Origin: Aestuariimicrobium kwangyangense DSM 21549
GTDB taxonomy: Bacteria; Actinomycetota; Actinomycetes; Propionibacteriales; Propionibacteriaceae
NCBI RefSeq assembly: GCF_000421525.1
Contig: NZ_ATXE01000001.1
Coordinates: 310,001-374,000 of the forward strand
Direction of reading: 5' to 3'
DNA: 64,000 bases
Positions 1 to 64,000 of this stretch are shown here, one piece after another; position 1 is the first letter of the stretch, and each line of letters starts with the position of its first letter. The translations under genes were made by a program, and so were the position numbers. The notes below the pieces were generated by a model. The model did no database searches, was not told where the DNA came from, and was given only the letters and a program-made list of their open reading frames with translations.

Positions 1-247
1 ACGAGTGGGATCGCCCCAGGCCTGGCGGTTCGGATCCGCGGGCCATCCGGCCCCTTCGTTCTGATTGCCCTCGTTGCTCACGGACAGACCCCTAACGGCC
101 CCGTCGGCCTCGATCGGCGCCCTCAGCGCCGAGCCGAACGCCACGATGCTAGCGCCGGGCGCTGCGGCGGGAACCAGCCACCCCGGCCCGCGAACCAACA
201 CGCGCGGGAATAGCCTGAATGGGCCCGAACAGCCGAGGAGAGGGCCC

Positions 248-1612
248 GTGAGCACCGCCGCCACACCCGTTCCACCACCAGTTCCGCGACCACCCGCTCT
301 TCAGGGACCACGCGCTCTTCTGCGACCAGACCTCGCTCCACGAGCGTCCACCAGCGGGATGCCGATCCCGACCGAGTCGCGTCGGCGTCGTCCGTTCTCG
401 TTGCTGGCCAAACCGACCGGGGCGGCGTGCAACCTCGATTGTTCGTACTGCTTCTTCCTCTCCAAGGAGGTGCTGTGGGCGGGCTCCGACCAGCGGATGT
501 CCCACGAAACCCTGCTCACCTACCTCTCGGCCTACCTCGACTCCCAACCGGACGGCCCGGTGACCGTGGCCTGGCAAGGAGGGGAGCCGACGCTGCGCGG
601 ACTGGGCTTCTTCCGTGAGGCGGTGCGCCTGACCGAGGAGTTGGCCCGTCCGGGGCAGCGGGTGGAGCACGCGCTTCAGACCAACGGCACCCTGCTCGAC
701 GACGAGTGGGGCGAGTTCCTCGCCGAGCACCGCGTGCTGGTCGGCATCAGCATCGACGGGCCCGAGCACCTGCACGACACCTACCGGGTCAACAAGGCCG
801 CCCGCGGAACCCACGCCCAGGTCGTCCGTGGCTGGCGGGTGCTGCAGCGCCACGGCGTCGACACCAACGTGTTGTGCACGGTGAACTCGGCCAACGCTGA
901 CCACCCGCTCGACGTGTACCGCCACTTCCGTGACGAACTGGGAGCGCGGTTCCTGCAGTTCATCCCGATCGTCGAGCGGGTCGCCCAGGGAGAGGACGAG
1001 GTGGCCGAGGCCGGGTGGCGCGACTCCTCGGGCGAGCACGTGCTCTACCGCCAGCACGGCGAGGGCGTCACCTCGCGCAGCGTGCGTCCGGTGCAGTGGG
1101 GCACCTTCATGTGCACGATCTTCGACGAGTGGCTGAGCCGCGACGTGGGTGAGGTGTTCGTGCAACACGTCGACGCCGCGCTGGGAGCCATGTTCGGGCG
1201 CTACTCCCTGTGCGTGCACGCTCCCGAGTGCGGGGGAGCGCTCGCCGTCGAGCACACCGGCGACGTGTACTCCTGCGACCACTACGTCGAACCCGAGCAC
1301 CTGCTGGGCAACGTGCACCGCGACCGCCTCGTCGACCTGGTCACCTCGCCCCGGCAGCGAGACTTCGGACGATCCAAGCGCACCGCCCTACCCCAGCAGT
1401 GCCTGGACTGCCGGGTGCGGTGGGCCTGCCACGGAGGATGTCCCAAGGACAGGTTCGACCTCACCCACGACGGGGAACCCGGCCTCAACCACCTGTGCGA
1501 GGGCTACCGGATGTTCTTCGGGCATACCGAACCCCACCTGCAGGTGATGGCACGGCTGATCCAGCGCGGACGACCTGCCGCCGACGTGATGGCGGGGCCG
1601 ATGCCGCGGTGA
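248..1612 (+). CDS. Radical SAM/SPASM protein, anaerobic sulfatase-maturase family
   Basis: Resembles anaerobic sulfatase-maturating enzymes, which use SAM and three 4Fe-4S clusters to oxidise an active-site Cys or Ser of a target sulfatase to formylglycine. The radical SAM motif CNLDCSYC lies at residues 61-68, followed by the WQGGEPT and QTNGT motifs of the family. The C-terminal half carries the SPASM/twitch cysteines (CVHAPECGG, SCDHY, CLDCRVRWACHGGC). I chose the GTG at 248 because a GAGGAGAGG ribosome-binding site sits just upstream; an in-frame TTG at 65 has none. About 50 Pro/Arg/Ala-rich residues precede the catalytic core, longer than usual. No sulfatase gene is visible in the window, so the substrate may be encoded upstream or elsewhere. 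The family call is firm, the substrate is inferred. Confidence 0.88.
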   Translation: MSTAATPVPPPVPRPPALQGPRALLRPDLAPRASTSGMPIPTESRRRRPFSLLAKPTGAACNLDCSYCFFLSKEVLWAGSDQRMSHETLLTYLSAYLDSQPDGPVTVAWQGGEPTLRGLGFFREAVRLTEELARPGQRVEHALQTNGTLLDDEWGEFLAEHRVLVGISIDGPEHLHDTYRVNKAARGTHAQVVRGWRVLQRHGVDTNVLCTVNSANADHPLDVYRHFRDELGARFLQFIPIVERVAQGEDEVAEAGWRDSSGEHVLYRQHGEGVTSRSVRPVQWGTFMCTIFDEWLSRDVGEVFVQHVDAALGAMFGRYSLCVHAPECGGALAVEHTGDVYSCDHYVEPEHLLGNVHRDRLVDLVTSPRQRDFGRSKRTALPQQCLDCRVRWACHGGCPKDRFDLTHDGEPGLNHLCEGYRMFFGHTEPHLQVMARLIQRGRPAADVMAGPMPR

Positions 1613-1622
1613 TCGGGCCGCC

Positions 1623-2525
1623 TCAGCGCGCCAGGAACCAGACCAAGCTGCCGAGACCGGCGACCAGGCAGTAGAAACCGAACGGACGAAGCGATCGCTT
1701 CGAGACGTAGCGCGTGAAGAAGGCAACGGCCACGTAGGCGCCGATGCCGGCCAGTACCGCGCCCAGCAGGGCTTGCCAGCGGATGCCGTCCCCCAGCGGG
1801 CTGAACAGGTCGGGCAGCTTGAGCACACCGGCGGCGAGGATGACCGGGGTGGCCAGCAGGAACGAGAAGCGGGCCGCATCCTCCTTCTTGAGCCCTTTCA
1901 GCAGCCCCGCGCACAGGGCCGCCCCGGAGCGCGAGATGCCGGGAGCCAGCGCCAGGATCTGCGAGGAACCGATCAGCAGGGTCTGCCCCCACGTGAGGTT
2001 GGCCAGCCGGGCATCGGACTCGGGACCGCTGACCCGCTCGTCCACGTAGTCGGGCTCCACGTCGCCACGACGCCGGACGATGGCGTCGACCAGCAGGATG
2101 ATCAATCCGTTGACGGCCAGGAATGCGGCGGTCGGCAGGGGGCGCCCCAGGTTCGTCCGCAGCCAGTGCTCGAAGAGCAGACCCACCAGCCCCACCGGGA
2201 TGGTGCCTACGATCAGGCGCCAGATCAGCTTCTCGTCCGGGGTCTGCATGCGTCGGTGGGCGATGCTCGTGAAGAACCCTCGGATGAGGCGCACCCAGTC
2301 ACGTCGGAAGTAGAGCAGCAGGGCGATCGCGGTGGCCACGTGGGTGGCGACGATGAAGGCGAGGTAGGTGGACTCGGGGGCGGAGACGTCCATGTCGCGG
2401 TGCCAGTGGCCGCCCACCCAGGCCGGCAGCAGCACGCTGTGGCCCAGGCTCGAGACGGGGAAGAGTTCGGTCACTCCCTGCAGGAGTCCGATGATGGCGG
2501 CTTCGAGCCAACTCAGGTGATTCAC
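1623..2525 (-). CDS. uppP: Undecaprenyl-diphosphatase (UppP/BacA)
   Basis: Integral membrane phosphatase that recycles undecaprenyl pyrophosphate to the monophosphate carrier used in peptidoglycan and wall-polymer synthesis. It has the two family signatures: the N-terminal motif GLLQGVTELFPVSSLGH (residues 13-29) and PGISRSGA (195-202), which form the active site, plus about eight hydrophobic segments. At 300 residues it is somewhat longer than the usual 265-280, the extra length being a soluble loop near residues 150-175. The start is a GTG with no strong ribosome-binding site. It converges on the radical SAM gene with only 10 bp between the stop codons, leaving no room for a separate terminator. 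Confidence 0.95.
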   Translation of the reverse strand: MNHLSWLEAAIIGLLQGVTELFPVSSLGHSVLLPAWVGGHWHRDMDVSAPESTYLAFIVATHVATAIALLLYFRRDWVRLIRGFFTSIAHRRMQTPDEKLIWRLIVGTIPVGLVGLLFEHWLRTNLGRPLPTAAFLAVNGLIILLVDAIVRRRGDVEPDYVDERVSGPESDARLANLTWGQTLLIGSSQILALAPGISRSGAALCAGLLKGLKKEDAARFSFLLATPVILAAGVLKLPDLFSPLGDGIRWQALLGAVLAGIGAYVAVAFFTRYVSKRSLRPFGFYCLVAGLGSLVWFLAR

Positions 2526-2659
2526 AGCCGCCAGAGTGCCACCCGATGCTGTGGATCAGGTGCGCCACTCCGCGGACCTCCCCTCACGCGCCCCGCGGAT
2601 TTCACCCGCACCCGATGCGCATCCATGAATACTTGATGCCCATTCAGTTCGCTCGGGCC

Positions 2660-2665
2660 TAGGCT
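2660..2665 (+). promoter_or_regulatory. Putative -10 box (TAGGCT) of a leaderless MFS gene
   Basis: TAGGCT lies exactly 6 nt before the GTG at 2672 and there is no Shine-Dalgarno sequence in between. If transcription starts about 7 nt downstream of the box, the mRNA would begin at the start codon. The same arrangement recurs at many genes in this window. Confidence 0.55.
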
Positions 2666-2671
2666 TCTGCG

Positions 2672-3913
2672 GTGAGCACCCCCCAACTCGATCGCCACGC
2701 CCTGGTCAACTGGCGCAACGCGATCATCACCGCCTTCGCCCTCGGCGGCGTCGCGAGCGCGGCCTTCGGGGCCCGTCTCCCGAGCATCCAGGCCGACCTG
2801 GGTGTCTCCAAGGGCACCTTGGGCACCATGCTGATCGGCACCACCGTCGGTGCCCTGGCCGGACTCGCGTCGTCCGCGTGGATCCACCGCACGTTCGGTG
2901 CCCGCAAGGGCATTCGCACCAGCCTGTTCATCGTCGCTGCCGGCGTGGCCCTGATCGGTCTCGGCGCCGGCGCGCTGCACTCGCCGGTGATGGTGATCCT
3001 CGCGCTCGCCCTCACGGGCTACGGCATCGGCTCGCTCGACGTGATGATCAACGTCGAGGGATCGATGGTCGAACGACAGTTCCGCAAGACCCTGATGCCG
3101 CTGATGCATGCCGCCTGGTCGGCGGGAGTGATCGTGGGAGCCGGCATCGGGGCCGGCAGCGCTGCTCTCGGACTGCCGGTCGAGTACCAACTGCCGCTGC
3201 AGGGTGCGTTGGTCGCGGCCGGTGGGTGGGTGTTGTCGTGGGGCGTCCCCTCGCACGAGGCACCCGAGACCCCGGCCGAGAAGGTCACGTGGGGAGAGCG
3301 CGCCCGCGGCATTCTCGCCTCGGTCAAGGACGTGCGTCTGGTGCTGATCGGTCTGGTCATGCTGGGCTCGGAACTGGGCGAGGGCTCGGCCAACAACTGG
3401 CTCACGCTCGCGGTGCGCACCGAACACCACCAGCCCGAGGCCATCGCCGGCCTGTTCCTGGTGCTGTTCGCCGCCTCCGAGACCTTGGCCCGTGCCTTGG
3501 GCGGCCCGGTCGTCGACCGGATCGGACGAGCCCGGGCCGTCCGTGTCACGAGCGTGCTGGGGCTGGCCGGGATCGCGTTGTTCATCCTCACCGACCACTG
3601 GCTCCTGGTCGCCGTGGGCGTGCTGCTGTGGGCGTTCGGTGTCTCGATGGGGTTCCCGCTGGGCATGAGCGCAGCCGCCGACTCGGGCCCGAACCCGGCC
3701 GCCCGGGTGAGCTTCGTCGCGGTCATCGGGTACGCCGCCAACCTGACCGGCCCTCCCGCCATCGGCAACCTGGCCGATGACGTGGGACTGCTGAAGGCGC
3801 TGTGGGTGATCGCGGCGCTGTTCGCGGTGGCCGTGCTGTGTGCGTCGGCGGTGCGCAAGGAGCCCGAGCCGGTGCATCCGGCGGACGACCAGTTCCGGCT
3901 CGCTGCCAGCTGA
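2672..3913 (+). CDS. MFS transporter, YbjJ/fucose-permease-like
   Basis: A 413-residue secondary transporter with about 12 hydrophobic segments. The first helix pair contains FGARLPSIQADLGVS, typical of the YbjJ-like branch of the major facilitator superfamily, and GPVVDRIGRARAVR after the central loop matches the MFS A-like motif between TM8 and TM9. The substrate cannot be read from sequence; relatives are annotated as sugar or drug permeases. The GTG start is set by the TAGGCT box 6 nt upstream. The next gene, an aldo/keto reductase, begins about 50 bp downstream in the same orientation, so the two could be co-transcribed and handle a related carbonyl or sugar substrate, but nothing proves it. 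Confidence 0.85.
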   Translation: MSTPQLDRHALVNWRNAIITAFALGGVASAAFGARLPSIQADLGVSKGTLGTMLIGTTVGALAGLASSAWIHRTFGARKGIRTSLFIVAAGVALIGLGAGALHSPVMVILALALTGYGIGSLDVMINVEGSMVERQFRKTLMPLMHAAWSAGVIVGAGIGAGSAALGLPVEYQLPLQGALVAAGGWVLSWGVPSHEAPETPAEKVTWGERARGILASVKDVRLVLIGLVMLGSELGEGSANNWLTLAVRTEHHQPEAIAGLFLVLFAASETLARALGGPVVDRIGRARAVRVTSVLGLAGIALFILTDHWLLVAVGVLLWAFGVSMGFPLGMSAAADSGPNPAARVSFVAVIGYAANLTGPPAIGNLADDVGLLKALWVIAALFAVAVLCASAVRKEPEPVHPADDQFRLAAS

Positions 3914-3965
3914 GCGTCCCAGCCGATACCTCCCACGGGAGGCTCGTCCGTGGTGCGATGGAGGC

Positions 3966-4787
3966 ATGGAACTGACTTCATCGCTACCCCTGAACGACGG
4001 CACCAGCATTCCCACCATCGGCTTCGGCACCTGGCTGCTCGAGGAGGGGGACGAGTGCTACACCTCGGTCTCGGCGGCCCTGCGCCTCGGCTACCGCCAC
4101 ATCGACACGGCCCGGGCCTACCAGAACGAGGCATCGGTCGGCCGCGCCATTCGTGACTCCGGGATCCCCCGGGACCAGATCTATGTGACCTCGAAGATTC
4201 CCGCGGAGGCCAAGAGCCACGAGGCGGCCGTGGCGGCGTTCGAGACCACCATGCGTGAACTCGACATCGACCAGCTCGACCTGCTGCTGATCCACGCTCC
4301 GTGGCCGTGGGACGAGATCGGCAAGGACTGCCGAGAGGAGAACAAGCAGGTCTGGAAGGCGATGGAGGACTTCGTCGCCGACGGACGGGTGCGCTCGATC
4401 GGGGTCTCGAACTTCGGGCCGGACGACCTTGAGAGCCTGCTGCCGGCGTGCACCATCACGCCCGCGGTCAACCAGATCCGCTGGTTCATCGGGCTCGACC
4501 CCTCCGACACCGTCGCCGCCTGCAAGCAGCACGACATCGTGGTCGAGGCCTACTCACCGTTCGCGCACGGGCTGATCGTCAACCATCCCGAGATCAGTGA
4601 CATCGCCGCCCGCTACGGGGTGAGTGCGCCCCAGTTGTGCATCCGCTACCTGCTGCAGATGGGTGCTGTGGTGCTGCCGAAGGCCACTTCGTCCGACCAC
4701 ATCGCGCAGAATGCCGAACTCGACTTCGAGATCTCGGACGACGACATGGCAACACTGACCGCCATGCGCGACACCGACAAGGGCTGA
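3966..4787 (+). CDS. Aldo/keto reductase
   Basis: NADPH-dependent (beta/alpha)8-barrel oxidoreductase of 273 residues. The catalytic tetrad is visible: Asp and Tyr in YRHIDTARAYQNE, Lys in VTSKIP and His in LLLIHAPWP. The motif IGVSNFG and the C-terminal VVLPKATS, which binds the cofactor phosphate, place it in the 2,5-diketo-gluconate-reductase-like branch. The ATG at 3966 follows GGAGG at very short spacing and a TGCGAT hexamer 6 nt upstream, so initiation may be leaderless. It converges on a second, unrelated aldo/keto reductase. Confidence 0.9.
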   Translation: MELTSSLPLNDGTSIPTIGFGTWLLEEGDECYTSVSAALRLGYRHIDTARAYQNEASVGRAIRDSGIPRDQIYVTSKIPAEAKSHEAAVAAFETTMRELDIDQLDLLLIHAPWPWDEIGKDCREENKQVWKAMEDFVADGRVRSIGVSNFGPDDLESLLPACTITPAVNQIRWFIGLDPSDTVAACKQHDIVVEAYSPFAHGLIVNHPEISDIAARYGVSAPQLCIRYLLQMGAVVLPKATSSDHIAQNAELDFEISDDDMATLTAMRDTDKG

Positions 4788-4814
4788 GCCGCACCAGGGC
4801 CCGAACAGGACTCA

Positions 4815-4848
4815 GGGTCGGCGGTGGTCACCTGACCGCCGCCGACCC
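4815..4848. terminator. Bidirectional hairpin between convergent aldo/keto reductases
   Basis: A 16-nt arm (4815-4830) pairs with 4833-4848 over its full length with a single G-U wobble, giving a very stable GC-rich hairpin between two convergent genes. There is no long T-run, as is common for actinobacterial terminators. Confidence 0.65.
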
Positions 4849-4893
4849 TTGGTCGTCCACCTCCTCGACCGAGCGCCGGCGAGGTGATCGGAC

Positions 4894-5769
4894 TCAGCCG
4901 AGCGAGTCCCAGCCCTCGTCCGCGGTTTGCCAGCGCTGGGCGACGTGGGCCAACACGTCGTCGGGCAGCGGGCCCTTCTCGACGATGGCCAGGTTGTGGC
5001 TGAACCGCTCGGGCTTGATGGTGCCCACGATCGAGACCGAGACCGCCGGTGCGTATGCGGTGAACCGCAGGGCGAACTCGTCCATCGGCAGGTCGACCTC
5101 GTAGGCGAGCTTGGCCAGCCGGTCCCAGTAGTCCTCGTGGTACGAGCCCACTGGGCGCTCCGTGTCACGCCAGGCGGCGTTGGCGATCGGACGCTTCGCG
5201 ATCACCCCGGGGGAGTTGGTGGCCGCAGGCAGGATCTCGCGCAGGTTGCGTTGGTCTGCGATGTTGACCGAGCACTCGACCACGTCGCAGCGTCCGCTGG
5301 CGAGCCCCCACGCCAGGCTGTCGCCGTCGTTCGAGATGCCGGTGAACCGCACCTTGCCCTCGGCCTTGAGGGCGTCGAGTTCGTCGAGCAGTGAGGCCTG
5401 CTGGTCGCCGAACGGACGCGGTCCGTGCAGCAGCACCACGTCGAGGTGGTCGGTGCGGAGCCGGTGCAGCGACTCCTCGACACCTGCCCGGGTGGCGGCG
5501 GGGGTCCAGTCGTCCACGCCGGCGATCTTGTGGCCGGTCTTGCTGACGAGCACGTACTCGTCGCGGCGGTGGGAGAGGTGCGTGCCGATCTTGTTCTCGG
5601 AGTCGCCGTAGCAGTGGGCCGTGTCGATCAGCGTGATGCCGGAGTCGAGCAGGCCGTTGAGCAGGGTCGAGACCTCCTGGTCGGTGAGGGACTTGGCGCG
5701 CAGTTCGCTGCCGCCGAAGCCGAGGACGGAGGTGGTGAGGCCGGTGCCGCCGAGGGGTCGTTGTTCCAT
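4894..5769 (-). CDS. Aldo/keto reductase, YhdN/L-galactose-dehydrogenase-like
   Basis: A 291-residue aldo/keto reductase barrel. Catalytic residues can be read as Asp in TLIDTAHCYGDSE with Tyr in the same motif, Lys in LVSKTG and His in VVLLHGPR. It belongs to a different branch from its convergent neighbour: it starts MEQRPLGGTGLTTSVLGFGG, typical of proteins that oxidise or reduce sugars and aldehydes. Its C-terminal part contains VSIVGTIKPE, the cofactor-binding segment. The physiological substrate is unknown. The upstream intergenic region holds a long inverted repeat that could regulate this gene or its divergent neighbour. Confidence 0.88.
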   Translation of the reverse strand: MEQRPLGGTGLTTSVLGFGGSELRAKSLTDQEVSTLLNGLLDSGITLIDTAHCYGDSENKIGTHLSHRRDEYVLVSKTGHKIAGVDDWTPAATRAGVEESLHRLRTDHLDVVLLHGPRPFGDQQASLLDELDALKAEGKVRFTGISNDGDSLAWGLASGRCDVVECSVNIADQRNLREILPAATNSPGVIAKRPIANAAWRDTERPVGSYHEDYWDRLAKLAYEVDLPMDEFALRFTAYAPAVSVSIVGTIKPERFSHNLAIVEKGPLPDDVLAHVAQRWQTADEGWDSLG

Positions 5770-5842
5770 TTCCTCAACCTAGCCGCGTTGTCCTCGAGGG
5801 GGATGGATGCCCACCGCTCGCTCCGATCCACTGGTCACACTG

Positions 5843-5931
5843 GGCAATCGTGCCGATCGTGCGTTCTGGCGGCGAAAGTCACGGCCGGGGAGCAACAATC
5901 GCTGTCAGCCGACACGATCGGCACGATTGCC
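5843..5931. repeat. Perfect 19-bp inverted repeat
   Basis: The arm at 5843-5861 (GGCAATCGTGCCGATCGTG) is exactly complementary to 5913-5931, with 51 nt between. Each arm contains ATCGTGC twice, so the structure is nested. It sits in the 247-bp divergent intergenic region between an aldo/keto reductase and an SRPBCC gene. It could be a pair of operators or a REP-like palindrome; no protein-coding potential is seen here. Confidence 0.85.
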
Positions 5932-5935
5932 TCAC

Positions 5936-5977
5936 GAGCTTGGCTGGGGAGTTTGGGTGGAGGGAGCTTGGCTGGGG
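5936..5977. repeat. 14-bp direct repeat, two copies
   Basis: GAGCTTGGCTGGGG occurs at 5936-5949 and again at 5964-5977, a 28-bp period, immediately after the right arm of the long inverted repeat and about 40 bp before the SRPBCC start. Its spacing suits a two-site regulatory element, but its function is unknown. Confidence 0.6.
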
Positions 5978-6016
5978 CTCGCCTCGGCGACCGGGCGCCG
6001 TGGAACAATCGGACCC

Positions 6017-6475
6017 ATGGGAAAGCCTTGGGCGGTGGCGCGATCGATCATCATTGCGGCCGATGTGGCGCGGGTGCACGCACTGGTCAACGACTTCCAG
6101 CACTGGGCCACCTGGTCACCGTGGGAAGATCTCGACCCCTCCTTGGAACGCACCTACCGCGGGCCGGCGAGCGGAACCGGGGCCGAGTATGAGTGGTCAG
6201 GAAACACCCAGGCCGGCACGGGACGCATGAAGATCACCAATGTCACCGACGAGGCCATCGCCATCGATCTGGCCTTCCTCAAGCCGTTCCCGGCGACCTC
6301 GACGGTGCGCTTCAGCTTCGTCCGGGTGCAGGGCGGTACGAAGGTGACGTGGGCGATGCAGGGTGAACTGAACACCGTGATGCGGGTGCTGTCGAAGATC
6401 CGCTCGATGGACGCCATCATCGGCCCCGACGTAGAGAAGGGTCTGGCCCAGCTCAAGGCTGAGGCGGAGGCCTGA
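6017..6475 (+). CDS. SRPBCC (START/polyketide-cyclase-like) family protein
   Basis: A 152-residue soluble protein that reads as one helix-grip (START-like) domain: an N-terminal strand ending in SIIIAADVARVHALVNDFQHWATWSPWEDL, beta strands around GTGAEYEWSGN and TWAMQGELN, and a long C-terminal helix with DVEKGLAQLKAEAE. Such domains form a hydrophobic cavity for lipids or polyketides. The Trp/Pro-rich 'hWxxWSPW' region is typical of the actinobacterial SRPBCC subgroup. The ligand is unknown. I start at the ATG at 6017, where the fold begins; upstream in-frame sequence crosses the repeat-rich intergenic region and is unlikely to be coding. Confidence 0.85.
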   Translation: MGKPWAVARSIIIAADVARVHALVNDFQHWATWSPWEDLDPSLERTYRGPASGTGAEYEWSGNTQAGTGRMKITNVTDEAIAIDLAFLKPFPATSTVRFSFVRVQGGTKVTWAMQGELNTVMRVLSKIRSMDAIIGPDVEKGLAQLKAEAEA

Positions 6476-6522
6476 GCGGGGTGCAGCCCGGGGTCTCGAG
6501 ACTCTCGACCGCGCAGCCCCGA

Positions 6523-7488
6523 TCAGTCCGCCTGGTTCTCGATGATCTCGTCGGTGGGGTAGTGCTCCTCCTCCGGTGCGGCCACCCGTACCACCAGCGA
6601 ACCGGCGTTCATGCGTGCCTCGAACCGCGTCACCTCGTCGATGGAGTCACCGTCGACCTCGGCAGGGGTGGGTTCCGAGACCTCGACCACGACCTCGGTC
6701 CCGGCCCATTCCTGCACTCGTCCATGACCCTTGCGGTGACCGGTGATCATGTCGGCGACCACGGACGCCCACCCGAACACTCCCTTGGGCGAGACCATCA
6801 CGGTGGCGAACTCGCCGTCGTCAATGGCCCCGTCGGCGGCGAGATCGATGCCGCCGCCGATGGAGGGTGAGTTGCACACCATCACCATCCGCGAGTGGGT
6901 CGCAGGACGCTTCGTGCCATCCACCGTCACGGTCGCCTCGAAACCACGCTTGGCCAGCGCCTTCACCCCGCTGGCGACATAGGCGGCGCGGCCGACCTTG
7001 GCCTTCAGGTCTTCGTCCGTCTCGGCCATGATGTCGGCATCGAGCCCGATGCCGGCGGCGATGACGAAGGGTTCCTCCTTGGAGGAATCGCCGAAGGTCG
7101 CCCAGCCGATGTCCATGGTGTGGTCGTCGCCGCTGAGGGCGATGGTGAGGCACTGGTCCATGTCGTCCACCGGCAGGCCGAGGTTGCGGGCGAGCAGGTT
7201 GCCGGTGCCGGCGGGCAACAGTCCGAGCACGACGGCGGTGCCGCTGAGCACTCCGGCGACGTGGCGGACGGTGCCGTCCCCGCCCATCGCGCAGACGAGT
7301 TCCGCGCCCTTGTCGACCGCCTCCTGGGCCATGGACGCCCCCGGATCCTCCTCGGTGGTGGTGATCCAGAGCGGTTCGGGCCAGTTGAGGTCGGCGGCAA
7401 CCTCAGTGAGGTGCTGCTGCACGGTCTCGAGGTCGTCGAACTTGGTCGGGTTGTACACGATGGCCCAAGTCCTGGTGGCGTCAGTCAT
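6523..7488 (-). CDS. Diacylglycerol/lipid kinase family protein
   Basis: A 321-residue DAGK-catalytic-domain protein of the YegS/DgkB/BmrU type, which phosphorylates diacylglycerol, sphingosine-like lipids or related lipids with ATP. The nucleotide-binding motif GGDGTVRH is at residues 69-76, and LLPAGTGNLLARNLG follows, both diagnostic. The C-terminal beta-sandwich contains VEVDGDSIDEV, matching the family's 'DGE' region. It converges on the SRPBCC gene. The ATG at 7488 is preceded by TACTGT at 6 nt, so the transcript is probably leaderless. The exact lipid substrate is not readable from sequence. Confidence 0.9.
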   Translation of the reverse strand: MTDATRTWAIVYNPTKFDDLETVQQHLTEVAADLNWPEPLWITTTEEDPGASMAQEAVDKGAELVCAMGGDGTVRHVAGVLSGTAVVLGLLPAGTGNLLARNLGLPVDDMDQCLTIALSGDDHTMDIGWATFGDSSKEEPFVIAAGIGLDADIMAETDEDLKAKVGRAAYVASGVKALAKRGFEATVTVDGTKRPATHSRMVMVCNSPSIGGGIDLAADGAIDDGEFATVMVSPKGVFGWASVVADMITGHRKGHGRVQEWAGTEVVVEVSEPTPAEVDGDSIDEVTRFEARMNAGSLVVRVAAPEEEHYPTDEIIENQAD

Positions 7489-7494
7489 GCGCCA

Positions 7495-7500
7495 ACAGTA
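7495..7500 (-). promoter_or_regulatory. Putative -10 box (TACTGT) of leaderless lipid kinase gene
   Basis: On the minus strand TACTGT ends 6 nt before the ATG at 7488, with no ribosome-binding site between. Confidence 0.5.
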
Positions 7501-7580
7501 GGGCTGGCGAACCGGCCCCCGCGACGGTGACGCGCGCATCCACAGGTGGCGGTCGTCCCCAGGCGACGCCGGGGGGCTGC

Positions 7581-7586
7581 TTGAAT
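7581..7586 (+). promoter_or_regulatory. Putative -10 box (TTGAAT) of leaderless MATE gene
   Basis: TTGAAT is followed by 6 nt and the GTG at 7593. The same hexamer and spacing occur at the sugar TIM-barrel gene at 18160, which supports the GTG as the true start. Confidence 0.45.
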
Positions 7587-7592
7587 GACGCC

Positions 7593-8918
7593 GTGAGTGA
7601 GACCACCGGCAGCCCACGCCAGATCCTGTCGCTTGCGGTTCCGGCGCTCGCCACCCTGGTCGCCGAACCGCTGTTCCTGCTCGCGGACACCGCCATGGTC
7701 GGGCACCTCGGCACACCCGCCCTCGCTGGGCTGGGAGTCGCGGGCGCCGCCCTGTCGACGGCGGTCAGCATCTTCGTCTTCCTGGCCTACGTCACCACGG
7801 CGGTCGTGGCCAGGCAGCGTGGCGCGGGACGACCCGACCGGGCGTTGGCCGCCGGCCTCGACGGTCTCTGGCTCGCCCTGGGTCTCGGACTGCTGGTCGC
7901 GGTACCCACCGCCGTGTTCGCCCCCACCGTCAGCGGATGGTTCGGGGCAGGACCCGACGCCGTGGCCGCCGCCACCACCTACCTGCGCATCTCGACCTTG
8001 GGCATCCCGGCGATGTTGGCGGTGCTCGCGTGTTCTGGCACCCTGCGCGGGTTCCTCGACATCCGCACCCCGCTGGTCACCGCCGTGTTCGGCTTCGGCG
8101 CCAACATCGTGCTCAACTACCTGCTCATCTTCGTCGCCGGTCTCGGCATCGCGGGCTCGGCGTGGGGCACCGTCATCGCCCAGAACGCCATGGCTGCGGC
8201 GCTGGTGACGGTGGTCGTCCGTCGGGCCATCGAGGCCAGGGCCACGCTTCGTCCCCATCTCGGACGAGTCTGGCGCGCGGCTCTCGGCGGGGTGCCGTTG
8301 CTCGTCCGCACCATGGCGCTGCGGGTCGCGATGCTGGCCACGACCTGGGCGGCGGCAGGCTTCGGTGACCAGACGCTCGCGGCCCACCAGGTCGTCTTCA
8401 CCATGTTCGGCATGTTGGCGCTGATGCTGGACGCGCTCGCGATCGCTGCCCAGGCCCTGACGGGGACGGCCCTGGGGGCCGGTGATTCCGAGGGTGCCGT
8501 GCGGTTGACCAGGCGACTGACCTGGTGGGGAGTGTGGGGCGGCCTCGGGCTCTCTGCCCTGCTGGCGGCGACCCACCGGCTGCTGCCGGGGCTGTTCACC
8601 ACCGATGCGCAGGTGCGCGAGCGGATCGCGGCGGGGTTGCTGACACTGGCCATCTACCAAGCGGTCGCGGGGGTGGTTTTCGTGCTTGACGGGGTGCTGA
8701 TCGGCGCCGGTGACGGACGAGCGCTCGCGTGGCTGCAGGTGATCGTGCTCGCCGTCTACCTGCCTGTGCTGGTGTGGTTGCACGCCGGGGCCGAGTCGAT
8801 GATCGGGAGCCGCGGCATCGTCGCGCTGTGGCTGGCCTTCGGCTGGTTCCTGGTGGCGAGGATGGTCGGGTTGCTGCTGCGGGCCAGGTCGAGGGCGTGG
8901 GTGCGGCTGGGCGCGTGA
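7593..8918 (+). CDS. MATE family efflux transporter (DinF-like)
   Basis: A 441-residue cation-coupled multidrug exporter with twelve predicted membrane helices. The first helix contains QILSLAVPALATLVAEPLFLLADTAMVGHLG, the characteristic MATE N-terminus, and the repeat in the second half begins near GGVPLLVRTMALRVAMLATT with the equivalent AAHQVVFTMF motif. Short cytoplasmic tails and a C-terminal LLLRARSRAW support the DinF branch common in Actinobacteria. Upstream in-frame codons would add a low-complexity tail and are not favoured, because the GTG is positioned by a promoter box. It converges on the ACT protein with an 8-bp gap; both stop codons lie within a small TGAGCG..CGCTCA palindrome. 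Confidence 0.9.
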   Translation: MSETTGSPRQILSLAVPALATLVAEPLFLLADTAMVGHLGTPALAGLGVAGAALSTAVSIFVFLAYVTTAVVARQRGAGRPDRALAAGLDGLWLALGLGLLVAVPTAVFAPTVSGWFGAGPDAVAAATTYLRISTLGIPAMLAVLACSGTLRGFLDIRTPLVTAVFGFGANIVLNYLLIFVAGLGIAGSAWGTVIAQNAMAAALVTVVVRRAIEARATLRPHLGRVWRAALGGVPLLVRTMALRVAMLATTWAAAGFGDQTLAAHQVVFTMFGMLALMLDALAIAAQALTGTALGAGDSEGAVRLTRRLTWWGVWGGLGLSALLAATHRLLPGLFTTDAQVRERIAAGLLTLAIYQAVAGVVFVLDGVLIGAGDGRALAWLQVIVLAVYLPVLVWLHAGAESMIGSRGIVALWLAFGWFLVARMVGLLLRARSRAWVRLGA

Positions 8919-8926
8919 GCGAGCGC

Positions 8927-9433
8927 TCAGCGCAGGTCGAGGTCGACCATCAGTTCGCCGGCGAGCTTCTGCAGGGCCGCCACGGCGGCCTCGGCGTGGG
9001 TGGCGTCGTCGACGTGGGCGGTGACGGTGGCGCGGAAGAGGCGTCCACCCGCCATCGGGGCATCGACGATGGCCGACTCGAACCGGTCGATGGAGACCTG
9101 GTGGTCGCGCAGCACGCCGGTCACCTCCTGCACCAGACCCGGACGATCGTTGCCGACCAGTTCGAAGCCGATGGCCTCGCGCGGCGCGGAAGGTGCGGGG
9201 CTTCCCGTGTGGACGGCCACGTCGAGCAGACCTTGTAGCGGGGCCAGTGCTTCGGCGAGTTCGGACGAGCGGGCATCGTCCACCTCGATCTCGACGATGC
9301 CGGCGAACTTGCCCGACAGTTCGGCCAATTGACTGCGTGACCAATTGCCGCCGTGGCTCGACACCACGTCGGCGAGGGCCTTGACCAGACCTGCGCGGTC
9401 GTCGCCGATGACGGTGAGCACGAGAGTTGCCAT
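8927..9433 (-). CDS. Double ACT-domain protein, GcvR-like
   Basis: A 168-residue protein made of two tandem ACT domains and nothing else. The first runs from TLVLTVIGDDRAGLVKALAD to about residue 75, the second from IGFELVGNDRPGLVQEVTGVL to about 160. Both contain the 'D-R-x-G-L-V' turn typical of ACT modules that bind amino acids. The architecture matches the glycine cleavage system repressor GcvR and related actinobacterial sensors. No glycine cleavage or amino-acid biosynthesis gene is adjacent, so the ligand is unknown. The start is supported by TAGGAT 7 nt upstream of the ATG. Confidence 0.85.
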   Translation of the reverse strand: MATLVLTVIGDDRAGLVKALADVVSSHGGNWSRSQLAELSGKFAGIVEIEVDDARSSELAEALAPLQGLLDVAVHTGSPAPSAPREAIGFELVGNDRPGLVQEVTGVLRDHQVSIDRFESAIVDAPMAGGRLFRATVTAHVDDATHAEAAVAALQKLAGELMVDLDLR

Positions 9434-9440
9434 GTGAGCG

Positions 9441-9446
9441 ATCCTA
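9441..9446 (-). promoter_or_regulatory. Putative -10 box (TAGGAT) of leaderless ACT-protein gene
   Basis: Minus-strand TAGGAT lies 7 nt upstream of the ATG at 9433, with no Shine-Dalgarno sequence in the gap. Confidence 0.5.
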
Positions 9447-9480
9447 GGCTGCCGGCCGGCGCTTCCGCGGCCATGGCTTA

Positions 9481-10143
9481 TCAGTCGACAGCGGCGGACT
9501 CCTCGGCCCTCACGACCTCGTGGTCGGACCGCCGGTCCCTGCGCCGACGGTGGCGCAGCCGGGTCACGACGAACCACCCGATCAGCAGCGCGATCACCAC
9601 GTAGACCACGGTCGAGAAGACTCCCATGTAGTTCTCGACGATGTGCCAGCGTTGTCCCAGCAGGTATCCGGCGATGACGAGCAGGGCGTTCCAGACCGCG
9701 CTGCCGAGCAGCGTGTAGAAGCAGAACTGCAGCAGCGGCATCCGCTGGATGCCGGCGGGGATCGAGATGAGGCTGCGCACCCCGGGTACCAAGCGTCCGA
9801 CCAGCACGGCACGGCGCCCGTTCCTGGCGAACCAGTCGACGGATCGGGTCACGTCCCTGCCCTCGACCAGCGGCAGTCGGTCGAAGGCACGGGTGAGGCG
9901 TTCCTCGCCCCAGGCCCGACCCAGGTAGTAGAGGGTGAGTGCCCCGACCATCGACCCTGCGGTGGCCCACAGGATGGCTTCGACCGGTCCGTACCTGCCC
10001 TGACTGGCTGCGAAACCGGCGAGCGGCAGCACCACCTCCGAGGGGATCGGGGGGAAGACCGTCTCGGCCGCCGTCGCGACCCCGACTCCCGGTGCACCGA
10101 TGGCCGCCATCACGGCCAGAACTGCATCAACGATCCTCTGCAT
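9481..10143 (-). CDS. DedA family membrane protein
   Basis: A 220-residue inner-membrane protein of the DedA/VTT superfamily, some members of which flip polyprenyl-phosphate or phospholipids and affect membrane potential and envelope stress. The motif ETVFPPIPSEVVLPLAGFAA (residues 27-46) and the re-entrant segment GRLVPGVRSLISIPAG are the conserved family signatures. The last 35 residues are basic and then acidic, a cytoplasmic tail. It lies 47 bp upstream of the ACT-domain gene on the same strand, but that gene has its own promoter box, so they are probably separate units. UppP at the start of the window acts on a related lipid carrier. Confidence 0.9.
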   Translation of the reverse strand: MQRIVDAVLAVMAAIGAPGVGVATAAETVFPPIPSEVVLPLAGFAASQGRYGPVEAILWATAGSMVGALTLYYLGRAWGEERLTRAFDRLPLVEGRDVTRSVDWFARNGRRAVLVGRLVPGVRSLISIPAGIQRMPLLQFCFYTLLGSAVWNALLVIAGYLLGQRWHIVENYMGVFSTVVYVVIALLIGWFVVTRLRHRRRRDRRSDHEVVRAEESAAVD

Positions 10144-10149
10144 CGGGCG

Positions 10150-10155
10150 ATTCTA
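10150..10155 (-). promoter_or_regulatory. Putative -10 box (TAGAAT) of leaderless dedA gene
   Basis: Minus-strand TAGAAT ends 6 nt before the ATG at 10143. This is the closest match to TATAAT among the leaderless-type promoters here. Confidence 0.55.
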
Positions 10156-10293
10156 CCTGCAGGACGCGTTTGGGCTTGTCGAGCGCACATCGGTTCCTCT
10201 CGGCGTCCGGACTTGCGCCCTCATGTGCGGCCCGCGCTCACCGGAAGTGGTCGCCATTGTGTGGGATTTCTTCCATCTGGTGGGCGGCCGACC

Positions 10294-10299
10294 TAGCGT
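10294..10299 (+). promoter_or_regulatory. Putative -10 box (TAGCGT) of leaderless inositol oxygenase gene
   Basis: TAGCGT is followed by exactly 6 nt and the ATG at 10306; no ribosome-binding site is present. Confidence 0.5.
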
Positions 10300-10305
10300 T
10301 GGTGC

Positions 10306-11166
10306 ATGACCACCACCAGCACGGGCCCACTCTCGGCCGACATGGAGGAATGGGACGACGACCTGCACGACCGGTACCCCACACAGGAGTCGGCCGGCGA
10401 GCACAAGTTCCGTGACTACGCAGCCGAGGTGCGCCCCTCGGTGAGGGAGTTCTACCGCCTCAACCACATCAACCAGACCTACGACTTCGCGCGTGGCAAG
10501 GTCGAGCAGTACGGCGGCCTCAACCACAAGCGGATGGGCGTCTGGGAGGCGATGGAGTACCTCAACGAGTTGGTGGACGACTCCGACCCCGACACGGATG
10601 CCACCCAGATCGAGCACCTGCTGCAGACCTCCGAGGCGATCCGCGCCGATGGTCACCCGCGCTGGTTCGTGGCCACCGGAGCGATCCATGACCTCGGCAA
10701 GATCCTGTGCCTGTGGGGCGAACCGCAGTGGGCTGTCGTGGGCGACACCTACGTGCTGGGGCACCCGTTCTCCGACAAGATCGTGTTCAGCGAGTTCTTC
10801 GCCGACAACCCCGACTCGAACAAGCCGGAGTTCCAGACTCCGACCGGTATCTACGAGCCGGGCTGCGGTCTCGAGAACGTGCAGATGACCTGGGGTCACG
10901 ACGAGTACATCTACCGGGTCGCCCGCAAGTACCTGCCGGTCGAGGCGCAGTACATGCTGCGGTTCCACTCGTTCTACCCGTGGCACCGCGAGGGCGCCTA
11001 TCAGCACCTCACCAACGAGCAGGACCGCGAGATGATGCGCTGGGTGCTGGAGTTCAACAAGTACGACCTCTACACGAAGACGGACGTCCGTCCTGATCCG
11101 AAGGCACTCAAGCCCTACTACGAGGACTTGTTCGCGGAGTTCTTCCCCGCCGTCATCGACTGGTGA
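10306..11166 (+). CDS. miox: myo-Inositol oxygenase
   Basis: Di-iron HD-domain oxygenase that cleaves the ring of myo-inositol with O2 to give D-glucuronate. All six expected iron ligands are present at residues matching the mammalian enzyme: H104 (IEHLLQTSE), H128 and D129 (GAIHDLGK), H198 (TWGHDEY), H221 (RFHSFYPWH) and D254 (NKYDLYTK). The N-terminal [27 protein letters not shown] segment and the substrate-binding Lys in HDLGK are also conserved. Its 286-residue length equals the eukaryotic protein, so it looks complete and active. The enzyme is mostly eukaryotic and patchy in bacteria. No glucuronate catabolic gene is adjacent; two Gfo/Idh oxidoreductases and a TIM-barrel isomerase at 54-57 kb could act on related cyclitols. 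Confidence 0.96.
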
Positions 11167-11180
11167 TCGAGCCCCATCGC

Positions 11181-11251
11181 CGCAGACTCTCATTCCGGGA
11201 CACACTGCACGCGTCTGACGCGAGAGTCTGTGCCGACGGTGAGAGTTTGCG
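11181..11251. repeat. Palindromic intergenic element, copy B (imperfect)
   Basis: The left half begins CGCAGACTCTCATTCCGGGAC and the right half is its imperfect inverse, ending in GGTGAGAGTTTGCG. A smaller GCGTC/GACGC stem sits between them. It is related to the better-preserved copy at 39499-39564: both share CGCAGACTCTC near the left end and GGTGAGAGT on the right. It fills most of the 147-bp gap between the inositol oxygenase and malic enzyme genes. Confidence 0.65.
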
Positions 11252-11301
11252 TGTCGGACGAGGCCTGCTCCCCCGGTGGTGCCGGAGCGTTCCGCTGGGA
11301 C

Positions 11302-11307
11302 TAGGGT
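11302..11307 (+). promoter_or_regulatory. Putative -10 box (TAGGGT) of leaderless malic enzyme gene
   Basis: TAGGGT lies 6 nt upstream of the ATG at 11314, without a Shine-Dalgarno sequence. Confidence 0.55.
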
Positions 11308-11313
11308 CGTGCC

Positions 11314-13110
11314 ATGAACGAGGCACCGACGCCCAGCGGTTCACCCGACGCGCCTGATTCACCCGACGCGCCCGATTCACCCGACACCCAGGAACCGGGC
11401 GACCTGCCCACCCCTCGCAACTTCCTGCTGGTGCGCACCCCCACCGGTGAGAAGGTGCGCATCGCGGCCCGAGGACGAGGCCTGCTGGGGATTCCCATGA
11501 TCAACCGGGGCACCGCGTTCACCTACGAGGAGCGCTCCCAGTTGGGGCTGACCGGGCTGCTGCCCTCGCGGGTCAGTTCGATCGAGACCCAGGTGCGGCG
11601 GGTGTACAAGCAGTACCAGATGGCACCCGGCGACCTCGGCAAGTACCTGATGCTCGAGGCCTTGCAGGAACGCAACCTGGTGCTGTACTACCGGCTGCTG
11701 GCCGAGCACATCGAGGAGATGCTGCCGATCATCTACACCCCCACGGTGGGGCGGGCGATCCAGGAGTTCAGCCGCTGGTACTCCAAGCCCAAGGGCATCT
11801 TCCTCAGCATCGACAAGCCCGACGACATCGAGGAGTCCCTGGGCGCCTGGAGCCACCGGGCCGACGACGTCGACCTGATCGTGGTCACCGACTCCGAGGG
11901 CATCCTGGGCATCGGCGACCAGGGTGTCGGCGGGGTGGCCATCACCGTCGGCAAACTGGCCGTCTACACCGCTGCCGCTGGCATCCACCCGCACCGTGTG
12001 CTGCCGGTGGTGCTCGACACGGGCACCGACAACCTCGACCTGCTGGCCGACGAGAACTACCTGGGCGAGCGGCACGGCCGCGTCCGGGGTGAACGTTACG
12101 ACGAGTTCATCGAGAAGTTCGTGACGACGGCCACCCGCATGTACCCCAAGGCGCTGCTGCACTGGGAGGACTTCTCGGCCGACAACGCCCACCGCATCCT
12201 GACCCGCTACCGCGACCAGGTGTGCACGTTCAACGACGACATCCAGGGCACGGCCGCCGTGGTCGTCGCCGCGGCCCTCGCGGCCTGCCGTCGCTCCCGG
12301 ACGAAGCTGTCGGACCACCGGATCGTCATCCACGGGGCCGGCACCGCCGGCATCGGGGTGGCTGACCTGATGGTCGACATCATGGTCTCGGAGGGGACCA
12401 GTCCCGACGAGGCCCGCGCCAAGTTCTGGGGGCTCGGGTCACGGGGACTGCTGCGCGAGGGCACCAAGTTGCGTGACTTCCAGGAACGGTTCGCTCGTCC
12501 GGCCTCGGAGGTCGCTGAGTGGACGGGAACCGGCGAGTTCGATCTCGCCGACGTCGTCACGACGGTGCGGCCCACCATGTTGATCGGCACCTCGGCGCAG
12601 GCGGGTGCGTTCACCCAGGAGGTCGTCACCACGATGGCCGCCCATTGCGACCAGCCCGTGATCATGCCCTTGTCGAACCCCACCTCGAAGGCCGAGGCGC
12701 AACCGGTCGACCTGTTGAGGTGGACGAACGGCCGCGCCCTGATCGCCACCGGATCACCGTTCGGCGACGTCGAGCACAACGGCGTGGTGCATGAGATCGC
12801 GCAGGCCAACAACGCCCTGGTGTTCCCGGGGCTCGGGCTGGGGGTGGTGGTGTCGCGGGCGACCAAGGTCACCGATCACATGATCGCCGCCGCGGCCCGG
12901 GCGGCGGCGTCCGCTGTGACCAGACGCACCCCGGGCTCGCCGATCCTGCCCAGCGTGGCGAACCTCCGGGCCGTCTCGGCGAAGGTCGCCCTCGAGGTGG
13001 CCGCCGCGGCCGCCGAGGAGGGGATCGCCACCGTCGAGCTGACCGACCCGGTGCAGGACGTGCTGCAGCACATGTGGATGCCCGACTACCCGACCATCGA
13101 GGTCATCTGA
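11314..13110 (+). CDS. maeA: NAD-dependent malic enzyme
   Basis: Oxidatively decarboxylates malate to pyruvate with NAD(P)+, linking the TCA cycle to pyruvate. Family motifs are clear: the general-acid Tyr in LPIIYTPTVG, the substrate-binding segment VVTDSEGILGIGDQGVGG, the metal-binding CTFNDDIQGTAAV, and the Rossmann motif IHGAGTAGIGVADL. The C-terminus carries the MPLSNPTSKAE motif. At 598 residues it is longer than the usual 540-570; the extra sequence is an acidic N-terminal tail built from an 18-bp tandem repeat encoding SPDAPD. It converges on the H+-pyrophosphatase gene. Confidence 0.95.
   Translation: MNEAPTPSGSPDAPDSPDAPDSPDTQEPGDLPTPRNFLLVRTPTGEKVRIAARGRGLLGIPMINRGTAFTYEERSQLGLTGLLPSRVSSIETQVRRVYKQYQMAPGDLGKYLMLEALQERNLVLYYRLLAEHIEEMLPIIYTPTVGRAIQEFSRWYSKPKGIFLSIDKPDDIEESLGAWSHRADDVDLIVVTDSEGILGIGDQGVGGVAITVGKLAVYTAAAGIHPHRVLPVVLDTGTDNLDLLADENYLGERHGRVRGERYDEFIEKFVTTATRMYPKALLHWEDFSADNAHRILTRYRDQVCTFNDDIQGTAAVVVAAALAACRRSRTKLSDHRIVIHGAGTAGIGVADLMVDIMVSEGTSPDEARAKFWGLGSRGLLREGTKLRDFQERFARPASEVAEWTGTGEFDLADVVTTVRPTMLIGTSAQAGAFTQEVVTTMAAHCDQPVIMPLSNPTSKAEAQPVDLLRWTNGRALIATGSPFGDVEHNGVVHEIAQANNALVFPGLGLGVVVSRATKVTDHMIAAAARAAASAVTRRTPGSPILPSVANLRAVSAKVALEVAAAAAEEGIATVELTDPVQDVLQHMWMPDYPTIEVI
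11341..11388 (+). repeat. 18-bp tandem repeat encoding SPDAPD
   Basis: Two full units (11341-11358 and 11359-11376, differing by one base) and a partial third lie at the 5' end of the malic enzyme gene. They encode an acidic, proline-rich disordered tail. Being in frame with an 18-bp unit, copy-number change would preserve the protein. Confidence 0.8.
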
Positions 13111-13165
13111 CCCGGGCGTCTGCCCGCACGCCCTCGCGCTCCGGACACGCAGAGGCGGACGAGCC

Positions 13166-15538
<2,373 letters not shown>

Positions 15539-15662
15539 GGGGTGAGACCTCCAAGGACGGGACAGCTGGTGCTGCGGCGCCCGACCACGTCGTGCGGGCG
15601 GTGTGAGCCTAACAGCCAACCCTCGTGGCGGACACAAGCGGCGATGACGTCATGTGACGCGG

Positions 15663-16718
15663 TCACAGTATCCAGCCAGCGTGTCCATCCCCTTGGTATT
15701 GGGGCACGCCGTCGAGGGCGATCACGAAAGCTCCCTTGCGCAGACCCTCGCGGAATTCGGTGGTGAAGGCGTCGGCGATCTGGGGTACCACCTGCTGTCC
15801 CTCGTTCGAGATCCAGTGGCAACGGTGCTCGGCGACGGCCGCCAGCATGCGGTCGGCGAACGCGGCACGCTCGTCCTCCTCGAGGTAGGCGAGCACGGCC
15901 GAGTGCACGATCACCGGTTCGACGTCGCGGGGGACGAGCCTGAGCACCTCGTCCAGCACGCCCGGGCGGGTGATGTCACGGGGGAGGACGCGCACCGGAT
16001 TGCGTCGGAAGGCCTCGAGGGCGGCGTCCAGCCGGGCCAGCCGATCCACCTGGCCGGGCCAGATCAGGGTGCGCAGCCAGTGCACGTCGTCGGGATTGAA
16101 CGGCTGCAACGGGTTGATGTCGACCCCCAGCCGCCATCCGATCTGTGGAAAACCCTGGGGACAAGCTGTGGACCCCAGGCAGCGGACGGTGACCTCACCG
16201 ACCGGAGTGGGCACGCGGTCGTGGCTGAGCGTGGCCAACGGTTGCCCTGCGCGATTCACGTAGTGGATTCGGAACTGTTCAGGGTTGAGGACCAGCCCCG
16301 CCGAGGCGCCGAACTCGATCAGCGCGACGGGTTTTCCACAGTTCTGGACGACCTTGTCCACAGCCGGTAGCAGGACCGCAGCCCTGGCTGCCTCGTTGGT
16401 CTGGGTGTGGTGGCTCCCCATCACCGCGACGACCTCCGGCCAGTGCGCGTGCAGGCTGTCACGGAATCGTCCGTACTCGTCGGGGCGTGGCTCGGTCTGG
16501 TCGGCGGGCACCAGTGCGGGGTCGACGAAACGCGCGGCTGCGAACACCAGGTTGGGCTGGCGCTCGCGCGGCGGCCGGGTCGAGATCAGGGCGCAGGTCT
16601 CGGGGTCGGAGCTCAGTCCCAGGGCCCAGGCGGTGTAGACGGCGGAGTGGCGTGTGGTCTCCTGCTCGGCGAAGCGGGCCGAACGGGCGGCGACGTCGAG
16701 GGTTGCGGCTGGCTCCAT
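15663..16718 (-). CDS. DUF2332 domain-containing protein
   Basis: A 351-residue cytoplasmic protein matching the actinobacterial DUF2332 family. Recognisable parts are the N-terminal RFAEQETTRHSAVYTAWALG, the central LIEFGASAGLVLNPEQFRIHY segment that looks like a glycine-rich nucleotide or SAM-binding loop, RLGVDINPLQP, and VIVHSAVLAYLEEDER. The fold suggests a methyltransferase-like protein, but no function has been established that I know of. The ATG at 16718 is preferred because the family similarity begins a few residues later. The coding region contains several sequences close to DnaA boxes. Confidence 0.8.
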   Translation of the reverse strand: MEPAATLDVAARSARFAEQETTRHSAVYTAWALGLSSDPETCALISTRPPRERQPNLVFAAARFVDPALVPADQTEPRPDEYGRFRDSLHAHWPEVVAVMGSHHTQTNEAARAAVLLPAVDKVVQNCGKPVALIEFGASAGLVLNPEQFRIHYVNRAGQPLATLSHDRVPTPVGEVTVRCLGSTACPQGFPQIGWRLGVDINPLQPFNPDDVHWLRTLIWPGQVDRLARLDAALEAFRRNPVRVLPRDITRPGVLDEVLRLVPRDVEPVIVHSAVLAYLEEDERAAFADRMLAAVAEHRCHWISNEGQQVVPQIADAFTTEFREGLRKGAFVIALDGVPQYQGDGHAGWIL

Positions 16719-16810
16719 GGCAGCAGTCTGCCGCGAGCAGCGGTGGACCTGCGCAGGGGCCTCGTCCGTTTCCCTGACCGGTGGACCGGTCACGCGGGTG
16801 CTTCGTCAGG

Positions 16811-18118
16811 ATGGAACCCGTGCCTCCTGCGAACCTCCAGCCCCTGCCCCAGCGGCCCATCGAGCAACGGCCGACCCCCCAACAGCGGCCGACCCCCCAG
16901 CAACTCGCCTGGCAGCGCGACGGCATGGGCGTGTTCATCCACGTCGGACTCAACACCTTCCACGACCTCGAGTGGAGCGACGGCACCCTGCCGGCGGCCT
17001 CGTTCAACCCGACCGCGCTGGACGCCGACCAATGGGTGCGCACGGCCAAGCTCGCCGGTGCCCGGTACGTCGTGCTGACCGCCAAGCACCACGACGGCTT
17101 CTGCCTGTGGCCCACCCGCACCACCGAGTACTCGGTGAAGAACTCGCCGTGGCGCGGGGGCGAGGGCAACCTGGTGGCCGAGGTGCGCGCGGCCTGCGAC
17201 CGGCACGGGCTGGCGTACGGGCTCTACCTGTCGCCGTGGGACCGCAACGCCGACTGCTACGGCGACGAGGCGGCCTACGACGAGTTCTACCTGGCCCAAC
17301 TCACCGAACTGCTCTCGGGCTACGGAGACCTGCACGAGATCTGGTTCGACGGGGCCGGGTCCGACGGGCACACCTACGACTGGGCCCGGATCATGGCCGT
17401 GGTCGACGACCTGCAGCCGAACGCGATGGTGTTCAACATGGGCCGGCCCACCATCCGCTGGGTGGGCAACGAGGACGGGGTCGCCGCCGACCCGGTCGTC
17501 TACGTCGCCCGCGGAACGGCCCTGTCGAACTACACCGACGCCGCCCTCGACCTCGACGCCGACGTCTACCTGCCACCGGAGTGCGACGTGTCGATCCGTC
17601 CGGGCTGGTTCTGGCACGCCGACGAACGACCCAGGTCGCTGGCCGACCTGATGTACATCCACGATCGTTCGTTGGGGCTCGGGGCGGGTCTGCTGCTCAA
17701 CCTTCCGCCGGACGACCGCGGGCTGATCCCCGACGAGGACGTCACCCGGGTGCAGGAGTGGACCGATGCACTCCAGCGGCGGTTCGCCGATCGGTTCGAT
17801 GCGACCGTCACCCCGGTCGACGGAGGAACGATGCTGACCTTCCCGTCACCGGTCACCATCGACGCCCTCTGGTTGCACGAACAACTTGAGGATGGCCAGC
17901 AGATCTTCGAGCACCGCGTCTGGGCGTGGGACGGGGTCGCGGCCACTCAGGGGGTCACCCAGCGGGCCGTCCTCGCCGCGGAGGGGCGTGAACTCGCACA
18001 CGGCGGCACGGTCGGCGTCCGACGGTTGCACCAGTTCGACCCGGTGACGGTCAGCCAGGTGGTGGTGCGCCACGAGGCGGGGACGATCGAGTCGGCTTCG
18101 GGCCATCTTTCGCGCTGA
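16811..18118 (+). CDS. Glycoside hydrolase family 29 (alpha-L-fucosidase-like)
   Basis: A 435-residue TIM-barrel glycosidase. Substrate-binding histidines occur in VVLTAKHHDGFCLWP (H93, H94) and the nucleophile Asp is D180 in DLHEIWFDGAGSDG; both are hallmark GH29 motifs. The C-terminal 100 residues form a small beta domain. No signal peptide is visible, so it probably acts on imported oligosaccharides in the cytoplasm. A tandem RPTPQQ repeat precedes the barrel. The sugar TIM-barrel gene follows 41 bp downstream, and a LacI regulator and a GH43 lipoprotein lie beyond, which suggests a glycan-use region. The GTG at 16820 is an alternative start. Confidence 0.88.
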   Translation: MEPVPPANLQPLPQRPIEQRPTPQQRPTPQQLAWQRDGMGVFIHVGLNTFHDLEWSDGTLPAASFNPTALDADQWVRTAKLAGARYVVLTAKHHDGFCLWPTRTTEYSVKNSPWRGGEGNLVAEVRAACDRHGLAYGLYLSPWDRNADCYGDEAAYDEFYLAQLTELLSGYGDLHEIWFDGAGSDGHTYDWARIMAVVDDLQPNAMVFNMGRPTIRWVGNEDGVAADPVVYVARGTALSNYTDAALDLDADVYLPPECDVSIRPGWFWHADERPRSLADLMYIHDRSLGLGAGLLLNLPPDDRGLIPDEDVTRVQEWTDALQRRFADRFDATVTPVDGGTMLTFPSPVTIDALWLHEQLEDGQQIFEHRVWAWDGVAATQGVTQRAVLAAEGRELAHGGTVGVRRLHQFDPVTVSQVVVRHEAGTIESASGHLSR

Positions 18119-18147
18119 ACACCTCCCGGGTGAGCCGGGCCGCCTGA

Positions 18148-18153
18148 TTGAAT
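18148..18153 (+). promoter_or_regulatory. Putative -10 box (TTGAAT) of leaderless sugar-isomerase gene
   Basis: TTGAAT is followed by 6 nt and the ATG at 18160. It overlaps a LacI-type operator candidate, so repressor binding would block RNA polymerase directly. Confidence 0.45.
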
Positions 18154-18160
18154 CGTTTCA
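18149..18160. promoter_or_regulatory. Candidate LacI-family operator
   Basis: TGAATCGTTTCA is a near-palindrome with a central CG, the general form of LacI/GalR-family operators (TGAAACG-type half sites). It covers the -10 region and start codon of the TIM-barrel gene. The LacI gene lies just beyond that gene on the other strand. Assigning this repressor to this site is inference. Confidence 0.5.
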
Positions 18161-18933
18161 TGGCTTCACTCGGTTGCGTGATCAACCCGTCCATGGTTCT
18201 GCCCGACACCCTCGACGCCGATTTCGTCGAGCCCTGCCTGATGGGTCGTTTCGTCGGATCCGAGAATGGACGGACCGTGGTGCTCCCGCGCGCCACCGAC
18301 GGGCTGGGCGGGTTGCCGGTGAAGGGTGCGGCGGTGCTCTTTCCCGGCGACCTGGCCCTGGCCGATCCTGCGACCCCCCTGGAGCACATCACCCAGCACC
18401 TCGACCGCGTCGCTGAATCCTTGGCGGCGGTCAGCGACGGAGGCTGGGTCGTGCTGGGCAGTGGTGCCAGCCGGACGATCCCGGCCCACGTCGAGCGTGA
18501 GGTGGGGCTGGCCCGGCTGGCAGAGGTGGTGGGCGAGGCCACCCAGCGGTTCGCCGCCGTCGGGTTCGAGGTGCTCCTCGAGCCGCTGCGGAAGTCCGAG
18601 TCGAACGTCTTCAACAACCTCGGCGAGACCGCCGAGTACCTCGACGAGCACGGACTCGGCAACCGGATGGTGTGCGACACGTACCACCTGTTCAGCGAGG
18701 GTCTGACCTCCCCGCATGCCGTCGCCCAGGTCGGACGCATCGGACACGTGCACCTGTCGGGGCACGACCGGCTGCCGGTGCACCGCGACGCCGACGCGGT
18801 GTTCGAAGTGTCCGACGCCCTGGTCGCGGCCGGCTACCAGGGACGCTTCTCACTCGAGTGCGCGTGGCCCAATGGTGTGGACGACCTGATCGCCGACCTC
18901 GCCGTCTGCCGGGAGCGCCTCCCCGTCGCCTGA
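18160..18933 (+). CDS. Sugar phosphate isomerase/epimerase-like TIM-barrel protein
   Basis: A 257-residue protein of the xylose-isomerase-like TIM-barrel superfamily (AP endonuclease 2 fold). Metal-ligand positions can be read as Glu in VLLEPLRKSESN, Asp in MVCDTYHLF, His in GHVHLSGHD and Glu in FSLECAWP. Members include hydroxypyruvate isomerase, IolE-type dehydratases and ketose epimerases; the sequence alone does not decide. The neighbouring GH29 gene and LacI repressor suggest that it processes a monosaccharide released from a glycan. The start at 18160 is set by the promoter box; a TTG at 18148 is possible but would overlap it. Confidence 0.8.
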   Translation: MASLGCVINPSMVLPDTLDADFVEPCLMGRFVGSENGRTVVLPRATDGLGGLPVKGAAVLFPGDLALADPATPLEHITQHLDRVAESLAAVSDGGWVVLGSGASRTIPAHVEREVGLARLAEVVGEATQRFAAVGFEVLLEPLRKSESNVFNNLGETAEYLDEHGLGNRMVCDTYHLFSEGLTSPHAVAQVGRIGHVHLSGHDRLPVHRDADAVFEVSDALVAAGYQGRFSLECAWPNGVDDLIADLAVCRERLPVA

Positions 18934-18979
18934 GCCGGCCTGGCAGCCGTCGGTTCACACGGCACGGAGATTGATCGGA

Positions 18980-20023
18980 TCAGTCGCCGGACCCGGTCCG
19001 GGCCGCCGCACCGACGGTCGACTCGCGCTCCTCGAGGCTCCAGGGGACGTGCACCCGAGCGCCGTGGTCGCGCGCGACGGTGCCGTTGATGCGAGGGATG
19101 AGTTCGTCCAGCACCGCCGCCACCAGGGCGTCCATGTCGGGGGCGATCGTGGTCAGGGTGGGCACGGAGAATCGTCCCTCGGGGATGTTGTCGAACCCGG
19201 CGATGGCGATGTCCTCGGGGATGCGGCGGCCATGCTCATGGCAGGCTCGGATGGCGCCCATCGCCATCAGGTCGTTGAAGCAGAAGACGGCGTCGGGGGG
19301 TTCGTCCATGGCGAGCAGTTGCTGCATGGCCCGGTAGCCGTCGCGCCGGGAGTACTCGCTGACACCGACCACGAGGCTGTCGACGAGCGGCAGCCCCGCC
19401 TCGGTCAGCGCCTGCGAGTAGCCACGCAGGCGAACCGACGAGGTGGCCTGTCCCTGCGGGTCGAGCACCTCGCGCCCGATGGCGGCGATCCGGCGGCGTC
19501 CCAACCCGATCAAGTGGTCGGTCATGGCTCGGGACGCCCGCACCGAGTCGACGCTGACCAGCGGCACCCCCGCAGGCACGGCCCGCTCACCGAGCAGGGC
19601 CATCGGTGTCTGGGTGGCGCGCTCCTCGATGGTGGCCGCGTCGACCACCAGGGGTGAGAAGACGATGCCGTCGACGGCGAGCCGGGGGAGCCCGCGCAAA
19701 ATGGTCTCCTCTGAGTTCAGCGACCCGTGGGTGGTCTCGAAGAGGGTGAAGAACCCGCGTTCACTGGCGGCAGCGCTGAACTTGGCGCCGAGGTCGGCGA
19801 AGTAGGGCGACTGGATCTCGGGCACCACGAGCGCGAGGAAACCGGATCGTCCGTTCTTCAACTGCCGGGCCGACAGGTTGGGACGATAGCCCAGTTCGGC
19901 GATGGCGGCCTCGACCCGCTCGCGGGTGGCCGCACGGATGTGGGGCTGGTTGTTGACGACGTTCGACACCGTCTTCACCGAGACGCCGGCCAGCTCGGCC
20001 ACGTCCCTCAATCGAGCCGCCAT
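18980..20023 (-). CDS. LacI family transcriptional regulator
   Basis: A 347-residue repressor. The helix-turn-helix and hinge are LRDVAELAGVSVKTVSNVVNN and LGYRPNLSARQLKNGRSG (residues 5-60), followed by a periplasmic-binding-protein-like sensor domain with DGIVFSPLV, CFNDLMAMGAI and IAGFDNIPEGRF. The effector is likely a sugar. It is convergent with the TIM-barrel gene and divergent from the GH43 gene, so it could control either side; an operator-like sequence overlaps the TIM-barrel promoter. Its own start is preceded by TAAAGT at 7 nt. Confidence 0.92.
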   Translation of the reverse strand: MAARLRDVAELAGVSVKTVSNVVNNQPHIRAATRERVEAAIAELGYRPNLSARQLKNGRSGFLALVVPEIQSPYFADLGAKFSAAASERGFFTLFETTHGSLNSEETILRGLPRLAVDGIVFSPLVVDAATIEERATQTPMALLGERAVPAGVPLVSVDSVRASRAMTDHLIGLGRRRIAAIGREVLDPQGQATSSVRLRGYSQALTEAGLPLVDSLVVGVSEYSRRDGYRAMQQLLAMDEPPDAVFCFNDLMAMGAIRACHEHGRRIPEDIAIAGFDNIPEGRFSVPTLTTIAPDMDALVAAVLDELIPRINGTVARDHGARVHVPWSLEERESTVGAAARTGSGD

Positions 20024-20030
20024 GGTGCTG

Positions 20031-20036
20031 ACTTTA
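20031..20036 (-). promoter_or_regulatory. Putative -10 box (TAAAGT) of leaderless lacI gene
   Basis: Minus-strand TAAAGT ends 7 nt before the ATG at 20023. Confidence 0.45.
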
Positions 20037-20067
20037 GCCTTCTGACCGTGAACCTTCTGATCGAGTG

Positions 20068-20090
20068 CTTCACACCCGATGGGGGTGAAG
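20068..20090. promoter_or_regulatory. Near-perfect palindrome between lacI and GH43 genes
   Basis: CTTCACACCC, a 3-nt spacer and GGGGGTGAAG form inverted 10-bp arms with one mismatch. The position between divergent genes makes an operator plausible. The same 235-bp gap also holds the direct repeat GCATTGCA (20202-20209 and 20221-20228) closer to the GH43 start. Confidence 0.4.
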
Positions 20091-20258
20091 AGGGAGCCGG
20101 TTCCGGGTCGCGGCGGTGGGCGCACGCGACCTTTCACCCGGTTCGGCAGTTCCGGTGGCCGGCGCCCGATCTCGGCCGATCCGCTGACAGGTGACCCCGG
20201 CGCATTGCACAGTGGCCCCAGCATTGCAGCGCTGCACCTCAGCTCCCGAGGAGCACCC

Positions 20259-21326
20259 ATGTTCCAGAACCTCATGCCGGTGTCGCGCGGGCTGGCCGCG
20301 CGAGCGATCGCACTGGCGGCCTGCCTCGTGCTGGCAGCATGCGGGTCGCCATCGGGGGGCGCCACCATCACCGAACCGCCACCACCGGCGACCACCGCAC
20401 CGAGCCGGGAGGCCACCATGGGATTCACCAACCCCGTCCACGCGTTCAACTTCCCCGACCCGCAGGTGCTCCGCGACGGCGACCACTGGCTGGCCATCGC
20501 CACCAACGGGGCGGGCATGAACGTGCAGACCATCACCAGCCCCGACCTCGTCAGCTGGGAGCAGGGGGACGATGCCCTGCCGCGGGTGGCCGAGTGGTCG
20601 TCCTCGGGCAAGGTGTGGGCCCCCGAGATCATCGCCTGGCCCGGTGGTGGCTACCGGCTCTACTACACGACCAAGTCACCCGATCCCGCGCTGCAGTGCC
20701 TGTCGGTCGCCTCGTCGGCCACCCTTGCCGGCCCGTACACCGACGTGTCGACGGCGCCGATCATCTGCGAGACCACTGAGGGCGGATCGATAGACGCCTC
20801 GCCGTTCATCGACGACGACGGCAGCGCCTGGCTCTACTGGAAGAACGACGGCAACGCGATCAGCGCCGACACCTGGATGAAGGTGCAGGCGCTGTCGAAG
20901 GACGGGCTGCACGTGGTCGGCACACCCACGAGGCTGTTCAAGCAGGACCAGGCCTGGGAGGGTCCGCTGGTGGAGGGACCAGCGGTCGTCAAGGTCGACG
21001 GTGTCTACCACCTCTTCTATTCCGGCAACGGCTTCTGGAGCGACAAGTACGGGGTCGGGCACGCCGTCTCCGACAAGCCGACCGGGCCGTTCACCAAGGA
21101 CCCCGACCCCCTGCTGACGTCCAACGACGTCGCCGCGGGCCCTGGTCACAACCAGTTGTTCAAGGTGGGCGACCAGTGGTGGACGGCCTATCACGCCTGG
21201 CCGCCGGGATCGGTGGGCGACGAGACCGTGGGGCGCCAGTTGTGGCTGGGGCGGGTGACCTTCGACGGACGAAAGGCCTCGATCGAACCTCCCACGGTCG
21301 ACATGCCCGTCAGGCCCGGCGCCTGA
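20259..21326 (+). CDS. Glycoside hydrolase family 43 lipoprotein (arabinanase-like)
   Basis: A 355-residue secreted five-bladed beta-propeller glycosidase. The N-terminus is a lipoprotein signal with lipobox LAAC (Cys28), followed by a Pro/Thr linker, so the enzyme should be anchored to the outer face of the membrane. GH43 catalytic residues can be placed as base D67 (NFPDPQV), pKa modulator D179 (GSIDASPF) and acid E239 (PLVEGP). The family acts on arabinan, xylan or galactan side chains. The ATG at 20259 follows GAGGAG at good spacing. Extracellular GH43, intracellular GH29 and a LacI regulator together suggest plant- or host-glycan use. Confidence 0.9.
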   Translation: MFQNLMPVSRGLAARAIALAACLVLAACGSPSGGATITEPPPPATTAPSREATMGFTNPVHAFNFPDPQVLRDGDHWLAIATNGAGMNVQTITSPDLVSWEQGDDALPRVAEWSSSGKVWAPEIIAWPGGGYRLYYTTKSPDPALQCLSVASSATLAGPYTDVSTAPIICETTEGGSIDASPFIDDDGSAWLYWKNDGNAISADTWMKVQALSKDGLHVVGTPTRLFKQDQAWEGPLVEGPAVVKVDGVYHLFYSGNGFWSDKYGVGHAVSDKPTGPFTKDPDPLLTSNDVAAGPGHNQLFKVGDQWWTAYHAWPPGSVGDETVGRQLWLGRVTFDGRKASIEPPTVDMPVRPGA

Positions 21327-21366
21327 GACGGTCTGGGGGGACTGTCCACAGGCTGGGGGCATTCGT

Positions 21367-21381
21367 CCACAGGCGCTGTGG
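21367..21381. terminator. Short hairpin between convergent genes
   Basis: CCACAG and CTGTGG (6 bp, 3-nt loop) lie between the GH43 gene and the oppositely oriented phosphotransferase gene. It is weak and also resembles the DnaA-box-like sequences seen elsewhere in the window. Confidence 0.3.
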
Positions 21382-21408
21382 GCAACTCCGAAAGACCGCT
21401 GCGAGTCC

Positions 21409-22320
21409 TCAGTTCCCACCACGGGGGTTCGGCTCACCCCTGACCGCGGCTCGGAAGTCCGCGAGGAAGCCGTGATCGGGGTCGCCTGCCGGTTCGCCCA
21501 CCCCCTGTTGAACGGTCCCCTTCTCCGCGATCCCCAGTTCCCCCATCCCCTGTTCCGCCAACCACAGGGCAACGGAAAGCGAGATCCGCGCCGCGTACCA
21601 GTAGAGCTTCGTCCGGCACTGCTCATCGAACTCGATCCCCATCGCCGCCAAGACCTCCGCCCACTGCTGTTCGGGCAGGTACCACCACAGCAGCGGTCCG
21701 GCGTCGCGGCAGGCGTCCGCCAGCACGATGTCGTCCCAGTCGAGCAGCCACAGACGGTCGTCGCACACGAGCATGTTCGAGGTGTTGGGTTCGTCATGGG
21801 TCGGCACCAGTGGACCGTCCACCAGCTGCGCCGCCCGGTCGAGGAAGAGCGCTGCGGACGACAACACCTCCTCGGTGTTGAGCCATGGTTCGCTGCGTCT
21901 CGCGAGGCGAGCCCGCAGTTGAGCGGCCTCCGAGGCGGCGGTCGGGCGTCGTCCGCGAAAGCCGTTGTCAGCAACGATCTCCCGCAACATGGCGTCACCA
22001 TGGACGAGTCCGTACAGGGTTCCCAGCTGGTCGACGTGGCGACCCAACCAGGCGCGGTCGGGGGAATGTCCGTCGATCCACTCCTGGGCCAGCCACGAGC
22101 GGCCTACGATCTGCCCATGCGCAGTGATGCGTGGTGTCACCCCCAGCTCCGCCAACCGTCTCAGGGGAGCGACGGGGACGTCGAACGCCACGAACAGGCT
22201 GCGCTCGGCGGAGCGCGCGACCCAGCACTCCTTGCGCCAACCCTGACCGGGTCGCTCGATCGAAAACCTCTCGCCTGACCAGCTCTGGGCCAGGGCAGCC
22301 CTCGCATCGTCCTCGGACAT
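21409..22320 (-). CDS. Phosphotransferase, APH/choline-kinase-like
   Basis: A 303-residue protein-kinase-fold enzyme. The catalytic loop reads THDEPNTSNMLV, a variant of the usual HGDLxxxN motif in which Asp is followed by Glu-Pro instead of Leu, and the metal-binding motif is LLDWDDIVLAD. The N-terminal lobe is short, with no clear glycine-rich loop. Members phosphorylate small molecules such as aminoglycosides, choline or thiamine; nothing here identifies the substrate, and I would not call it a resistance gene. A GAGGTGAG ribosome-binding site supports the ATG. It is divergent from the giant metalloprotease gene. Confidence 0.78.
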   Translation of the reverse strand: MSEDDARAALAQSWSGERFSIERPGQGWRKECWVARSAERSLFVAFDVPVAPLRRLAELGVTPRITAHGQIVGRSWLAQEWIDGHSPDRAWLGRHVDQLGTLYGLVHGDAMLREIVADNGFRGRRPTAASEAAQLRARLARRSEPWLNTEEVLSSAALFLDRAAQLVDGPLVPTHDEPNTSNMLVCDDRLWLLDWDDIVLADACRDAGPLLWWYLPEQQWAEVLAAMGIEFDEQCRTKLYWYAARISLSVALWLAEQGMGELGIAEKGTVQQGVGEPAGDPDHGFLADFRAAVRGEPNPRGGN

Positions 22321-22345
22321 GGCTCACCTCACGTCGTGTGCCCAC

Positions 22346-22432
22346 CTTGGGTCACCACCCAAGACTCGCCCACGTCCCCGCCACGAGCACGGCACACGCC
22401 CCTTCGGCGTGTATCACGGGCGACCCCCCGTG
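22346..22432 (+). promoter_or_regulatory. Three consecutive hairpins in the metalloprotease leader
   Basis: Between the divergent starts lie three perfect small inverted repeats in a row: CTTGGGT/ACCCAAG (22346-22363, 4-nt loop), ACACGCC/GGCGTGT (22394-22412, 5-nt loop) and CACGGG/CCCGTG (22415-22432, 6-nt loop). The ribosome-binding site AGGAGA follows about 30 nt later. They could be a structured 5' leader, operators or both. Confidence 0.5.
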
Positions 22433-22473
22433 CTCCTCCCCTCCAAGCGCCACCAACGTGTCAGGAGAAGCTC

Positions 22474-25400
22474 ATGCTCACCATCGTCGCGACCCTTCCC
22501 GGCATCAGTGCCACAGCGGTCGACAACCATCGCGGCCTGATCTGGGTCGCCCAAGCAGACAACACCCTCAGCACCGTCGACTTCGCCGGCAGCCACGCCC
22601 CCGCGGTCGCCCTCTCCGGACCGGCCACTGGGCTCGCGCTCGGCGACCACCTGTACGGATCGAGGGCCGACGGTGTCCTGTTCAGGCTCGACCCCGATGA
22701 CCCGGCGTCGGGTGACCAGACCGTGGTCGACACCCGCGACGGCTACGACCAGCTGGCGCTCAGCCCCCTGGGACGAGCCGCCCTGGTGGTCACCCCGACC
22801 ACGGCGGCGCCGCTGCGACCACCCCTTCGTCCGCCGGTGCCCGGCCCGTGGGGCAGGCCCGGATGGGGACGACCGGGCTGGGGACGCTTCGGCCCGCTCG
22901 ACCCGGGCTGGCTCAACGTCCGGCTGCGCGGACGCGGCACCCTCACCCAGGTCGACCTCGACAACGCCACCAGCAGCAACCTCGGGTTCGCCGGAGTGGT
23001 GGGAGTGGCCCAGTCGTCCGGTGTCACCTACGTCGCCACGAACCCGCTGGTGATCGGTGGCGGTCAGGTCAGCACCCTGGCAGGAGCCACGCTGACCCCG
23101 ATCGCCACCGGACTGCCGCGCGTCGGACGGCTGGGCGTCTCGGAGGACGGCTCCGTGGTCGCGGTGACGCACCCGGCCTCGTCCGAGATCAGTACCGTCA
23201 CCCCCGCGACCGGCACCGTGGAACGCTTCACCTCCGCCACGCTCCCGGGCACGCTGCTCGAAGTGCAGGGACGCAGTGGTGGCGGCTGGTGGGTCGTCAC
23301 CACCGAGGTGATCGCCGCCGTCGACGCCCTCGCCGACCTGAAGGCCGATCCCACCATCGTGGCTCCGTCCGAACCCATCTTCGTGGGCTCGTGGGTGAAG
23401 CTCGACTTCGACCTGGGCACCAGTGGGTTGACCCCGCACGAGGTGCGCTTCGAGGTGCCGGACGGACCCGACGCGGGCATCGTCTCGCACACCCGACAGG
23501 ACGGCGCCGCCGAGCCGACCCCGCTGCTGGTGGTCGGTGGCGCGCTGGGCGTGCACAAGGTCGTGATGATCGAGATCGCCACCGGCACCGAACTCGCCCA
23601 CGCCGAGTTCGAGATCACCGACCTCTGGGAGCACGCCGATCACGGACCGGCCGGGTTCGTCAACATCGCCAGCAGTTTCGGCGGTGACTCCGGGTGGGGT
23701 GGTGGCCCTGGTACTCCCCAGAACATCAACACCCGTCCCCACACCGGCACGTGGCGCTCACTGGTGCTGATGGTCGACACCTCCAGCGGACGATGGCCGA
23801 CCACCGACCCGGCGCTGGCCGACAACCGGACGAGCATCCTGCAGCACGTCAGCACCGGGTTCGCCACCGGCACCGCGACCCGCTCGGCGCGAGACTACTA
23901 CGAGGAGAACTCCAACTTCGGCGGTGCCGTGGGCATGACGCTGGGAGTGCACAACTCGCAGACCTACGGCCCCATCAACCTGCCGAACGCCTGGGGCAGT
24001 TACTTCGTGCAGACCACGAACTCGGCCGGTGTGGTCACCGACAATCGGTTCACCTCGATCGGCACCACCCTGCAGTCGATCGTCACCCGCGGCATCACCG
24101 ACGGCGTCATCACGCGGGCCGACCTGTTCGCCGTCGACGTGCTGATCGTGGTGGTCGCCTCGCCGGACGCCGCCGGAGGCCCGCCCGCGCGATTCGTGTG
24201 GCCGCACGCCAACGACCACGCCACCCTGCTGTGCGGCACCAATGTCACCACTGACATGCGCGACCTGGCGTTCGCCTACGTGCCGCTCGACTTCGCGGCC
24301 CATGACGGACGACACATGCACAGCACCCTGTCGCACGAACTCGGGCACACCCTGGGGCTGCCCGACCTGTACTCCTTCCCGGAGTACTCCGCCGACATCG
24401 ACGGTCGCCTCACCAGCGACTGGGACATGATGGCCGGCTCCCGCAACCACCTGCCGCACTACACCATCTCGAACAAGATGCGGATGGGCTGGGTCGACCC
24501 GGCACACCTCAAGCTGTACAACTTCCAGGGCTCGAGCGCGGTCGCCGAGAACGTCACCCTGCACGCGGCCGAGTTGGGTGCCCCTCCCGCAGGACGGGTG
24601 CGTGCCATCGAGATCAGGTTGGGCGACGGCTGGAACTACTACGTCGAGTACCGGGCCATCCAGGCCGGCGCCGATTCGGACGCCCTGCTCACCGATCGTC
24701 GGGTGGTGATCACCGACGTCACCTCCGACAGCTTCACGGCGCCGATGGCCCGTCCGCCGATCGTGTTCGTGCGCAAGGACCTCGACGGTGACGGACCGCT
24801 GCTGGGCAACGGGGCCGACCTCGAGGAGAAGGACCCCGGCACCCAGATGGACCTCAAGGTCGAGGTGGTCTCGACCGATGTCGACAATGCGGTGGTCAAG
24901 GTCTCCTACGGCTCCAACGGCAAACCTGAACCCGGGATTCGTCCGTGGACCGGTGACCCCGACTGGCAGAGCCCCGACATCGAGGTGCGCAACGCCAAGA
25001 CCGCCGCCGACCCGGCCCAGTTCAACGTGCCGTGGCTGGGTCACGACAACACGGTGGTGGCGAAGGTGCGCAATTCTGGCGACCTGCTGGCACGCGGCGT
25101 CGTGGTCGACTTCTTCGTCACCGAGTACACGACCGGGGACGGCCCGTGGGTGCCGCTGGGATCCGACACCCGCGACATCGGTCCCAACGCCGTCGTGGAG
25201 TTCACCGCACCGTGGGCACCGGCCGCGGCGGACGGACGCCACTACTGCGTGATCGTGCGCATCCGGCTCTACCAGGACCCGGGCAACCTGGCCATCGTCG
25301 ACAACAACATCTTCAACAACGAGGCCAGGTCGAACTACACGCGGTTCGTCTCGTCGTCGGCCTCGCCGTCGTCGAGGGTTGGCGCGGAGGTGCTGCTGGC

Positions 25401-26001
25401 CAACCCGTTCTCCGACAGCACGAGGGTCTTCGCCCGGGTGCAGCAGACCCACCCGCAGCACCGCATCTTCATCGACCACACGTGGGTGCAGGTGCCGGCC
25501 AACGGCCAGGCTCCCATCAAGGTCTGGGACGAGGCGCTGTGGGGCCACCCGGACTGGTGGACCCAGGGCGGGGACGACCACCAGCAGGAGCGGACGCCGG
25601 GGCGGCTCTACAAGGAGCCCAACCGGGTCAGCATCTCGGGCTGGGCGGCGCGTCCGTTCGAGTCGGACTGCGGTGGGCTCACCCTGACCGGTGGGGTCGG
25701 CATGCGTGTCGACGCCGGCCGGGAGACGAGGGTGGTGCCGGGTCGGGTGGGGGTGCACTACACCACCGGGCAGGTGGTCTACGTCGACGACAAGTCCGGG
25801 GTGACCAGCGGTGGGGTGGTGCTGATCGAGGTGGTGTCGAACGGCGGCAAGTCGTTCACCGTGAAGACCGAGGTCGGTGACTCCGGGCAGTTCGGGGTCG
25901 ACTACGCCAACGACTTCGACAACGACACCAGCCACGTGGTGGTGCACTACCTCGGCTCGTACGGGGCGGCGGCCTGCGAGTCGGAGAGACTTCCCGTCTG
26001 A
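22474..26001 (+). CDS. Large M6-like metalloprotease with N-terminal propeller-like and CARDB-like regions
   Basis: A 1175-residue protein of mixed architecture. Residues 1 to about 300 look like beta-propeller repeats (DNTLSTVDFAG, GVTYVATNPL, TVTPATGTVERF), interrupted near residue 115 by a Pro/Gly/Trp-rich insert. The zinc motif HELGHTLGLPD is at 621-631 and a Met-turn-like WDMMAGS near 650, matching the M6 (immune inhibitor A) family. After that come a CARDB-like beta domain with NTVVAKVRNSGDLLARGVVV and a final domain rich in Trp. Oddly, the N-terminus (MLTIVATLPGISATAVDNHRG) is not a signal peptide and no membrane anchor is seen, unlike secreted M6 enzymes. The ATG is well supported by AGGAGA. 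The substrate and export route are unknown. Confidence 0.8.
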   Translation: MLTIVATLPGISATAVDNHRGLIWVAQADNTLSTVDFAGSHAPAVALSGPATGLALGDHLYGSRADGVLFRLDPDDPASGDQTVVDTRDGYDQLALSPLGRAALVVTPTTAAPLRPPLRPPVPGPWGRPGWGRPGWGRFGPLDPGWLNVRLRGRGTLTQVDLDNATSSNLGFAGVVGVAQSSGVTYVATNPLVIGGGQVSTLAGATLTPIATGLPRVGRLGVSEDGSVVAVTHPASSEISTVTPATGTVERFTSATLPGTLLEVQGRSGGGWWVVTTEVIAAVDALADLKADPTIVAPSEPIFVGSWVKLDFDLGTSGLTPHEVRFEVPDGPDAGIVSHTRQDGAAEPTPLLVVGGALGVHKVVMIEIATGTELAHAEFEITDLWEHADHGPAGFVNIASSFGGDSGWGGGPGTPQNINTRPHTGTWRSLVLMVDTSSGRWPTTDPALADNRTSILQHVSTGFATGTATRSARDYYEENSNFGGAVGMTLGVHNSQTYGPINLPNAWGSYFVQTTNSAGVVTDNRFTSIGTTLQSIVTRGITDGVITRADLFAVDVLIVVVASPDAAGGPPARFVWPHANDHATLLCGTNVTTDMRDLAFAYVPLDFAAHDGRHMHSTLSHELGHTLGLPDLYSFPEYSADIDGRLTSDWDMMAGSRNHLPHYTISNKMRMGWVDPAHLKLYNFQGSSAVAENVTLHAAELGAPPAGRVRAIEIRLGDGWNYYVEYRAIQAGADSDALLTDRRVVITDVTSDSFTAPMARPPIVFVRKDLDGDGPLLGNGADLEEKDPGTQMDLKVEVVSTDVDNAVVKVSYGSNGKPEPGIRPWTGDPDWQSPDIEVRNAKTAADPAQFNVPWLGHDNTVVAKVRNSGDLLARGVVVDFFVTEYTTGDGPWVPLGSDTRDIGPNAVVEFTAPWAPAAADGRHYCVIVRIRLYQDPGNLAIVDNNIFNNEARSNYTRFVSSSASPSSRVGAEVLLANPFSDSTRVFARVQQTHPQHRIFIDHTWVQVPANGQAPIKVWDEALWGHPDWWTQGGDDHQQERTPGRLYKEPNRVSISGWAARPFESDCGGLTLTGGVGMRVDAGRETRVVPGRVGVHYTTGQVVYVDDKSGVTSGGVVLIEVVSNGGKSFTVKTEVGDSGQFGVDYANDFDNDTSHVVVHYLGSYGAAACESERLPV

Positions 26002-26020
26002 GTTCCAGCGCGGGGGGCCA

Positions 26021-26055
26021 GGGCGGTGCGACGTCGGGGGATCGTCGCACCGCCC
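26021..26055. terminator. Strong bidirectional terminator hairpin
   Basis: A perfect 13-bp stem (26021-26033 with 26043-26055) and a 9-nt loop lie between the convergent metalloprotease and radical SAM genes. Confidence 0.75.
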
Positions 26056-26064
26056 GCTCGCGCG

Positions 26065-27267
26065 TCAGCGGGTCGCTGGACCTGCGACGGGGCGCCGGTT
26101 TGCCTGATGGACGCCCTCACGCAGCTGGGGTGGCACGTGGGCGCAGAAGGGTTCCTCGGCGAGGTGGTCCCCGGTCATCGCGTAGGCCCGGGCACGGGAG
26201 CCACCGCAGGCGTCGCGGAACCCGCACACCCCGCACTTGCCCTTGAGCAGGGTGCGGTCGCGCAGCTCACGGAAGATCGGTGCGGTGCGGTAGATGTCGA
26301 TGATGTCGTCCTCGCGGATGTTGCCGGCCTTCACGGGCAGGAAACCGGACGGGTACACGTCGCCGGTGTGGCTGATGAAGATGAACCCGTCGCCGTCATT
26401 GACGTTGCGGGCGCGTCCGATGCCGTCGGACTGGGAGTAGTGCATGCCCCGGGTCATCACCTCACGCACGTCCTCGTCGGCACCGGCTCGCACCTCGGCG
26501 CGCTTGCGTTGCATCACCACCCGCGAGTACTGCGGGGCGGCGGTGGCCTTGATGTCGAAGGGGGCTGTCTTGCTGAGGTCGTAGAGCTGGTTGAAGACCT
26601 GCTCGAACTCCTCGGCCGAGGCGACGTCATCGGCCTTGGCTCGTCCCATCGGCACCAGGAAGAAGACCTCCCAGAAGACCACTCCCAAGGTGGTCATCAG
26701 CTCGGTCATGGCGTCCATGTCGGCGATGTTGGCCTTGCGGATGACCGTGTTCACCTGGGTGGTCAGACCGACCTCCTGGGCTTGTCGGAGCAGCCTCAGG
26801 CCGTGATCGAAGGACCCGTCGACCCGGCGGAACTCGTCGTGCAGACCGGCGTTCGACCCGTCGAGGGAGACCGCCAGTCGGGTGAGACCGACGTCCTTGA
26901 GTTCGCGGAGCAGCTCCGGGGTGGCGATGGCGGTGGTGGCCGGCGTGATGCCCATCCGCATGCCCAGCTCGGCCCCATAGCCGACCAACTCGACGATGTC
27001 GGGACGCTTGAAGCAGTCGCCTCCCGAGAACACGAAGACGATCTGCCCGAACTCGCGCAGTCGGCGCATCATGGCCTTGGCCTCGTCCGTCGTCAGTTCG
27101 AGGGGGTGGCGCAGGGGTTGGGCCATGGCGCGGCAGTGCTTGCAGGCCAGGTCGCAGGCCTGCGTGGTCTCCCAGATCGCGATGAACGGTGCCTGGTCGA
27201 AGTCGAGGTGGCGCCGCGGAGGGGCGGCCGGGTGCAGACGCTCGGGGGGTGCGGTGAGCTGGGCCAT
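26065..27267 (-). CDS. Radical SAM/SPASM protein (AhbD/MftC-like, TIGR04053-like)
   Basis: A 400-residue radical SAM enzyme. The cluster motif is CDLACKHC after FIAIWETTQA, followed by FVFSGGDCFKRPD and AVSLDGSN. The C-terminal SPASM region has GKCGVCGFRDACGGSRARAYAMTGD and a final Cys in EEPFC, implying extra 4Fe-4S clusters. The pattern resembles the heme-synthesis enzyme AhbD, mycofactocin maturase MftC and a family I recall as TIGR04053. No small precursor peptide is visible nearby, so a RiPP role is not supported, and neither are heme genes. A 19-bp palindrome overlaps its promoter, so regulation by a dimeric repressor is likely. Confidence 0.82.
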   Translation of the reverse strand: MAQLTAPPERLHPAAPPRRHLDFDQAPFIAIWETTQACDLACKHCRAMAQPLRHPLELTTDEAKAMMRRLREFGQIVFVFSGGDCFKRPDIVELVGYGAELGMRMGITPATTAIATPELLRELKDVGLTRLAVSLDGSNAGLHDEFRRVDGSFDHGLRLLRQAQEVGLTTQVNTVIRKANIADMDAMTELMTTLGVVFWEVFFLVPMGRAKADDVASAEEFEQVFNQLYDLSKTAPFDIKATAAPQYSRVVMQRKRAEVRAGADEDVREVMTRGMHYSQSDGIGRARNVNDGDGFIFISHTGDVYPSGFLPVKAGNIREDDIIDIYRTAPIFRELRDRTLLKGKCGVCGFRDACGGSRARAYAMTGDHLAEEPFCAHVPPQLREGVHQANRRPVAGPATR

Positions 27268-27274
27268 GGGGGTG

Positions 27275-27280
27275 AATCTA
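27275..27280 (-). promoter_or_regulatory. Putative -10 box (TAGATT) of radical SAM gene
   Basis: Minus-strand TAGATT lies 7 nt upstream of the ATG at 27267, again the leaderless arrangement; the flanking palindrome overlaps it. Confidence 0.5.
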
Positions 27281-27296
27281 CGACGTCGCGTCGTAG
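27278..27296. promoter_or_regulatory. Operator-like palindrome CTACGACG-3-CGTCGTAG
   Basis: Perfect 8-bp inverted arms separated by TCG, overlapping the upstream side of the -10 box of the radical SAM gene. The size fits a dimeric repressor such as a TetR, MarR or DtxR-type protein. The regulator is not identifiable from the window. Confidence 0.6.
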
Positions 27297-27297
27297 T

Positions 27298-27456
27298 GGA
27301 CGAGGCCGGGCGCGGCTATGGGGTGGCCACCCGTAAAGGCTTCAGGGACCGGTCCCGCAGGACCGATCCCTCCCGAAGCACAGCCCCCCAACCGCTCCCC
27401 CCCAGGAACGATCACCCCACAGCACAGGTCCCCCCGACCGGTCCCTCCCAGGACCG
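27298..27456. other. Palindrome-rich intergenic region, with candidate terminator
   Basis: No gene is seen. The stretch holds the 12-bp palindromes GGGTGGCCACCC (27321-27332) and GGGACCGGTCCC (27345-27356), then several GGACCG(G/A)TCCC-type fragments. The last, CGGTCC/GGACCG at 27439-27456, abuts the stop codon of the anti-sigma gene and may terminate that operon. Confidence 0.45.
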
Positions 27457-28224
27457 TCAGAGTTTCGCCAGCGCCTGAGGCGTGGTGGTCGGTTGTTCCG
27501 AACCGCTGGCTGGCTCGTCGGTGACGGCGATCGCCTGTGCGCCGGGAATCCCCTCAATCCACACCTGCGTCCGGCCGCCGGAGCCAACCAGCCCGGCCGA
27601 CTTCGGGGTGCCGTCGTGCATCGTCCAGATCTGCCAGGCGCGCCCCTGCTTGGGGGCCGGCAGACCGGAGGCGACGAGCACGCCCTTGCCCAGTTCTCCC
27701 GAGACCACGTAGGTCAGCGGGGAACCGTCGCTGAGTTGGGTGCGGTGAACCCGTACATCGTCCGCGGCAAGCAGCAGCGTCAGATCGCGCTCGCTTGCCT
27801 GCGTCCGTTCCAGTTGTGACTGGTGTTGTTGCTGCTGGACGACCACTCCGGTGCCCAGCAGGATGCTTGCGACCATGGCCGCCGCGGCCACCAGCCAGGC
27901 CAGCCTCGCGGACGACCGGCGGCGTCCGATGGGCGTCACCGTCGCACCCGACTCACCGTGGCGCACCGCCGGCGATGACTGCTGGTCGATGCCGGGAGTC
28001 GCCGTGTTCGGCACGCCCGAGATGCCCGCCAGCACGGACGCCCGCAGGTCGGGCGGGGGAGCGGTCGCCACCGCGTCCGCCATCGTCGCCAGGCTCTCGC
28101 GGAACTCGCCCACCTCACGGCGGCACGACTCGCAGCCGAGCAAGTGGTCCTCGAACTGGGCGTGCTCCTCGGGTTCGATGGCGTCGACGACATAGGCGCC
28201 GACCCAGGAATGGATGTCGGTCAT
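27457..28224 (-). CDS. rskA: Anti-sigma factor, RskA family
   Basis: A 255-residue membrane anti-sigma factor. The N-terminal zinc-associated domain has the H-x3-C-x2-C motif in HLLGCESC (residues 27-34). A single membrane helix (LAWLVAAAAMVASILLG) follows a Pro/Arg-rich linker near residue 110, and the rest is the extracytoplasmic RskA domain with YVVSGELGKGVLVASGLP and AWQIWTMHDG. It should hold the upstream ECF sigma factor inactive until regulated proteolysis. Its ATG overlaps the sigma-factor stop codon (ATGA), so the two are translationally coupled and made in balanced amounts. Confidence 0.92.
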   Translation of the reverse strand: MTDIHSWVGAYVVDAIEPEEHAQFEDHLLGCESCRREVGEFRESLATMADAVATAPPPDLRASVLAGISGVPNTATPGIDQQSSPAVRHGESGATVTPIGRRRSSARLAWLVAAAAMVASILLGTGVVVQQQQHQSQLERTQASERDLTLLLAADDVRVHRTQLSDGSPLTYVVSGELGKGVLVASGLPAPKQGRAWQIWTMHDGTPKSAGLVGSGGRTQVWIEGIPGAQAIAVTDEPASGSEQPTTTPQALAKL

Positions 28225-28817
28225 GTCTGCACCCCCAAGGTGTCCCGTAGTCGGATCAGGCCGTCGCGGATTCTGCTCTTCGTCGTCCCCAAGGGTAGGT
28301 CGAGGGCGGTGGCGATCTGGGTCTGGCTGTACCCCCGGTAGTAGGCCAGGGTGAGGGCTTCGCGTTGGCCCTCGGGCAGTTGCTCCAAGCCCTTGCGCAC
28401 CCGCTCGACGTCGAGATTGCGCTCGACGTCCGACCACACCTCGTCCACCTCGTCGGAATCGCTGAGGCGGTGCCAGCGCTGGTCGCGATCGGTCTGCTTC
28501 TGCACCGACCGCACCCGGTCGACGGCTCGCCGGTGGGCGATCGTGCACATCCAGGCCATCACAGATCCCGATTCGTCTCGATATTCGGCCGCCCGGCGCC
28601 AGATCTCCAGGTAGACCTCCTGCACCACCTCAGCCGCCAGGTCGGGGCCGCGCAGCACCCGCAGCACCAAGCCGTAGAGCCGCGAACTGGTGAGGTCGTA
28701 CAACTCCGCGAAGGCCGCCTCGTTGCCACTGCTCGACCGCTGCACCAGGTCGCGAAGCACCGCCGAATCACCGCTCGGCGTGGACTCGTGGTGCGCTTCG
28801 GCTCCCGGCACTGTCAC
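28221..28817 (-). CDS. sigK: ECF RNA polymerase sigma factor, SigK type
   Basis: A 198-residue ECF sigma factor. Region 2 spans about residues 22-90 (FAELYDLTSSRLYGLVLRVL, EVVQEVYLEIWRRA, VMAWMCTIAHRRAVDRVRS) and region 4 about 135-190 (LEQLPEGQREALTLAYYRGYSQTQIATALDLPLGTTKSRIRDGL). SigK is the best match because of the coupled RskA gene and the surface-protein context. The start is a GTG. The sequence CCATCC-15-CCGAAT ahead of the CHRD gene resembles mycobacterial SigK promoters and suggests that this factor drives its own operon. Confidence 0.9.
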   Translation of the reverse strand: MTVPGAEAHHESTPSGDSAVLRDLVQRSSSGNEAAFAELYDLTSSRLYGLVLRVLRGPDLAAEVVQEVYLEIWRRAAEYRDESGSVMAWMCTIAHRRAVDRVRSVQKQTDRDQRWHRLSDSDEVDEVWSDVERNLDVERVRKGLEQLPEGQREALTLAYYRGYSQTQIATALDLPLGTTKSRIRDGLIRLRDTLGVQT

Positions 28818-28886
28818 CGCCTTGGTGTGTTCGCGTGGTCCGGATCCGTTCGGATCCTTGGGTCGTGGCTTGGCCTTCTCCTCCCG

Positions 28887-29636
28887 TCATGTCGACGAGG
28901 TGAGGTCGGCCCACACGATCACATTGGAGTCGTACGTGTGCTGCGACCGATCGTACTGTCCACCACACGTGATCAGGATGAGCCGTGGCGTGGGGTCGGC
29001 CGAATACACCTCCTGGGCGGGGAAGCTGTTCTTGGGAAAGGTGCCGATCCTGCGCACGGTGAAGGTGGCGGTGGTGCCGTCGGCGCGGCTGACCGACACC
29101 TGCGTGCCGACCTTGACCTCGCCCAGCCGGTAGAAGACGGTCGGACGACGGTTCCAGGTCACGTGCCCCGCCACCACCGCCGTGCCCGGTCCCCCGGGGG
29201 TGTGTGCCCCGGTGAACCAGCCCGCCAGGTCGGGGTTGTCGGGGGTCTGCATGGCGCCCCCGTCGAGCCCCAGTGACACCAGCGACGACGAGACGCCGAT
29301 GCTGCCGATGGTGAGGCGTTGGGGGATCGACTCCGTGAGCCGGGCAGTCTGGGGAGACGAGGACGGCCCCACCGTGGGTGCACTGCTCCCGGTGGTGGAG
29401 CCGGAACGCGAGCTGGTCGCCCGAGAACTTGGGCCTGAGCTGGTCGGACCCATCGACGTCGGGGGAGCCGACGCGGTGACGACCGGCCCCTCGGCGGCCA
29501 CCGGAGCCGGGGGCCCCGGCTCCTGACCGGTCAGGGCGACCGCGACTGCGGTGACCCCGGCCAGAGCCATGACCGCCACCGCCGCCGCCCAGCGTGCGGG
29601 GGTTCCGACGAGGAGACGACGACGGGGTGGGGTCAT
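28887..29636 (-). CDS. Class F sortase
   Basis: A 249-residue membrane-anchored transpeptidase that attaches surface proteins to the wall. After an N-terminal membrane helix (residues 15-35) and a Ser/Thr/Pro spacer comes the sortase barrel with catalytic H158 (VVAGHVTW) and C224 (LILITCGG). The third catalytic residue is unusual: class F enzymes normally have Tyr-Arg-x-Asn about 12 residues after the Cys, while here it reads TYDSN; the nearest Arg is R230 at +6. The gene lies between a CHRD-like surface protein and sigK/rskA. A DUF4397 protein with LPHTG at 41.9-42.7 kb is a plausible substrate. Confidence 0.88.
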   Translation of the reverse strand: MTPPRRRLLVGTPARWAAAVAVMALAGVTAVAVALTGQEPGPPAPVAAEGPVVTASAPPTSMGPTSSGPSSRATSSRSGSTTGSSAPTVGPSSSPQTARLTESIPQRLTIGSIGVSSSLVSLGLDGGAMQTPDNPDLAGWFTGAHTPGGPGTAVVAGHVTWNRRPTVFYRLGEVKVGTQVSVSRADGTTATFTVRRIGTFPKNSFPAQEVYSADPTPRLILITCGGQYDRSQHTYDSNVIVWADLTSST

Positions 29637-29719
29637 GGCTCTGGACCTTTCAGGACGGACGTTCTGGGGTGCTGCTCGGGTGGTGTTCCAGCGCGGAGCG
29701 GGGGCCCGGAGGCACCGGC

Positions 29720-30544
29720 TCAGGACTGGCGGTTGGCGGAACGCGAGGCGCGGCGTCCGAGGGCGACGGTGGTGCCGGCGCCGGCCAGCAGCAGTCCACC
29801 GAAGGCCAGCAGGCCCTGGTGCTCGACGCCGACCCCAGCCTCACCGCCGGTGTTGACGCCGGTGGGGACGGGCATCCCGCAGGTGGCACCGTCCGTGGCC
29901 TCCTCGGGGATCCCGGACACACCCAGCGACTTCGCGAAGGACGACTCGCCGAGCCCGTCCATGTCGTACTTGTCGTTGCCGTTGGCGTCGACTCCGTGCT
30001 GCACGATGTGCAGCATCGACAGGTGCTCGAGCGTGCCGGCGGGCAGTTCGGCTGCGGTCAGGGTGCGGGTGTAGCGCAGGTTGCCCTGGGCGTCGGCCAC
30101 CGGCATGCGGTCGACCGCGAGACCGCTCTTGGGCGAGGTGTCGCCCTTGGTGGTCAGCGAGATGTGGATGCCGCCGTACATGGGCAGACCCTCCTCGACG
30201 CTGATGTAGCCGTTGTTGTTGCTGTCGGCGTCCGGGCCGGGGCAGGTGAAGTGCTTGCCCGACAGGTCACCGTGGATGTGCTGGGCGTGCGGCATGCCCG
30301 GGGTCATGCCGTGGTCGTTGATCTGCACCTTGAGCCCGCCGTCGGCGGTGGGGGTCAGGACCGCGGTGCCGCTGGCGTTACTGCCCTTCAGCGGGTCGAG
30401 GCGGATCGTGACGGCCTCGTGGGAGTGGCCGGGGTGGGCGTAGGCCGGGGTGGAGAGGCCGGCGGCCAGCGGGACGGCGAACGCCGCACCCACGGCGAGG
30501 CCGGCGGCGAGGGTGGTGGTCTTCTTTGACTTGAGAACTGACAT
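29720..30544 (-). CDS. CHRD-domain-like surface protein
   Basis: A 274-residue exported protein. The signal peptide (residues 1-36) ends in AYA, then a CHRD-like region has LKGSNASGTAVLTP and PHAQHIHGDL; two Asp/Asn-rich loops (DADSNNNGYIS and DANGNDKYD) resemble calcium-binding loops. The C-terminus looks like a sorting signal, with a hydrophobic helix at 244-262 and Arg-Arg after it, but the LPxTG pentapeptide is missing: the nearest sequence is MPVPTGVNTGG. GGAGGGA upstream supports the ATG at 30544. It heads the operon with the sortase and sigK/rskA and has a SigK-like promoter. Confidence 0.78.
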   Translation of the reverse strand: MSVLKSKKTTTLAAGLAVGAAFAVPLAAGLSTPAYAHPGHSHEAVTIRLDPLKGSNASGTAVLTPTADGGLKVQINDHGMTPGMPHAQHIHGDLSGKHFTCPGPDADSNNNGYISVEEGLPMYGGIHISLTTKGDTSPKSGLAVDRMPVADAQGNLRYTRTLTAAELPAGTLEHLSMLHIVQHGVDANGNDKYDMDGLGESSFAKSLGVSGIPEEATDGATCGMPVPTGVNTGGEAGVGVEHQGLLAFGGLLLAGAGTTVALGRRASRSANRQS

Positions 30545-30594
30545 GGTGTGTCCCTCCATCGGTGCCGCGGCTCTCCCGCGACGGTCTGATGGGG

Positions 30595-30621
30595 ATTCGG
30601 AGCCGTCTGCGGATCGGATGG
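30595..30621 (-). promoter_or_regulatory. SigK-like promoter of the CHRD/sortase/sigK/rskA operon
   Basis: On the minus strand CCATCC (-35, 30621-30616), a 15-nt spacer and CCGAAT (-10, 30600-30595) resemble the -35/-10 elements known for mycobacterial SigK. The ATG is 50 nt further on. The spacer is slightly short compared with typical ECF promoters. Confidence 0.55.
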
Positions 30622-30666
30622 GACGGTTCGTGACTTTTCTCACCGAACTTCTCCGGACGACGGAAT

Positions 30667-30705
30667 CTGTGGACAACTCGTGGAGGTCGCGGCAGTTGTC
30701 CACAG
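30667..30705. repeat. Inverted pair of DnaA-box-like sequences
   Basis: A perfect 12-bp inverted repeat (30667-30678 and 30694-30705) contains TTGTCCACA in each arm, the actinobacterial DnaA-box consensus, 15 nt apart. It lies between the divergent SigK operon and Tad pilus operon. Confidence 0.6.
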
Positions 30706-30743
30706 GTTCGCCTTCTCGCCGGATTCTTGACCCCATCGATTCG

Positions 30744-30749
30744 TAGCTT
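30744..30749 (+). promoter_or_regulatory. Putative -10 box (TAGCTT) of the Tad pilus operon
   Basis: TAGCTT is followed by 7 nt and the ATG at 30757; no Shine-Dalgarno sequence is seen. It would drive a leaderless polycistronic transcript of nine genes. Confidence 0.5.
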
Positions 30750-30756
30750 TCCGGTC

Positions 30757-31449
30757 ATGGGGCAGAGCCGAGCCAGACCCACATCACCGTCACAGCGGAC
30801 GGAAGACCCGTTCACGCCCTCCCCGGCGGCCGTCGGGCAGCCGGGTGCGGTGTTACGGCCGCGCCGGAGCCCCCGACTGATCGTGATCGGGGTGTTGGTG
30901 GCCTGTCTGGGCGCCCTGGGAGGAGCGGTGGCGTTCACCCAGACGACACATGCGCAGCCCGTGGTGGTGATGGTCGCCGACGTCGCCCGTGGTGAGGTCG
31001 TGGAGCGGGGAGACCTCGGGGTGGCCGAGGTCGGTGTCCCGCCGGGGGTCGAGTCGTTCTCCGCCGATCGCATCAGCGAACTCGTGGGTCGGCACGCGCT
31101 GGTCGACCTGCCGGCCGGGGTGCTGGTGGGGTCCACCTCGATCGGCACACCTGTCGCCGAGGAGGGGATGAGCCAGCTGGGCCTCAAGCTGGGCGCCGGA
31201 CGACTGCCCACCTCTCCGCTGCCAGCCGGAACCACGGTGCTGCTGGTACCGGTGCCCACCAAGGATGACGGTGGGTCGGCGGGGCCGATGCCGAATGAGG
31301 GCATCCCAGCGACGGTCGTCTCACAGCCGACAGTCCTTCCCGACGGTGCCACGTGGGTGGTCGACGTGGCGGTGGCGGACGAACAGGCGGTCAGGGTGGC
31401 CCAGCTCGCAGCCGGTGACGCCCTGGTCGTGGTGAGGCAGGAGCGCTGA
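30757..31449 (+). CDS. SAF-domain protein, CpaB/RcpC-like (Tad pilus)
   Basis: A 230-residue protein with one N-terminal membrane helix (LIVIGVLVACLGALGGAVAF) and an SAF domain: VVVMVADVARGEVVERGDLGVAEVGVPPGV followed by LVGRHALVDLPAGVLVGST. CpaB/RcpC proteins with this layout help assemble or modify Flp pili. It is the first gene of the Tad operon and its stop overlaps the next start (TGATG). An in-frame TTG at 30727 lies upstream of the proposed -10 box and is therefore unlikely. Confidence 0.8.
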   Translation: MGQSRARPTSPSQRTEDPFTPSPAAVGQPGAVLRPRRSPRLIVIGVLVACLGALGGAVAFTQTTHAQPVVVMVADVARGEVVERGDLGVAEVGVPPGVESFSADRISELVGRHALVDLPAGVLVGSTSIGTPVAEEGMSQLGLKLGAGRLPTSPLPAGTTVLLVPVPTKDDGGSAGPMPNEGIPATVVSQPTVLPDGATWVVDVAVADEQAVRVAQLAAGDALVVVRQER

Positions 31450-32300
31450 TGGCCCTGGTCTTGCTCGCGTCGGCAACGGGATCGCCGGGCGTGACCACGT
31501 CCAGTTTGTTGCTGGCGCTCACCTGGCCGCGCGACGTCGTGCTGGTCGACGCCGACCGAATCCCGAGTCAGGCCATCGAGTCCGGCTACCTCCGAGACCG
31601 CGGTTCGTCCTCGCCCGGGCTGATCACGCTGGCCCAGGAGCGCCGCTCCCGCGTCACCCTCACCCGTGCCGTCTGGGAGCAATCGGTGCGCCTCACCGAC
31701 GGGGACCAACCGAACCGCCGCTTCCTTCCCGGGTTCACCCACCCCGGGGCTTCCGACCTGTTCGCCCCAGCGTGGGAGGACTTCGCGGCGACCCTGGCCG
31801 ACCTGGAGTCCGCCGGTGTCGACGTGGTCGTCGATGCGGGTCGGATTGGCTCCGGGCTGCCGACGGGCCTCGTGCGCCACGCGGATTTGGTGATGATTGC
31901 CACTCGGACGAGCCTGCGGGCGCTGGCCGCCACTCGGCTGAGCCTTCCTTCGGTCATGGAGCCGGTGGGCGAGACTGCTGCGCAGGCTGAATTCGGACTG
32001 CTGATCATCGGACCGGGCCAGCCCTACGGCGAATCCGAGGTGGCCCACCAGTTCGGGGTGCCCGTGCTCGGATCGCTGCCGCATGACGCGGCGGCTGCTG
32101 GCTTCCTCAGCGATGGCGACGGCACGGCCCGAAAGTTCGACAGATCGGCACTGCTGCGGGCTGGGATCGCGGTCTCCCAGCGGCTCGCGCAGCGGGTGGG
32201 ACGTCGATCTCGGGTGCTGGGCGATGGTGAACCGCGCCCGGCGGGCACGGGTTGGGGTCTCCCGGCTGACACCGCTGACGTGGGTGGGGTGCCACGGTGA
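31449..32300 (+). CDS. CpaE/TadZ-like ATPase-family protein
   Basis: A 283-residue ParA/MinD-type protein that in Tad systems localises the pilus machine. The N-terminus LVLLASATGSPGVTTSSLLLAL corresponds to the deviant Walker A region but lacks the usual GKGGxGK lysines: it reads ATGSPGVTTS. VVLVDADRIPS and VDVVVDAGRIGSG are Walker A'/B-like. ATP hydrolysis is therefore doubtful, as for several TadZ proteins. It overlaps both neighbours by 1-4 nt, so it is translationally coupled in the operon. Confidence 0.8.
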   Translation: MALVLLASATGSPGVTTSSLLLALTWPRDVVLVDADRIPSQAIESGYLRDRGSSSPGLITLAQERRSRVTLTRAVWEQSVRLTDGDQPNRRFLPGFTHPGASDLFAPAWEDFAATLADLESAGVDVVVDAGRIGSGLPTGLVRHADLVMIATRTSLRALAATRLSLPSVMEPVGETAAQAEFGLLIIGPGQPYGESEVAHQFGVPVLGSLPHDAAAAGFLSDGDGTARKFDRSALLRAGIAVSQRLAQRVGRRSRVLGDGEPRPAGTGWGLPADTADVGGVPR

Positions 32301-33811
32301 GCCCCGACCTCAGCGAACCGACGCGACTGGCCCTTGACCAGGCGTTGCGACGACTGCAGTCGCCCTCGGCACCCCGTCCACCGACGACTGTGGTGACCGG
32401 ACCAGGGGTCGGGGCGCCACCGGCAACCCACCTCGGTGTGTCAGGCGTCACGGCTGGTCGGGCGGCTCCGACGCCCGTCCGGGGAAAGGTGGCGTGGGCC
32501 GAGACCGTGGAACTGCGCCGCCGAGCCTCGGACGAGATCACGCGCCTGCTCGAGTCCGACCGCGAGTCGTCCCAGAGATTGTCCGACGAGGATCGCAGGG
32601 CACGAGGACGATCGGTGATCCGACAGGTCGTGCACCGCAGGGCCGAGGAGTTGGCGGCGCAGGGACGCGAACTGTGGGACGCCGACCGGGAGCAGGCCCA
32701 CGTCCAGGCGGTGCACGATGCGATCTACGGGTACGGCCGACTCCAGCCCGTCTTCGAGATCGCCGAGGCCGAGAACATCGAGATCCACGGCTACGACTCG
32801 GTGATGGCTCAGTTCGGTGACGGGCACCGGGAACAACTGGAGCCGGTGGCCGACTCCGACGAAGAACTGGTCGACGCCATCAGGTTCCTGGGAGAGCTGG
32901 CCTCACCCCCTCGTCCGTTCGACGACGCGCACCCCATGATGACGATCGCGGTGGGGGAGAGGTTTCGACTGCACGCCATCGGCTTTGGGCTGAGTCATCG
33001 TCCGTCGGTGATCATCCGGCAACACATCCTCACCGACGTGACCTTGGCCGAACTCTCAGACGGCGGCATGATGCCCGAGCACGTCGCTCGCCTGCTGCGT
33101 GCAGCCGTGCGCGGCCGGTTGTCGATGGTGGTCTCGGGCGATCAGGGGGCAGGCAAGACCACCTTGTTGCGCGCCCTCATCGACGCCATCCCGCAGACGG
33201 AACGTTTCGGGACGATCGAGACCGACTACGAACTGCTCACCCACCTGCAACCTCGTCGCCGCAACATGCTGGCGCTGCAGGCTCGGGTCGGCCTCGGCGA
33301 GACCCAGGACGGACGGACAGTGGGTTCCTGGTCGGTCGCCGACCTGATCCCGGAGGCGCTCCGGCAGAACCTGTCCCGCCTCGTGGTCGGCGAGGTGCGT
33401 GGCAGCGAGGCCGGAGCCATGTTCGAGGCGATGATGTCCGGTGCCGGCACCTTGTCGACGACCCACGCGCACTCCGCGGCGTCCACCCTGGACAGGTTGG
33501 CGAGCAGGGTGGCCCAGGGCGGCACGGTGACGATCCCCGAGGCCTATCGCCAGATCGCGCACAACATCGGGCTGGTCATCCACGTCAGTCTGGTCGATGA
33601 CACGTGGCGAGGGGGCGTGCGACGACGCCACATCAGCGAGATCCGGTCGCTGACCGGCGCCATCGAGGGCGATCGTCCGGTGACCCATCTCGTCTACCGG
33701 GCCGCAGAACCCGGTCAGCCCGAGATCTTCCACCCCGAACCGGAACTGGTCGAACGCCTGAGCCCGTTCGACACTGATTGGTCCCCACGCCGCGATGGGT
33801 CGGGCAGGTGA
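32297..33811 (+). CDS. tadA: Tad pilus assembly ATPase (TadA/CpaF)
   Basis: A 504-residue secretion ATPase that powers Flp pilus extension. Walker A is SGDQGAGKTTLLRAL near residue 280, the Asp box region ERFGTIETDYELLTHL, Walker B VVGEVRGSEAGAMFEAM and the His box STTHAHSA; all are present, so it should be active. The N-terminal CpaF domain includes YGRLQPVFEIAEAENIEIHGYDSV. The first 70 residues are low-complexity. The GTG start overlaps the preceding stop codon (GTGA) and the end overlaps tadB the same way. Confidence 0.95.
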   Translation: MSPDLSEPTRLALDQALRRLQSPSAPRPPTTVVTGPGVGAPPATHLGVSGVTAGRAAPTPVRGKVAWAETVELRRRASDEITRLLESDRESSQRLSDEDRRARGRSVIRQVVHRRAEELAAQGRELWDADREQAHVQAVHDAIYGYGRLQPVFEIAEAENIEIHGYDSVMAQFGDGHREQLEPVADSDEELVDAIRFLGELASPPRPFDDAHPMMTIAVGERFRLHAIGFGLSHRPSVIIRQHILTDVTLAELSDGGMMPEHVARLLRAAVRGRLSMVVSGDQGAGKTTLLRALIDAIPQTERFGTIETDYELLTHLQPRRRNMLALQARVGLGETQDGRTVGSWSVADLIPEALRQNLSRLVVGEVRGSEAGAMFEAMMSGAGTLSTTHAHSAASTLDRLASRVAQGGTVTIPEAYRQIAHNIGLVIHVSLVDDTWRGGVRRRHISEIRSLTGAIEGDRPVTHLVYRAAEPGQPEIFHPEPELVERLSPFDTDWSPRRDGSGR

Positions 33812-34674
33812 ACACCCTGGCAGTCGTGCTGTCGGGTGGCCTGTGCGCTGGGGGCCTGACCATGGTGGTGATGGGCCTGCTCAAGGTCCATCCGCCCTCG
33901 GTGCGGGCCGCTGCCGACGCTCCTCTGAGCCGAGCCCGACACTGGCTGAAGGGAGTGTCGCGACGAACCTGGATCGCCTCCGGTCTGGGGTTGTTGGCTG
34001 GACTCGTGGCGGCCATGGTCACCACGTGGCCGCTGATGATCGTGGTCGGACCCTTCGCTGCGGTTGGCATCCCGTGGCTCCTGACTGCACCACCCAACCG
34101 TGAACTCGAGCTGCTGGTCGCTCTTGACCGCTGGATCCGGGGGCTGGCCTCGTCCATGCCGACGGGGAAGTCGATCGCCGATGCTGTGCGAGCCACTCGT
34201 CGTCAGGTTCCCGCGACCATCGCTGAGCAGGTTGCTGTCGCAGTGTTGCGGATGGACGCTCGCTGGAGCGCGTCTGATGCCCTGAGGGCCATGGCCGACG
34301 ACCTCGACTCGCCCCATGCCGATGCCTGCCTGGCTGCTCTCGCGCTGGCCTCCGAACGTGGTGGCACGGGCGCCACCGCGACCCTGAACTCGCTCGTCGA
34401 CTCGATGCAGGCACGCCTTCGAGCGCTTCGTGAGATCGAGGCCGAGCGTGCCAAACCCAGGGTGGTGGTCAGGCAGGTGACCCTCATCACCATGGCCGTG
34501 ATGGGAGCAGCCCTCGTCTTCGGTGGGAGCTTCTTCGAACCCTATTCGACCCCCCTCGGCCAAGCCGTCCTCGCCTTGTTGTTGCTCGCCTACGTCGGTT
34601 CGCTGGTCATGCTTCGACAGAGGACGATGCCTCCGCGCCGCGAGCGCATCCTCATGCGGGAGGGGCAGCGATGA
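33808..34674 (+). CDS. tadB: Tad pilus inner-membrane protein TadB (T2SS F family)
   Basis: A 288-residue polytopic protein with hydrophobic segments near residues 5-25, 50-90 and 230-275 and a cytoplasmic T2SSF domain (ELELLVALDRWIRGLASSMPTGKSIADAVRATRRQVP, ALASERGGTGATATLNSLVDSM). TadB and TadC form the membrane platform for the TadA motor. I start at the GTG at 33808, which overlaps the tadA stop as GTGA; an upstream GTG would run back into tadA. Confidence 0.9.
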   Translation: MNTLAVVLSGGLCAGGLTMVVMGLLKVHPPSVRAAADAPLSRARHWLKGVSRRTWIASGLGLLAGLVAAMVTTWPLMIVVGPFAAVGIPWLLTAPPNRELELLVALDRWIRGLASSMPTGKSIADAVRATRRQVPATIAEQVAVAVLRMDARWSASDALRAMADDLDSPHADACLAALALASERGGTGATATLNSLVDSMQARLRALREIEAERAKPRVVVRQVTLITMAVMGAALVFGGSFFEPYSTPLGQAVLALLLLAYVGSLVMLRQRTMPPRRERILMREGQR

Positions 34675-35579
34675 GCGGCTGGGGGCAGTTGCCGTGGCTG
34701 GTCGTGGTGGCCTCGGGTGCTTTGGTCGCCCTCGGACTCTGCTTGGCGCTGATCGGGTTGCTGAGGAGGCCCGTTCGGCTGGGGGACGCCCTGGCCGTCT
34801 TGGACGGGGCCCCGACCTCGCGCCCCTGGGTTCCCCCGGTCAGCAGTGGTGTGGATCGCGGCGACCGGCTGGGCCACTGGGTCCTCACCCGACTGCGGGT
34901 ACCGGTGTCCGAACCCACCCGGCGACTGCTCACCCTCAAGAACAGAAGTCTGAGTGACTATGCGGCCGAGAAGGCGGCACTCTCGGCGATCGGCTTCCTC
35001 GGCCCCGTGGTGTTCGGGACGGTGGCCCTGGGCCTGAGGCTCGGAGTGGGGTGGACGCCGTTCTGGGTCGCCCTCGCAGGCGCAGCGATCGGCTGGTTCG
35101 TCCCCGATGTTCGCCTCCGTTCCCAAGCAGCCCAGACCTCGTCGGACGCCTCGGAGGCCATCTGCACCTTCGTCGACCTCGTCACCTTGGAGCGGCTGGC
35201 CAACCAGTCGTCCAGCCAGGCGCTGCAGCGAGCGGCATCGGTTTCGCAGACACCCCTGTTCAGGGCCCTGCAGGCCGCCCTCGAGCGTGCCCGCCTCGAG
35301 CAGCGGCCAGCGTGGCAGGCACTCGCCCAGGTGGGGCGCGACCTGGACCTGCAACAACTCGCCGACCTCGCAGACGTGATCCGGCTCGACGAGCAGGGTG
35401 CAGCCCTCAGTGGAGTACTGCGCGCCAGGGCAGAGGAGCTTCGCGACGCCCAGTTGCTCAACGACAAGGTCCACGCCCAGGAAGTCTCGGAGTCGTTGAC
35501 CATCTGGATGGTGATCCCGGCGATGGTGTTCGGGCTGATCTTCCTGGTCCCACCCCTGATGAGGTTGGTGGCGTCGTGA
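34671..35579 (+). CDS. tadC: Tad pilus inner-membrane protein TadC (T2SS F family)
   Basis: A 302-residue partner of TadB with the same domain layout: an N-terminal helix (LVVVASGALVALGLCLALIGLL), two central helices, a T2SSF domain with AICTFVDLVTLERLANQSSSQALQRAA and FRALQAALERARLEQRPAWQALAQVG, and a final helix (SLTIWMVIPAMVFGLIFLVPPLMRL). It overlaps tadB by ATGA. A roughly 100-bp gap with a tandem repeat then separates it from the pilin gene, so pilin expression may be set independently. Confidence 0.9.
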   Translation: MSGWGQLPWLVVVASGALVALGLCLALIGLLRRPVRLGDALAVLDGAPTSRPWVPPVSSGVDRGDRLGHWVLTRLRVPVSEPTRRLLTLKNRSLSDYAAEKAALSAIGFLGPVVFGTVALGLRLGVGWTPFWVALAGAAIGWFVPDVRLRSQAAQTSSDASEAICTFVDLVTLERLANQSSSQALQRAASVSQTPLFRALQAALERARLEQRPAWQALAQVGRDLDLQQLADLADVIRLDEQGAALSGVLRARAEELRDAQLLNDKVHAQEVSESLTIWMVIPAMVFGLIFLVPPLMRLVAS

Positions 35580-35582
35580 CGT

Positions 35583-35604
35583 CGGACAACACCCGGACAA
35601 CACC
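35583..35604 (+). repeat. Tandem 11-bp repeat before the pilin gene
   Basis: CGGACAACACC is present twice back to back, just after the tadC stop. A DnaA-box-like TGTGGATAA follows at 35611-35619. The only sizeable gap inside the Tad operon is here. Confidence 0.7.
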
Positions 35605-35682
35605 TTCGCCTGTGGATAACTGCCTGTCCGCCCCCGCCGCGTGTTCGACTGGATGCGCAGCACCACCCGAGAGGAATGCGCC

Positions 35683-35931
35683 ATGACACTCACCACCGCC
35701 CTGTTCTGGACCATCGGACTGATGGGACAGGTCCTGACGACTGGCACCCAGGCGATGTCCACCCGCCACCCGGCGGTGCATGAGCGCCCGTCTGGCCCGG
35801 GCCGCCGGCCCGACGAACGTGGTCTCTCGCAGTCGACCGAGAACGCCATTCTGCTGGCCGGCGCCGTAGCAGTCGCGGGCATCGTGGTGGCGGTGATCAC
35901 GGTCTACGTGCGCAACAAGTTGCCCCAGTGA
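35683..35931 (+). CDS. Flp/Tad pilin-like small protein
   Basis: An 82-residue protein. An N-terminal hydrophobic stretch (LTTALFWTIGLMG) is followed by a charged segment and then RGLSQSTENAILLAGAV and a hydrophobic helix to the end (NKLPQ). Cleavage after the Gly of RG would leave a mature pilin of about 35 residues with Glu at +6, close to the Glu+5 of type IV pilins. The ATG at 35683 is preferred because of the GAGAGGAA upstream; a GTG at 35641 would add 14 residues. It is the probable major pilin because it lies directly after tadC. Confidence 0.72.
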   Translation: MTLTTALFWTIGLMGQVLTTGTQAMSTRHPAVHERPSGPGRRPDERGLSQSTENAILLAGAVAVAGIVVAVITVYVRNKLPQ

Positions 35932-35959
35932 TCCCTTCCTGACCACCTCACCGCCGCTG

Positions 35960-36334
35960 ATGCCTCACCTGTTTCCCGAGCGTGACCACCGCGGGCTGTC
36001 CGAGTCCGTGCAGTGGGCCCTGCTCGCGCCCCTGGTGCTTCTCGTCGTACTGGGACTGATCCAGACAGGGGTGCTCCTCAACGCGCGCAACACCGCGCAT
36101 CACGCCGCGATGGCTGCCGCGGAGACGGAGTCGCTGCTGGGAGCACAAGCAGGGGACGGACGAACCGTCGCCGACCGCATTCTGGCGCCAGTGGGTCTGC
36201 GCGACTCCTCGACGACCATCACCCGCTCGAATGAGAGCGTCACGGTGGTGATCAGCGGCAACGCGCCCCTGTTCTTCGACATCGGGCTGGGCAGGGTCGA
36301 GGCCCGCGCGGTGATGCCCGTGGAGCGTCCATGA
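35960..36334 (+). CDS. TadE-like pseudopilin
   Basis: A 124-residue protein with a short basic N-terminus, RGLSESVQWALLAPLVLLVVLGLIQTGVLL (the TadE-type helix) and a small extracytoplasmic domain ending near GRVEARAVMPV. It shares the RG-[LM]-S cleavage-site-like motif with the pilin before it and the next protein. TadE-like proteins are minor pilins needed for Flp fibre assembly. Its stop overlaps the next start (ATGA). Confidence 0.78.
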   Translation: MPHLFPERDHRGLSESVQWALLAPLVLLVVLGLIQTGVLLNARNTAHHAAMAAAETESLLGAQAGDGRTVADRILAPVGLRDSSTTITRSNESVTVVISGNAPLFFDIGLGRVEARAVMPVERP

Positions 36335-36765
36335 ACGGGCGCTCGCGACTGGCTCGCGATCGTGGGATGTCGCTGACCGTCGAGACGGTGTTGCTGGTGC
36401 CGGTGTTCGTGCTGGTCCTGATGGCGATGGTGGCCGGGTGGCGGATCTGGTCGGTTCGTGCCGAGGTGCGCCACGCCGCTGCCGCTTCCGCTCGGGCCGC
36501 AAGCCTGCAGCCTGCAGGTGCATCAGCGCGCTCAGCTTCCGAGCGGGTGGCGGAGTCGCAGCTGGCTTCGTCCTGCGAGAACCCCGTCATCCTCGTCGAC
36601 ACCAGCCAGTTCGGGCGTCGAGGGGGCACTCCCGCGGAGGTCACCGTCAGGATCAGCTGTCGAGTTCGGTTGGACGACCTCCTGGTTCCCGGGTTACCGG
36701 GCTCCTTCGAAGCCACCGCCAGCGCCCACTCCAGCCTCGACCGGTTCCGGGAGCGACGACCATGA
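36331..36765 (+). CDS. TadE/TadF-like pseudopilin
   Basis: A 144-residue protein with DRGMSLTVETVLLVPVFVLVLMAMVAGW, a TadE-type helix following an RG-M-S motif with Glu at +6. The rest is a soluble domain with two cysteines (SSCENP and RISCRVRL) that may form a disulfide. It is coupled to both neighbours by ATGA overlaps. Confidence 0.78.
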   Translation: MNGRSRLARDRGMSLTVETVLLVPVFVLVLMAMVAGWRIWSVRAEVRHAAAASARAASLQPAGASARSASERVAESQLASSCENPVILVDTSQFGRRGGTPAEVTVRISCRVRLDDLLVPGLPGSFEATASAHSSLDRFRERRP

Positions 36766-39485
36766 GGCTGCTGCGCGCCCTGGGCGCCCTGGTTGCCCTC
36801 ACCGCCCTCCTCCTCGGAGTGCCCGCGGCCCTGTTCGCGTGGGGTGACCTCGGCGCACTGGCGCCCTCCCGCTGGGGCACGCTCTGGTCGGGTGCGGCCA
36901 CCGCGGGAACGGTGATTGCCGTGGTCACGCTCGTGGGATGGGCGTGTTGGGTGTTGCTGATGGTCAGCACCGTGGCAGAGGTGGTCGCCACACTGTCCGG
37001 GGATCGAGTGCGCTGGCGAGTGCCCCTGACGGGCTGGGTGCAGCCGATCGTCGCTGGGCTGCTGGCGGCCGTCGTGGCAGGACTCCCAGGGGTGTCGTCG
37101 ATGGAGCGCTTCGGCGAGCACGAGCCGATGACACCACCGTCGATCGCCGTCCCCAGCTCCGTGGCTGAATCGGACGTTGCGGCGGCCCCCGGTTCGATCC
37201 GGAGCAGTGACGCCGAACCTTCCTTGAGCAGCTCGCGAAGCGTCCACGTGGTCGCCGACGGTGAGGAATTGTGGACGATCGCCGAAAATCGCTACGGGGA
37301 CGGCCAACGCTGGCAGCAGATCGCCGAAGCGAACGGACTCACCCTCGATTCCCCGATCCTTCCCGGGATGCGACTGGTGCTCCCGGGCGTTCCTCAGGCT
37401 CAGGCGGTGGCTGGTCCGGGAGCCCCTCCCCAGTCGGCACCGGACCGGGTCGTCGTCCGGGCTGGTGACAGCCTCTGGACCATCGCCGAGGAGCACCTCG
37501 GTGATCCCGAGCGTTGGCCCGAGATCGCAGACCTGAACCGCACCCTGATCATCGACCCGGATGAGATCGAGGTCGGCTGGACGATCGTTCTTCCCCACGC
37601 CGAAGAAGAGGACCCACCGAGCCCCGCCCCGATTCCGGAGGACTCCGAGCAGGACCCGTGGCAAGCTGAGCCGACAGGTACGCCTGCAGACCCATCCGCG
37701 ACGTCGACCCCCACCACCACGGCTTCCCCTGACGCGACCGGCGCCGGTCAGCCACCATCGGGGAACACGGCGGCTCCAGCAACGTCGCCCGCGCCGCCGC
37801 CAACCCAGGTCGGGCCGCCCTCGGCTCGTCCGCACTCCGATACCGACGATGCCCCCTTGTTCACGCGCGAGCCTCTCCGCCTGCTCGCCGGTGGCCTCAC
37901 TGCTGCCTTGGCGGCGGCGGTGAGCGCTGGTCTCGTGGTGCGGCACCGCATCCAGAGTGACCAGCGTGATCTGGGACGACGCCCGGTGCCCGCGGGGGAG
38001 TCGAGCCGTCGTCTCGAGGCAGTGTGGGCCGCCCAGGCCGACGAGGCCACCGAGCCCAGCGGCGTCACGGGGACCACTGTCATCGTCGGCGAAACCCTCG
38101 ACGAGCAGCAGCCCGTCACCTTTGACCTGACCGGCGTCACGGTCGTCCGCGGACCGGAAGCACTCACTCGTGACCTGCTGGGCGCGGTGTGCACGTGTCT
38201 GGCGTCAGCCGAGTGGAGTGCCACCACCGAGGTGGTCGTGGTCGGACGAGGTCTGGCCTGGACGACCGCGCTCGACAGCCCCATGCTCCGGTACGCCCCC
38301 GAAGCTGCCGTGGAACTCCGTGCGGCGGCCGAACGCGCCCACCACCGACGCGTCGCGGCCGACGAACTGGATGCGGACCTGGCCGAGGTCGTCGTCTTCG
38401 CCGACCTCCTGGAGGCCGACGAACGCGACCTGCTCATCGAGGTGTTCGAGGACGCTCCCGGGATGGCCGCCGTCGTGATCGACAACCCCGGACGGACCCC
38501 GTGGACGCGACACGGATGCGTCATTCGGGTCGACGACGAAGCGACTGCGCGCGTGGGTGAGGGTGCACCGTTCGTCCCCTGTCTGGTCGGCGCCCCGGCG
38601 CGCCGGGCCCTGATCGACCTGCACGCCAGCGCCACGACCACGGAGACGACGCGGGCGCCGTGGTGGGCCGATGATCCGCCGCCGGGCGTGAGCACCATTC
38701 ACAACCCGCCCGACATCCTGGAGGAGGCCAGCATGACCGCCGTCGACGCACATCGCGACAGACCGACGTTGCTGCTGCTCGGCCCCATCCAGCTGGTCGG
38801 GACGCGTGGCACCCGACCGTCTCGCGCGGTGAAGGCCTGCGAGGAGTACTGCGGGTGGCTTCTCGAGAACCCGGGCCAGTCCAGCCAGAAGATGGCCCAG
38901 TCGCTGATGGTGGCCGAAGCAACCAGAAGGTCAAACATGAGCCGTCTCCGCGTCTGGCTGGGCGCCGATGAACGTGGTCAACAGTTTCTGCCGGAGGCCT
39001 ACACGGGGCGCATCCAGCTTCATCCCGGCGTCTCGTCCGATTGGGACGAGCTGCAACTCCTGATTCAGGCCGGGGTGAACCGCACCCCCAGCCAGGCGTT
39101 GGTGCAGGCACTGCAACTGGTGAGGGGTGAGCCTCTGGCCGACGCCGCTCCCGGGTTGTGGCACTGGGCCGAGCAGTGGCGACGCGACATGATCGCCACC
39201 CTGCGCGACATCGCGTTGGTGCTGGGGCAACGCAGCCTCGACAGTGACGACCTCGAGGTGGCCAGGTGGGCGCTCAAGCGAGGGCTGGCGTGCGCACCGA
39301 CCGATGAGTTGCTGTTGAGCATGATGATCCGCGTGGAACACCGGTTGGGGAACCGCGGTGAGGCGGAGCGGCTCGTGATGTTGGTGACCCGTCTGGCCCG
39401 GACCCGCGGTTACGACCTGCGAGTCGACACCGTGATGCTGATCCAGGAGGTCATGGAGGGGCGGATCCGGACCCGGAAGGCCTGA
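36762..39485 (+). CDS. Membrane protein with two LysM domains and a C-terminal BTAD domain
   Basis: A 907-residue protein ending the Tad operon. Three hydrophobic regions lie near residues 5-27, 45-75 and 95-110, then two LysM repeats (160-209 with ELWTIAENRYGDGQRW, 229-279 with SLWTIAEEHLGDPERW), a long Pro/Thr linker, a further helix near 370-392 and a large C-terminal part ending in a bacterial transcriptional activator domain (about 750-907; LQALQLVRGEPLADAAPGLWHW). LysM binds peptidoglycan while BTAD occurs in SARP-type regulators, so it may link the wall to a cytoplasmic regulatory or scaffold function. No DNA-binding winged helix is obvious. Similar LysM-BTAD proteins sit in other actinobacterial Tad loci. 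Confidence 0.8.
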   Translation: MRLLRALGALVALTALLLGVPAALFAWGDLGALAPSRWGTLWSGAATAGTVIAVVTLVGWACWVLLMVSTVAEVVATLSGDRVRWRVPLTGWVQPIVAGLLAAVVAGLPGVSSMERFGEHEPMTPPSIAVPSSVAESDVAAAPGSIRSSDAEPSLSSSRSVHVVADGEELWTIAENRYGDGQRWQQIAEANGLTLDSPILPGMRLVLPGVPQAQAVAGPGAPPQSAPDRVVVRAGDSLWTIAEEHLGDPERWPEIADLNRTLIIDPDEIEVGWTIVLPHAEEEDPPSPAPIPEDSEQDPWQAEPTGTPADPSATSTPTTTASPDATGAGQPPSGNTAAPATSPAPPPTQVGPPSARPHSDTDDAPLFTREPLRLLAGGLTAALAAAVSAGLVVRHRIQSDQRDLGRRPVPAGESSRRLEAVWAAQADEATEPSGVTGTTVIVGETLDEQQPVTFDLTGVTVVRGPEALTRDLLGAVCTCLASAEWSATTEVVVVGRGLAWTTALDSPMLRYAPEAAVELRAAAERAHHRRVAADELDADLAEVVVFADLLEADERDLLIEVFEDAPGMAAVVIDNPGRTPWTRHGCVIRVDDEATARVGEGAPFVPCLVGAPARRALIDLHASATTTETTRAPWWADDPPPGVSTIHNPPDILEEASMTAVDAHRDRPTLLLLGPIQLVGTRGTRPSRAVKACEEYCGWLLENPGQSSQKMAQSLMVAEATRRSNMSRLRVWLGADERGQQFLPEAYTGRIQLHPGVSSDWDELQLLIQAGVNRTPSQALVQALQLVRGEPLADAAPGLWHWAEQWRRDMIATLRDIALVLGQRSLDSDDLEVARWALKRGLACAPTDELLLSMMIRVEHRLGNRGEAERLVMLVTRLARTRGYDLRVDTVMLIQEVMEGRIRTRKA

Positions 39486-39498
39486 GCCGTTCCGTCGC

Positions 39499-39564
39499 AG
39501 ACTCTCGCCTTCGGGACAGACTTCACCGCTACAACCGGGCAGTTTGTCCCAAAGGTGAGAGTCT
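39499..39564. repeat. Palindromic intergenic element, copy A
   Basis: Arms of 24 nt (39499-39522 and 39541-39564) pair with only three mismatches, all transitions, around an 18-nt loop. The left arm reads AGACTCTCGCCTTCGGGACA. It is related to the element at 11181-11251. It sits between the convergent LysM-BTAD and MFS genes, where it could also act as a terminator. Confidence 0.8.
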
Positions 39565-39588
39565 CCCGGTGGGGAGGGCGATCCGGCT

Positions 39589-41001
39589 TCAGGCCGGCTC
39601 GGCCCTGGGCTCCTCCGCCACGGTCACCACGGGCGCAACCTCGTCCTCGATCGCCTGCTGTTCCCCAACCAGGCTGCCCGACCCGTGCTGACCGACGTCA
39701 AAGGCCTCGCGGCCACCGGTTCGTCCGGTCTGCCACCAGAACCAGACCGCAAGCAGCAGGTAGGCGACACCAGTGCCGATGAACACCAGGTGGCTGAACC
39801 CGCCGGCGGGCAACACGAGGATCGCCAATGCTGCGGCCGCCACGATCGCGGCGTTGAAGAGCATGTCGTAGATCACGAAGACGCGACCCTTGTAGTTGTC
39901 ATCCACATGGATCTGGCAGACGGTGTCGACCACGATCTTGATCGACTGCGCGAACAACCCGATGCCGAAGGCGGCGATCAGCAGTGTCGTCCGGTGAAAG
40001 ATGGATCCCGGAATGGCCTGCATCACGGCGGTGCCGAGCAGCAGCATCATCAAGGTGGTGCGCAGCCCGAACCGGTGGGCCAGCGGCGGCACCAACACGG
40101 CGGACAGGACGAAGCCGACGCCGGTGAACGCACCCCACAGGCCGATGTCGGCCATGGCCGCGTTGACCTGCTTCACCGTGTGGAAGTAGTTGCGGTACCC
40201 GAGGATGACGCCGACCGAGATCAGTCCGAAGCACATGCGGGCGACGAAGATGGTGGTCAGTCCGATGCCGATGGGGGCCTGGTGGCGGATCACCGAGAGG
40301 GCTTCGCGTAGGTCGGGCAGCACCCGTTTGACGCTCGGACGGGACTGCCCCGGTTCGGGTCCGAGTTCGTGTTTGCCGAAGCCGAAGGCCAGGGCCACCG
40401 AGGTGCAGAACATCAGCGCGGCCACGACGAAGACGATGGCATCGGCCTGGTGGGTCTGCATGTAGCGGGGGGCCAGGGCGACCCGAAGCCCGCCGGCGAT
40501 GGCACCACCGATCAGCACCCCGGTGGGGCCGATGGTGGGCATGATCGAACTGGCGGTGAGGTACTCCGACTTGTTCACGGTGTACGGCAGGCCCGCGGTC
40601 AACCCGGCCAGCAGGAAGCGGTTGGCGCTCATCGCCACCAGCAGCAGCCCGAACATCACCGCCTGGATCCGGAACGATCGATCGCCGGTGAACACCAACG
40701 CGGCCAGGCTCAGGGCGATGGTGGCGCGCAGCGCGTCGGTCCAGACCACCACCCGCTGGCGCGACCAGCGGTCGAGCACCACCGAGGCGAAGGGACCCAG
40801 GAACGAGAAGGGCAGCAGGGTGATGGCCAACACCGCGGCGATCGCGACCGCGTTGGGTTGCGACTGGGGGCTGAAGAGCACGTAGCTGGCCATGCCCACC
40901 TGCAGGGTTCCGTCGGAGGCCTGGGTGGCGATGCGCACCGCCAGCAACCGCTTGAACTTGGGGTGCCTCGCCATGCGCTGGATGCTGCGCCAGAAGTGCA
41001 C
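39589..41001 (-). CDS. MFS transporter
   Basis: A 470-residue permease with twelve hydrophobic segments; the charged loop DRWSRQRVVVWTDALRA after TM2 is the MFS motif A variant of the enterobactin-exporter-like (EntS/MdtG) branch. The C-terminal 60 residues are a soluble tail ending in acidic and Ala-rich sequence. The GTG at 41001 has GAGGAAG upstream, which favours it over the ATG nine codons later. The substrate is unknown; no siderophore or biosynthetic genes are nearby. Confidence 0.83.
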   Translation of the reverse strand: MHFWRSIQRMARHPKFKRLLAVRIATQASDGTLQVGMASYVLFSPQSQPNAVAIAAVLAITLLPFSFLGPFASVVLDRWSRQRVVVWTDALRATIALSLAALVFTGDRSFRIQAVMFGLLLVAMSANRFLLAGLTAGLPYTVNKSEYLTASSIMPTIGPTGVLIGGAIAGGLRVALAPRYMQTHQADAIVFVVAALMFCTSVALAFGFGKHELGPEPGQSRPSVKRVLPDLREALSVIRHQAPIGIGLTTIFVARMCFGLISVGVILGYRNYFHTVKQVNAAMADIGLWGAFTGVGFVLSAVLVPPLAHRFGLRTTLMMLLLGTAVMQAIPGSIFHRTTLLIAAFGIGLFAQSIKIVVDTVCQIHVDDNYKGRVFVIYDMLFNAAIVAAAALAILVLPAGGFSHLVFIGTGVAYLLLAVWFWWQTGRTGGREAFDVGQHGSGSLVGEQQAIEDEVAPVVTVAEEPRAEPA

Positions 41002-41137
41002 GGGCTTCCTCGGGTGTGAAGGGTGGGCAGGGGTCGATCTGGCGCCAGCCTAGCCGCGCTCCAGACCCCACCCGGCCCCGCGCGTGAGCTCAGCGGAAGG
41101 TGCAGGGGTTTCCCGGGGGAGGCTCGGCCCACGCCGG

Positions 41138-41143
41138 TAGGCT
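41138..41143 (+). promoter_or_regulatory. Putative -10 box (TAGGCT) of leaderless small gene
   Basis: TAGGCT precedes the ATG at 41150 by exactly 6 nt. Confidence 0.55.
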
Positions 41144-41149
41144 CGGGGC

Positions 41150-41539
41150 ATGAACCAGCGCCGGGAGGATGCGAAGCTCCGCTTCGAACTCAGCCAGGGC
41201 CAGGCCCGCAGCGAGGCGGTGGCCGCCCAGAAGTTGATCGACGACTTCGTGGCCACCTGCGTCGAACGTGGCATCGCTCCCGAACCGTTGAAGGCCCGGC
41301 TGATGACCGGGCAGGTGGTGAAGACCGACCGCAAGGGTTGGTACATCCGCGCCAACAAGTCGCTGGCCATCGGCGACGGCGGGGAGTTCTACCAACTCAC
41401 CGTGCCCGGGTCGATGCTCGAGCGACTTCGTGGGGTGAATCTGGAGCCCACCCAGCCTGTGCTGGTGGTCAATCGAGGCGGACGAGACGGTGATGCCGGC
41501 GACCTCGCCGACTTCCTGGCCTGGCGGCTCGCCACCTGA
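41150..41539 (+). CDS. Conserved small hypothetical protein
   Basis: A 129-residue cytoplasmic protein I do not recognise. The N-terminal half is helical and charged (REDAKLRFELSQGQARSEAVAAQKLIDDFVATC), the second half beta-rich (VVKTDRKGWYIRANKSLAIGDGGEFYQLTVPGS) and ends with PVLVVNRGGRDGDAGDLADFLAWRL. The DRKGWYIR-xx-KSLAIG part looks like a conserved core. No signal peptide or membrane segment is present. The 3' end, including the stop codon, lies in a 14-bp tandem repeat. It is flanked by an MFS gene and a 328-bp non-coding stretch. Confidence 0.75.
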   Translation: MNQRREDAKLRFELSQGQARSEAVAAQKLIDDFVATCVERGIAPEPLKARLMTGQVVKTDRKGWYIRANKSLAIGDGGEFYQLTVPGSMLERLRGVNLEPTQPVLVVNRGGRDGDAGDLADFLAWRLAT

Positions 41540-41567
41540 GGCTCGCCACCTGAGGCTCGCCACCTGG
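41526..41567 (+). repeat. 14-bp tandem repeat across a stop codon, three copies
   Basis: GGCTCGCCACCTGA occurs at 41526-41539 and 41540-41553, and 41554-41567 differs only in its last base. The first copy encodes the final residues and TGA stop of the small hypothetical protein; the second repeats that 3' end. A 14-bp unit shifts frame at each copy. Confidence 0.9.
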
Positions 41568-41867
41568 GCCTCTTCACTGGTGGACCAACTCGTCCCAGGG
41601 CATGCACCGGGGGACTGCTGGTCACCCCCAACAGCCCCCCGGGCGTCTGTGCAGCCTGTCAAGGAGTCACTGCACCGTGTCTCACTTCAAGCTTGTGACA
41701 ATGATGCATGTGGTCTCAGCTTGCGTCAAGGATTGCGGCAGTGTTGCCCGCCACGACTTCACCGGTTCTGCGTCTGCGACAAGCCATTTCCCTCACGGTC
41801 AGGGCTTTCACGCGGCGAAGCCGTGACTGAGTTATTCTCAGCCACGGCCTCGCCGGGGGGCGACCTG
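41540..41867. other. 328-bp intergenic region without a supported gene
   Basis: Apart from the tandem repeat at its left end I see no gene. A 74-codon plus-strand frame at 41602 lacks a ribosome-binding site and protein-like composition. Base composition is less GC-rich than the flanks, and GGCTTTCACGCGGCGAAGCC near 41804-41823 could form a hairpin terminating the DUF4397 gene. Confidence 0.5.
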
Positions 41868-42680
41868 TCAGTTGCGGACGGCCGAACGGGTGCGACGCAG
41901 GGCGAGTGCTCCGACGAACGCGACCATCGCGGCCGAGGCGACGATCGGCAGCACGTTGCTGGTGGGCTCGTCCGCCACACCGGTGTGGGGAAGTCCGCCG
42001 CCCATCAACGTCACCTGCTGCACGGCCAGCGCCAGGTTCTTGCCTTCGGCCGAACCCCACGCGTACACGATGGTGTTGTGGCCCTGGCTCAGCTTCACGT
42101 CGGACGGGCCGATGGCCACGGTGTCGGTTCCGGCGAGCACGACATCGGCCGAGACGGTGCCGGGAGCGAGGTCGAGGGCGGCCTGCTTCGGGTTGGCCAG
42201 TCCGGGTACGACGACCTTGCCGCCTGCACGAACGTCGACGGCCGGGGCGGCTGCGACGTGACGCACCGTCAGCCGGGCACCCTTCGACGAGGCGCTGGTG
42301 TCGTTCGCGAAGGCGGTGAGCACCGGCTTGCCCATGGCGTCGAGGTGGGCGACGAGGGTGAGGTTGGCTCCGGCGGGAACCTGCAGGCCCTTGGCCTCGA
42401 TCACCGCTGCGGCGGTGGCGGGATCGCCGGCCTTGACGATCTTGATGTCGTAGCTGCCGGCGGGCATCGCCTGCGGCTCGGTCAGGGTGCCGGGCTTGAA
42501 GTTGGTGAGCAACGGCTTGCCGTTGGCCCACACGTCGACGGTGGCACCCGGCACGGCGTGCAGCACGCTGACCTGCGAGGTCTGGGGTGCGGAGTGGGCC
42601 GCCGGTGAGGTGAGTGCCATCCCCAGGATGGCGAGCAGGGTGGCGCTGATGGCCGCCGCGACTCGTCGAATGGTGTGCAT
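41868..42680 (-). CDS. LPxTG-anchored DUF4397 surface protein
   Basis: A 270-residue cell-wall protein. The signal peptide runs to about residue 31 (AHSA), then two DUF4397-like beta domains start at SVLHAVPGATVDVWANG and LTVRHVAAAPAVDVRAGG. The C-terminus is a complete sorting signal: LPHTG at 230-234, a hydrophobic helix and an Arg-rich tail. The class F sortase at 28.9-29.6 kb could anchor it. GGAG upstream fixes the ATG at 42680. It is divergent from a CarH/LitR-like regulator, with a palindromic site between them, so light- or B12-dependent control is possible. Confidence 0.88.
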   Translation of the reverse strand: MHTIRRVAAAISATLLAILGMALTSPAAHSAPQTSQVSVLHAVPGATVDVWANGKPLLTNFKPGTLTEPQAMPAGSYDIKIVKAGDPATAAAVIEAKGLQVPAGANLTLVAHLDAMGKPVLTAFANDTSASSKGARLTVRHVAAAPAVDVRAGGKVVVPGLANPKQAALDLAPGTVSADVVLAGTDTVAIGPSDVKLSQGHNTIVYAWGSAEGKNLALAVQQVTLMGGGLPHTGVADEPTSNVLPIVASAAMVAFVGALALRRTRSAVRN

Positions 42681-42800
42681 GGGAGTCTCCTTGGAAATCT
42701 TCTGGGTGGGTCGGTGTGGGTGGATCGATCTGGCGAGGGGTCTGGTCCTCCTCGACCGCTTCCCCGTGTCGTCCATGTTGCGCAGACCTCGACAACAAAT

Positions 42801-42825
42801 CTAGACAAGCTGAGGTTTTGTCTAG
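42801..42825. promoter_or_regulatory. Palindromic operator CTAGACAA-9-TTGTCTAG
   Basis: Perfect 8-bp inverted arms with a 9-nt spacer lie between the divergent DUF4397 and MerR-type B12-binding regulator genes. The right arm is about 20 bp upstream of the regulator's -10 box, so the site is likely bound by that regulator. Confidence 0.65.
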
Positions 42826-42844
42826 CTTTTGGTGCTGGTGACCC

Positions 42845-42850
42845 TAGGCT
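42845..42850 (+). promoter_or_regulatory. Putative -10 box (TAGGCT) of the B12-binding regulator gene
   Basis: TAGGCT lies about 38 nt upstream of the ATG at 42889; here a GGAAGGA ribosome-binding site exists, so the mRNA has a short leader. Confidence 0.5.
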
Positions 42851-42888
42851 TCGGGGTGGGCCGGGGTTCAGCCGGCGGAAGGACCACC

Positions 42889-43731
42889 ATGGACGCACCC
42901 CACTCCATCGGCGACGTGGCTCGGGTGACCGGGCTGCCGATCGCCACCCTGCGCGCCTGGGAGACCCGCTACCGCGTGGTGGAGCCGCACCGCCACGACA
43001 GCGGCATCCGTCGCTATGACGACGAACAGGTCGCGCGCCTGCGTCGCATGCGCGACCTGGTCGAGGCCGGTATCCCTCCCCGCAAGGCGGCCCAGTTGCT
43101 CGACACGACCAGCGGCACCATCCCGCCTTCTGCGCTGCTCGACCACGAGGCGCTGCTGCGCTCACCCCGCGACCCCCAGACCCTCGAGGCACTCATCGAC
43201 CAGCAGTTCGCCCAGGGCAAGGTCGAGACGGTCATCGACCAGTGGCTGATGCCCTCCTTGCGCCGGGTGGGGGAGGCCTGGTCTGCCGGTGACCTCGACG
43301 TGGCCACCGAGCACCTGATCAGCGCGGCCGTGATGCATCGGCTGGCCGCCTTCTACGCTGCCGCCCGCGCCTCGGGCCCCAGGGTGGCGGTGGGGCTCCC
43401 CGCGAAGGCGCGCCACGAACTGCCCGCCCTGGCGCTCGCCCTGTGCCTGCGCCGCCTCGACGTCAACGTCATCTACCTCGGGGCCGACGTGCCCGCGCAG
43501 AGTTGGCAGGTGGTGGCCCACCGCTATCGTCCTGCCGCCGCGGTGGTGGGCGTCGCGACCGTCGCCGACGTCGACTCGGGCGAGCAGGCGGTGCGCGCGT
43601 GTCACGCAGCCGGACTGCGGCACGTCTTCGTCGGTGGACGAGCCGCCGCCGGCGTGGACGAGGCCATCACCCTGCCCGGCACGCTCTCGGACGCGGCCGC
43701 CGCCATCGCGGCGACGGTGGCCAAGGCCTGA
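42889..43731 (+). CDS. CarH/LitR-like adenosylcobalamin-dependent MerR-type photoreceptor regulator
   Basis: A 280-residue regulator. The N-terminal MerR helix-turn-helix (SIGDVARVTGLPIATLRAWETRY) is followed by a four-helix light-sensing cap with the motif W131-x9-E141-H142, the pattern that in CarH covers the upper face of adenosylcobalamin, and a C-terminal Rossmann B12-binding domain with H176 (KARHELP) as candidate lower ligand and VFVGG. The usual E-x-H-x-x-G lower-ligand motif is changed to A-x-H-x-x-P, so B12 affinity may differ. Known relatives repress carotenoid or photoprotection genes in the dark; here the adjacent divergent gene encodes a surface protein. Confidence 0.88.
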   Translation: MDAPHSIGDVARVTGLPIATLRAWETRYRVVEPHRHDSGIRRYDDEQVARLRRMRDLVEAGIPPRKAAQLLDTTSGTIPPSALLDHEALLRSPRDPQTLEALIDQQFAQGKVETVIDQWLMPSLRRVGEAWSAGDLDVATEHLISAAVMHRLAAFYAAARASGPRVAVGLPAKARHELPALALALCLRRLDVNVIYLGADVPAQSWQVVAHRYRPAAAVVGVATVADVDSGEQAVRACHAAGLRHVFVGGRAAAGVDEAITLPGTLSDAAAAIAATVAKA

Positions 43732-43758
43732 GCCCTGACCACCGCCCGCTTGCTGTCC

Positions 43759-43782
43759 CTGATGGGAGTCGACTCCGATCAG
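43759..43782. terminator. Palindrome over the end of the ABC permease gene
   Basis: Two 12-nt halves are inverse complements with a single mismatch and contain the perfect palindrome GGAGTCGACTCC (43765-43776). It spans the stop codon of the minus-strand permease gene, next to the convergent regulator gene. Confidence 0.4.
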
Positions 43783-46277
43783 TCGGCCGCCAGCGCCTGC
43801 GTGGGAGCAGCGTTCGCGGCACGTCGTCCGGGAAGGATCGATGCCAACGAGGCAGCCACCACGGCGATGGCGATCAGGGCGAGCGTCTGCCACGGGTCGA
43901 TCGCGAAGTCGAGCCGGCCGGCGTCGACGCCCGCGGCGCGGAAGATCGACCCCACCCCGAGCCACGCGAAGAAGCTGCCCGCCAGGATGCCCACCACCAC
44001 ACCGACCAGCGCCAGCGCCACCGCCTCGAGCCACAGCATCAGTCGCAGCTTGGCCTTGTGCATGCCCAGCGCTCGCAGCAGGGCCGACTCGCGGGTGCGT
44101 TCGATCACCGAGAGTCCCAACGTGTTGGCCACGCCCACCAGTGCGATCAGCACCGCCACCCCCAACAGCGCGGTGGCGATCGTCAGCAGCACGTTCAGCA
44201 CGCGGTTGATCACGTAGGCCTCCATGGCCCCACCGCTCAACGACAGGTACTGGCCCTCGGACTGCGGCAGCGTCTGCAGTTGCAGCATGGTGCGGGCGAA
44301 GTTGTCGCGGTCGACGAGCTTGATCCACGTGGTCATCGGCTTCGCGTTGGGCATCAGCTGGGTCAGCGTCGATTCGCTGACGACCAGCATCATCGGGCCC
44401 GCCGCGTTGTTCTTCTGCACCTTGAGCGTGACCGTCCGACCGCCGACGGTGAAGGTGCCGGTGTCACCACCGAACTCGTCCTTCACTTGGGCGAGGGTGC
44501 TGTTGTCGACCAGCGCGGTGCCCGCCGGGATGCTCGCGGGCAGGGTGCTGGCCACTTGGCCGGCGTCGGAGTTGGCCCCCACCACCATGAACATGTTGCC
44601 GTTCTGGGTGGCGATGGGCCCCCCCTTCAGGACGGCGGCGTGGCTCACCCCCGGGAGGGCACCCAGCTTGTCCTGCACCTCGGTGCTCAGACCCTCGGGT
44701 GAGGTGGCGCTGACCTGCAGGTCGACCGGGTAGCGCTGGTCGATCTGGTTGATGGCGGTCGTCCGGACGCTGGCCGTGGCGACCTGCAGGGTGACGATCA
44801 GTCCCATCGCCAGCATCAGCGCGACGGCGGTGGCCGCGGCCCGGTTCGGGTTGCGGGACGCGTTCATGGTCGCCATCCGCGCCGTCGGGCCGGTGAGTCC
44901 CGTCAGCTTGCCCAGCCCCCGGATCAGCCACGACACGTACAGCGGGGCGGCCGCGAGCACCGCGACCGCGATGAACGCGGCGGCAGCCACGGCATAGGCG
45001 ACGGTCGTGATCGCCTGGGTCGTGTCGGTGTCGGTGTTGACGCCCTGGCTGAGTGAGAGCGCCATGAAGCCGATCCCGATCAGCAACAGCACGCCACAGA
45101 TGACGGCCCGCACGATCGACACCTTCTTCACCGCGTCGGCCGTGAGCACGGGCTGCAGGGCCTCGAGGGGCTTGACCCGTGAGGTCTTCCAGACCGGCAC
45201 CAGCGCGGCCAGCACGGTGATCAGCACCCCGACGCCGACCTCGATCAGCAGTTCGACGGGCGGGAACCGCAGCCCCCAGTAGAGGGAGCCCGTGAACGCC
45301 GCCCCGGCTGCCGCCAGCCCGGCGCCGGCGGCGACACCGACGACCGATCCCACCAGCCCGGTGACGAGTGCCTCCGCCAGCAACTGGCGTCGCACCTGGC
45401 CGGTGCTGGCGCCGACGGCCCGCAGTAGGCCGATCTGACGTCGTCGTTGGGTGATCAGGATGGTGAACGTGTTCGAGATGATGATCATGCCGACGACCAG
45501 CGCGATACCCGCGAACACCATCAGGAAGGTGCGAATCGCGTCGACGCCCTGGGTGAGCTGGGTCAACTGGTCATCCATGTAGGCCTGCTTGGTCACGACG
45601 TGGTCGCGCACCTCGCTCGGCACGGCGGCCTTGACCCGTTCGGCGACCTGATCGGCCGAGGAGCCCGGGTCGGTCTTCACCAGGACCATCGACGGGTAGG
45701 CGTTCAGGGCGGTGGCCGCGGCCGGCGCCAGGTAGCCCAGCGGCATCAGCAGGCTCTTGGGGTCGTCGGTGATGCCCACCAGGGTCAGCTTCTGCTGGCC
45801 GTTGAAGGTCACCGTGCCACCGACGGAGAGCCCGAGCTTCCTGGCGATGTCGTGGGGCAGGGCCAGTTCGGTGGCCGACTGCGGCCATCGTCCCTCATCG
45901 ATCTTCGCCCAGCGGAAGTCGGGGCCGGTGAGCACCAGCAGTTGCAGGTAGGCCACCGTCTCGCCGTTGTCGAGGGTGCCTCCGGTGGAACTGACCGGCT
46001 CGGCCGCCTTCACGCCCTTGACACCCGCGACCGTGGTCGCCAGTGCCTTCGCGGGGGCAGCGGGGTCGGTTCCCTCCGCCTCGGGGGGCGGCACATAGCT
46101 GATGACCACGTCGGAGGCCGTCACCTGGCGGTTCAGTTGGCCGCCCAGACCGTTCTTCTCGGTGGCCAGGTAGATCGAGGTGCCAGCCATGAACGCCACC
46201 GAGATCGCGATCGCGATCAGGGTGGCCACCATGCGGCCGGGGTGCTGCCGGATCTCGGCCAGCGCGTTGCGGAACAT
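43779..46277 (-). CDS. ABC transporter permease (FtsX/MacB type)
   Basis: An 832-residue permease with two FtsX domains. The N-terminal helix (MVATLIAIAISVAFMAGT) is followed by a large extracytoplasmic MacB-like domain, a block of three helices with FTILITQRRRQIGLLRAVGAS, then a second periplasmic domain and a final block with GLSVIERTRESALLRALGM. Such permeases extrude lipoproteins, peptides or antimicrobial molecules rather than classic nutrients. It overlaps the ATPase gene by 1 nt (TGATG), so the two are co-translated. The cargo is unknown. Confidence 0.9.
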   Translation of the reverse strand: MFRNALAEIRQHPGRMVATLIAIAISVAFMAGTSIYLATEKNGLGGQLNRQVTASDVVISYVPPPEAEGTDPAAPAKALATTVAGVKGVKAAEPVSSTGGTLDNGETVAYLQLLVLTGPDFRWAKIDEGRWPQSATELALPHDIARKLGLSVGGTVTFNGQQKLTLVGITDDPKSLLMPLGYLAPAAATALNAYPSMVLVKTDPGSSADQVAERVKAAVPSEVRDHVVTKQAYMDDQLTQLTQGVDAIRTFLMVFAGIALVVGMIIISNTFTILITQRRRQIGLLRAVGASTGQVRRQLLAEALVTGLVGSVVGVAAGAGLAAAGAAFTGSLYWGLRFPPVELLIEVGVGVLITVLAALVPVWKTSRVKPLEALQPVLTADAVKKVSIVRAVICGVLLLIGIGFMALSLSQGVNTDTDTTQAITTVAYAVAAAAFIAVAVLAAAPLYVSWLIRGLGKLTGLTGPTARMATMNASRNPNRAAATAVALMLAMGLIVTLQVATASVRTTAINQIDQRYPVDLQVSATSPEGLSTEVQDKLGALPGVSHAAVLKGGPIATQNGNMFMVVGANSDAGQVASTLPASIPAGTALVDNSTLAQVKDEFGGDTGTFTVGGRTVTLKVQKNNAAGPMMLVVSESTLTQLMPNAKPMTTWIKLVDRDNFARTMLQLQTLPQSEGQYLSLSGGAMEAYVINRVLNVLLTIATALLGVAVLIALVGVANTLGLSVIERTRESALLRALGMHKAKLRLMLWLEAVALALVGVVVGILAGSFFAWLGVGSIFRAAGVDAGRLDFAIDPWQTLALIAIAVVAASLASILPGRRAANAAPTQALAAD

Positions 46278-47134
46278 CAGCGCTCCAGGGTGGCCAGCGC
46301 GTGGGTGACCTGGTCGACGTCGGGGTCGGTCAGGTCGTCGACGATGTGCCCGTCGAGCAGCACCAGCACCCGGTCGGCGTAGGCCGCCGCCTTCGGGTCG
46401 TGGGTGACCATGATGATTGACTGCCCCAGGTCGTCGACGGAGCGGCGCAGGTAGTTGAGCAGGGCCGTGCCCGTCTTCGAGTCGAGGGCACCGGTCGGTT
46501 CGTCGGCGAAGATCACGTCGGGACGAGTGACCATGGCCCGGGCAATCGCCACCCGCTGCTGCTGACCGCCGGAGAGTTCGGACGGACGGTGGGTGAGGCG
46601 GTCGGTCAGGCCGAGCGACTCCGCGAGTTGGGTCACCCATGCCTCGTCCGGTTTGCGGCCGGCCAGGTCGAGGGGGAGCACGATGTTCTGCCGTGCCGTC
46701 AGCGTCGGCAGCAGGTTGAAGCTCTGGAAGACGAATCCCAGCCGGTCGCGGCGCACATTGGTCAGCTTGGAGTCGGGCAGCCGGTTGAGTTCCTCACCGG
46801 CCAGGAAGACCTGCCCGGCGGTGATGCGGTCGAGCCCCGCCAGGCAGTGCATCAGGGTCGACTTGCCCGAACCGGAGGGACCCATGATCGCGGTGAACGA
46901 CCCCCGCTGGAAGCTCACCGACACCCGGTCGAGGGCCACCACCTGGGTCTTGTCGGTGCCGTAGACCTTCACCAGGTCGCGGGCCTCGGCCACCACCGAA
47001 GGGGTGAGGGATGACCGGGCTCCCTGCTGGCCCGCCACGGGGCCGAGGCCCGGGGCGGGGCTGGGACCAGTCGTGGGGACGGGGCTGAGGGTGGGGGACA
47101 TCGCCCGGCGGGCGGGGGACTGCTCCTGGGTCAC
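46277..47134 (-). CDS. ABC transporter ATP-binding protein (LolD/MacB type)
   Basis: A 285-residue ATPase. Walker A is GPSGSGKST (85-93), the Q-loop is in FVFQSFNLLPTLTARQN, the signature is LSGGQQQRVAIARAM, Walker B VIFADEPTGALDS and the switch His is in MVTHDP. It pairs with the downstream FtsX-type permease. The first 45 residues are a Pro/Ser-rich extension absent from typical LolD. The GTG at 47134 has AGAGAGG upstream, and a TAGGCT box lies about 33 nt before the start codon. Confidence 0.92.
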   Translation of the reverse strand: MTQEQSPARRAMSPTLSPVPTTGPSPAPGLGPVAGQQGARSSLTPSVVAEARDLVKVYGTDKTQVVALDRVSVSFQRGSFTAIMGPSGSGKSTLMHCLAGLDRITAGQVFLAGEELNRLPDSKLTNVRRDRLGFVFQSFNLLPTLTARQNIVLPLDLAGRKPDEAWVTQLAESLGLTDRLTHRPSELSGGQQQRVAIARAMVTRPDVIFADEPTGALDSKTGTALLNYLRRSVDDLGQSIIMVTHDPKAAAYADRVLVLLDGHIVDDLTDPDVDQVTHALATLER

Positions 47135-47326
47135 GGGTGTGCCTCTCTCTGGCTGGTGGCACCCGTCAGCCTAGGTGGCGGCCGTGGCAGCTCGACAGCC
47201 ACCGGGGGTGGTCTCGTGCCAAGTCAGGTCTACGACCGGGGTCCTACGACCCCCCGGGACCAACCCGGTCAGCCCCGATCCCGAGCCCCGAGCCGAGCCA
47301 CTCGGCGCACACCGATCTCGGGCGCG

Positions 47327-48478
47327 TCAGCCCTTCGCCGGCTGCACGTCGACCGGCACACCGTCGTGGCGCATCGACCAGGCAGCCGCCACGCCGGTGG
47401 CGACGGCATTGCGGGCCGCGGCCGACGGCACCCGGGTGTGATCGATGCGTCCGTAGGCGTAGTCGAGGAACTCGGAGATGATCTTCTCGTCGGCGTCCAG
47501 GTGCCCCCCGAAGTCGCCCGTGATCGGGAACTCCTCATCGGCCTCGTAGGCCATGTTCACCCGCCGGTTCCACAGCTTCACGACCCCGCCCTCGCCGTCG
47601 CCGAAGTTCTCGATGCGTCCGAGGTCACCGATCACGGTGTAGTTGCGCCAGTAGTCGGGGGTGAAGTGGCACTGCTGGTAGCTGGCCAGGATGCCGTTGT
47701 CGAGCATCATGTTGACCTGCGCCAGGTCTTCCATGTCGAGGTCGGCATTGAGTCCGGTCAGTTCACGCGGGGGCCAGTTCGTCATGGGACGACGGTCGAC
47801 CCAGTCGAGCCCGTGCGAGGGTTCGCGGTCGACGGTGTCGCCGAAGACCGCCAGACGCCCGAAGGCCTGCACGCGGCGGGTGTAGCCGCCGGCCAGGTAG
47901 TGGATCACGTCGATGTCGTGGGCGCCCTTCTGCAGCAGCAGGGTGTTGCCGTACCGCTGCTCGGCGTGCCAGTCACGGAAGTAGGCGTCGCCGCCGAAAC
48001 CGACGAAGTGACGGCACCAGATCGCCTGCACCGCACCGATCCGACCCTCGTCGATCAGCTTCTTGAGGATGCCGATCACCCCCATGAAGCGCATGTTGTG
48101 ACCCACGAACAGCCGGGTGCCGGTCTCGTCCGCCAGTCGCAGCAGGGCGTCGGCGTCCTCGGTCTGGATCGACATCGGCTTCTCGAGGTAGGTGGTGACC
48201 CCCGCCTTGAGCAGGGCGGACGCGTGCTCGAAGTGAACCGCGTCGGGGGAGGTGACCAGGGCTCCGTCGAGAGGGGTGCCCAGCTGCTGGCGGGTGGCCA
48301 GCAGGTCGGCGATCGTGTCGTGCACCCGCACCTGGTCGCCGAACATCTCGCGGGCGCGCCGCTTGCCCGACTCGAACGGGTCGACCACGTCGCTGACCAC
48401 CGAACGTGGGTCGACCTTGGAGATCACCTGCCCCAGGTATGACCTGTCGCCGGCCCCGATGATCGCGAACTCACCCAC
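47327..48478 (-). CDS. Gfo/Idh/MocA family oxidoreductase
   Basis: A 383-residue NAD(P)-dependent sugar/cyclitol dehydrogenase. The Rossmann part starts EFAIIGAGDRSYLGQVI; TYLEKPMS contains the Glu-Lys-Pro catalytic motif and KGAHDIDVIHYLAGG the active-site His-Asp region. Residues after 140 form the beta-sheet substrate domain. Its substrate is unknown. The GTG start has AGGAG upstream. It is one of three Gfo/Idh proteins in the window but is not part of the operon with the other two. Confidence 0.9.
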   Translation of the reverse strand: MGEFAIIGAGDRSYLGQVISKVDPRSVVSDVVDPFESGKRRAREMFGDQVRVHDTIADLLATRQQLGTPLDGALVTSPDAVHFEHASALLKAGVTTYLEKPMSIQTEDADALLRLADETGTRLFVGHNMRFMGVIGILKKLIDEGRIGAVQAIWCRHFVGFGGDAYFRDWHAEQRYGNTLLLQKGAHDIDVIHYLAGGYTRRVQAFGRLAVFGDTVDREPSHGLDWVDRRPMTNWPPRELTGLNADLDMEDLAQVNMMLDNGILASYQQCHFTPDYWRNYTVIGDLGRIENFGDGEGGVVKLWNRRVNMAYEADEEFPITGDFGGHLDADEKIISEFLDYAYGRIDHTRVPSAAARNAVATGVAAAWSMRHDGVPVDVQPAKG

Positions 48479-48621
48479 GGTGTGACTCCTTCTCGCTGCG
48501 TTTCCCTCAGCCGATCACACCGCAGCGGCGCTGACAACCACTCGCTCAGGGCCATCGGTGTCGCGGGCCGGTCGCGGTTGCGGGTGGCGCATCGACATCG
48601 CCCTGGCTCCGACACTCCGGC

Positions 48622-49284
48622 TCAGTGGGCCAGCCCCACCTCGAAGGCGAACAGCACCAGGCCCACCCGGTCACGGCACTGCAGTTTGCTCAGCAGTCGT
48701 CCGATGTGGGTCTTGACGGTGCCCTCGGCCATGTAGAGGTGCTGCCCGATCTCGGTGTTGGTCGCGCCCTTGGCGATCTCGACGAGCACCTCCCGCTCCC
48801 GATCGGTGAGCAGTCCGAGGCGTTCGTCGGTCTGGCCTGGGGCGCTCGGCAGGCCGGGCACCACCTGTTCCAGCAGCCGCTTGGTGGCGCTGGGTGCGAC
48901 CACGGCGTCGCCGGCAGCGACGTTGCGGATCGCGTTCAAAAGGTCGTGCGGGTGGGCGTCCTTGAGCAGGAAGCCCGACGCCCCGGCCTTGAGGGCCGAG
49001 AACACGTACTCGTCCAGGTCGAAGGTGGTCAGCACCAGCACCTTGGTCGGCAGGGGTGAGGCTGCAATCCGCTTGGTGGCCTCGACACCGTCGAGTTGGG
49101 GCATGCGGATGTCCATCAGCACCACGTCGACCGGGGTGGTGCGCAGCAGTTGCAGCGCCTCGAGGCCGTTGCTGGCCTCGCCGACCACCTCCATGTCGTC
49201 CTCTGACTCGATCAGCATGCGAAAGCCGCTGCGCACCAGCGCCTGGTCGTCGGCCAGCAGCACACGGATGGGGGCGGCGGTCAT
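48622..49284 (-). CDS. Response regulator, NarL/FixJ (LuxR) family
   Basis: A 220-residue two-component regulator. The receiver has acidic residues in LLADDQAL, the phosphoacceptor D58 (VVLMDIRMP) and Lys in SGFLLKDAHP; the C-terminal helix-turn-helix is LTDREREVLVEIAKGATNTEIGQHLYMAEGTVKTHIGRLL. It overlaps the histidine-kinase gene (ATGA). The nearby ABC exporter resembles those often controlled by such systems, but a Gfo/Idh gene intervenes. The target is unknown. Confidence 0.95.
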   Translation of the reverse strand: MTAAPIRVLLADDQALVRSGFRMLIESEDDMEVVGEASNGLEALQLLRTTPVDVVLMDIRMPQLDGVEATKRIAASPLPTKVLVLTTFDLDEYVFSALKAGASGFLLKDAHPHDLLNAIRNVAAGDAVVAPSATKRLLEQVVPGLPSAPGQTDERLGLLTDREREVLVEIAKGATNTEIGQHLYMAEGTVKTHIGRLLSKLQCRDRVGLVLFAFEVGLAH

Positions 49285-50633
49285 GGGTTGCTCCTGGGGT
49301 GGGGAGGGGTCGGGTTGTCGTGGATCGAATGAGCAGGGTGGTTGAAACGTGGCGGCGCGCTCTGGGGCGGGAAGGGGTGCTCGTCGGGCAGACGGTGCCC
49401 GGGCATCGGGAACAGGGCACGCACCATGAACCCGCCCTGCGAGCGTGGACGAGCCACCAGCCTTCCACCCATCGATGCCACCCGCTCGTGCATGCCGCGC
49501 AGGCCGTGACCCTTGCCGTCGGACGAGGTGTGCCCCGGCCCGTCGTCGACCACCTGAACCACGATCAGTTCGGGCAGGTAGGTCAACGAGACCTCGGCAC
49601 TGGCCTCGGGCCCGGCGTGCTTGAGCACATTGGTGACCGCTTCCTGGGCCACCCGGTAGACGGTCAGCCCCAACGTCTCGGGAACCACCGGCTCGGGGCC
49701 GGACACGGCCAGACTGATCCGATCACCCGCCCGCTCGACCATCTCGGGGATGTCACCCAGACCGGGGCTGGGGGCGTAGTCGGCGTTGTCGTCGTCGGTT
49801 CCGCGCAGCACCCCCACGATGCGGCGCATCTCGCCGAGGGCGTCCCGTCCGGTCGACGCGATGGTGTCGAGCACCTCCGCCGCCTTCTCGGGACGCTTGG
49901 CGGCCACGGCTCGTCCGCCCTCGGCCTGCACGATCATCACCGACAGCGAGTGGGCCACGATGTCGTGCAGTTCACGTGCGATCTGGGCCCTGGCGCGGGC
50001 CTCGGCCATGCGCCCGGCGGCCTCCCGCTGGTTGATGGCGGCCTGGTATCGCTGCACCTCGGCCTGCCGCGCCTGCTCCTGGCTGACCACCGACTCACGG
50101 ATGCGGCGTCCGATCGCGTAGGGGGTGATCACCAGACCGGCGCAGACCATGACGGTGATCGCGTAGAAGATGGCCAGGCTCACCAGACTGGTCGAGCCGG
50201 CATCCATCGGGTTCTCGTAGCCGACCAGCCCCGGCATCCAGCTGATCGGGCCGAGCACCGAGGCGGCCGCCCCCAGCGGGAGGATGAGTCGCGAGCGGCG
50301 GCCGTCGGTCCAACGGGCGAACGAGTAGGCGGCCAACGGGATCACCACCACCGAGGTGGTGGGGTAGCGCAGCAGCAACAACTGGACGACCCCCGCGAAG
50401 GTGACCACACCGAGCATGAGGGTGGGGTTGCTGCGCCGCCAGATCATCGCGACGGTCATCATGGCCGTGGTCAGCAGCGGCAGCATGACGTGCATCGAGC
50501 CCACCACGATCGTGCGCAACCCGAACATCAGGTAGGGGCCGCAAAGGGCGGCGGTGAGCACCGCCGCGAGCACGACGTCACCCGCGCGGGGTTGCTCCCG
50601 CTGCGCGTGGGGCGGGGATGACACGAAAGACAT
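49281..50633 (-). CDS. Sensor histidine kinase, HisKA_3 type
   Basis: A 450-residue membrane kinase. Six hydrophobic segments fill residues 18-175 with little extracytoplasmic sequence, typical of intramembrane-sensing kinases. The phosphoacceptor is H223 in ARELHDIVAHSLSVM, and the ATPase domain has VYRVAQEAVTNVLKHAG (N-box) and DDGPG and GKGHGLRGMHERV (G-boxes). The proline-rich tail (about 40 residues) after the kinase domain is unusual. A TAGGCT box 9 nt upstream of the ATG suggests a very short leader. It phosphorylates the response regulator encoded directly downstream. Confidence 0.95.
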   Translation of the reverse strand: MSFVSSPPHAQREQPRAGDVVLAAVLTAALCGPYLMFGLRTIVVGSMHVMLPLLTTAMMTVAMIWRRSNPTLMLGVVTFAGVVQLLLLRYPTTSVVVIPLAAYSFARWTDGRRSRLILPLGAAASVLGPISWMPGLVGYENPMDAGSTSLVSLAIFYAITVMVCAGLVITPYAIGRRIRESVVSQEQARQAEVQRYQAAINQREAAGRMAEARARAQIARELHDIVAHSLSVMIVQAEGGRAVAAKRPEKAAEVLDTIASTGRDALGEMRRIVGVLRGTDDDNADYAPSPGLGDIPEMVERAGDRISLAVSGPEPVVPETLGLTVYRVAQEAVTNVLKHAGPEASAEVSLTYLPELIVVQVVDDGPGHTSSDGKGHGLRGMHERVASMGGRLVARPRSQGGFMVRALFPMPGHRLPDEHPFPPQSAPPRFNHPAHSIHDNPTPPHPRSNP

Positions 50634-50784
50634 GGTCGCTCCAGCCTAGGCGGGTGCTCGCGGTCAGGCATCGGACGGGGGTGCCGAGTTGTCGGGCGCC
50701 GCCCGCGACCGTGGTCGTCCCGGGTGGCCGAGGGGGCCTGCTGAACACGGGCACCCGATGGCCGCCGGATGGGCCGTACGGGGC

Positions 50785-50790
50785 TAGCGT
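50785..50790 (+). promoter_or_regulatory. Putative -10 box (TAGCGT) of 624-residue hypothetical gene
   Basis: TAGCGT lies 55 nt upstream of the ATG at 50846; the gene also has GAGGGG as ribosome-binding site. Confidence 0.35.
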
Positions 50791-50845
50791 GGTGCAATCG
50801 GTTCCGCAGACCAGGCGGTGCCGGGCAACGACCTGAGGGGGTGAC

Positions 50846-52720
50846 ATGGTCGACGACCCTTATCGTGTCGCTGCGCAGGCGCTGGCCTCGGGTTCGTCCG
50901 ATGCCTGGGTCCGACGCCTGCTGGGCCCGGTGAAGCGGCGCCTCGATCTCGCGGACCACCGCCTGCTGGTGGTGTTGCAGCTCCGGCTCGGGGCGGGCGA
51001 CCTGCTCCCCGACGCGTTGCGTGACGAGATCGATTCGACGCTGGCGGGATTCAAGTACTCGTTCACCGAGCCGGGCGACGACTCCATGTGCACGTGGAGC
51101 GAGAACCACCAGGCCCTGTCGTTCACCTGTGAGTACCTCGCCGGCCGACTGCTCGGCAACCGCGTCTTCACCAACGACGGACGCACCGGCAACGCCCATG
51201 CCGACAGTGCGCGGCTTCACCTGCTCGACTGGCTCGAGGACCGGTTCCGGTGGGGATTCTCGGAGTGGCTGTCGGGCACCTACTACGAACTCGACGCGGT
51301 GGCACTGACGATGCTGGTCGACCACGCGGACGAGGAACTGGCCCTGCGCGCGTCGATGGTGCTCGACCTGCTGCTGCTCGACCTCGCGCTGCACCACTTC
51401 GACGGACGACTGCACGGCTCCCAGGGACGCGCGTACCGACGGCAGAAGGTCGACCCGTCCCACCAGGAGGTGGCGGCGATCGTGGCCGACGCCTTCGGCA
51501 AGCCCCCCTCATTCCACGTCGACCAGCTCTCGGGCATCTTCGGGGCGCGGCAGCGTTACCGGGTGCCCCAGGCGATCCTCGACATCGCCCACCAGGGGGG
51601 AGCACACCGCATCCACGTCAGCCACGGTCGCACCATCGAGGAGACCATCGCCCACGCGGAGGCACGGGAACTGAGTCGTAACCCCGACGCCACGCCGGGC
51701 CAGTTGTCGCTCGCCCGGGTGCGCGCCTGCTGGGCCATGCAGGCGATCACCGATCCCGAGGTGATCGGCGACACCATCAGCGTGCTCAACCGCCAACAGA
51801 TGTGGACCAACTCGTTCTTTGCGGGGCTTCGTCCGTTCCGCAAGTTCAACCCCGGCCTCGGCCCACTGCTGGTGCGCGGGATCAACCCCATCACCATCGG
51901 CATGCAACTGGGTCGCGCCGACATCACCACGTTCCGCACTCCCAACCTGTTCCTGTCGAGTGCGCAGCACTACCGGTCGGGGCAGTTCGGCGACCAGCAG
52001 CACCTCTGGGAGGCGGTGCTGCCCGGTGGTCTGGTGGTGTTCTCGACCCATCCCGGGTCGGTGGGTGCCAAGGCACAGTCTCGGCCGGCCACCCCCTCAG
52101 ACTGGATCGGCAACGGGATCAATCCCGACATCGCCCAGGCCGACAACGTCGCCCTGGTGCTGCACGACACCCGCGGACGCCGCGGCTACCTGGAGGGTCG
52201 CCGACCCGAACTGTCACACCTGCACTTCCCGATCGCCAAGTTCGACGAGACCCGGCTCACCGAGCGACGACTCCTGGGCCGCAAGGGTGACTCATACCTG
52301 GCGGTGCTGTCGTCCCACCCCTACGAGGTCGTCTCCGACCACGAGGTGTTGCAGCGTGGGCCCGTGACGGGTTGGGCGGTCGTCCTCAGCGACCGCAGCG
52401 AGTTCCCCAGTTTCCAGCAGTTCGTCGACGCGGCCTCGGCCTGGCGACTGGAACTGGGACGAGAGGGGCTGCAGCTGACCGCCCGCCACGTCATCGGCTT
52501 CGGTCGGGCGGCCTCGGAGCATGTCTACGAGTTGGGCTGGGACTCCGAGTTCACCGTGAACCGGGTCGTCCAGCGCAGTGACCACCCGCGCTACGAGACC
52601 GAGTGGGTCGAGATGCCGCGTGGGGGCACCCACTGTCTGATCCGGGGCACGTCGTCGACGCTGCGACTCGACTGGTCGGCCGGTCTGCGTGAGGAGACCG
52701 GGCCGGGCCTCGGGTCCTGA
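50846..52720 (+). CDS. Conserved uncharacterised 624-residue protein, possible alpha/alpha-toroid
   Basis: I do not recognise an enzyme family with certainty. The N-terminal half is mostly alpha-helical with aromatic and charged motifs (FKYSFTEPGDDSMCTWSENHQAL, EYLAGRLLGNRVFTNDGRTG, FRWGFSEWLSGTYYELD), suggesting an alpha/alpha toroid like polysaccharide-processing proteins; the C-terminal half is beta-rich (GGLVVFSTHPGSV, LHFPIAKFDE, RKGDSYLAVLS). No signal peptide or membrane segment is seen. ENHQ-type residues line what could be a sugar-binding cleft. It stands alone between divergent and convergent neighbours, so context gives no substrate. Confidence 0.65.
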   Translation: MVDDPYRVAAQALASGSSDAWVRRLLGPVKRRLDLADHRLLVVLQLRLGAGDLLPDALRDEIDSTLAGFKYSFTEPGDDSMCTWSENHQALSFTCEYLAGRLLGNRVFTNDGRTGNAHADSARLHLLDWLEDRFRWGFSEWLSGTYYELDAVALTMLVDHADEELALRASMVLDLLLLDLALHHFDGRLHGSQGRAYRRQKVDPSHQEVAAIVADAFGKPPSFHVDQLSGIFGARQRYRVPQAILDIAHQGGAHRIHVSHGRTIEETIAHAEARELSRNPDATPGQLSLARVRACWAMQAITDPEVIGDTISVLNRQQMWTNSFFAGLRPFRKFNPGLGPLLVRGINPITIGMQLGRADITTFRTPNLFLSSAQHYRSGQFGDQQHLWEAVLPGGLVVFSTHPGSVGAKAQSRPATPSDWIGNGINPDIAQADNVALVLHDTRGRRGYLEGRRPELSHLHFPIAKFDETRLTERRLLGRKGDSYLAVLSSHPYEVVSDHEVLQRGPVTGWAVVLSDRSEFPSFQQFVDAASAWRLELGREGLQLTARHVIGFGRAASEHVYELGWDSEFTVNRVVQRSDHPRYETEWVEMPRGGTHCLIRGTSSTLRLDWSAGLREETGPGLGS

Positions 52721-52790
52721 CCCCGGCTCGGCTCCTGTCGCGTGCTTGGGCGTGAGTCCGGGCTGCACGAGTGCCCGTGCTGGGCGAGCG

Positions 52791-52824
52791 CCCGCGCCGG
52801 ACGAGGACCCGCGCCGGACGAGAA
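52791..52824 (+). repeat. 17-bp tandem duplication
   Basis: CCCGCGCCGGACGAG plus two bases is present at 52791-52807 and again at 52808-52824, in a short non-coding gap. Each copy contains the over-represented 7-mer CGGACGA. Confidence 0.8.
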
Positions 52825-52849
52825 CCCCGATGGACCGGGGCGCGTGCGG

Positions 52850-52978
52850 TCAGTCGAGGGGGTCGGTCGCCTCGGCCCACAGGGCCGCCTCGTTCTCGGC
52901 GTCGCGCACCCGGCGCTTGGCCGCGAGGAAGGCGATCACGGCGGCGAGCACACCGACCAGCAACAGGGGCTTGTTCAT
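52850..52978 (-). CDS. DLW-39-like small membrane peptide
   Basis: A 42-residue peptide: an N-terminal helix (NKPLLLVGVLAAVIAFLAA), a basic turn (KRRVR) and an acidic tail ending ALWAEATDPLD. The tail and size match the actinobacterial family known as DLW-39, short single-pass proteins of unknown function. The start is supported by TACGCT 6 nt upstream. Confidence is moderate because the family is defined by little sequence. Confidence 0.68.
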   Translation of the reverse strand: MNKPLLLVGVLAAVIAFLAAKRRVRDAENEAALWAEATDPLD

Positions 52979-52984
52979 GCCGCC

Positions 52985-52990
52985 AGCGTA
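52985..52990 (-). promoter_or_regulatory. Putative -10 box (TACGCT) of leaderless DLW-39-like gene
   Basis: Minus-strand TACGCT ends 6 nt before the ATG at 52978. Confidence 0.45.
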
Positions 52991-53036
52991 CGCACCCGGC
53001 GCGGGCCCGATGCGTCCACGGCGCGCCGTCCGCCCG

Positions 53037-54026
53037 TCAGTACCCCAGCAGCTTCTTGCGCTGCGGCAGCCACGCGATGGCGTCGCGCACCCCGTCGGCC
53101 TCGGTGAACTGCGGCTTCCAGTCCAGCAGTTCGGTCGCACGGTTCGAGATCGTGTAGGCGCCGGCCACGTCACCGGGACGAGCGGGGCCGAACTCCACCT
53201 TGAGGGGCTCACCGGTGCCGGCCTCGAAGGCGCGCACCAGTTCCTTGACCGTGACACCATTGCCGGTGCCGACGTTGATCACCTGGTAGTTGTCGTCCGA
53301 GGTGATGTCGTCGAGCCGTTCGACGGCGGCGACGTGGGCCTTGGCCAGGTCCCAGACGTGGATGTAGTCACGGATGCCCGAGCCGTCGCGGGTCGGCCAG
53401 TCGACCCCGGTGACGGTGAAGGTGTCGTGGTTGACCCAGGCCTCGATCATCTTGCCGAGCACGTGGCTGGGCTTCTCGATCTGCTGACCGGTGCGCAACT
53501 GCGGGTCGGTGCCGATCGGGTTGAAGTAGCGCAGGCTCAACACGTGCAGGTCACTGGCATGGGCCACGTCACGCAGGATCATCTCGACCATGAACTTCGT
53601 GGTCGCGTAGGGCGACTGCGGGTCGAGCGCCGACGACTCGGTGACCTGGAAGTTCTCGTCGGTGGCGTAGATCGAGGCCGACGAACTGAACAGGATGCGG
53701 TTGACCCCGTGGTCACGCATGGCGCTGAGCAGGTCGAGGGTCTTGCCGACGTTGTTCTCGTAGTAGGCCAACGGCTGGGCGACCGACTCCGGCACCAGAA
53801 TCTTGGCCGCGCAGTGGATGACCGCATCGATCTGCTGCTCGGTGAAGACCCGGTCGAGCAGCTCGCGGTCGGCGAAGTCACCCTGGTACAGGGTGCGGTC
53901 GAGCAGGAACTCGGGTCGTCCGGTCGAGAAGTCATCGAGCACGACCACCTGGTGGCCGGCGTCCTCGCAGGCCGAACCAACCGTTGACCCGATGTAGCCG
54001 GCACCGCCGGTGATCAAGATGCGCAT
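53037..54026 (-). CDS. galE: UDP-glucose 4-epimerase
   Basis: A 329-residue short-chain dehydrogenase/reductase that interconverts UDP-glucose and UDP-galactose for galactose use and wall-polymer precursors. NAD-binding GGAGYIGS is at 7-14; the catalytic Tyr-x3-Lys is Y140 and K144 in SPYATTK with Ser in LFSSSASIY. SLRYFNPIGTDP and DGSGIRDYIHVWDLAKAH are GalE-specific. It is complete and close to the normal 335-340 length. TAGGCT 6 nt upstream of the ATG indicates a leaderless transcript. Confidence 0.95.
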   Translation of the reverse strand: MRILITGGAGYIGSTVGSACEDAGHQVVVLDDFSTGRPEFLLDRTLYQGDFADRELLDRVFTEQQIDAVIHCAAKILVPESVAQPLAYYENNVGKTLDLLSAMRDHGVNRILFSSSASIYATDENFQVTESSALDPQSPYATTKFMVEMILRDVAHASDLHVLSLRYFNPIGTDPQLRTGQQIEKPSHVLGKMIEAWVNHDTFTVTGVDWPTRDGSGIRDYIHVWDLAKAHVAAVERLDDITSDDNYQVINVGTGNGVTVKELVRAFEAGTGEPLKVEFGPARPGDVAGAYTISNRATELLDWKPQFTEADGVRDAIAWLPQRKKLLGY

Positions 54027-54032
54027 GGGGCC

Positions 54033-54038
54033 AGCCTA
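54033..54038 (-). promoter_or_regulatory. Putative -10 box (TAGGCT) of leaderless galE
   Basis: Minus-strand TAGGCT ends 6 nt before the ATG at 54026, with no ribosome-binding site. Confidence 0.55.
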
Positions 54039-54190
54039 GTGAAACGGGCTCGCCCGGACGGCCCGAACCCCCCAGTGGGCAAGTGTTGGCAACCCATGCG
54101 GCGGCGCTCGGGCCGCTGCCTAGGGTGAGGAAATCCCCAGCTCGGGATCCCCACCCCCTCATGCAGCGCAGCGGACAGGCACCAGTTCAC

Positions 54191-55201
54191 ATGATCAAGG
54201 CAGCACTCGTCGGCGTCGGAGACGTCTCGGTCGTCCACCTCGATGCCATCGGCGCGATCGAGGACGCCGAACTGGTTGCCCTCGTCGAGACCGACCCCGA
54301 ACGCGCCGTCCAGGCCCGCGACCTCGGTGTGCCCGTGTTCGACGACCACCTCGAGATGTACCGCAGCATCCGTCCCGACGTGGTGCACGTCACCACCCCG
54401 CACCACCAGCACGCGCCGGTCGCCGTCGACCTGCTCGAGGCGGGCGCGAACGTGCTGCTCGAGAAGCCGCTGGCCAACTCCCGCTCCGCCGCCGACGCCA
54501 TCATCGCCGCCGCAGACAAGGCCACCGGCAAGCTCGGCGTCTGCTTCCAGAACCGCTACAACGCCTCGTCGGTGCAGTTGAAGAAGCTCATCGACAGCGG
54601 CGAACTCGGCGACATCAAGGGGGCCTGGGCCAACGTCGTCTGGACCCGCACCGCCGAGTACTACGCCCGTCGTCCCTGGCGGGGCAAGCTCGCCGAGGCT
54701 GGGTCGGGCGTCCTGATCAACCAGTCGATCCACACCCTCGACCTGCTGCAGTGGCTGCTCGGCGACGTCGTCTCGGTGGCCGGCGACGGCACCACCACCA
54801 AGTTCGCCGACGTGATCGAGGTGGAGGACACGGCCACCGCCTACATCCGCCACGCCGGTGGAGCGGAGTCGACCTTCTTCGCCACGCTCAACACCCCGGT
54901 GCATCGTCCGGTCGAGATCGAGATCTGGGGCTCCGATGCCCAGGCGCGCATCTCGGAGGGACTGACGGTCACCTTCTTCGACACCGGACGAACCGAGTTC
55001 ACCCCCGACCAGACCTCACCCACCGCTGGGCGCTCGTACTGGGGCTACAGCCACGAGCTGCTGATCCGCGACTTCTACTCCCAGCTCGAGACCGACGAAC
55101 CCTTCTGGATCTCGGCCAGGGAGGCCGACGCGACCATGCACATCATCGGCGAGGTGTTCCGCTCCGGCGGTCACCTCGACCACCCGCTGGTCGTCGGCTG
55201 A
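54191..55201 (+). CDS. Gfo/Idh/MocA family oxidoreductase
   Basis: A 336-residue NAD(P)-dependent dehydrogenase. The Rossmann start is IKAALVGVGDVSVVHLDAI, the Glu-Lys-Pro motif is in VLLEKPLANSR and the active-site His in NQSIHTLDLLQW. It is the first gene of a probable three-gene operon with a second Gfo/Idh enzyme and a TIM-barrel isomerase, a set typical of oxidation and isomerisation of inositols or sugars via 3-keto intermediates. A TAGGGT box at 54121-54126 could be the promoter. An ATG at 54161 is an alternative start, but the domain begins right at 54191. Confidence 0.88.
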   Translation: MIKAALVGVGDVSVVHLDAIGAIEDAELVALVETDPERAVQARDLGVPVFDDHLEMYRSIRPDVVHVTTPHHQHAPVAVDLLEAGANVLLEKPLANSRSAADAIIAAADKATGKLGVCFQNRYNASSVQLKKLIDSGELGDIKGAWANVVWTRTAEYYARRPWRGKLAEAGSGVLINQSIHTLDLLQWLLGDVVSVAGDGTTTKFADVIEVEDTATAYIRHAGGAESTFFATLNTPVHRPVEIEIWGSDAQARISEGLTVTFFDTGRTEFTPDQTSPTAGRSYWGYSHELLIRDFYSQLETDEPFWISAREADATMHIIGEVFRSGGHLDHPLVVG

Positions 55202-55312
55202 CCCTCGTCCAGCCTGACCATCACCTGCACTGCCCATCACAAGCACTGCCCCGCTCGCCTTCTGAACAGCTTTGGGGGTCCGCGCCTGCCGGCCCTCCAC
55301 GAAAGGACAACC

Positions 55313-56497
55313 ATGACCGACAACTCCACCGAAACCCGCCAGGTGCGCCTGGGCATCATCGGCCTGGGTGCCGAGGGTGGCATGTACACCCGTCTGCTCG
55401 AGGAGGGGAAGATCGAGCGGATGGTGCTCGGCGCCATCTGCGACATCGACGAGTCGAAGCGGGCCCGGGCCGAGGAGCTGGGCGTGCCCTTCCACACCAG
55501 CTTCGAGGAGCTGATCAACTCCGGTGAGGTCGACGCCGTCGTCACCACCGTGCCGCACTACCTGCACCCCGAGATGGGCATCAAGGCCCTCGACGCCGGT
55601 CTGCACGCGCTGCTCGAGAAGCCCGTCGGGGTCTACACCAAGCAGGCCCGTGAGGTGATCGACCACGCTGCCACCAAGCCAGACCAGGTTTTCGGGGTGT
55701 TCTTCAACCAGCGCACCAACCCCCTCTACAAGGACCTGAAGGCGCTGCTCGACTCCGGCGAGCTCGGCGCGCTGCGCCACACCAGCTGGATCATCACCAC
55801 CTGGTGGCGTCCCCAGGGTTACTACGACCAGTCCGCCTGGCGCGCCACCTGGGGTGGCGAGGGCGGCGGTGTGCTCGTCAACCAGGCGCCCCACCAGCTC
55901 GACCTGTGGCAGTGGCTGTGCGGTGTGCCCAAGAGCGTCTTCGCCAAGTGCGCGTTCGGGTACAAGCGCGACATCGCCGTCGAGGACGAGGTCAACGCCC
56001 TCGTCGACTTCGGGGGCGGGGCGACCGGGCACTTCATGACCGCCACCCACGACATCGCCGGCACCGACCGCCTCGAGATCCTCTGTGACAAGGGCAAGAT
56101 CGTGGTCGACAACTCCCGCACCGTGACCATCACCCGGCTCACCGAGCCGGAGCAGGAACTCAGCAAGTCGATGTCTATGGAGGACGTCTCGAAGCTCTTC
56201 CGCGGGCAGCTGGACAGCTCGAAGTGGCTGTCGACCGAGACCAAGGACTACTCCTCGGTGTGGGGCCAGCAGCACGCCACGGTGCTGCAGAACTTCACCG
56301 ACGCGGTGCTCGACGGTGCCGAGCTGGTCGCCCCGGGTGCCGACGGCATCCATGGCGTCCGGCTGGCCAATGCCATCCATCTGTCCAGCTGGCAGGGTCG
56401 CGAGGTCTCGATCGAGAACTTCGACGAGTCGGCCTACTTGGACGAGCTGAACCAGCGCATCGTGGCCGAGGGCGGCGACTGGCCGACCCGCTCCTGA
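55313..56497 (+). CDS. Gfo/Idh/MocA family oxidoreductase
   Basis: A 394-residue dehydrogenase with VRLGIIGLGAEGGMYTRLL at the Rossmann start, ALLEKPVGVYTKQ as the Glu-Lys-Pro motif, and NQAPHQLDLWQWLCG with the catalytic His. The C-terminal domain has IAGTDRLEILCDKGKI. It is larger than its upstream neighbour and only distantly related to it, so the two probably act on different intermediates. A clear AAAGGA ribosome-binding site precedes the ATG. The next gene begins 46 bp downstream, supporting an operon. Confidence 0.9.
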   Translation: MTDNSTETRQVRLGIIGLGAEGGMYTRLLEEGKIERMVLGAICDIDESKRARAEELGVPFHTSFEELINSGEVDAVVTTVPHYLHPEMGIKALDAGLHALLEKPVGVYTKQAREVIDHAATKPDQVFGVFFNQRTNPLYKDLKALLDSGELGALRHTSWIITTWWRPQGYYDQSAWRATWGGEGGGVLVNQAPHQLDLWQWLCGVPKSVFAKCAFGYKRDIAVEDEVNALVDFGGGATGHFMTATHDIAGTDRLEILCDKGKIVVDNSRTVTITRLTEPEQELSKSMSMEDVSKLFRGQLDSSKWLSTETKDYSSVWGQQHATVLQNFTDAVLDGAELVAPGADGIHGVRLANAIHLSSWQGREVSIENFDESAYLDELNQRIVAEGGDWPTRS

Positions 56498-56543
56498 GCG
56501 CGCGCACCCACCCGAATCCCGCACGACAACGAAAGGAACGCGC

Positions 56544-57398
56544 ATGGCAATCATCGGCGTACAGATGATGATGGTGAAGGAGCAGGTCGCCGAACAGGGC
56601 ATGTTCGAGGTGCTCACTCGCATCAAGGACCTGGGCTACGAGGCCGTCGAGGTCTCCCAGATCCCGATGGACGAGAAGAACACCGCCGACCTCGAGCGTG
56701 GGGTCAAGGAACTGGGACTGCTGGTGGGTGCCCTCTCGGTGGCCCTGAAGGGCGGGCCCACCGCCACCGGTGACAATCTCGAGGACCACTACGACAAGAT
56801 CGTGGACGACTGCCACCGCCTGGGTGCCACCCACGTGCGCATCGGCATGATGCCGTTCACGGCGATGGCCTCGAAGCAGGCCTGCGAGGACTGGGCGGCC
56901 GAGTGTGAGCTCGCGGCCCAGCGGCTCAAGGCCGACGGTGTGCAGCTGTGCTACCACAACCACCACGTCGACCTCGCGAAGTTCGACGGCGAGACGCTGT
57001 TCGACATCGTCCGTCGGGTGGCCCCCACGCTGCACTTCGAGGTCGACCTGCACTGGGTGCAGCGCGGTGGCATGAACCCGGTCGACATGCTCGAGCGGTA
57101 CACCGGCGTGTGCGACCTGATCCACCTCAAGGACTACCGGGTGCGCACCCTGCCGCCGGAGTCGCTCGAGCTGCTGGCCGATCCGGAGCGTCGCGGCGAG
57201 TTCTTCAACATCTTCCGCAACGACGTCGTGCAGTTCGCCGAGGTCGGTCAGGGGACGATGAACTGGCCCGCCATCATCCCGGCCGCGGAGAAGTCGGGTG
57301 CCGCCTACTTCTTCGTGGAGCAGGACGACACCTACGGTCGCGATCCCTTCGACTGCCTCAAGGACTCCAAGGAGTACCTGGCCGGCATCGGGTACTGA
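56544..57398 (+). CDS. Sugar phosphate isomerase/epimerase-like TIM-barrel protein
   Basis: A 284-residue xylose-isomerase-like barrel. Likely metal ligands are His in LCYHNHHVD, Glu/Asp in FEVDLHWVQRGG, His in LIHLKDYR and Glu in FFVEQDDTYGRDP. IolE/IolI, hydroxypyruvate isomerase and 3-keto-glycoside hydrolases share this fold; together with two Gfo/Idh enzymes, cyclitol or 3-keto-sugar breakdown is the best guess. An AAAGGA ribosome-binding site supports the ATG. The gene ends next to a GC-rich hairpin. Confidence 0.85.
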   Translation: MAIIGVQMMMVKEQVAEQGMFEVLTRIKDLGYEAVEVSQIPMDEKNTADLERGVKELGLLVGALSVALKGGPTATGDNLEDHYDKIVDDCHRLGATHVRIGMMPFTAMASKQACEDWAAECELAAQRLKADGVQLCYHNHHVDLAKFDGETLFDIVRRVAPTLHFEVDLHWVQRGGMNPVDMLERYTGVCDLIHLKDYRVRTLPPESLELLADPERRGEFFNIFRNDVVQFAEVGQGTMNWPAIIPAAEKSGAAYFFVEQDDTYGRDPFDCLKDSKEYLAGIGY

Positions 57399-57400
57399 CG

Positions 57401-57427
57401 GACGGGCGGGCGGGCCGTCCGTCCGTC
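57401..57427. terminator. GC-rich hairpin between convergent genes
   Basis: GACGGGCGGGCGG pairs with CCGTCCGTCCGTC over 13 positions with two G-U wobbles; the innermost pairs would open to form a loop. It starts right after the TIM-barrel stop and lies between convergent genes. Confidence 0.5.
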
Positions 57428-57480
57428 CGCCCTGAGGGTTTGCTGCTTCGTGGGGACGAGGCCTGCTCGGCTCCCGAGCC

Positions 57481-58095
57481 CTACTGGGCGACCACCAGAG
57501 CCGTCAGCACGGTGTGGATCACGTCGACCAGACCCTCGAGGTCGGGCTCCCGTCCCTCGCTGAGCTGGTCGAGCAGGTACTTGTTCGAGGCGCCCTCGAG
57601 CACCTGCATCGCCGTCGCACCGTCGAGTGACAGGCGCAGGTTGTGGCCAGCCAGTGCCGACGAGATCATGTCGGCCTTGGCCTGTTGGCTCGCCACCCTG
57701 GCGCGGGTGAAGGCCTCACGGATGCTGGGCTCCCTCACGGCGTGGGTCTGCAGTTCGCTCATCAGCACCACCACCCACGGCGCGATCACTCCCGAGTCCA
57801 CGAACTCGTGGATGGCCCGCGAGATGACGGCGTTCAGGTCACAGTCCTCGTTGATCTGCGAACGCTCGATGACCTGGCGGGCCATGTCGTTGATGCGGCT
57901 GCCGTGGTGGTCGAGCAGGGCGACCAGCAGGTCGTCCTTCGACTCGAAGTTGGAGTAGAAGGCGCCGCGGGTGAACCCGGCCTCCTCGCAGATGTCCTCG
58001 ACCGTGGCGGCCCCGACCCCCTTGCGGACGACGACCCGCGAGGCCCCGTCGAGCAACTTGCTCCGGGTGGCGGCGCGGCGGGCGGTCACGGTCAT
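57481..58095 (-). CDS. TetR family transcriptional regulator
   Basis: A 204-residue repressor. The helix-turn-helix is KLLDGASRVVVRKGVGAATVEDICEEAGFTRGAFYSNFESKDDLL (residues 13-57), followed by an all-helical ligand-binding domain. It is divergent from the MMPL export gene, with three overlapping ATACAC/GTGTAT half-sites between them, so it most likely represses that gene and possibly itself. Its ligand may be a lipid or drug exported by MMPL. The ATG at 58095 lies 8 nt after TAGGAT on the minus strand. Confidence 0.93.
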   Translation of the reverse strand: MTVTARRAATRSKLLDGASRVVVRKGVGAATVEDICEEAGFTRGAFYSNFESKDDLLVALLDHHGSRINDMARQVIERSQINEDCDLNAVISRAIHEFVDSGVIAPWVVVLMSELQTHAVREPSIREAFTRARVASQQAKADMISSALAGHNLRLSLDGATAMQVLEGASNKYLLDQLSEGREPDLEGLVDVIHTVLTALVVAQ

Positions 58096-58130
58096 GGCTC
58101 GGAATCCTAACCCAGCGACTCGCGCTTTGG

Positions 58131-58153
58131 ATACACGGGTGTATTGAATACAC
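58131..58153. promoter_or_regulatory. Overlapping TetR operators (ATACAC/GTGTAT)
   Basis: ATACAC-2-GTGTAT-3-ATACAC forms two perfect palindromes that share the middle half-site. They overlap a candidate MMPL promoter, TTGGAT (58127-58132), 16 nt, TACACT (58149-58154). This is the expected layout for a TetR-repressed exporter. Confidence 0.7.
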
Positions 58154-58204
58154 TTCTGCATCGGGTGCGTTGGGCGCCCATTCCTCCGGCCAAGGAGTGC
58201 TCGC

Positions 58205-61123
58205 GTGTCGACCATGCTCTATGACCTGGGTCGCTGGTGCTTCCGGCACCGCCGCCGCGTGCTCCTGCTCTGGCTCGCTGCCCTGATCGTGGTCGGTGGG
58301 GTGGCCGCGCTGGTCGCCAAGCCCTACAACGACGACTTCAACATTCCCGGCGCCGCCTCGCAGGATGCGCTGGTGCAACTGAAGGCCACCTTCCCCCAGG
58401 CCGCCTCTCTGACGGCCACCGCCATCGTCGTGGTGCCGCAGGGCTCGTCCGTCAATGATCCCGCCGTGAAGGCCGCCGTCGAGAAGATCGCCAAGGGCTA
58501 CGAGGCCAACCCGAAGGTCGAGTCGGTCACCACCCCCTACGGCAGCATCGTCACCGGTCTGGTCAGCAAGGACGGGCGGGCCGGGCTGCTGCAACTCAAC
58601 CTCAAGGGCACCACCGCCGACATCACCGACGCCCAGCGCACCAGCCTGCAGGACCTCACCCACCGACTGCAGGCCGAGTTGCCGCAGGGCTCGACCCTCA
58701 ACCTCGGCGGTGAGGCCTTCTCGATCGAGGTGCCCGCCTTGAGCGTGGTCGAGGGCCTCGGCGTCGTGATCGCCCTGGTCGTGCTGCTGATCACCCTCGG
58801 CTCCCTGGTGGCGGCGGGACTGCCCCTGGCCACGGCCCTGCTCGGGGTCGGCTTCGGCATGCTGGCCATCACCCTCGCGACCGCGCTCGGCTCGATCAAC
58901 TCCACCACCCCGATGCTCGCGGTGATGCTCGGGTTGGCCGTCGGCATCGACTATGCGCTGTTCGTGGTGAGCCGGCACCGTGACCAACTGGCGGCGGGCA
59001 TGGCCGTCGAGGAGTCGGCCTCCCGCTCGATCGCCACCGCCGGCTCGGCCGTCGTCTTCGCTGGCCTGACCGTGGTGATCGCACTGGTCGGACTCGCGAT
59101 CGCCAACATCCCCTTCCTGACGGTGATGGGCGCGTTCGCCGCCGTCACGGTCGCGTTCGCCGTGCTGATCGCGCTCACCTTGCTGCCCGCCCTTCTCGGC
59201 TTCGCCGGCGAGCGGCTTCGTCCCCGGGTTCGCCCCCCCAAGATCGGACGAACCCGTGCCCAGGCCCCGAACCGGGGCGGAATCTTCGGCTGGTGGGTGC
59301 GGGTGGCCACCAAGGTCCCGCTGCTGACCGTGATCCTGGTGGTGGTCGGCCTGGGAGCGTTGAGCTTCCCGGCCAAGGACCTCTGGTACGCCCTGCCCAA
59401 CCCGGGCCAGCACGCAGCCGGCCAACCCGACCGGGTGACCTATGACCTGGTCAGTGACCACTTCGGGCCCGGCTTCAACGGTCCCCTCATCATCACGGTC
59501 GACCTGCTGCCGACCACCGACCCGCTGAAGGTGATGGCCGACCTCAAGGCCGACGTCGAGGCGCTGCCGGGGGTGGCGTCGGTGCCGATCTCGACCCCGA
59601 ACCAGAACGCCGACACCGGTTTCGTCCAAGTGGTGCCGACCACTGCTCCCGACGACCCCAGCACCGCAGACCTGGTGCGAAGCATCCGGGCCCACCACGA
59701 CCAGTGGCTGGCGCAGGAGGGGGTGGAGACCAATGTCACCGGGTCCACCGCGATCCAGCTCGACATCTCCCAGCGTCTGGGACGAGCGCTGCTGCCGTTC
59801 GGCATCTTCGTCGTCGGCCTCTCGCTGGTGCTGCTGACGATGGTGTTCCGGTCGATCGCGGTGCCGTTGAAGGCCACCATCGGTTACGCGCTCTCGGTGG
59901 GTGCGGCGTTCGGCGCCACCACCCTCGTCTTCAACGAAGGCATCGGCCGACAGATCATCAACCTCGACAAGCCCGGACCCGTGATCAGCTTCCTGCCCAT
60001 CATCGTGATGGGCATCCTGTTCGGGTTGGCCATGGACTACGAGGTCTTCCTGGTCAGCCGCATGCGCGAGGACCACGTGCACGGCACCCCGGCCAGGAGG
60101 GCGGTGCACACCGGCTTCATCGCCTCAGGCAAGGTGGTCTCGGCCGCCGCCGTGATCATGTTCTCGGTGTTCGCCTTCTTCGTGCCCGAGGGCATGGGAC
60201 CCATCAAGCAGATCGGCTTCGCCCTGGCCGTCGGTGTCGCCGTCGACGCCTTCCTGATCCGCATGACCCTGGTTCCGGCGGTGCTGGCGCTGCTCGGTGA
60301 GAAGGCATGGTGGCTGCCCGGCTGGCTCGACCGCCTGCTGCCCAGCTTCGACGTCGAGGGTGAGTCGCTCACCCGTCAGTTGGCGTTGACCGACTGGCCC
60401 AGCACCCCCGACGCATCCGGCCGCCGTCCCGAGGTCGCGCACCTCGAGGGCTTCGCGGTCGACCACCTCTTCGAACCGGTCGACCTCACCCTGCTGCCCG
60501 CCGAGGTGGCCCTCGTCGTCGGCCCGCCGCGCTCCCGGTCGGCCCTGCTCCTCGCCCTCTCCGGGCGACTGCCCGCCGACTCCGGCCGGGCCAGGGTCGT
60601 CGACGAGCTGCTGCCCGACCAGCCCGCCAAGGTGCGCCGCCGGGTGCGCTGGATCGACGCAGTCAATGCCGAGGTCAGGCCGGCGCTGGCCGCGCTCGAC
60701 CGGCCCACGGGCAAGCCCGGTCGACCCACGGAGCGGCTGGTTGTGGTCGACGGTGTCGACTCACTCACCAAGGACGAGGACGTCGCCGCCGTCGCCGCAC
60801 TCGTCGACCGTGCCCGCACCACCGATGGGTTCGCCGTGGTGCTGGGGGTCTCGGACGCGGAGCAGGCCCGCCACTGGCCGGCCGACCGGCTCGTCGAGGT
60901 ACGGGTCCCTCGTCCGTCACCCTCGGCGGTCGACCCTGCTGACGACGAAGGCCCTGACGACGAAGGCCTTGACGACGAAGGCCTTGACGACGAAGGCCCT
61001 GACAACGAAGGCCCTGGCAACGACACCAACGGCGACACCGACGGCGAGATCTGGGAACCCATGATCGACCCGGACGACTCCACCCTGATCCGCGATCGCG
61101 TGAGCGAAGGAGAACTGCGATGA
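58205..61123 (+). CDS. MMPL family transporter with C-terminal degenerate ABC-ATPase-like domain
   Basis: A 972-residue exporter. The first 700 residues are a complete MMPL/RND protein with two blocks of helices (VLGLAVGIDYALFVVSRHRDQL and MGILFGLAMDYEVFLVSRMRED are the conserved MMPL motifs). Residues about 740-905 then resemble an ABC ATPase: ALVVGPPRSRSALLLALSGR sits where Walker A should be but lacks the GK[ST], and LVVVDGVDSLTKDE resembles Walker B. The tail holds five 15-bp repeats encoding DDEGP/L. AAGGAG upstream supports the GTG. The YhgE/Pip gene overlaps by ATGA, so both likely form one export system. Confidence 0.88.
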   Translation: MSTMLYDLGRWCFRHRRRVLLLWLAALIVVGGVAALVAKPYNDDFNIPGAASQDALVQLKATFPQAASLTATAIVVVPQGSSVNDPAVKAAVEKIAKGYEANPKVESVTTPYGSIVTGLVSKDGRAGLLQLNLKGTTADITDAQRTSLQDLTHRLQAELPQGSTLNLGGEAFSIEVPALSVVEGLGVVIALVVLLITLGSLVAAGLPLATALLGVGFGMLAITLATALGSINSTTPMLAVMLGLAVGIDYALFVVSRHRDQLAAGMAVEESASRSIATAGSAVVFAGLTVVIALVGLAIANIPFLTVMGAFAAVTVAFAVLIALTLLPALLGFAGERLRPRVRPPKIGRTRAQAPNRGGIFGWWVRVATKVPLLTVILVVVGLGALSFPAKDLWYALPNPGQHAAGQPDRVTYDLVSDHFGPGFNGPLIITVDLLPTTDPLKVMADLKADVEALPGVASVPISTPNQNADTGFVQVVPTTAPDDPSTADLVRSIRAHHDQWLAQEGVETNVTGSTAIQLDISQRLGRALLPFGIFVVGLSLVLLTMVFRSIAVPLKATIGYALSVGAAFGATTLVFNEGIGRQIINLDKPGPVISFLPIIVMGILFGLAMDYEVFLVSRMREDHVHGTPARRAVHTGFIASGKVVSAAAVIMFSVFAFFVPEGMGPIKQIGFALAVGVAVDAFLIRMTLVPAVLALLGEKAWWLPGWLDRLLPSFDVEGESLTRQLALTDWPSTPDASGRRPEVAHLEGFAVDHLFEPVDLTLLPAEVALVVGPPRSRSALLLALSGRLPADSGRARVVDELLPDQPAKVRRRVRWIDAVNAEVRPALAALDRPTGKPGRPTERLVVVDGVDSLTKDEDVAAVAALVDRARTTDGFAVVLGVSDAEQARHWPADRLVEVRVPRPSPSAVDPADDEGPDDEGLDDEGLDDEGPDNEGPGNDTNGDTDGEIWEPMIDPDDSTLIRDRVSEGELR
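60941..61015 (+). repeat. 15-bp tandem repeat encoding DDEG(P/L)
   Basis: Five units of GACGACGAAGGCC(C/T)T run in frame at the 3' end of the MMPL gene; the last has Asn for Asp. They encode an acidic flexible tail. GAA (Glu) is used in every unit although GAG dominates elsewhere, a sign of recent expansion. Confidence 0.9.
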
Positions 61124-63498
61124 AGAACCTCTCCGGATGGTGGAAACTCGCCGCCGCCGTGCTCGTGCCGCTGCTCGTGGCGGCAGCCTTCCTGGCCGGG
61201 TCGTGGAACGCCGAGCACCGCACCGCCAACGTGCAGGCCGCGATCGTCAACAACGACCAGGCCGTCACCCTCAACGGGCAGATCGTGCCGCTGGGTCGCC
61301 AACTCGCCGTCGCCATGGCCGAACGAAAGGGCGAGAACGTCACCTGGACGCTCACCGACACCTCCGGGGCGCAGCAGGGACTGACGTCCGGCGACTTCGC
61401 CGCAGTGGTGACCATCCCGAAGAACTTCTCGACCGCGGCCACGGGCTTCTCGAGGAACGGCGACTCCGGCCAACAGGCCACCATCGACGTGCGGACGAGC
61501 CCGGCCGCCGGGGTCAGTGACGCAGCCGTCGCCCAACAGATCGCCGCCATCGCAGCCGACACCCTCAACCGCCAGCTGACCAGCACCTACCTCACCAACA
61601 TCTACGTCGGCTTCAACGAGATGGGCAGCCAGTTCGTCACCCTCGCCGACGGCGCGAAGCAGCTCGACACCGGCGCCACCGCCCTCTCCTCCGGAACCAC
61701 GCAGGCCTCCGACGGGGTCAACCAGCTCAACACCGGTGTGCAGCAGCTCAACTCCGGTGCCAACCAGCTCGGTGCCGGCGTGCAACCACTCAAGGACGGT
61801 GGCGCCCAGCTCACCGCGGGTGGCGCGCAGCTGGTGCAGGGCGGCAGCCAGCTGACCAGCGGTTCGTCCCAGCTCAGCGGCGGCGCCCAACAGCTCGCCA
61901 CCGGGGTCAGGCAGTACGCCGACGGCACCAGCCGCTACGTCGACGGGGTCAGCCAGCTCTCCGGTGGACTCACGCAGCTGCAGCAGGGTCTCGCGAAGAG
62001 CTCCTCGTCGGAACTGTCGACCCAGCTCGACCAATTGGCCGCGGGCGGCGACAGTCTGGCCACCGGCGCCCAGCAGCTCTCCGGCGGCATCCAGACCTAC
62101 CAGGCCGCACTCGGGAAGCTCAAGCAACAGCCCGCGCCCGTGCCCACGACCATCCCGGGGTCCGACCAGGTGCTGGCGGGGTGTCTGGCACAGGGTGGCA
62201 CGGAGACCACCTGTGCCCCGGTCGTCGCCGCCTACGAACAGGGGTTCACCGCTGGCATGACCGGAGGCTGGCAGGCCGGGCTGACCGCCGCCGAGCAGGG
62301 AGTGACGGGAGCGGGTGACCCCTCGGCCTCGTTGGTCGGCGGTGCTGCAGGTCTGGCAACCGGGGCCGGGAAGCTCTCGACGGGGCTCGACCAGTTGGCC
62401 ACCCAACTTCCCCAGCAACTGGCCGCCCAGCAGGGCCAGCTGACCACGGCGGTCGACCAGTTGGCCTCCGGTGCCCAGCAACTGTCGAGCTCGGGTCAAG
62501 GCCTCAAGAGCGGCGGGACGAAGCTCGCTGCCGGGGCCGACCAGCTCTCGTCCGGTGCGGGCAGCTACACCACGGGAGTGGCCCAGTACACGACCGGCGT
62601 CGGCACCTACGTCACCGGCGTGGGCACCTATGCCGACGGTGTCGACCAGTTCGCGGACGGCACCTCGAAGGTCGTCGCGGGCGTCAACCAGGTGGCCGCC
62701 AACACCCCTGCGCTGGCCTCGGGCATGAGCCAGCTCTCGTCTGGGGCTGACAAGCTCGCCGAAGGTGTGGGGGCGTTCTCCGACGGCATCAACGCCGGCA
62801 AGGCCAAGGTGCCCAGCTACTCGCCACAGCAGCGGGAGAACCTGTCGACCGTCGCCACCCGTCCCGTGCAGAACCCCACCGAGGGGCCGGTGGGAGCCTC
62901 GGTCGTGCCGCTGACCATCGCGGTGGTGGCGATCGGTCTGTGGTTGGGTGCACTGGTGCTGAGCTGGGTGCGGGCCACACCCCCCACCCTCGGTTCGGGC
63001 GGTGCGCTCGGGTCGACGCGTTCGAGTGCGATCCTGCTGGGCCGCGCGCTGCTCCCGGGCCTGCTCTTCGCCGCCGTCGAGGCGGTGGTGCTGGGCGCCC
63101 TCGGGGCGAGCGTGATGCATCTGTCGTGGACGACCTCGCTGAGGTGGACCGCACTGGTGGGTCTGGTGGCCGTGGCGTTCGTCCTCGTCAACCACGCACT
63201 GGGTGCGTGGCTCGGTGTGCTCGGCCGTGTGCTGGCCATCGTGGCGGTCACCGCCGCGGCGGCTGTGTCGGTGACGGCCGCCGTGCCCGGCGTCTTCAGC
63301 TGGGTGCACGGTGTCACCCCGCTCGCACCCGCCCTGACGGGACTGCGTGACGTGGTGGCCGGTGAGTCGCCGGTCGCCGCGGTGGGGGCCCTGCTGGCCT
63401 GGGGACTGGTCGCGTTCGTCGCCAGCTTCCTGGCTGTGGCCCGGCAACGTTCGTTGACGGTCAAGCAGTACCTGGCGCTGCACCCGGCGGCCGCCTGA
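61120..63498 (+). CDS. YhgE/Pip domain-containing membrane protein
   Basis: A 792-residue protein of the YhgE/Pip type (ABC-2-like membrane protein). An N-terminal helix (LAAAVLVPLLVAAAFLAGSW) precedes a soluble domain with AAIVNNDQAVTLNGQIVPLG, then a long stretch of QL-x-x-G repeats (residues about 180-280 and 410-560), probably an extended extracytoplasmic coil. The C-terminus has about five helices (GASVVPLTIAVVAIGLWLGALVLSW to the end). Relatives include ESAT-6 secretion accessory YueB and phage-infection proteins. It is coupled to the MMPL gene by an ATGA overlap and probably controlled by the same TetR. Confidence 0.9.
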   Translation: MKNLSGWWKLAAAVLVPLLVAAAFLAGSWNAEHRTANVQAAIVNNDQAVTLNGQIVPLGRQLAVAMAERKGENVTWTLTDTSGAQQGLTSGDFAAVVTIPKNFSTAATGFSRNGDSGQQATIDVRTSPAAGVSDAAVAQQIAAIAADTLNRQLTSTYLTNIYVGFNEMGSQFVTLADGAKQLDTGATALSSGTTQASDGVNQLNTGVQQLNSGANQLGAGVQPLKDGGAQLTAGGAQLVQGGSQLTSGSSQLSGGAQQLATGVRQYADGTSRYVDGVSQLSGGLTQLQQGLAKSSSSELSTQLDQLAAGGDSLATGAQQLSGGIQTYQAALGKLKQQPAPVPTTIPGSDQVLAGCLAQGGTETTCAPVVAAYEQGFTAGMTGGWQAGLTAAEQGVTGAGDPSASLVGGAAGLATGAGKLSTGLDQLATQLPQQLAAQQGQLTTAVDQLASGAQQLSSSGQGLKSGGTKLAAGADQLSSGAGSYTTGVAQYTTGVGTYVTGVGTYADGVDQFADGTSKVVAGVNQVAANTPALASGMSQLSSGADKLAEGVGAFSDGINAGKAKVPSYSPQQRENLSTVATRPVQNPTEGPVGASVVPLTIAVVAIGLWLGALVLSWVRATPPTLGSGGALGSTRSSAILLGRALLPGLLFAAVEAVVLGALGASVMHLSWTTSLRWTALVGLVAVAFVLVNHALGAWLGVLGRVLAIVAVTAAAAVSVTAAVPGVFSWVHGVTPLAPALTGLRDVVAGESPVAAVGALLAWGLVAFVASFLAVARQRSLTVKQYLALHPAAA

Positions 63499-63538
63499 CC
63501 GACGTCTTGCCCCGTCTGACCGACCCCGACCGACGTCG

Positions 63539-64000
63539 TCAGGTCACGTCGATGAAGCCGCGGGCACCGCGCTCGGCGTCGACGAAGGCGTGGCTGACGA
63601 AGGTGTAGCGCCCCGGTTCGGGGAACACCAGTTCCACGAACCCACCCTGGGCGGCAGACAGGTCGAGTGCCTGAGCTCCACCCCCGGCCGACGTCGAGGG
63701 ACGCAGCAGGTAGGCGCCCTCCTTGTAGACGGTGTCGAACTGGCCGCCGACCACATGGAAGCTGATGCCCCGGCTGGGGCCCGCCGCCAGCAACCACAAC
63801 CGGACGCGCTGCCCGGTGCGGGCGGTGAGGGGTGCATGCACGTACTGGTTCGCGTGCCCGTTCCACAGCACCAGGCTCGGCTGCTCGGAGGCGATGGCGT
63901 CGGTCGAGACGTCACGGATGCCCTCGGCATCGGGGCCGGTCAGATAGGTCTCGCTGGCCACCAACAGGTACTCCAGGTCGGCGGGGGCGAGATCGTCCGG
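63539..64000 (-). CDS. Multicopper oxidase / nitrite-reductase-like protein (3' part)
   Basis: Only the C-terminal 150 or so residues are in the window; the frame is open to the right edge, so the start is outside. The cupredoxin fold shows as LVLWNGHANQYVHAPLTARTGQRVRLWLLAAGPSRGISFHVVG and GGFVELVFPEPGRYTFVSHAFVDAERGARGFIDV. His in SFHVVGG and His in SHAFVDAERGARG correspond to copper ligands of type-3 multicopper oxidase and NirK-like domains. Whether it is a nitrite reductase or a laccase-type enzyme cannot be decided from this part. Confidence 0.8.
   Translation of the reverse strand, partial: PDDLAPADLEYLLVASETYLTGPDAEGIRDVSTDAIASEQPSLVLWNGHANQYVHAPLTARTGQRVRLWLLAAGPSRGISFHVVGGQFDTVYKEGAYLLRPSTSAGGGAQALDLSAAQGGFVELVFPEPGRYTFVSHAFVDAERGARGFIDVT

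Follow-up and report, generated by a model that had tools for sequence, protein, structure and literature searches.

A CarH-like regulator gene divergent from a DUF4397 surface-protein gene, with CarH-type sites before DUF4397 genes of related genera

Introduction

CarH of Thermus thermophilus and the class I LitR proteins are adenosylcobalamin (AdoCbl) photoreceptors that repress carotenoid genes. CarH/LitR proteins are known mainly for the control of pigment and photolyase genes. In the 64-kb stretch of DNA analysed here (the window), a gene for a protein of this type lies divergent from a gene for a DUF4397 protein with a putative wall anchor. This raises the question of whether a CarH-type switch also serves the cell surface. 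A literature search with most subscription journals outside its scope turned up no paper linking CarH/LitR with DUF4397 or an LPXTG protein; because of that scope, the absence is no proof. The same search gave next to nothing on DUF4397 and, by title or start of abstract, none on DUF4397 and light.

The regulator and its likely signal

The regulator gene (42889–43731, + strand) encodes a protein of 280 aa with a MerR helix-turn-helix (HTH) and a B12-binding domain. It starts with the ATG at 42889, which has GGAAGG upstream (by eye), and its stop codon ends at 43731. An FtsX-type permease gene lies downstream and is convergent. The protein matches Pfam MerR_1 (E 8.3e-17), the N-terminal MerR HTH typical of CarH and class I LitR, and B12-binding_2, the four-helix domain (E 6.6e-10). 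It has no match to PF02310 at E 0.001, yet the alignment with T. thermophilus CarH (TtCarH) spans that part, to residue 262. The closest solved structures are the TtCarH chains 3whp and 5c8d (E about 1e-26, residues 5–262). W131, E141 and H142 align with the same residues of TtCarH and form the cap motif Wx9EH, and H176 aligns with the lower His, H177; all four positions correspond to AdoCbl-contacting residues of TtCarH. The CarH/LitR-type architecture with an adenosyl-cap motif proposed in the initial annotation is supported, and its residue numbering is right.

Conservation was examined in 42 aligned relatives, a set that excludes the window protein and TtCarH and in which two rows are one protein of the sister species. 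The cap residues are found in 39 (Trp), 40 (Glu) and 38 (His) of them, and the lower His in 39. CarH has been defined jointly, in a section of PMC8156234, by Wx9EH and the motif ExHxxG...SxV/T...GG. Here the regulator keeps the His and the GG and has Ala for Glu, Pro for Gly and Gly for Ser, the lower-ligand stretch reading A-R-H-E-L-P. This A-x-H-x-x-P stretch had been singled out as modified. The letters are right, and the residue counts make it ordinary: Glu occurs in 6/42 relatives and Ala is commonest at this position (11/42), and the Gly position has Gly in 13 and Pro in 7. The Ser of SxV is mostly Gly also in the cap-bearing relatives (27/38). An altered ligand chemistry peculiar to this regulator was rejected, these residues being common in relatives.

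A light signature consisting of GxxW, EH, GxxH and GxxxP is set out in part of PMC11796333; the regulator has three of the four elements, and GxxH reads KARH. With the NCBIfam CarH equivalog NF052513 the protein scores 115.7 bits against a cut-off of 400, which is below threshold and the best among the listed families. It is called CarH-like here because it departs from the joint definition and from one element of the light signature and falls short of the NCBIfam cut-off. By analogy, it probably works like CarH. The same caveat on strict membership applies to many carotenoid-linked relatives. A section of PMC8156234 describes how, in TtCarH, light turns the His next to the Trp into the upper ligand. 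This position, H132, is occupied by S132 in the regulator, and it is His in 1/42 aligned relatives.

A link to defence was also sought; the only match was to the HTH part of mad1 (E 9e-11, residues 5–53). A related-locus search of genome contigs gave one match, limited to the HTH.

Perhaps the signal is not light. A CarH-like repressor of the DUF4397 gene could respond to the cobalamin level, or act free of B12 as does Myxococcus CarA, whose B12 independence is described in part of PMC9304148. The degenerate classic B12 motif, S132 and the Lys at the Gly of GxxH are compatible with such a signal, as is a related MerR protein of the sister species, which has lost both Wx9EH and the lower His; B12-independent forms may therefore arise in the group. 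However, Wx9EH and the lower His are intact in the regulator and in most relatives, and the same class of site (see below) precedes the photolyase and carotenoid genes of the window's own genome. A signal other than light thus seems unlikely, and a light-responsive repressor is the reading carried forward.

The divergent pair and its history

The initial annotation placed the regulator divergent from the DUF4397 gene, and this holds: the regulator gene (42889–43731, +) faces away from the DUF4397 gene (41868–42680, −). The pair is present in 2/2 genomes of the genus examined, that of the window (G000) and that of a sister species (G001), the only other one. The sister-species orthologues are 68% (regulator) and 72% (DUF4397) identical to those of the window. 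Going by high G+C and by its relatives, the window's genome is probably that of an actinobacterium. Among 34 other CarH-like loci taken with 1.5-kb flanks, IdiCrtE/CrtI genes are found in 21 and DUF4397 in none.

A tree built from 38 proteins joins the window protein, its sister-species orthologue and a carotenoid-linked protein of genome G021 in one group (99/99); the carotenoid-linked paralogue of the window's genome (L057) groups with G155. An origin of the regulator as a recent duplicate of that paralogue is therefore unsupported. The simplest reading of the sequence comparisons would be that a former carotenoid regulator came to serve the DUF4397 gene.

The DUF4397 protein

The DUF4397 gene (41868–42680, − strand) encodes 270 aa (Pfam E 8.2e-29). 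The likely start is 42680 and not the start of the open reading frame at 42776, as judged by eye from the ribosome-binding site, and the N-terminal end is signal-peptide-like, also by eye. Near the C-terminal end is the sorting-type motif LPHTG (41979–41993, −), followed by a hydrophobic helix (residues 251–268 in the AlphaFold model) and a basic tail. The protein thus has the LPxTG motif, helix and tail of a wall-anchored protein in a genome that has sortase, and it may be attached to the wall. Its designation as an LPxTG surface protein suits this one protein; LPxTG as a conserved anchoring motif does not stand. Only 3/50 aligned homologues, the window protein included, have a strict LPxTG near the C-terminal end (5/50 with LPxAG/LAxTG), and the sister-species protein has MPDTG in place of LPHTG.

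Two sortase-domain matches are found in the genome of the window. A sortase-domain match lies at window positions 28902–29315 (−; coordinates calculated from the whole-genome match), about 13 kb from the DUF4397 gene.

An AlphaFold model from a 50-sequence alignment (mean pLDDT 83) predicts two tandem beta-sandwich domains in the DUF4397 region; a single-sequence model was useless (mean pLDDT 42). The best structural matches are to the extracellular domains of PepT1/PepT2 (Z 13–15), followed by HGSNAT (about 10–11), AlgF domains (9.0 and 9.6) and, at about 7–9, cholesterol-dependent cytolysins through their last domain. The model was also compared with Foldseek. These matches to a model are best taken as beta-sandwich resemblances, an arrangement common to extracellular modules, and no function is claimed from them. 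By sequence, the search for a solved relative gave none, the best E being 0.78.

A CarH-type site between the genes

CarH operators are described, in parts of PMC9304148 and PMC8156234, as tandem 11-bp repeats with the core TnnACA (TGTnnA on the opposite strand). A 23-bp motif, AATGTTTGTCTAAGGTTTGTCCA, was fitted on the upstream regions of 37 relatives from a seed picked by eye; its consensus has two TGTnnA cores 11 bp apart. A first version excluded only the window locus and its sister-species orthologue (30/36 promoters gave a site), and its training still held other MerR/B12 promoters of both genomes of the genus (L057, L058). A second version excluded all regions of both genomes (28/34 promoters gave a site). 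Bit scores are those of the second motif unless marked; shuffles, gap control and Fisher test are based on the first.

The top match in the 64-kb window is AGGTTTTGTCTAGCTTTTGGTGC (42813–42835, +), a predicted CarH/LitR-type site between the two genes, with 13.9 bits; the next match has 5.2. With the first motif it has 13.3 bits, and 10/5000 dinucleotide shuffles of the intergenic region score as high. The sister-species intergenic region has 17.6 bits (3/5000 shuffles as high with the first motif), and of 27 window gaps scored with the first motif no other one rises above 3.0 bits. A CarH-type site between the regulator gene and the DUF4397 gene is supported, and it recurs in the sister species.

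The site has one full TGTnnA core (42819–42824), and its 11-bp neighbours are degenerate (by eye). The TnnACA core TCGACA (42789–42794, +) faces the core at 42819. In a gapless alignment, read by eye, the sister species has both cores as well, with the same spacing of 30 bp. A further TnnACA core, TAGACA (42802–42807, +), lies in the left arm of a palindrome discussed below and is GAGATA in the sister species (by eye). Compared with a tandem 11-bp operator, the motif class is present, but with one full core, the others being degenerate or inverted (by eye).

The core pattern has three matches in the genome of the window: the window site, one before the carotenoid-linked CarH paralogue and one before the photolyase gene. 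There are two in the sister species, and a backwards control pattern gives 0 in each genome. The second motif, for which these regions were held out, recovers a site of 32.8 bits next to the carotenoid-linked paralogue, and before the photolyase gene two sites 11 bp apart (20.8 and 15.9 bits).

Several neighbouring observations may be recorded. Near the carotenoid-linked CarH gene of the window's genome is a small gene called DUF2249 by eye (L038 8232–9010), with a hemerythrin-like gene (by eye). The carotenoid cluster of that genome has the CarH paralogue; the sister-species cluster (L154 8359–11544, G001:C56) has an adjoining MarR gene (Pfam) and no site above 3.9 bits. The photolyase gene of the sister species has a weak site of 10.9 bits. 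The second MerR/B12 homologue of the sister species, the one without Wx9EH and the lower His (L040 9178–10264, G001:C56), is possibly a CarA-like, B12-independent form. The region that separates it from a divergently oriented gene, WhiB-like by eye, has strong tandem sites of 23.4 and 17.7 bits.

DUF4397 genes in other genomes

A DUF4397 homologue is found in 38/198 genomes of the family, and 30 DUF4397 loci were scanned besides the two of the window genus. The motif lies upstream of DUF4397 in 4/30 loci, which belong to three other genera: G082 (25.9 bits), G161 (25.7), G124 (20.7) and G159 (20.2). The next score is 8.6. Each of the four sites beats 300/300 shuffles with the first motif. A fifth case concerns a gene pair, in G125, where a 20.2-bit site precedes an SRPBCC gene running into DUF4397. 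The G082 site has a TTTTT core in place of TTTGT. Photolyase genes occur in the DUF4397 loci of G124, G159 and G125. In G161 (L126) DUF4397 is followed in the row by genes for a sortase and an ECF sigma factor and by one that matches no Pfam family; sortase is likewise near DUF4397 in G159 (L119), and, by eye, further DUF4397 rows among the loci listed resemble that of G161.

In 880,852 positions of the 30 loci, there are 12 matches of at least 13 bits: 11 are in L110, L112, L119, L125 and L126 (one being the L112 CarH promoter) and one is in L108. As a control, 4/161 other gaps reach 13 bits with the first motif; identified by score, these are the L112 CarH promoter, a second L112 site, the L110 site and L108.

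An upstream site is found in 6/18 genomes with a CarH homologue, the window genus included, and in 0/14 without (Fisher p 0.024; 0.10 without the window genus; both uncorrected for relatedness). The link between site and CarH is thus weak once the window genus is left out. Also, a strong site immediately upstream of the scanned DUF4397 gene is missing from 12/18 genomes that have a CarH homologue, which speaks against a general rule. In another family of the order, 60/294 genomes have DUF4397; 30 loci were taken, and none of the 26 upstream regions scanned exceeds 5.0 bits with the first motif.

Some details of individual loci are of interest in themselves. The G124 cluster (L112 8159–12465) contains a CarH-like gene, a cyclopropane-synthase-type gene, photolyase, DUF4397 and several CarH-type sites. 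In G082 (L125 8014–8392) DUF4397 shares the site with a gene on its other side, divergent from it and resembling the one called DUF2249 (by eye). In the other family, L161 has a stretch like TTGTCGAAGTTTTTGTCTAGATT about 92 bp upstream of DUF4397, which resembles the window half-sites (5.0 bits, first motif), and L156 has a look-alike about 92 bp upstream (4.0 bits, first motif).

The CarH-type sites before DUF4397 in other genera suggest added support for CarH-type control of these genes. Because the motif also precedes DUF4397 in those genera, DUF4397 is probably a recurrent member of the CarH regulon; this would hold for four genera, of which the window genus has a regulator dedicated to the gene.

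The site might instead serve autoregulation of the regulator only, the DUF4397 gene being a bystander under its own control. The motif does point towards the regulator, and in the window, G159, G161 and G082 alike it is oriented away from DUF4397; the frequency of carotenoid genes beside CarH-like loci (21/34, with 0 beside DUF4397) and the many DUF4397 genes of the family without a site agree with this. But both pair and site are retained in the two species of the genus, and in G159, G161 and G082 the motif precedes DUF4397 genes that have no adjacent CarH gene, so that autoregulation only appears quite improbable.

These last three genomes also bear on which protein is at work. Control of the DUF4397 promoter could lie with the carotenoid-linked paralogue, alone or together with the adjacent gene's product, which would then not be the sole regulator. 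DUF4397 sites without an adjacent CarH gene would fit, and the motif is of one class at all three places in the window's genome. Against this, the window site is a poor tandem match (13.9 bits against 32.8 at the paralogue), as would fit diverged specificity, and the sister species has the pair without a carotenoid-linked CarH. Control by the paralogue appears about as improbable as autoregulation only, and the adjacent gene is retained as the candidate regulator.

The palindrome

The exact palindrome CTAGACAA-9-TTGTCTAG (42801–42825) overlaps the predicted site. At up to 3 mismatches its pattern has one match in the 64-kb window (shuffle mean 0.03). Genome-wide, the core pattern occurs exactly at a single place and with 3 mismatches at two more, and a backwards control pattern has 25 matches per strand; a repeated genome-wide operator was rejected on these counts. 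The left arm is not retained in the sister species, where the gapless alignment reads CGAGATAA. The palindrome of the initial annotation therefore exists and is exact, and it is not a conserved unit. What the two species have in common is a group of CarH-type half-sites, and not the palindrome.

That the palindrome is an intrinsic terminator and no operator, as a consensus scan labelled it (terminator-like, 9 pairs, 3 G-C), is scarcely credible given its place between divergent genes, the sister species that retains the half-sites and loses the hairpin, and a motif model from other promoters that picks the same place. The consensus scan gave no sigma-70-like promoter in 42560–43000, and no known RNA element was found in 38000–48000 at gathering scores.

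Proposed regulation and its meaning

We lean, by a small degree, towards the regulator being a class-I-LitR/CarH-like repressor of both the divergent DUF4397 gene and its own gene, with repression relieved by light. In the dark, an AdoCbl-loaded oligomer would occupy the block 42789–42835 and keep both genes low. In light, the cofactor would be split, the oligomer would fall apart and repression would be lost. The surface protein would then be made along with carotenoids and photolyase, the promoters of which bear the same class of site in this genome, near the second, carotenoid-linked CarH paralogue.

The proposal builds on what the sequences show: the architecture of the protein with its cap residues, a motif of the operator class at three places in the genome, the pair in two species and the motif before DUF4397 in three other genera. 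From the analogy with CarH we infer B12 binding, the light response and repression as the sign of control. That the window site is occupied by the adjacent CarH protein, and not by the paralogue, is likewise an inference. The degenerate B12 motif, the Ser at the position of light-state His132 and the single full core, not tandem, count against the proposal.

A wider proposal can be put forward tentatively, with rather less confidence. Tandem beta-sandwich DUF4397 surface proteins, some in a row with sortase and ECF sigma genes, could belong to the CarH/LitR light regulon of this actinobacterial family as an arm that has gone unrecognised. One genus would have given the surface protein its own photoreceptor, in the sister species unlinked from carotenoid genes, and light would remodel the cell surface. 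The genomic pattern is such that light may control the cell surface. If so, the response to light would go beyond switching on pigment and DNA repair, and B12 light sensing would reach the cell envelope of a Gram-positive bacterium through a CarH-type switch that acts on a sortase-type surface protein. Such a switch would also offer a physiological clue to DUF4397 proteins and a compact divergent promoter unit by which light could control expression. CarH-type control of DUF4397 is moderately surprising and directly testable.

Comparison with known systems

The window regulator resembles T. thermophilus CarH and class I LitR in its MerR HTH, B12 four-helix domain, Wx9EH and lower His, in the alignment over residues 5–262, and in a site class with TGTnnA/TnnACA cores. 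It differs from TtCarH in adjoining a surface-protein gene and not carotenoid genes, and in having AxHxxP...G for ExHxxG...SxV and Ser for the light-state His. Unlike CarH operators, the window site has one full core and an inverted partner, with no clear 11-bp tandem.

Carotenoid-linked CarH proteins of the family (the paralogue L057, L009 of G021 and L010 of G007) are 36–44% identical to the regulator, have the same motif class and share the deviation at the Glu of ExHxxG. They adjoin IdiCrtE/CrtI genes, unlike the window regulator, which does not group with its own paralogue.

There is also a likeness to Myxococcus CarA, the B12-independent CarH paralogue, whose proposed operator holds inverted repeats according to part of PMC9304148. 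In a section of PMC8156234, however, CarA is described as being without Wx9EH, which the window regulator has.

The DUF4397–sortase–ECF sigma row of G161 (L126) has a homologous DUF4397 protein and a CarH-type motif upstream. Unlike that row, the window genus has no adjacent sortase or sigma gene; a CarH-like gene is adjacent instead.
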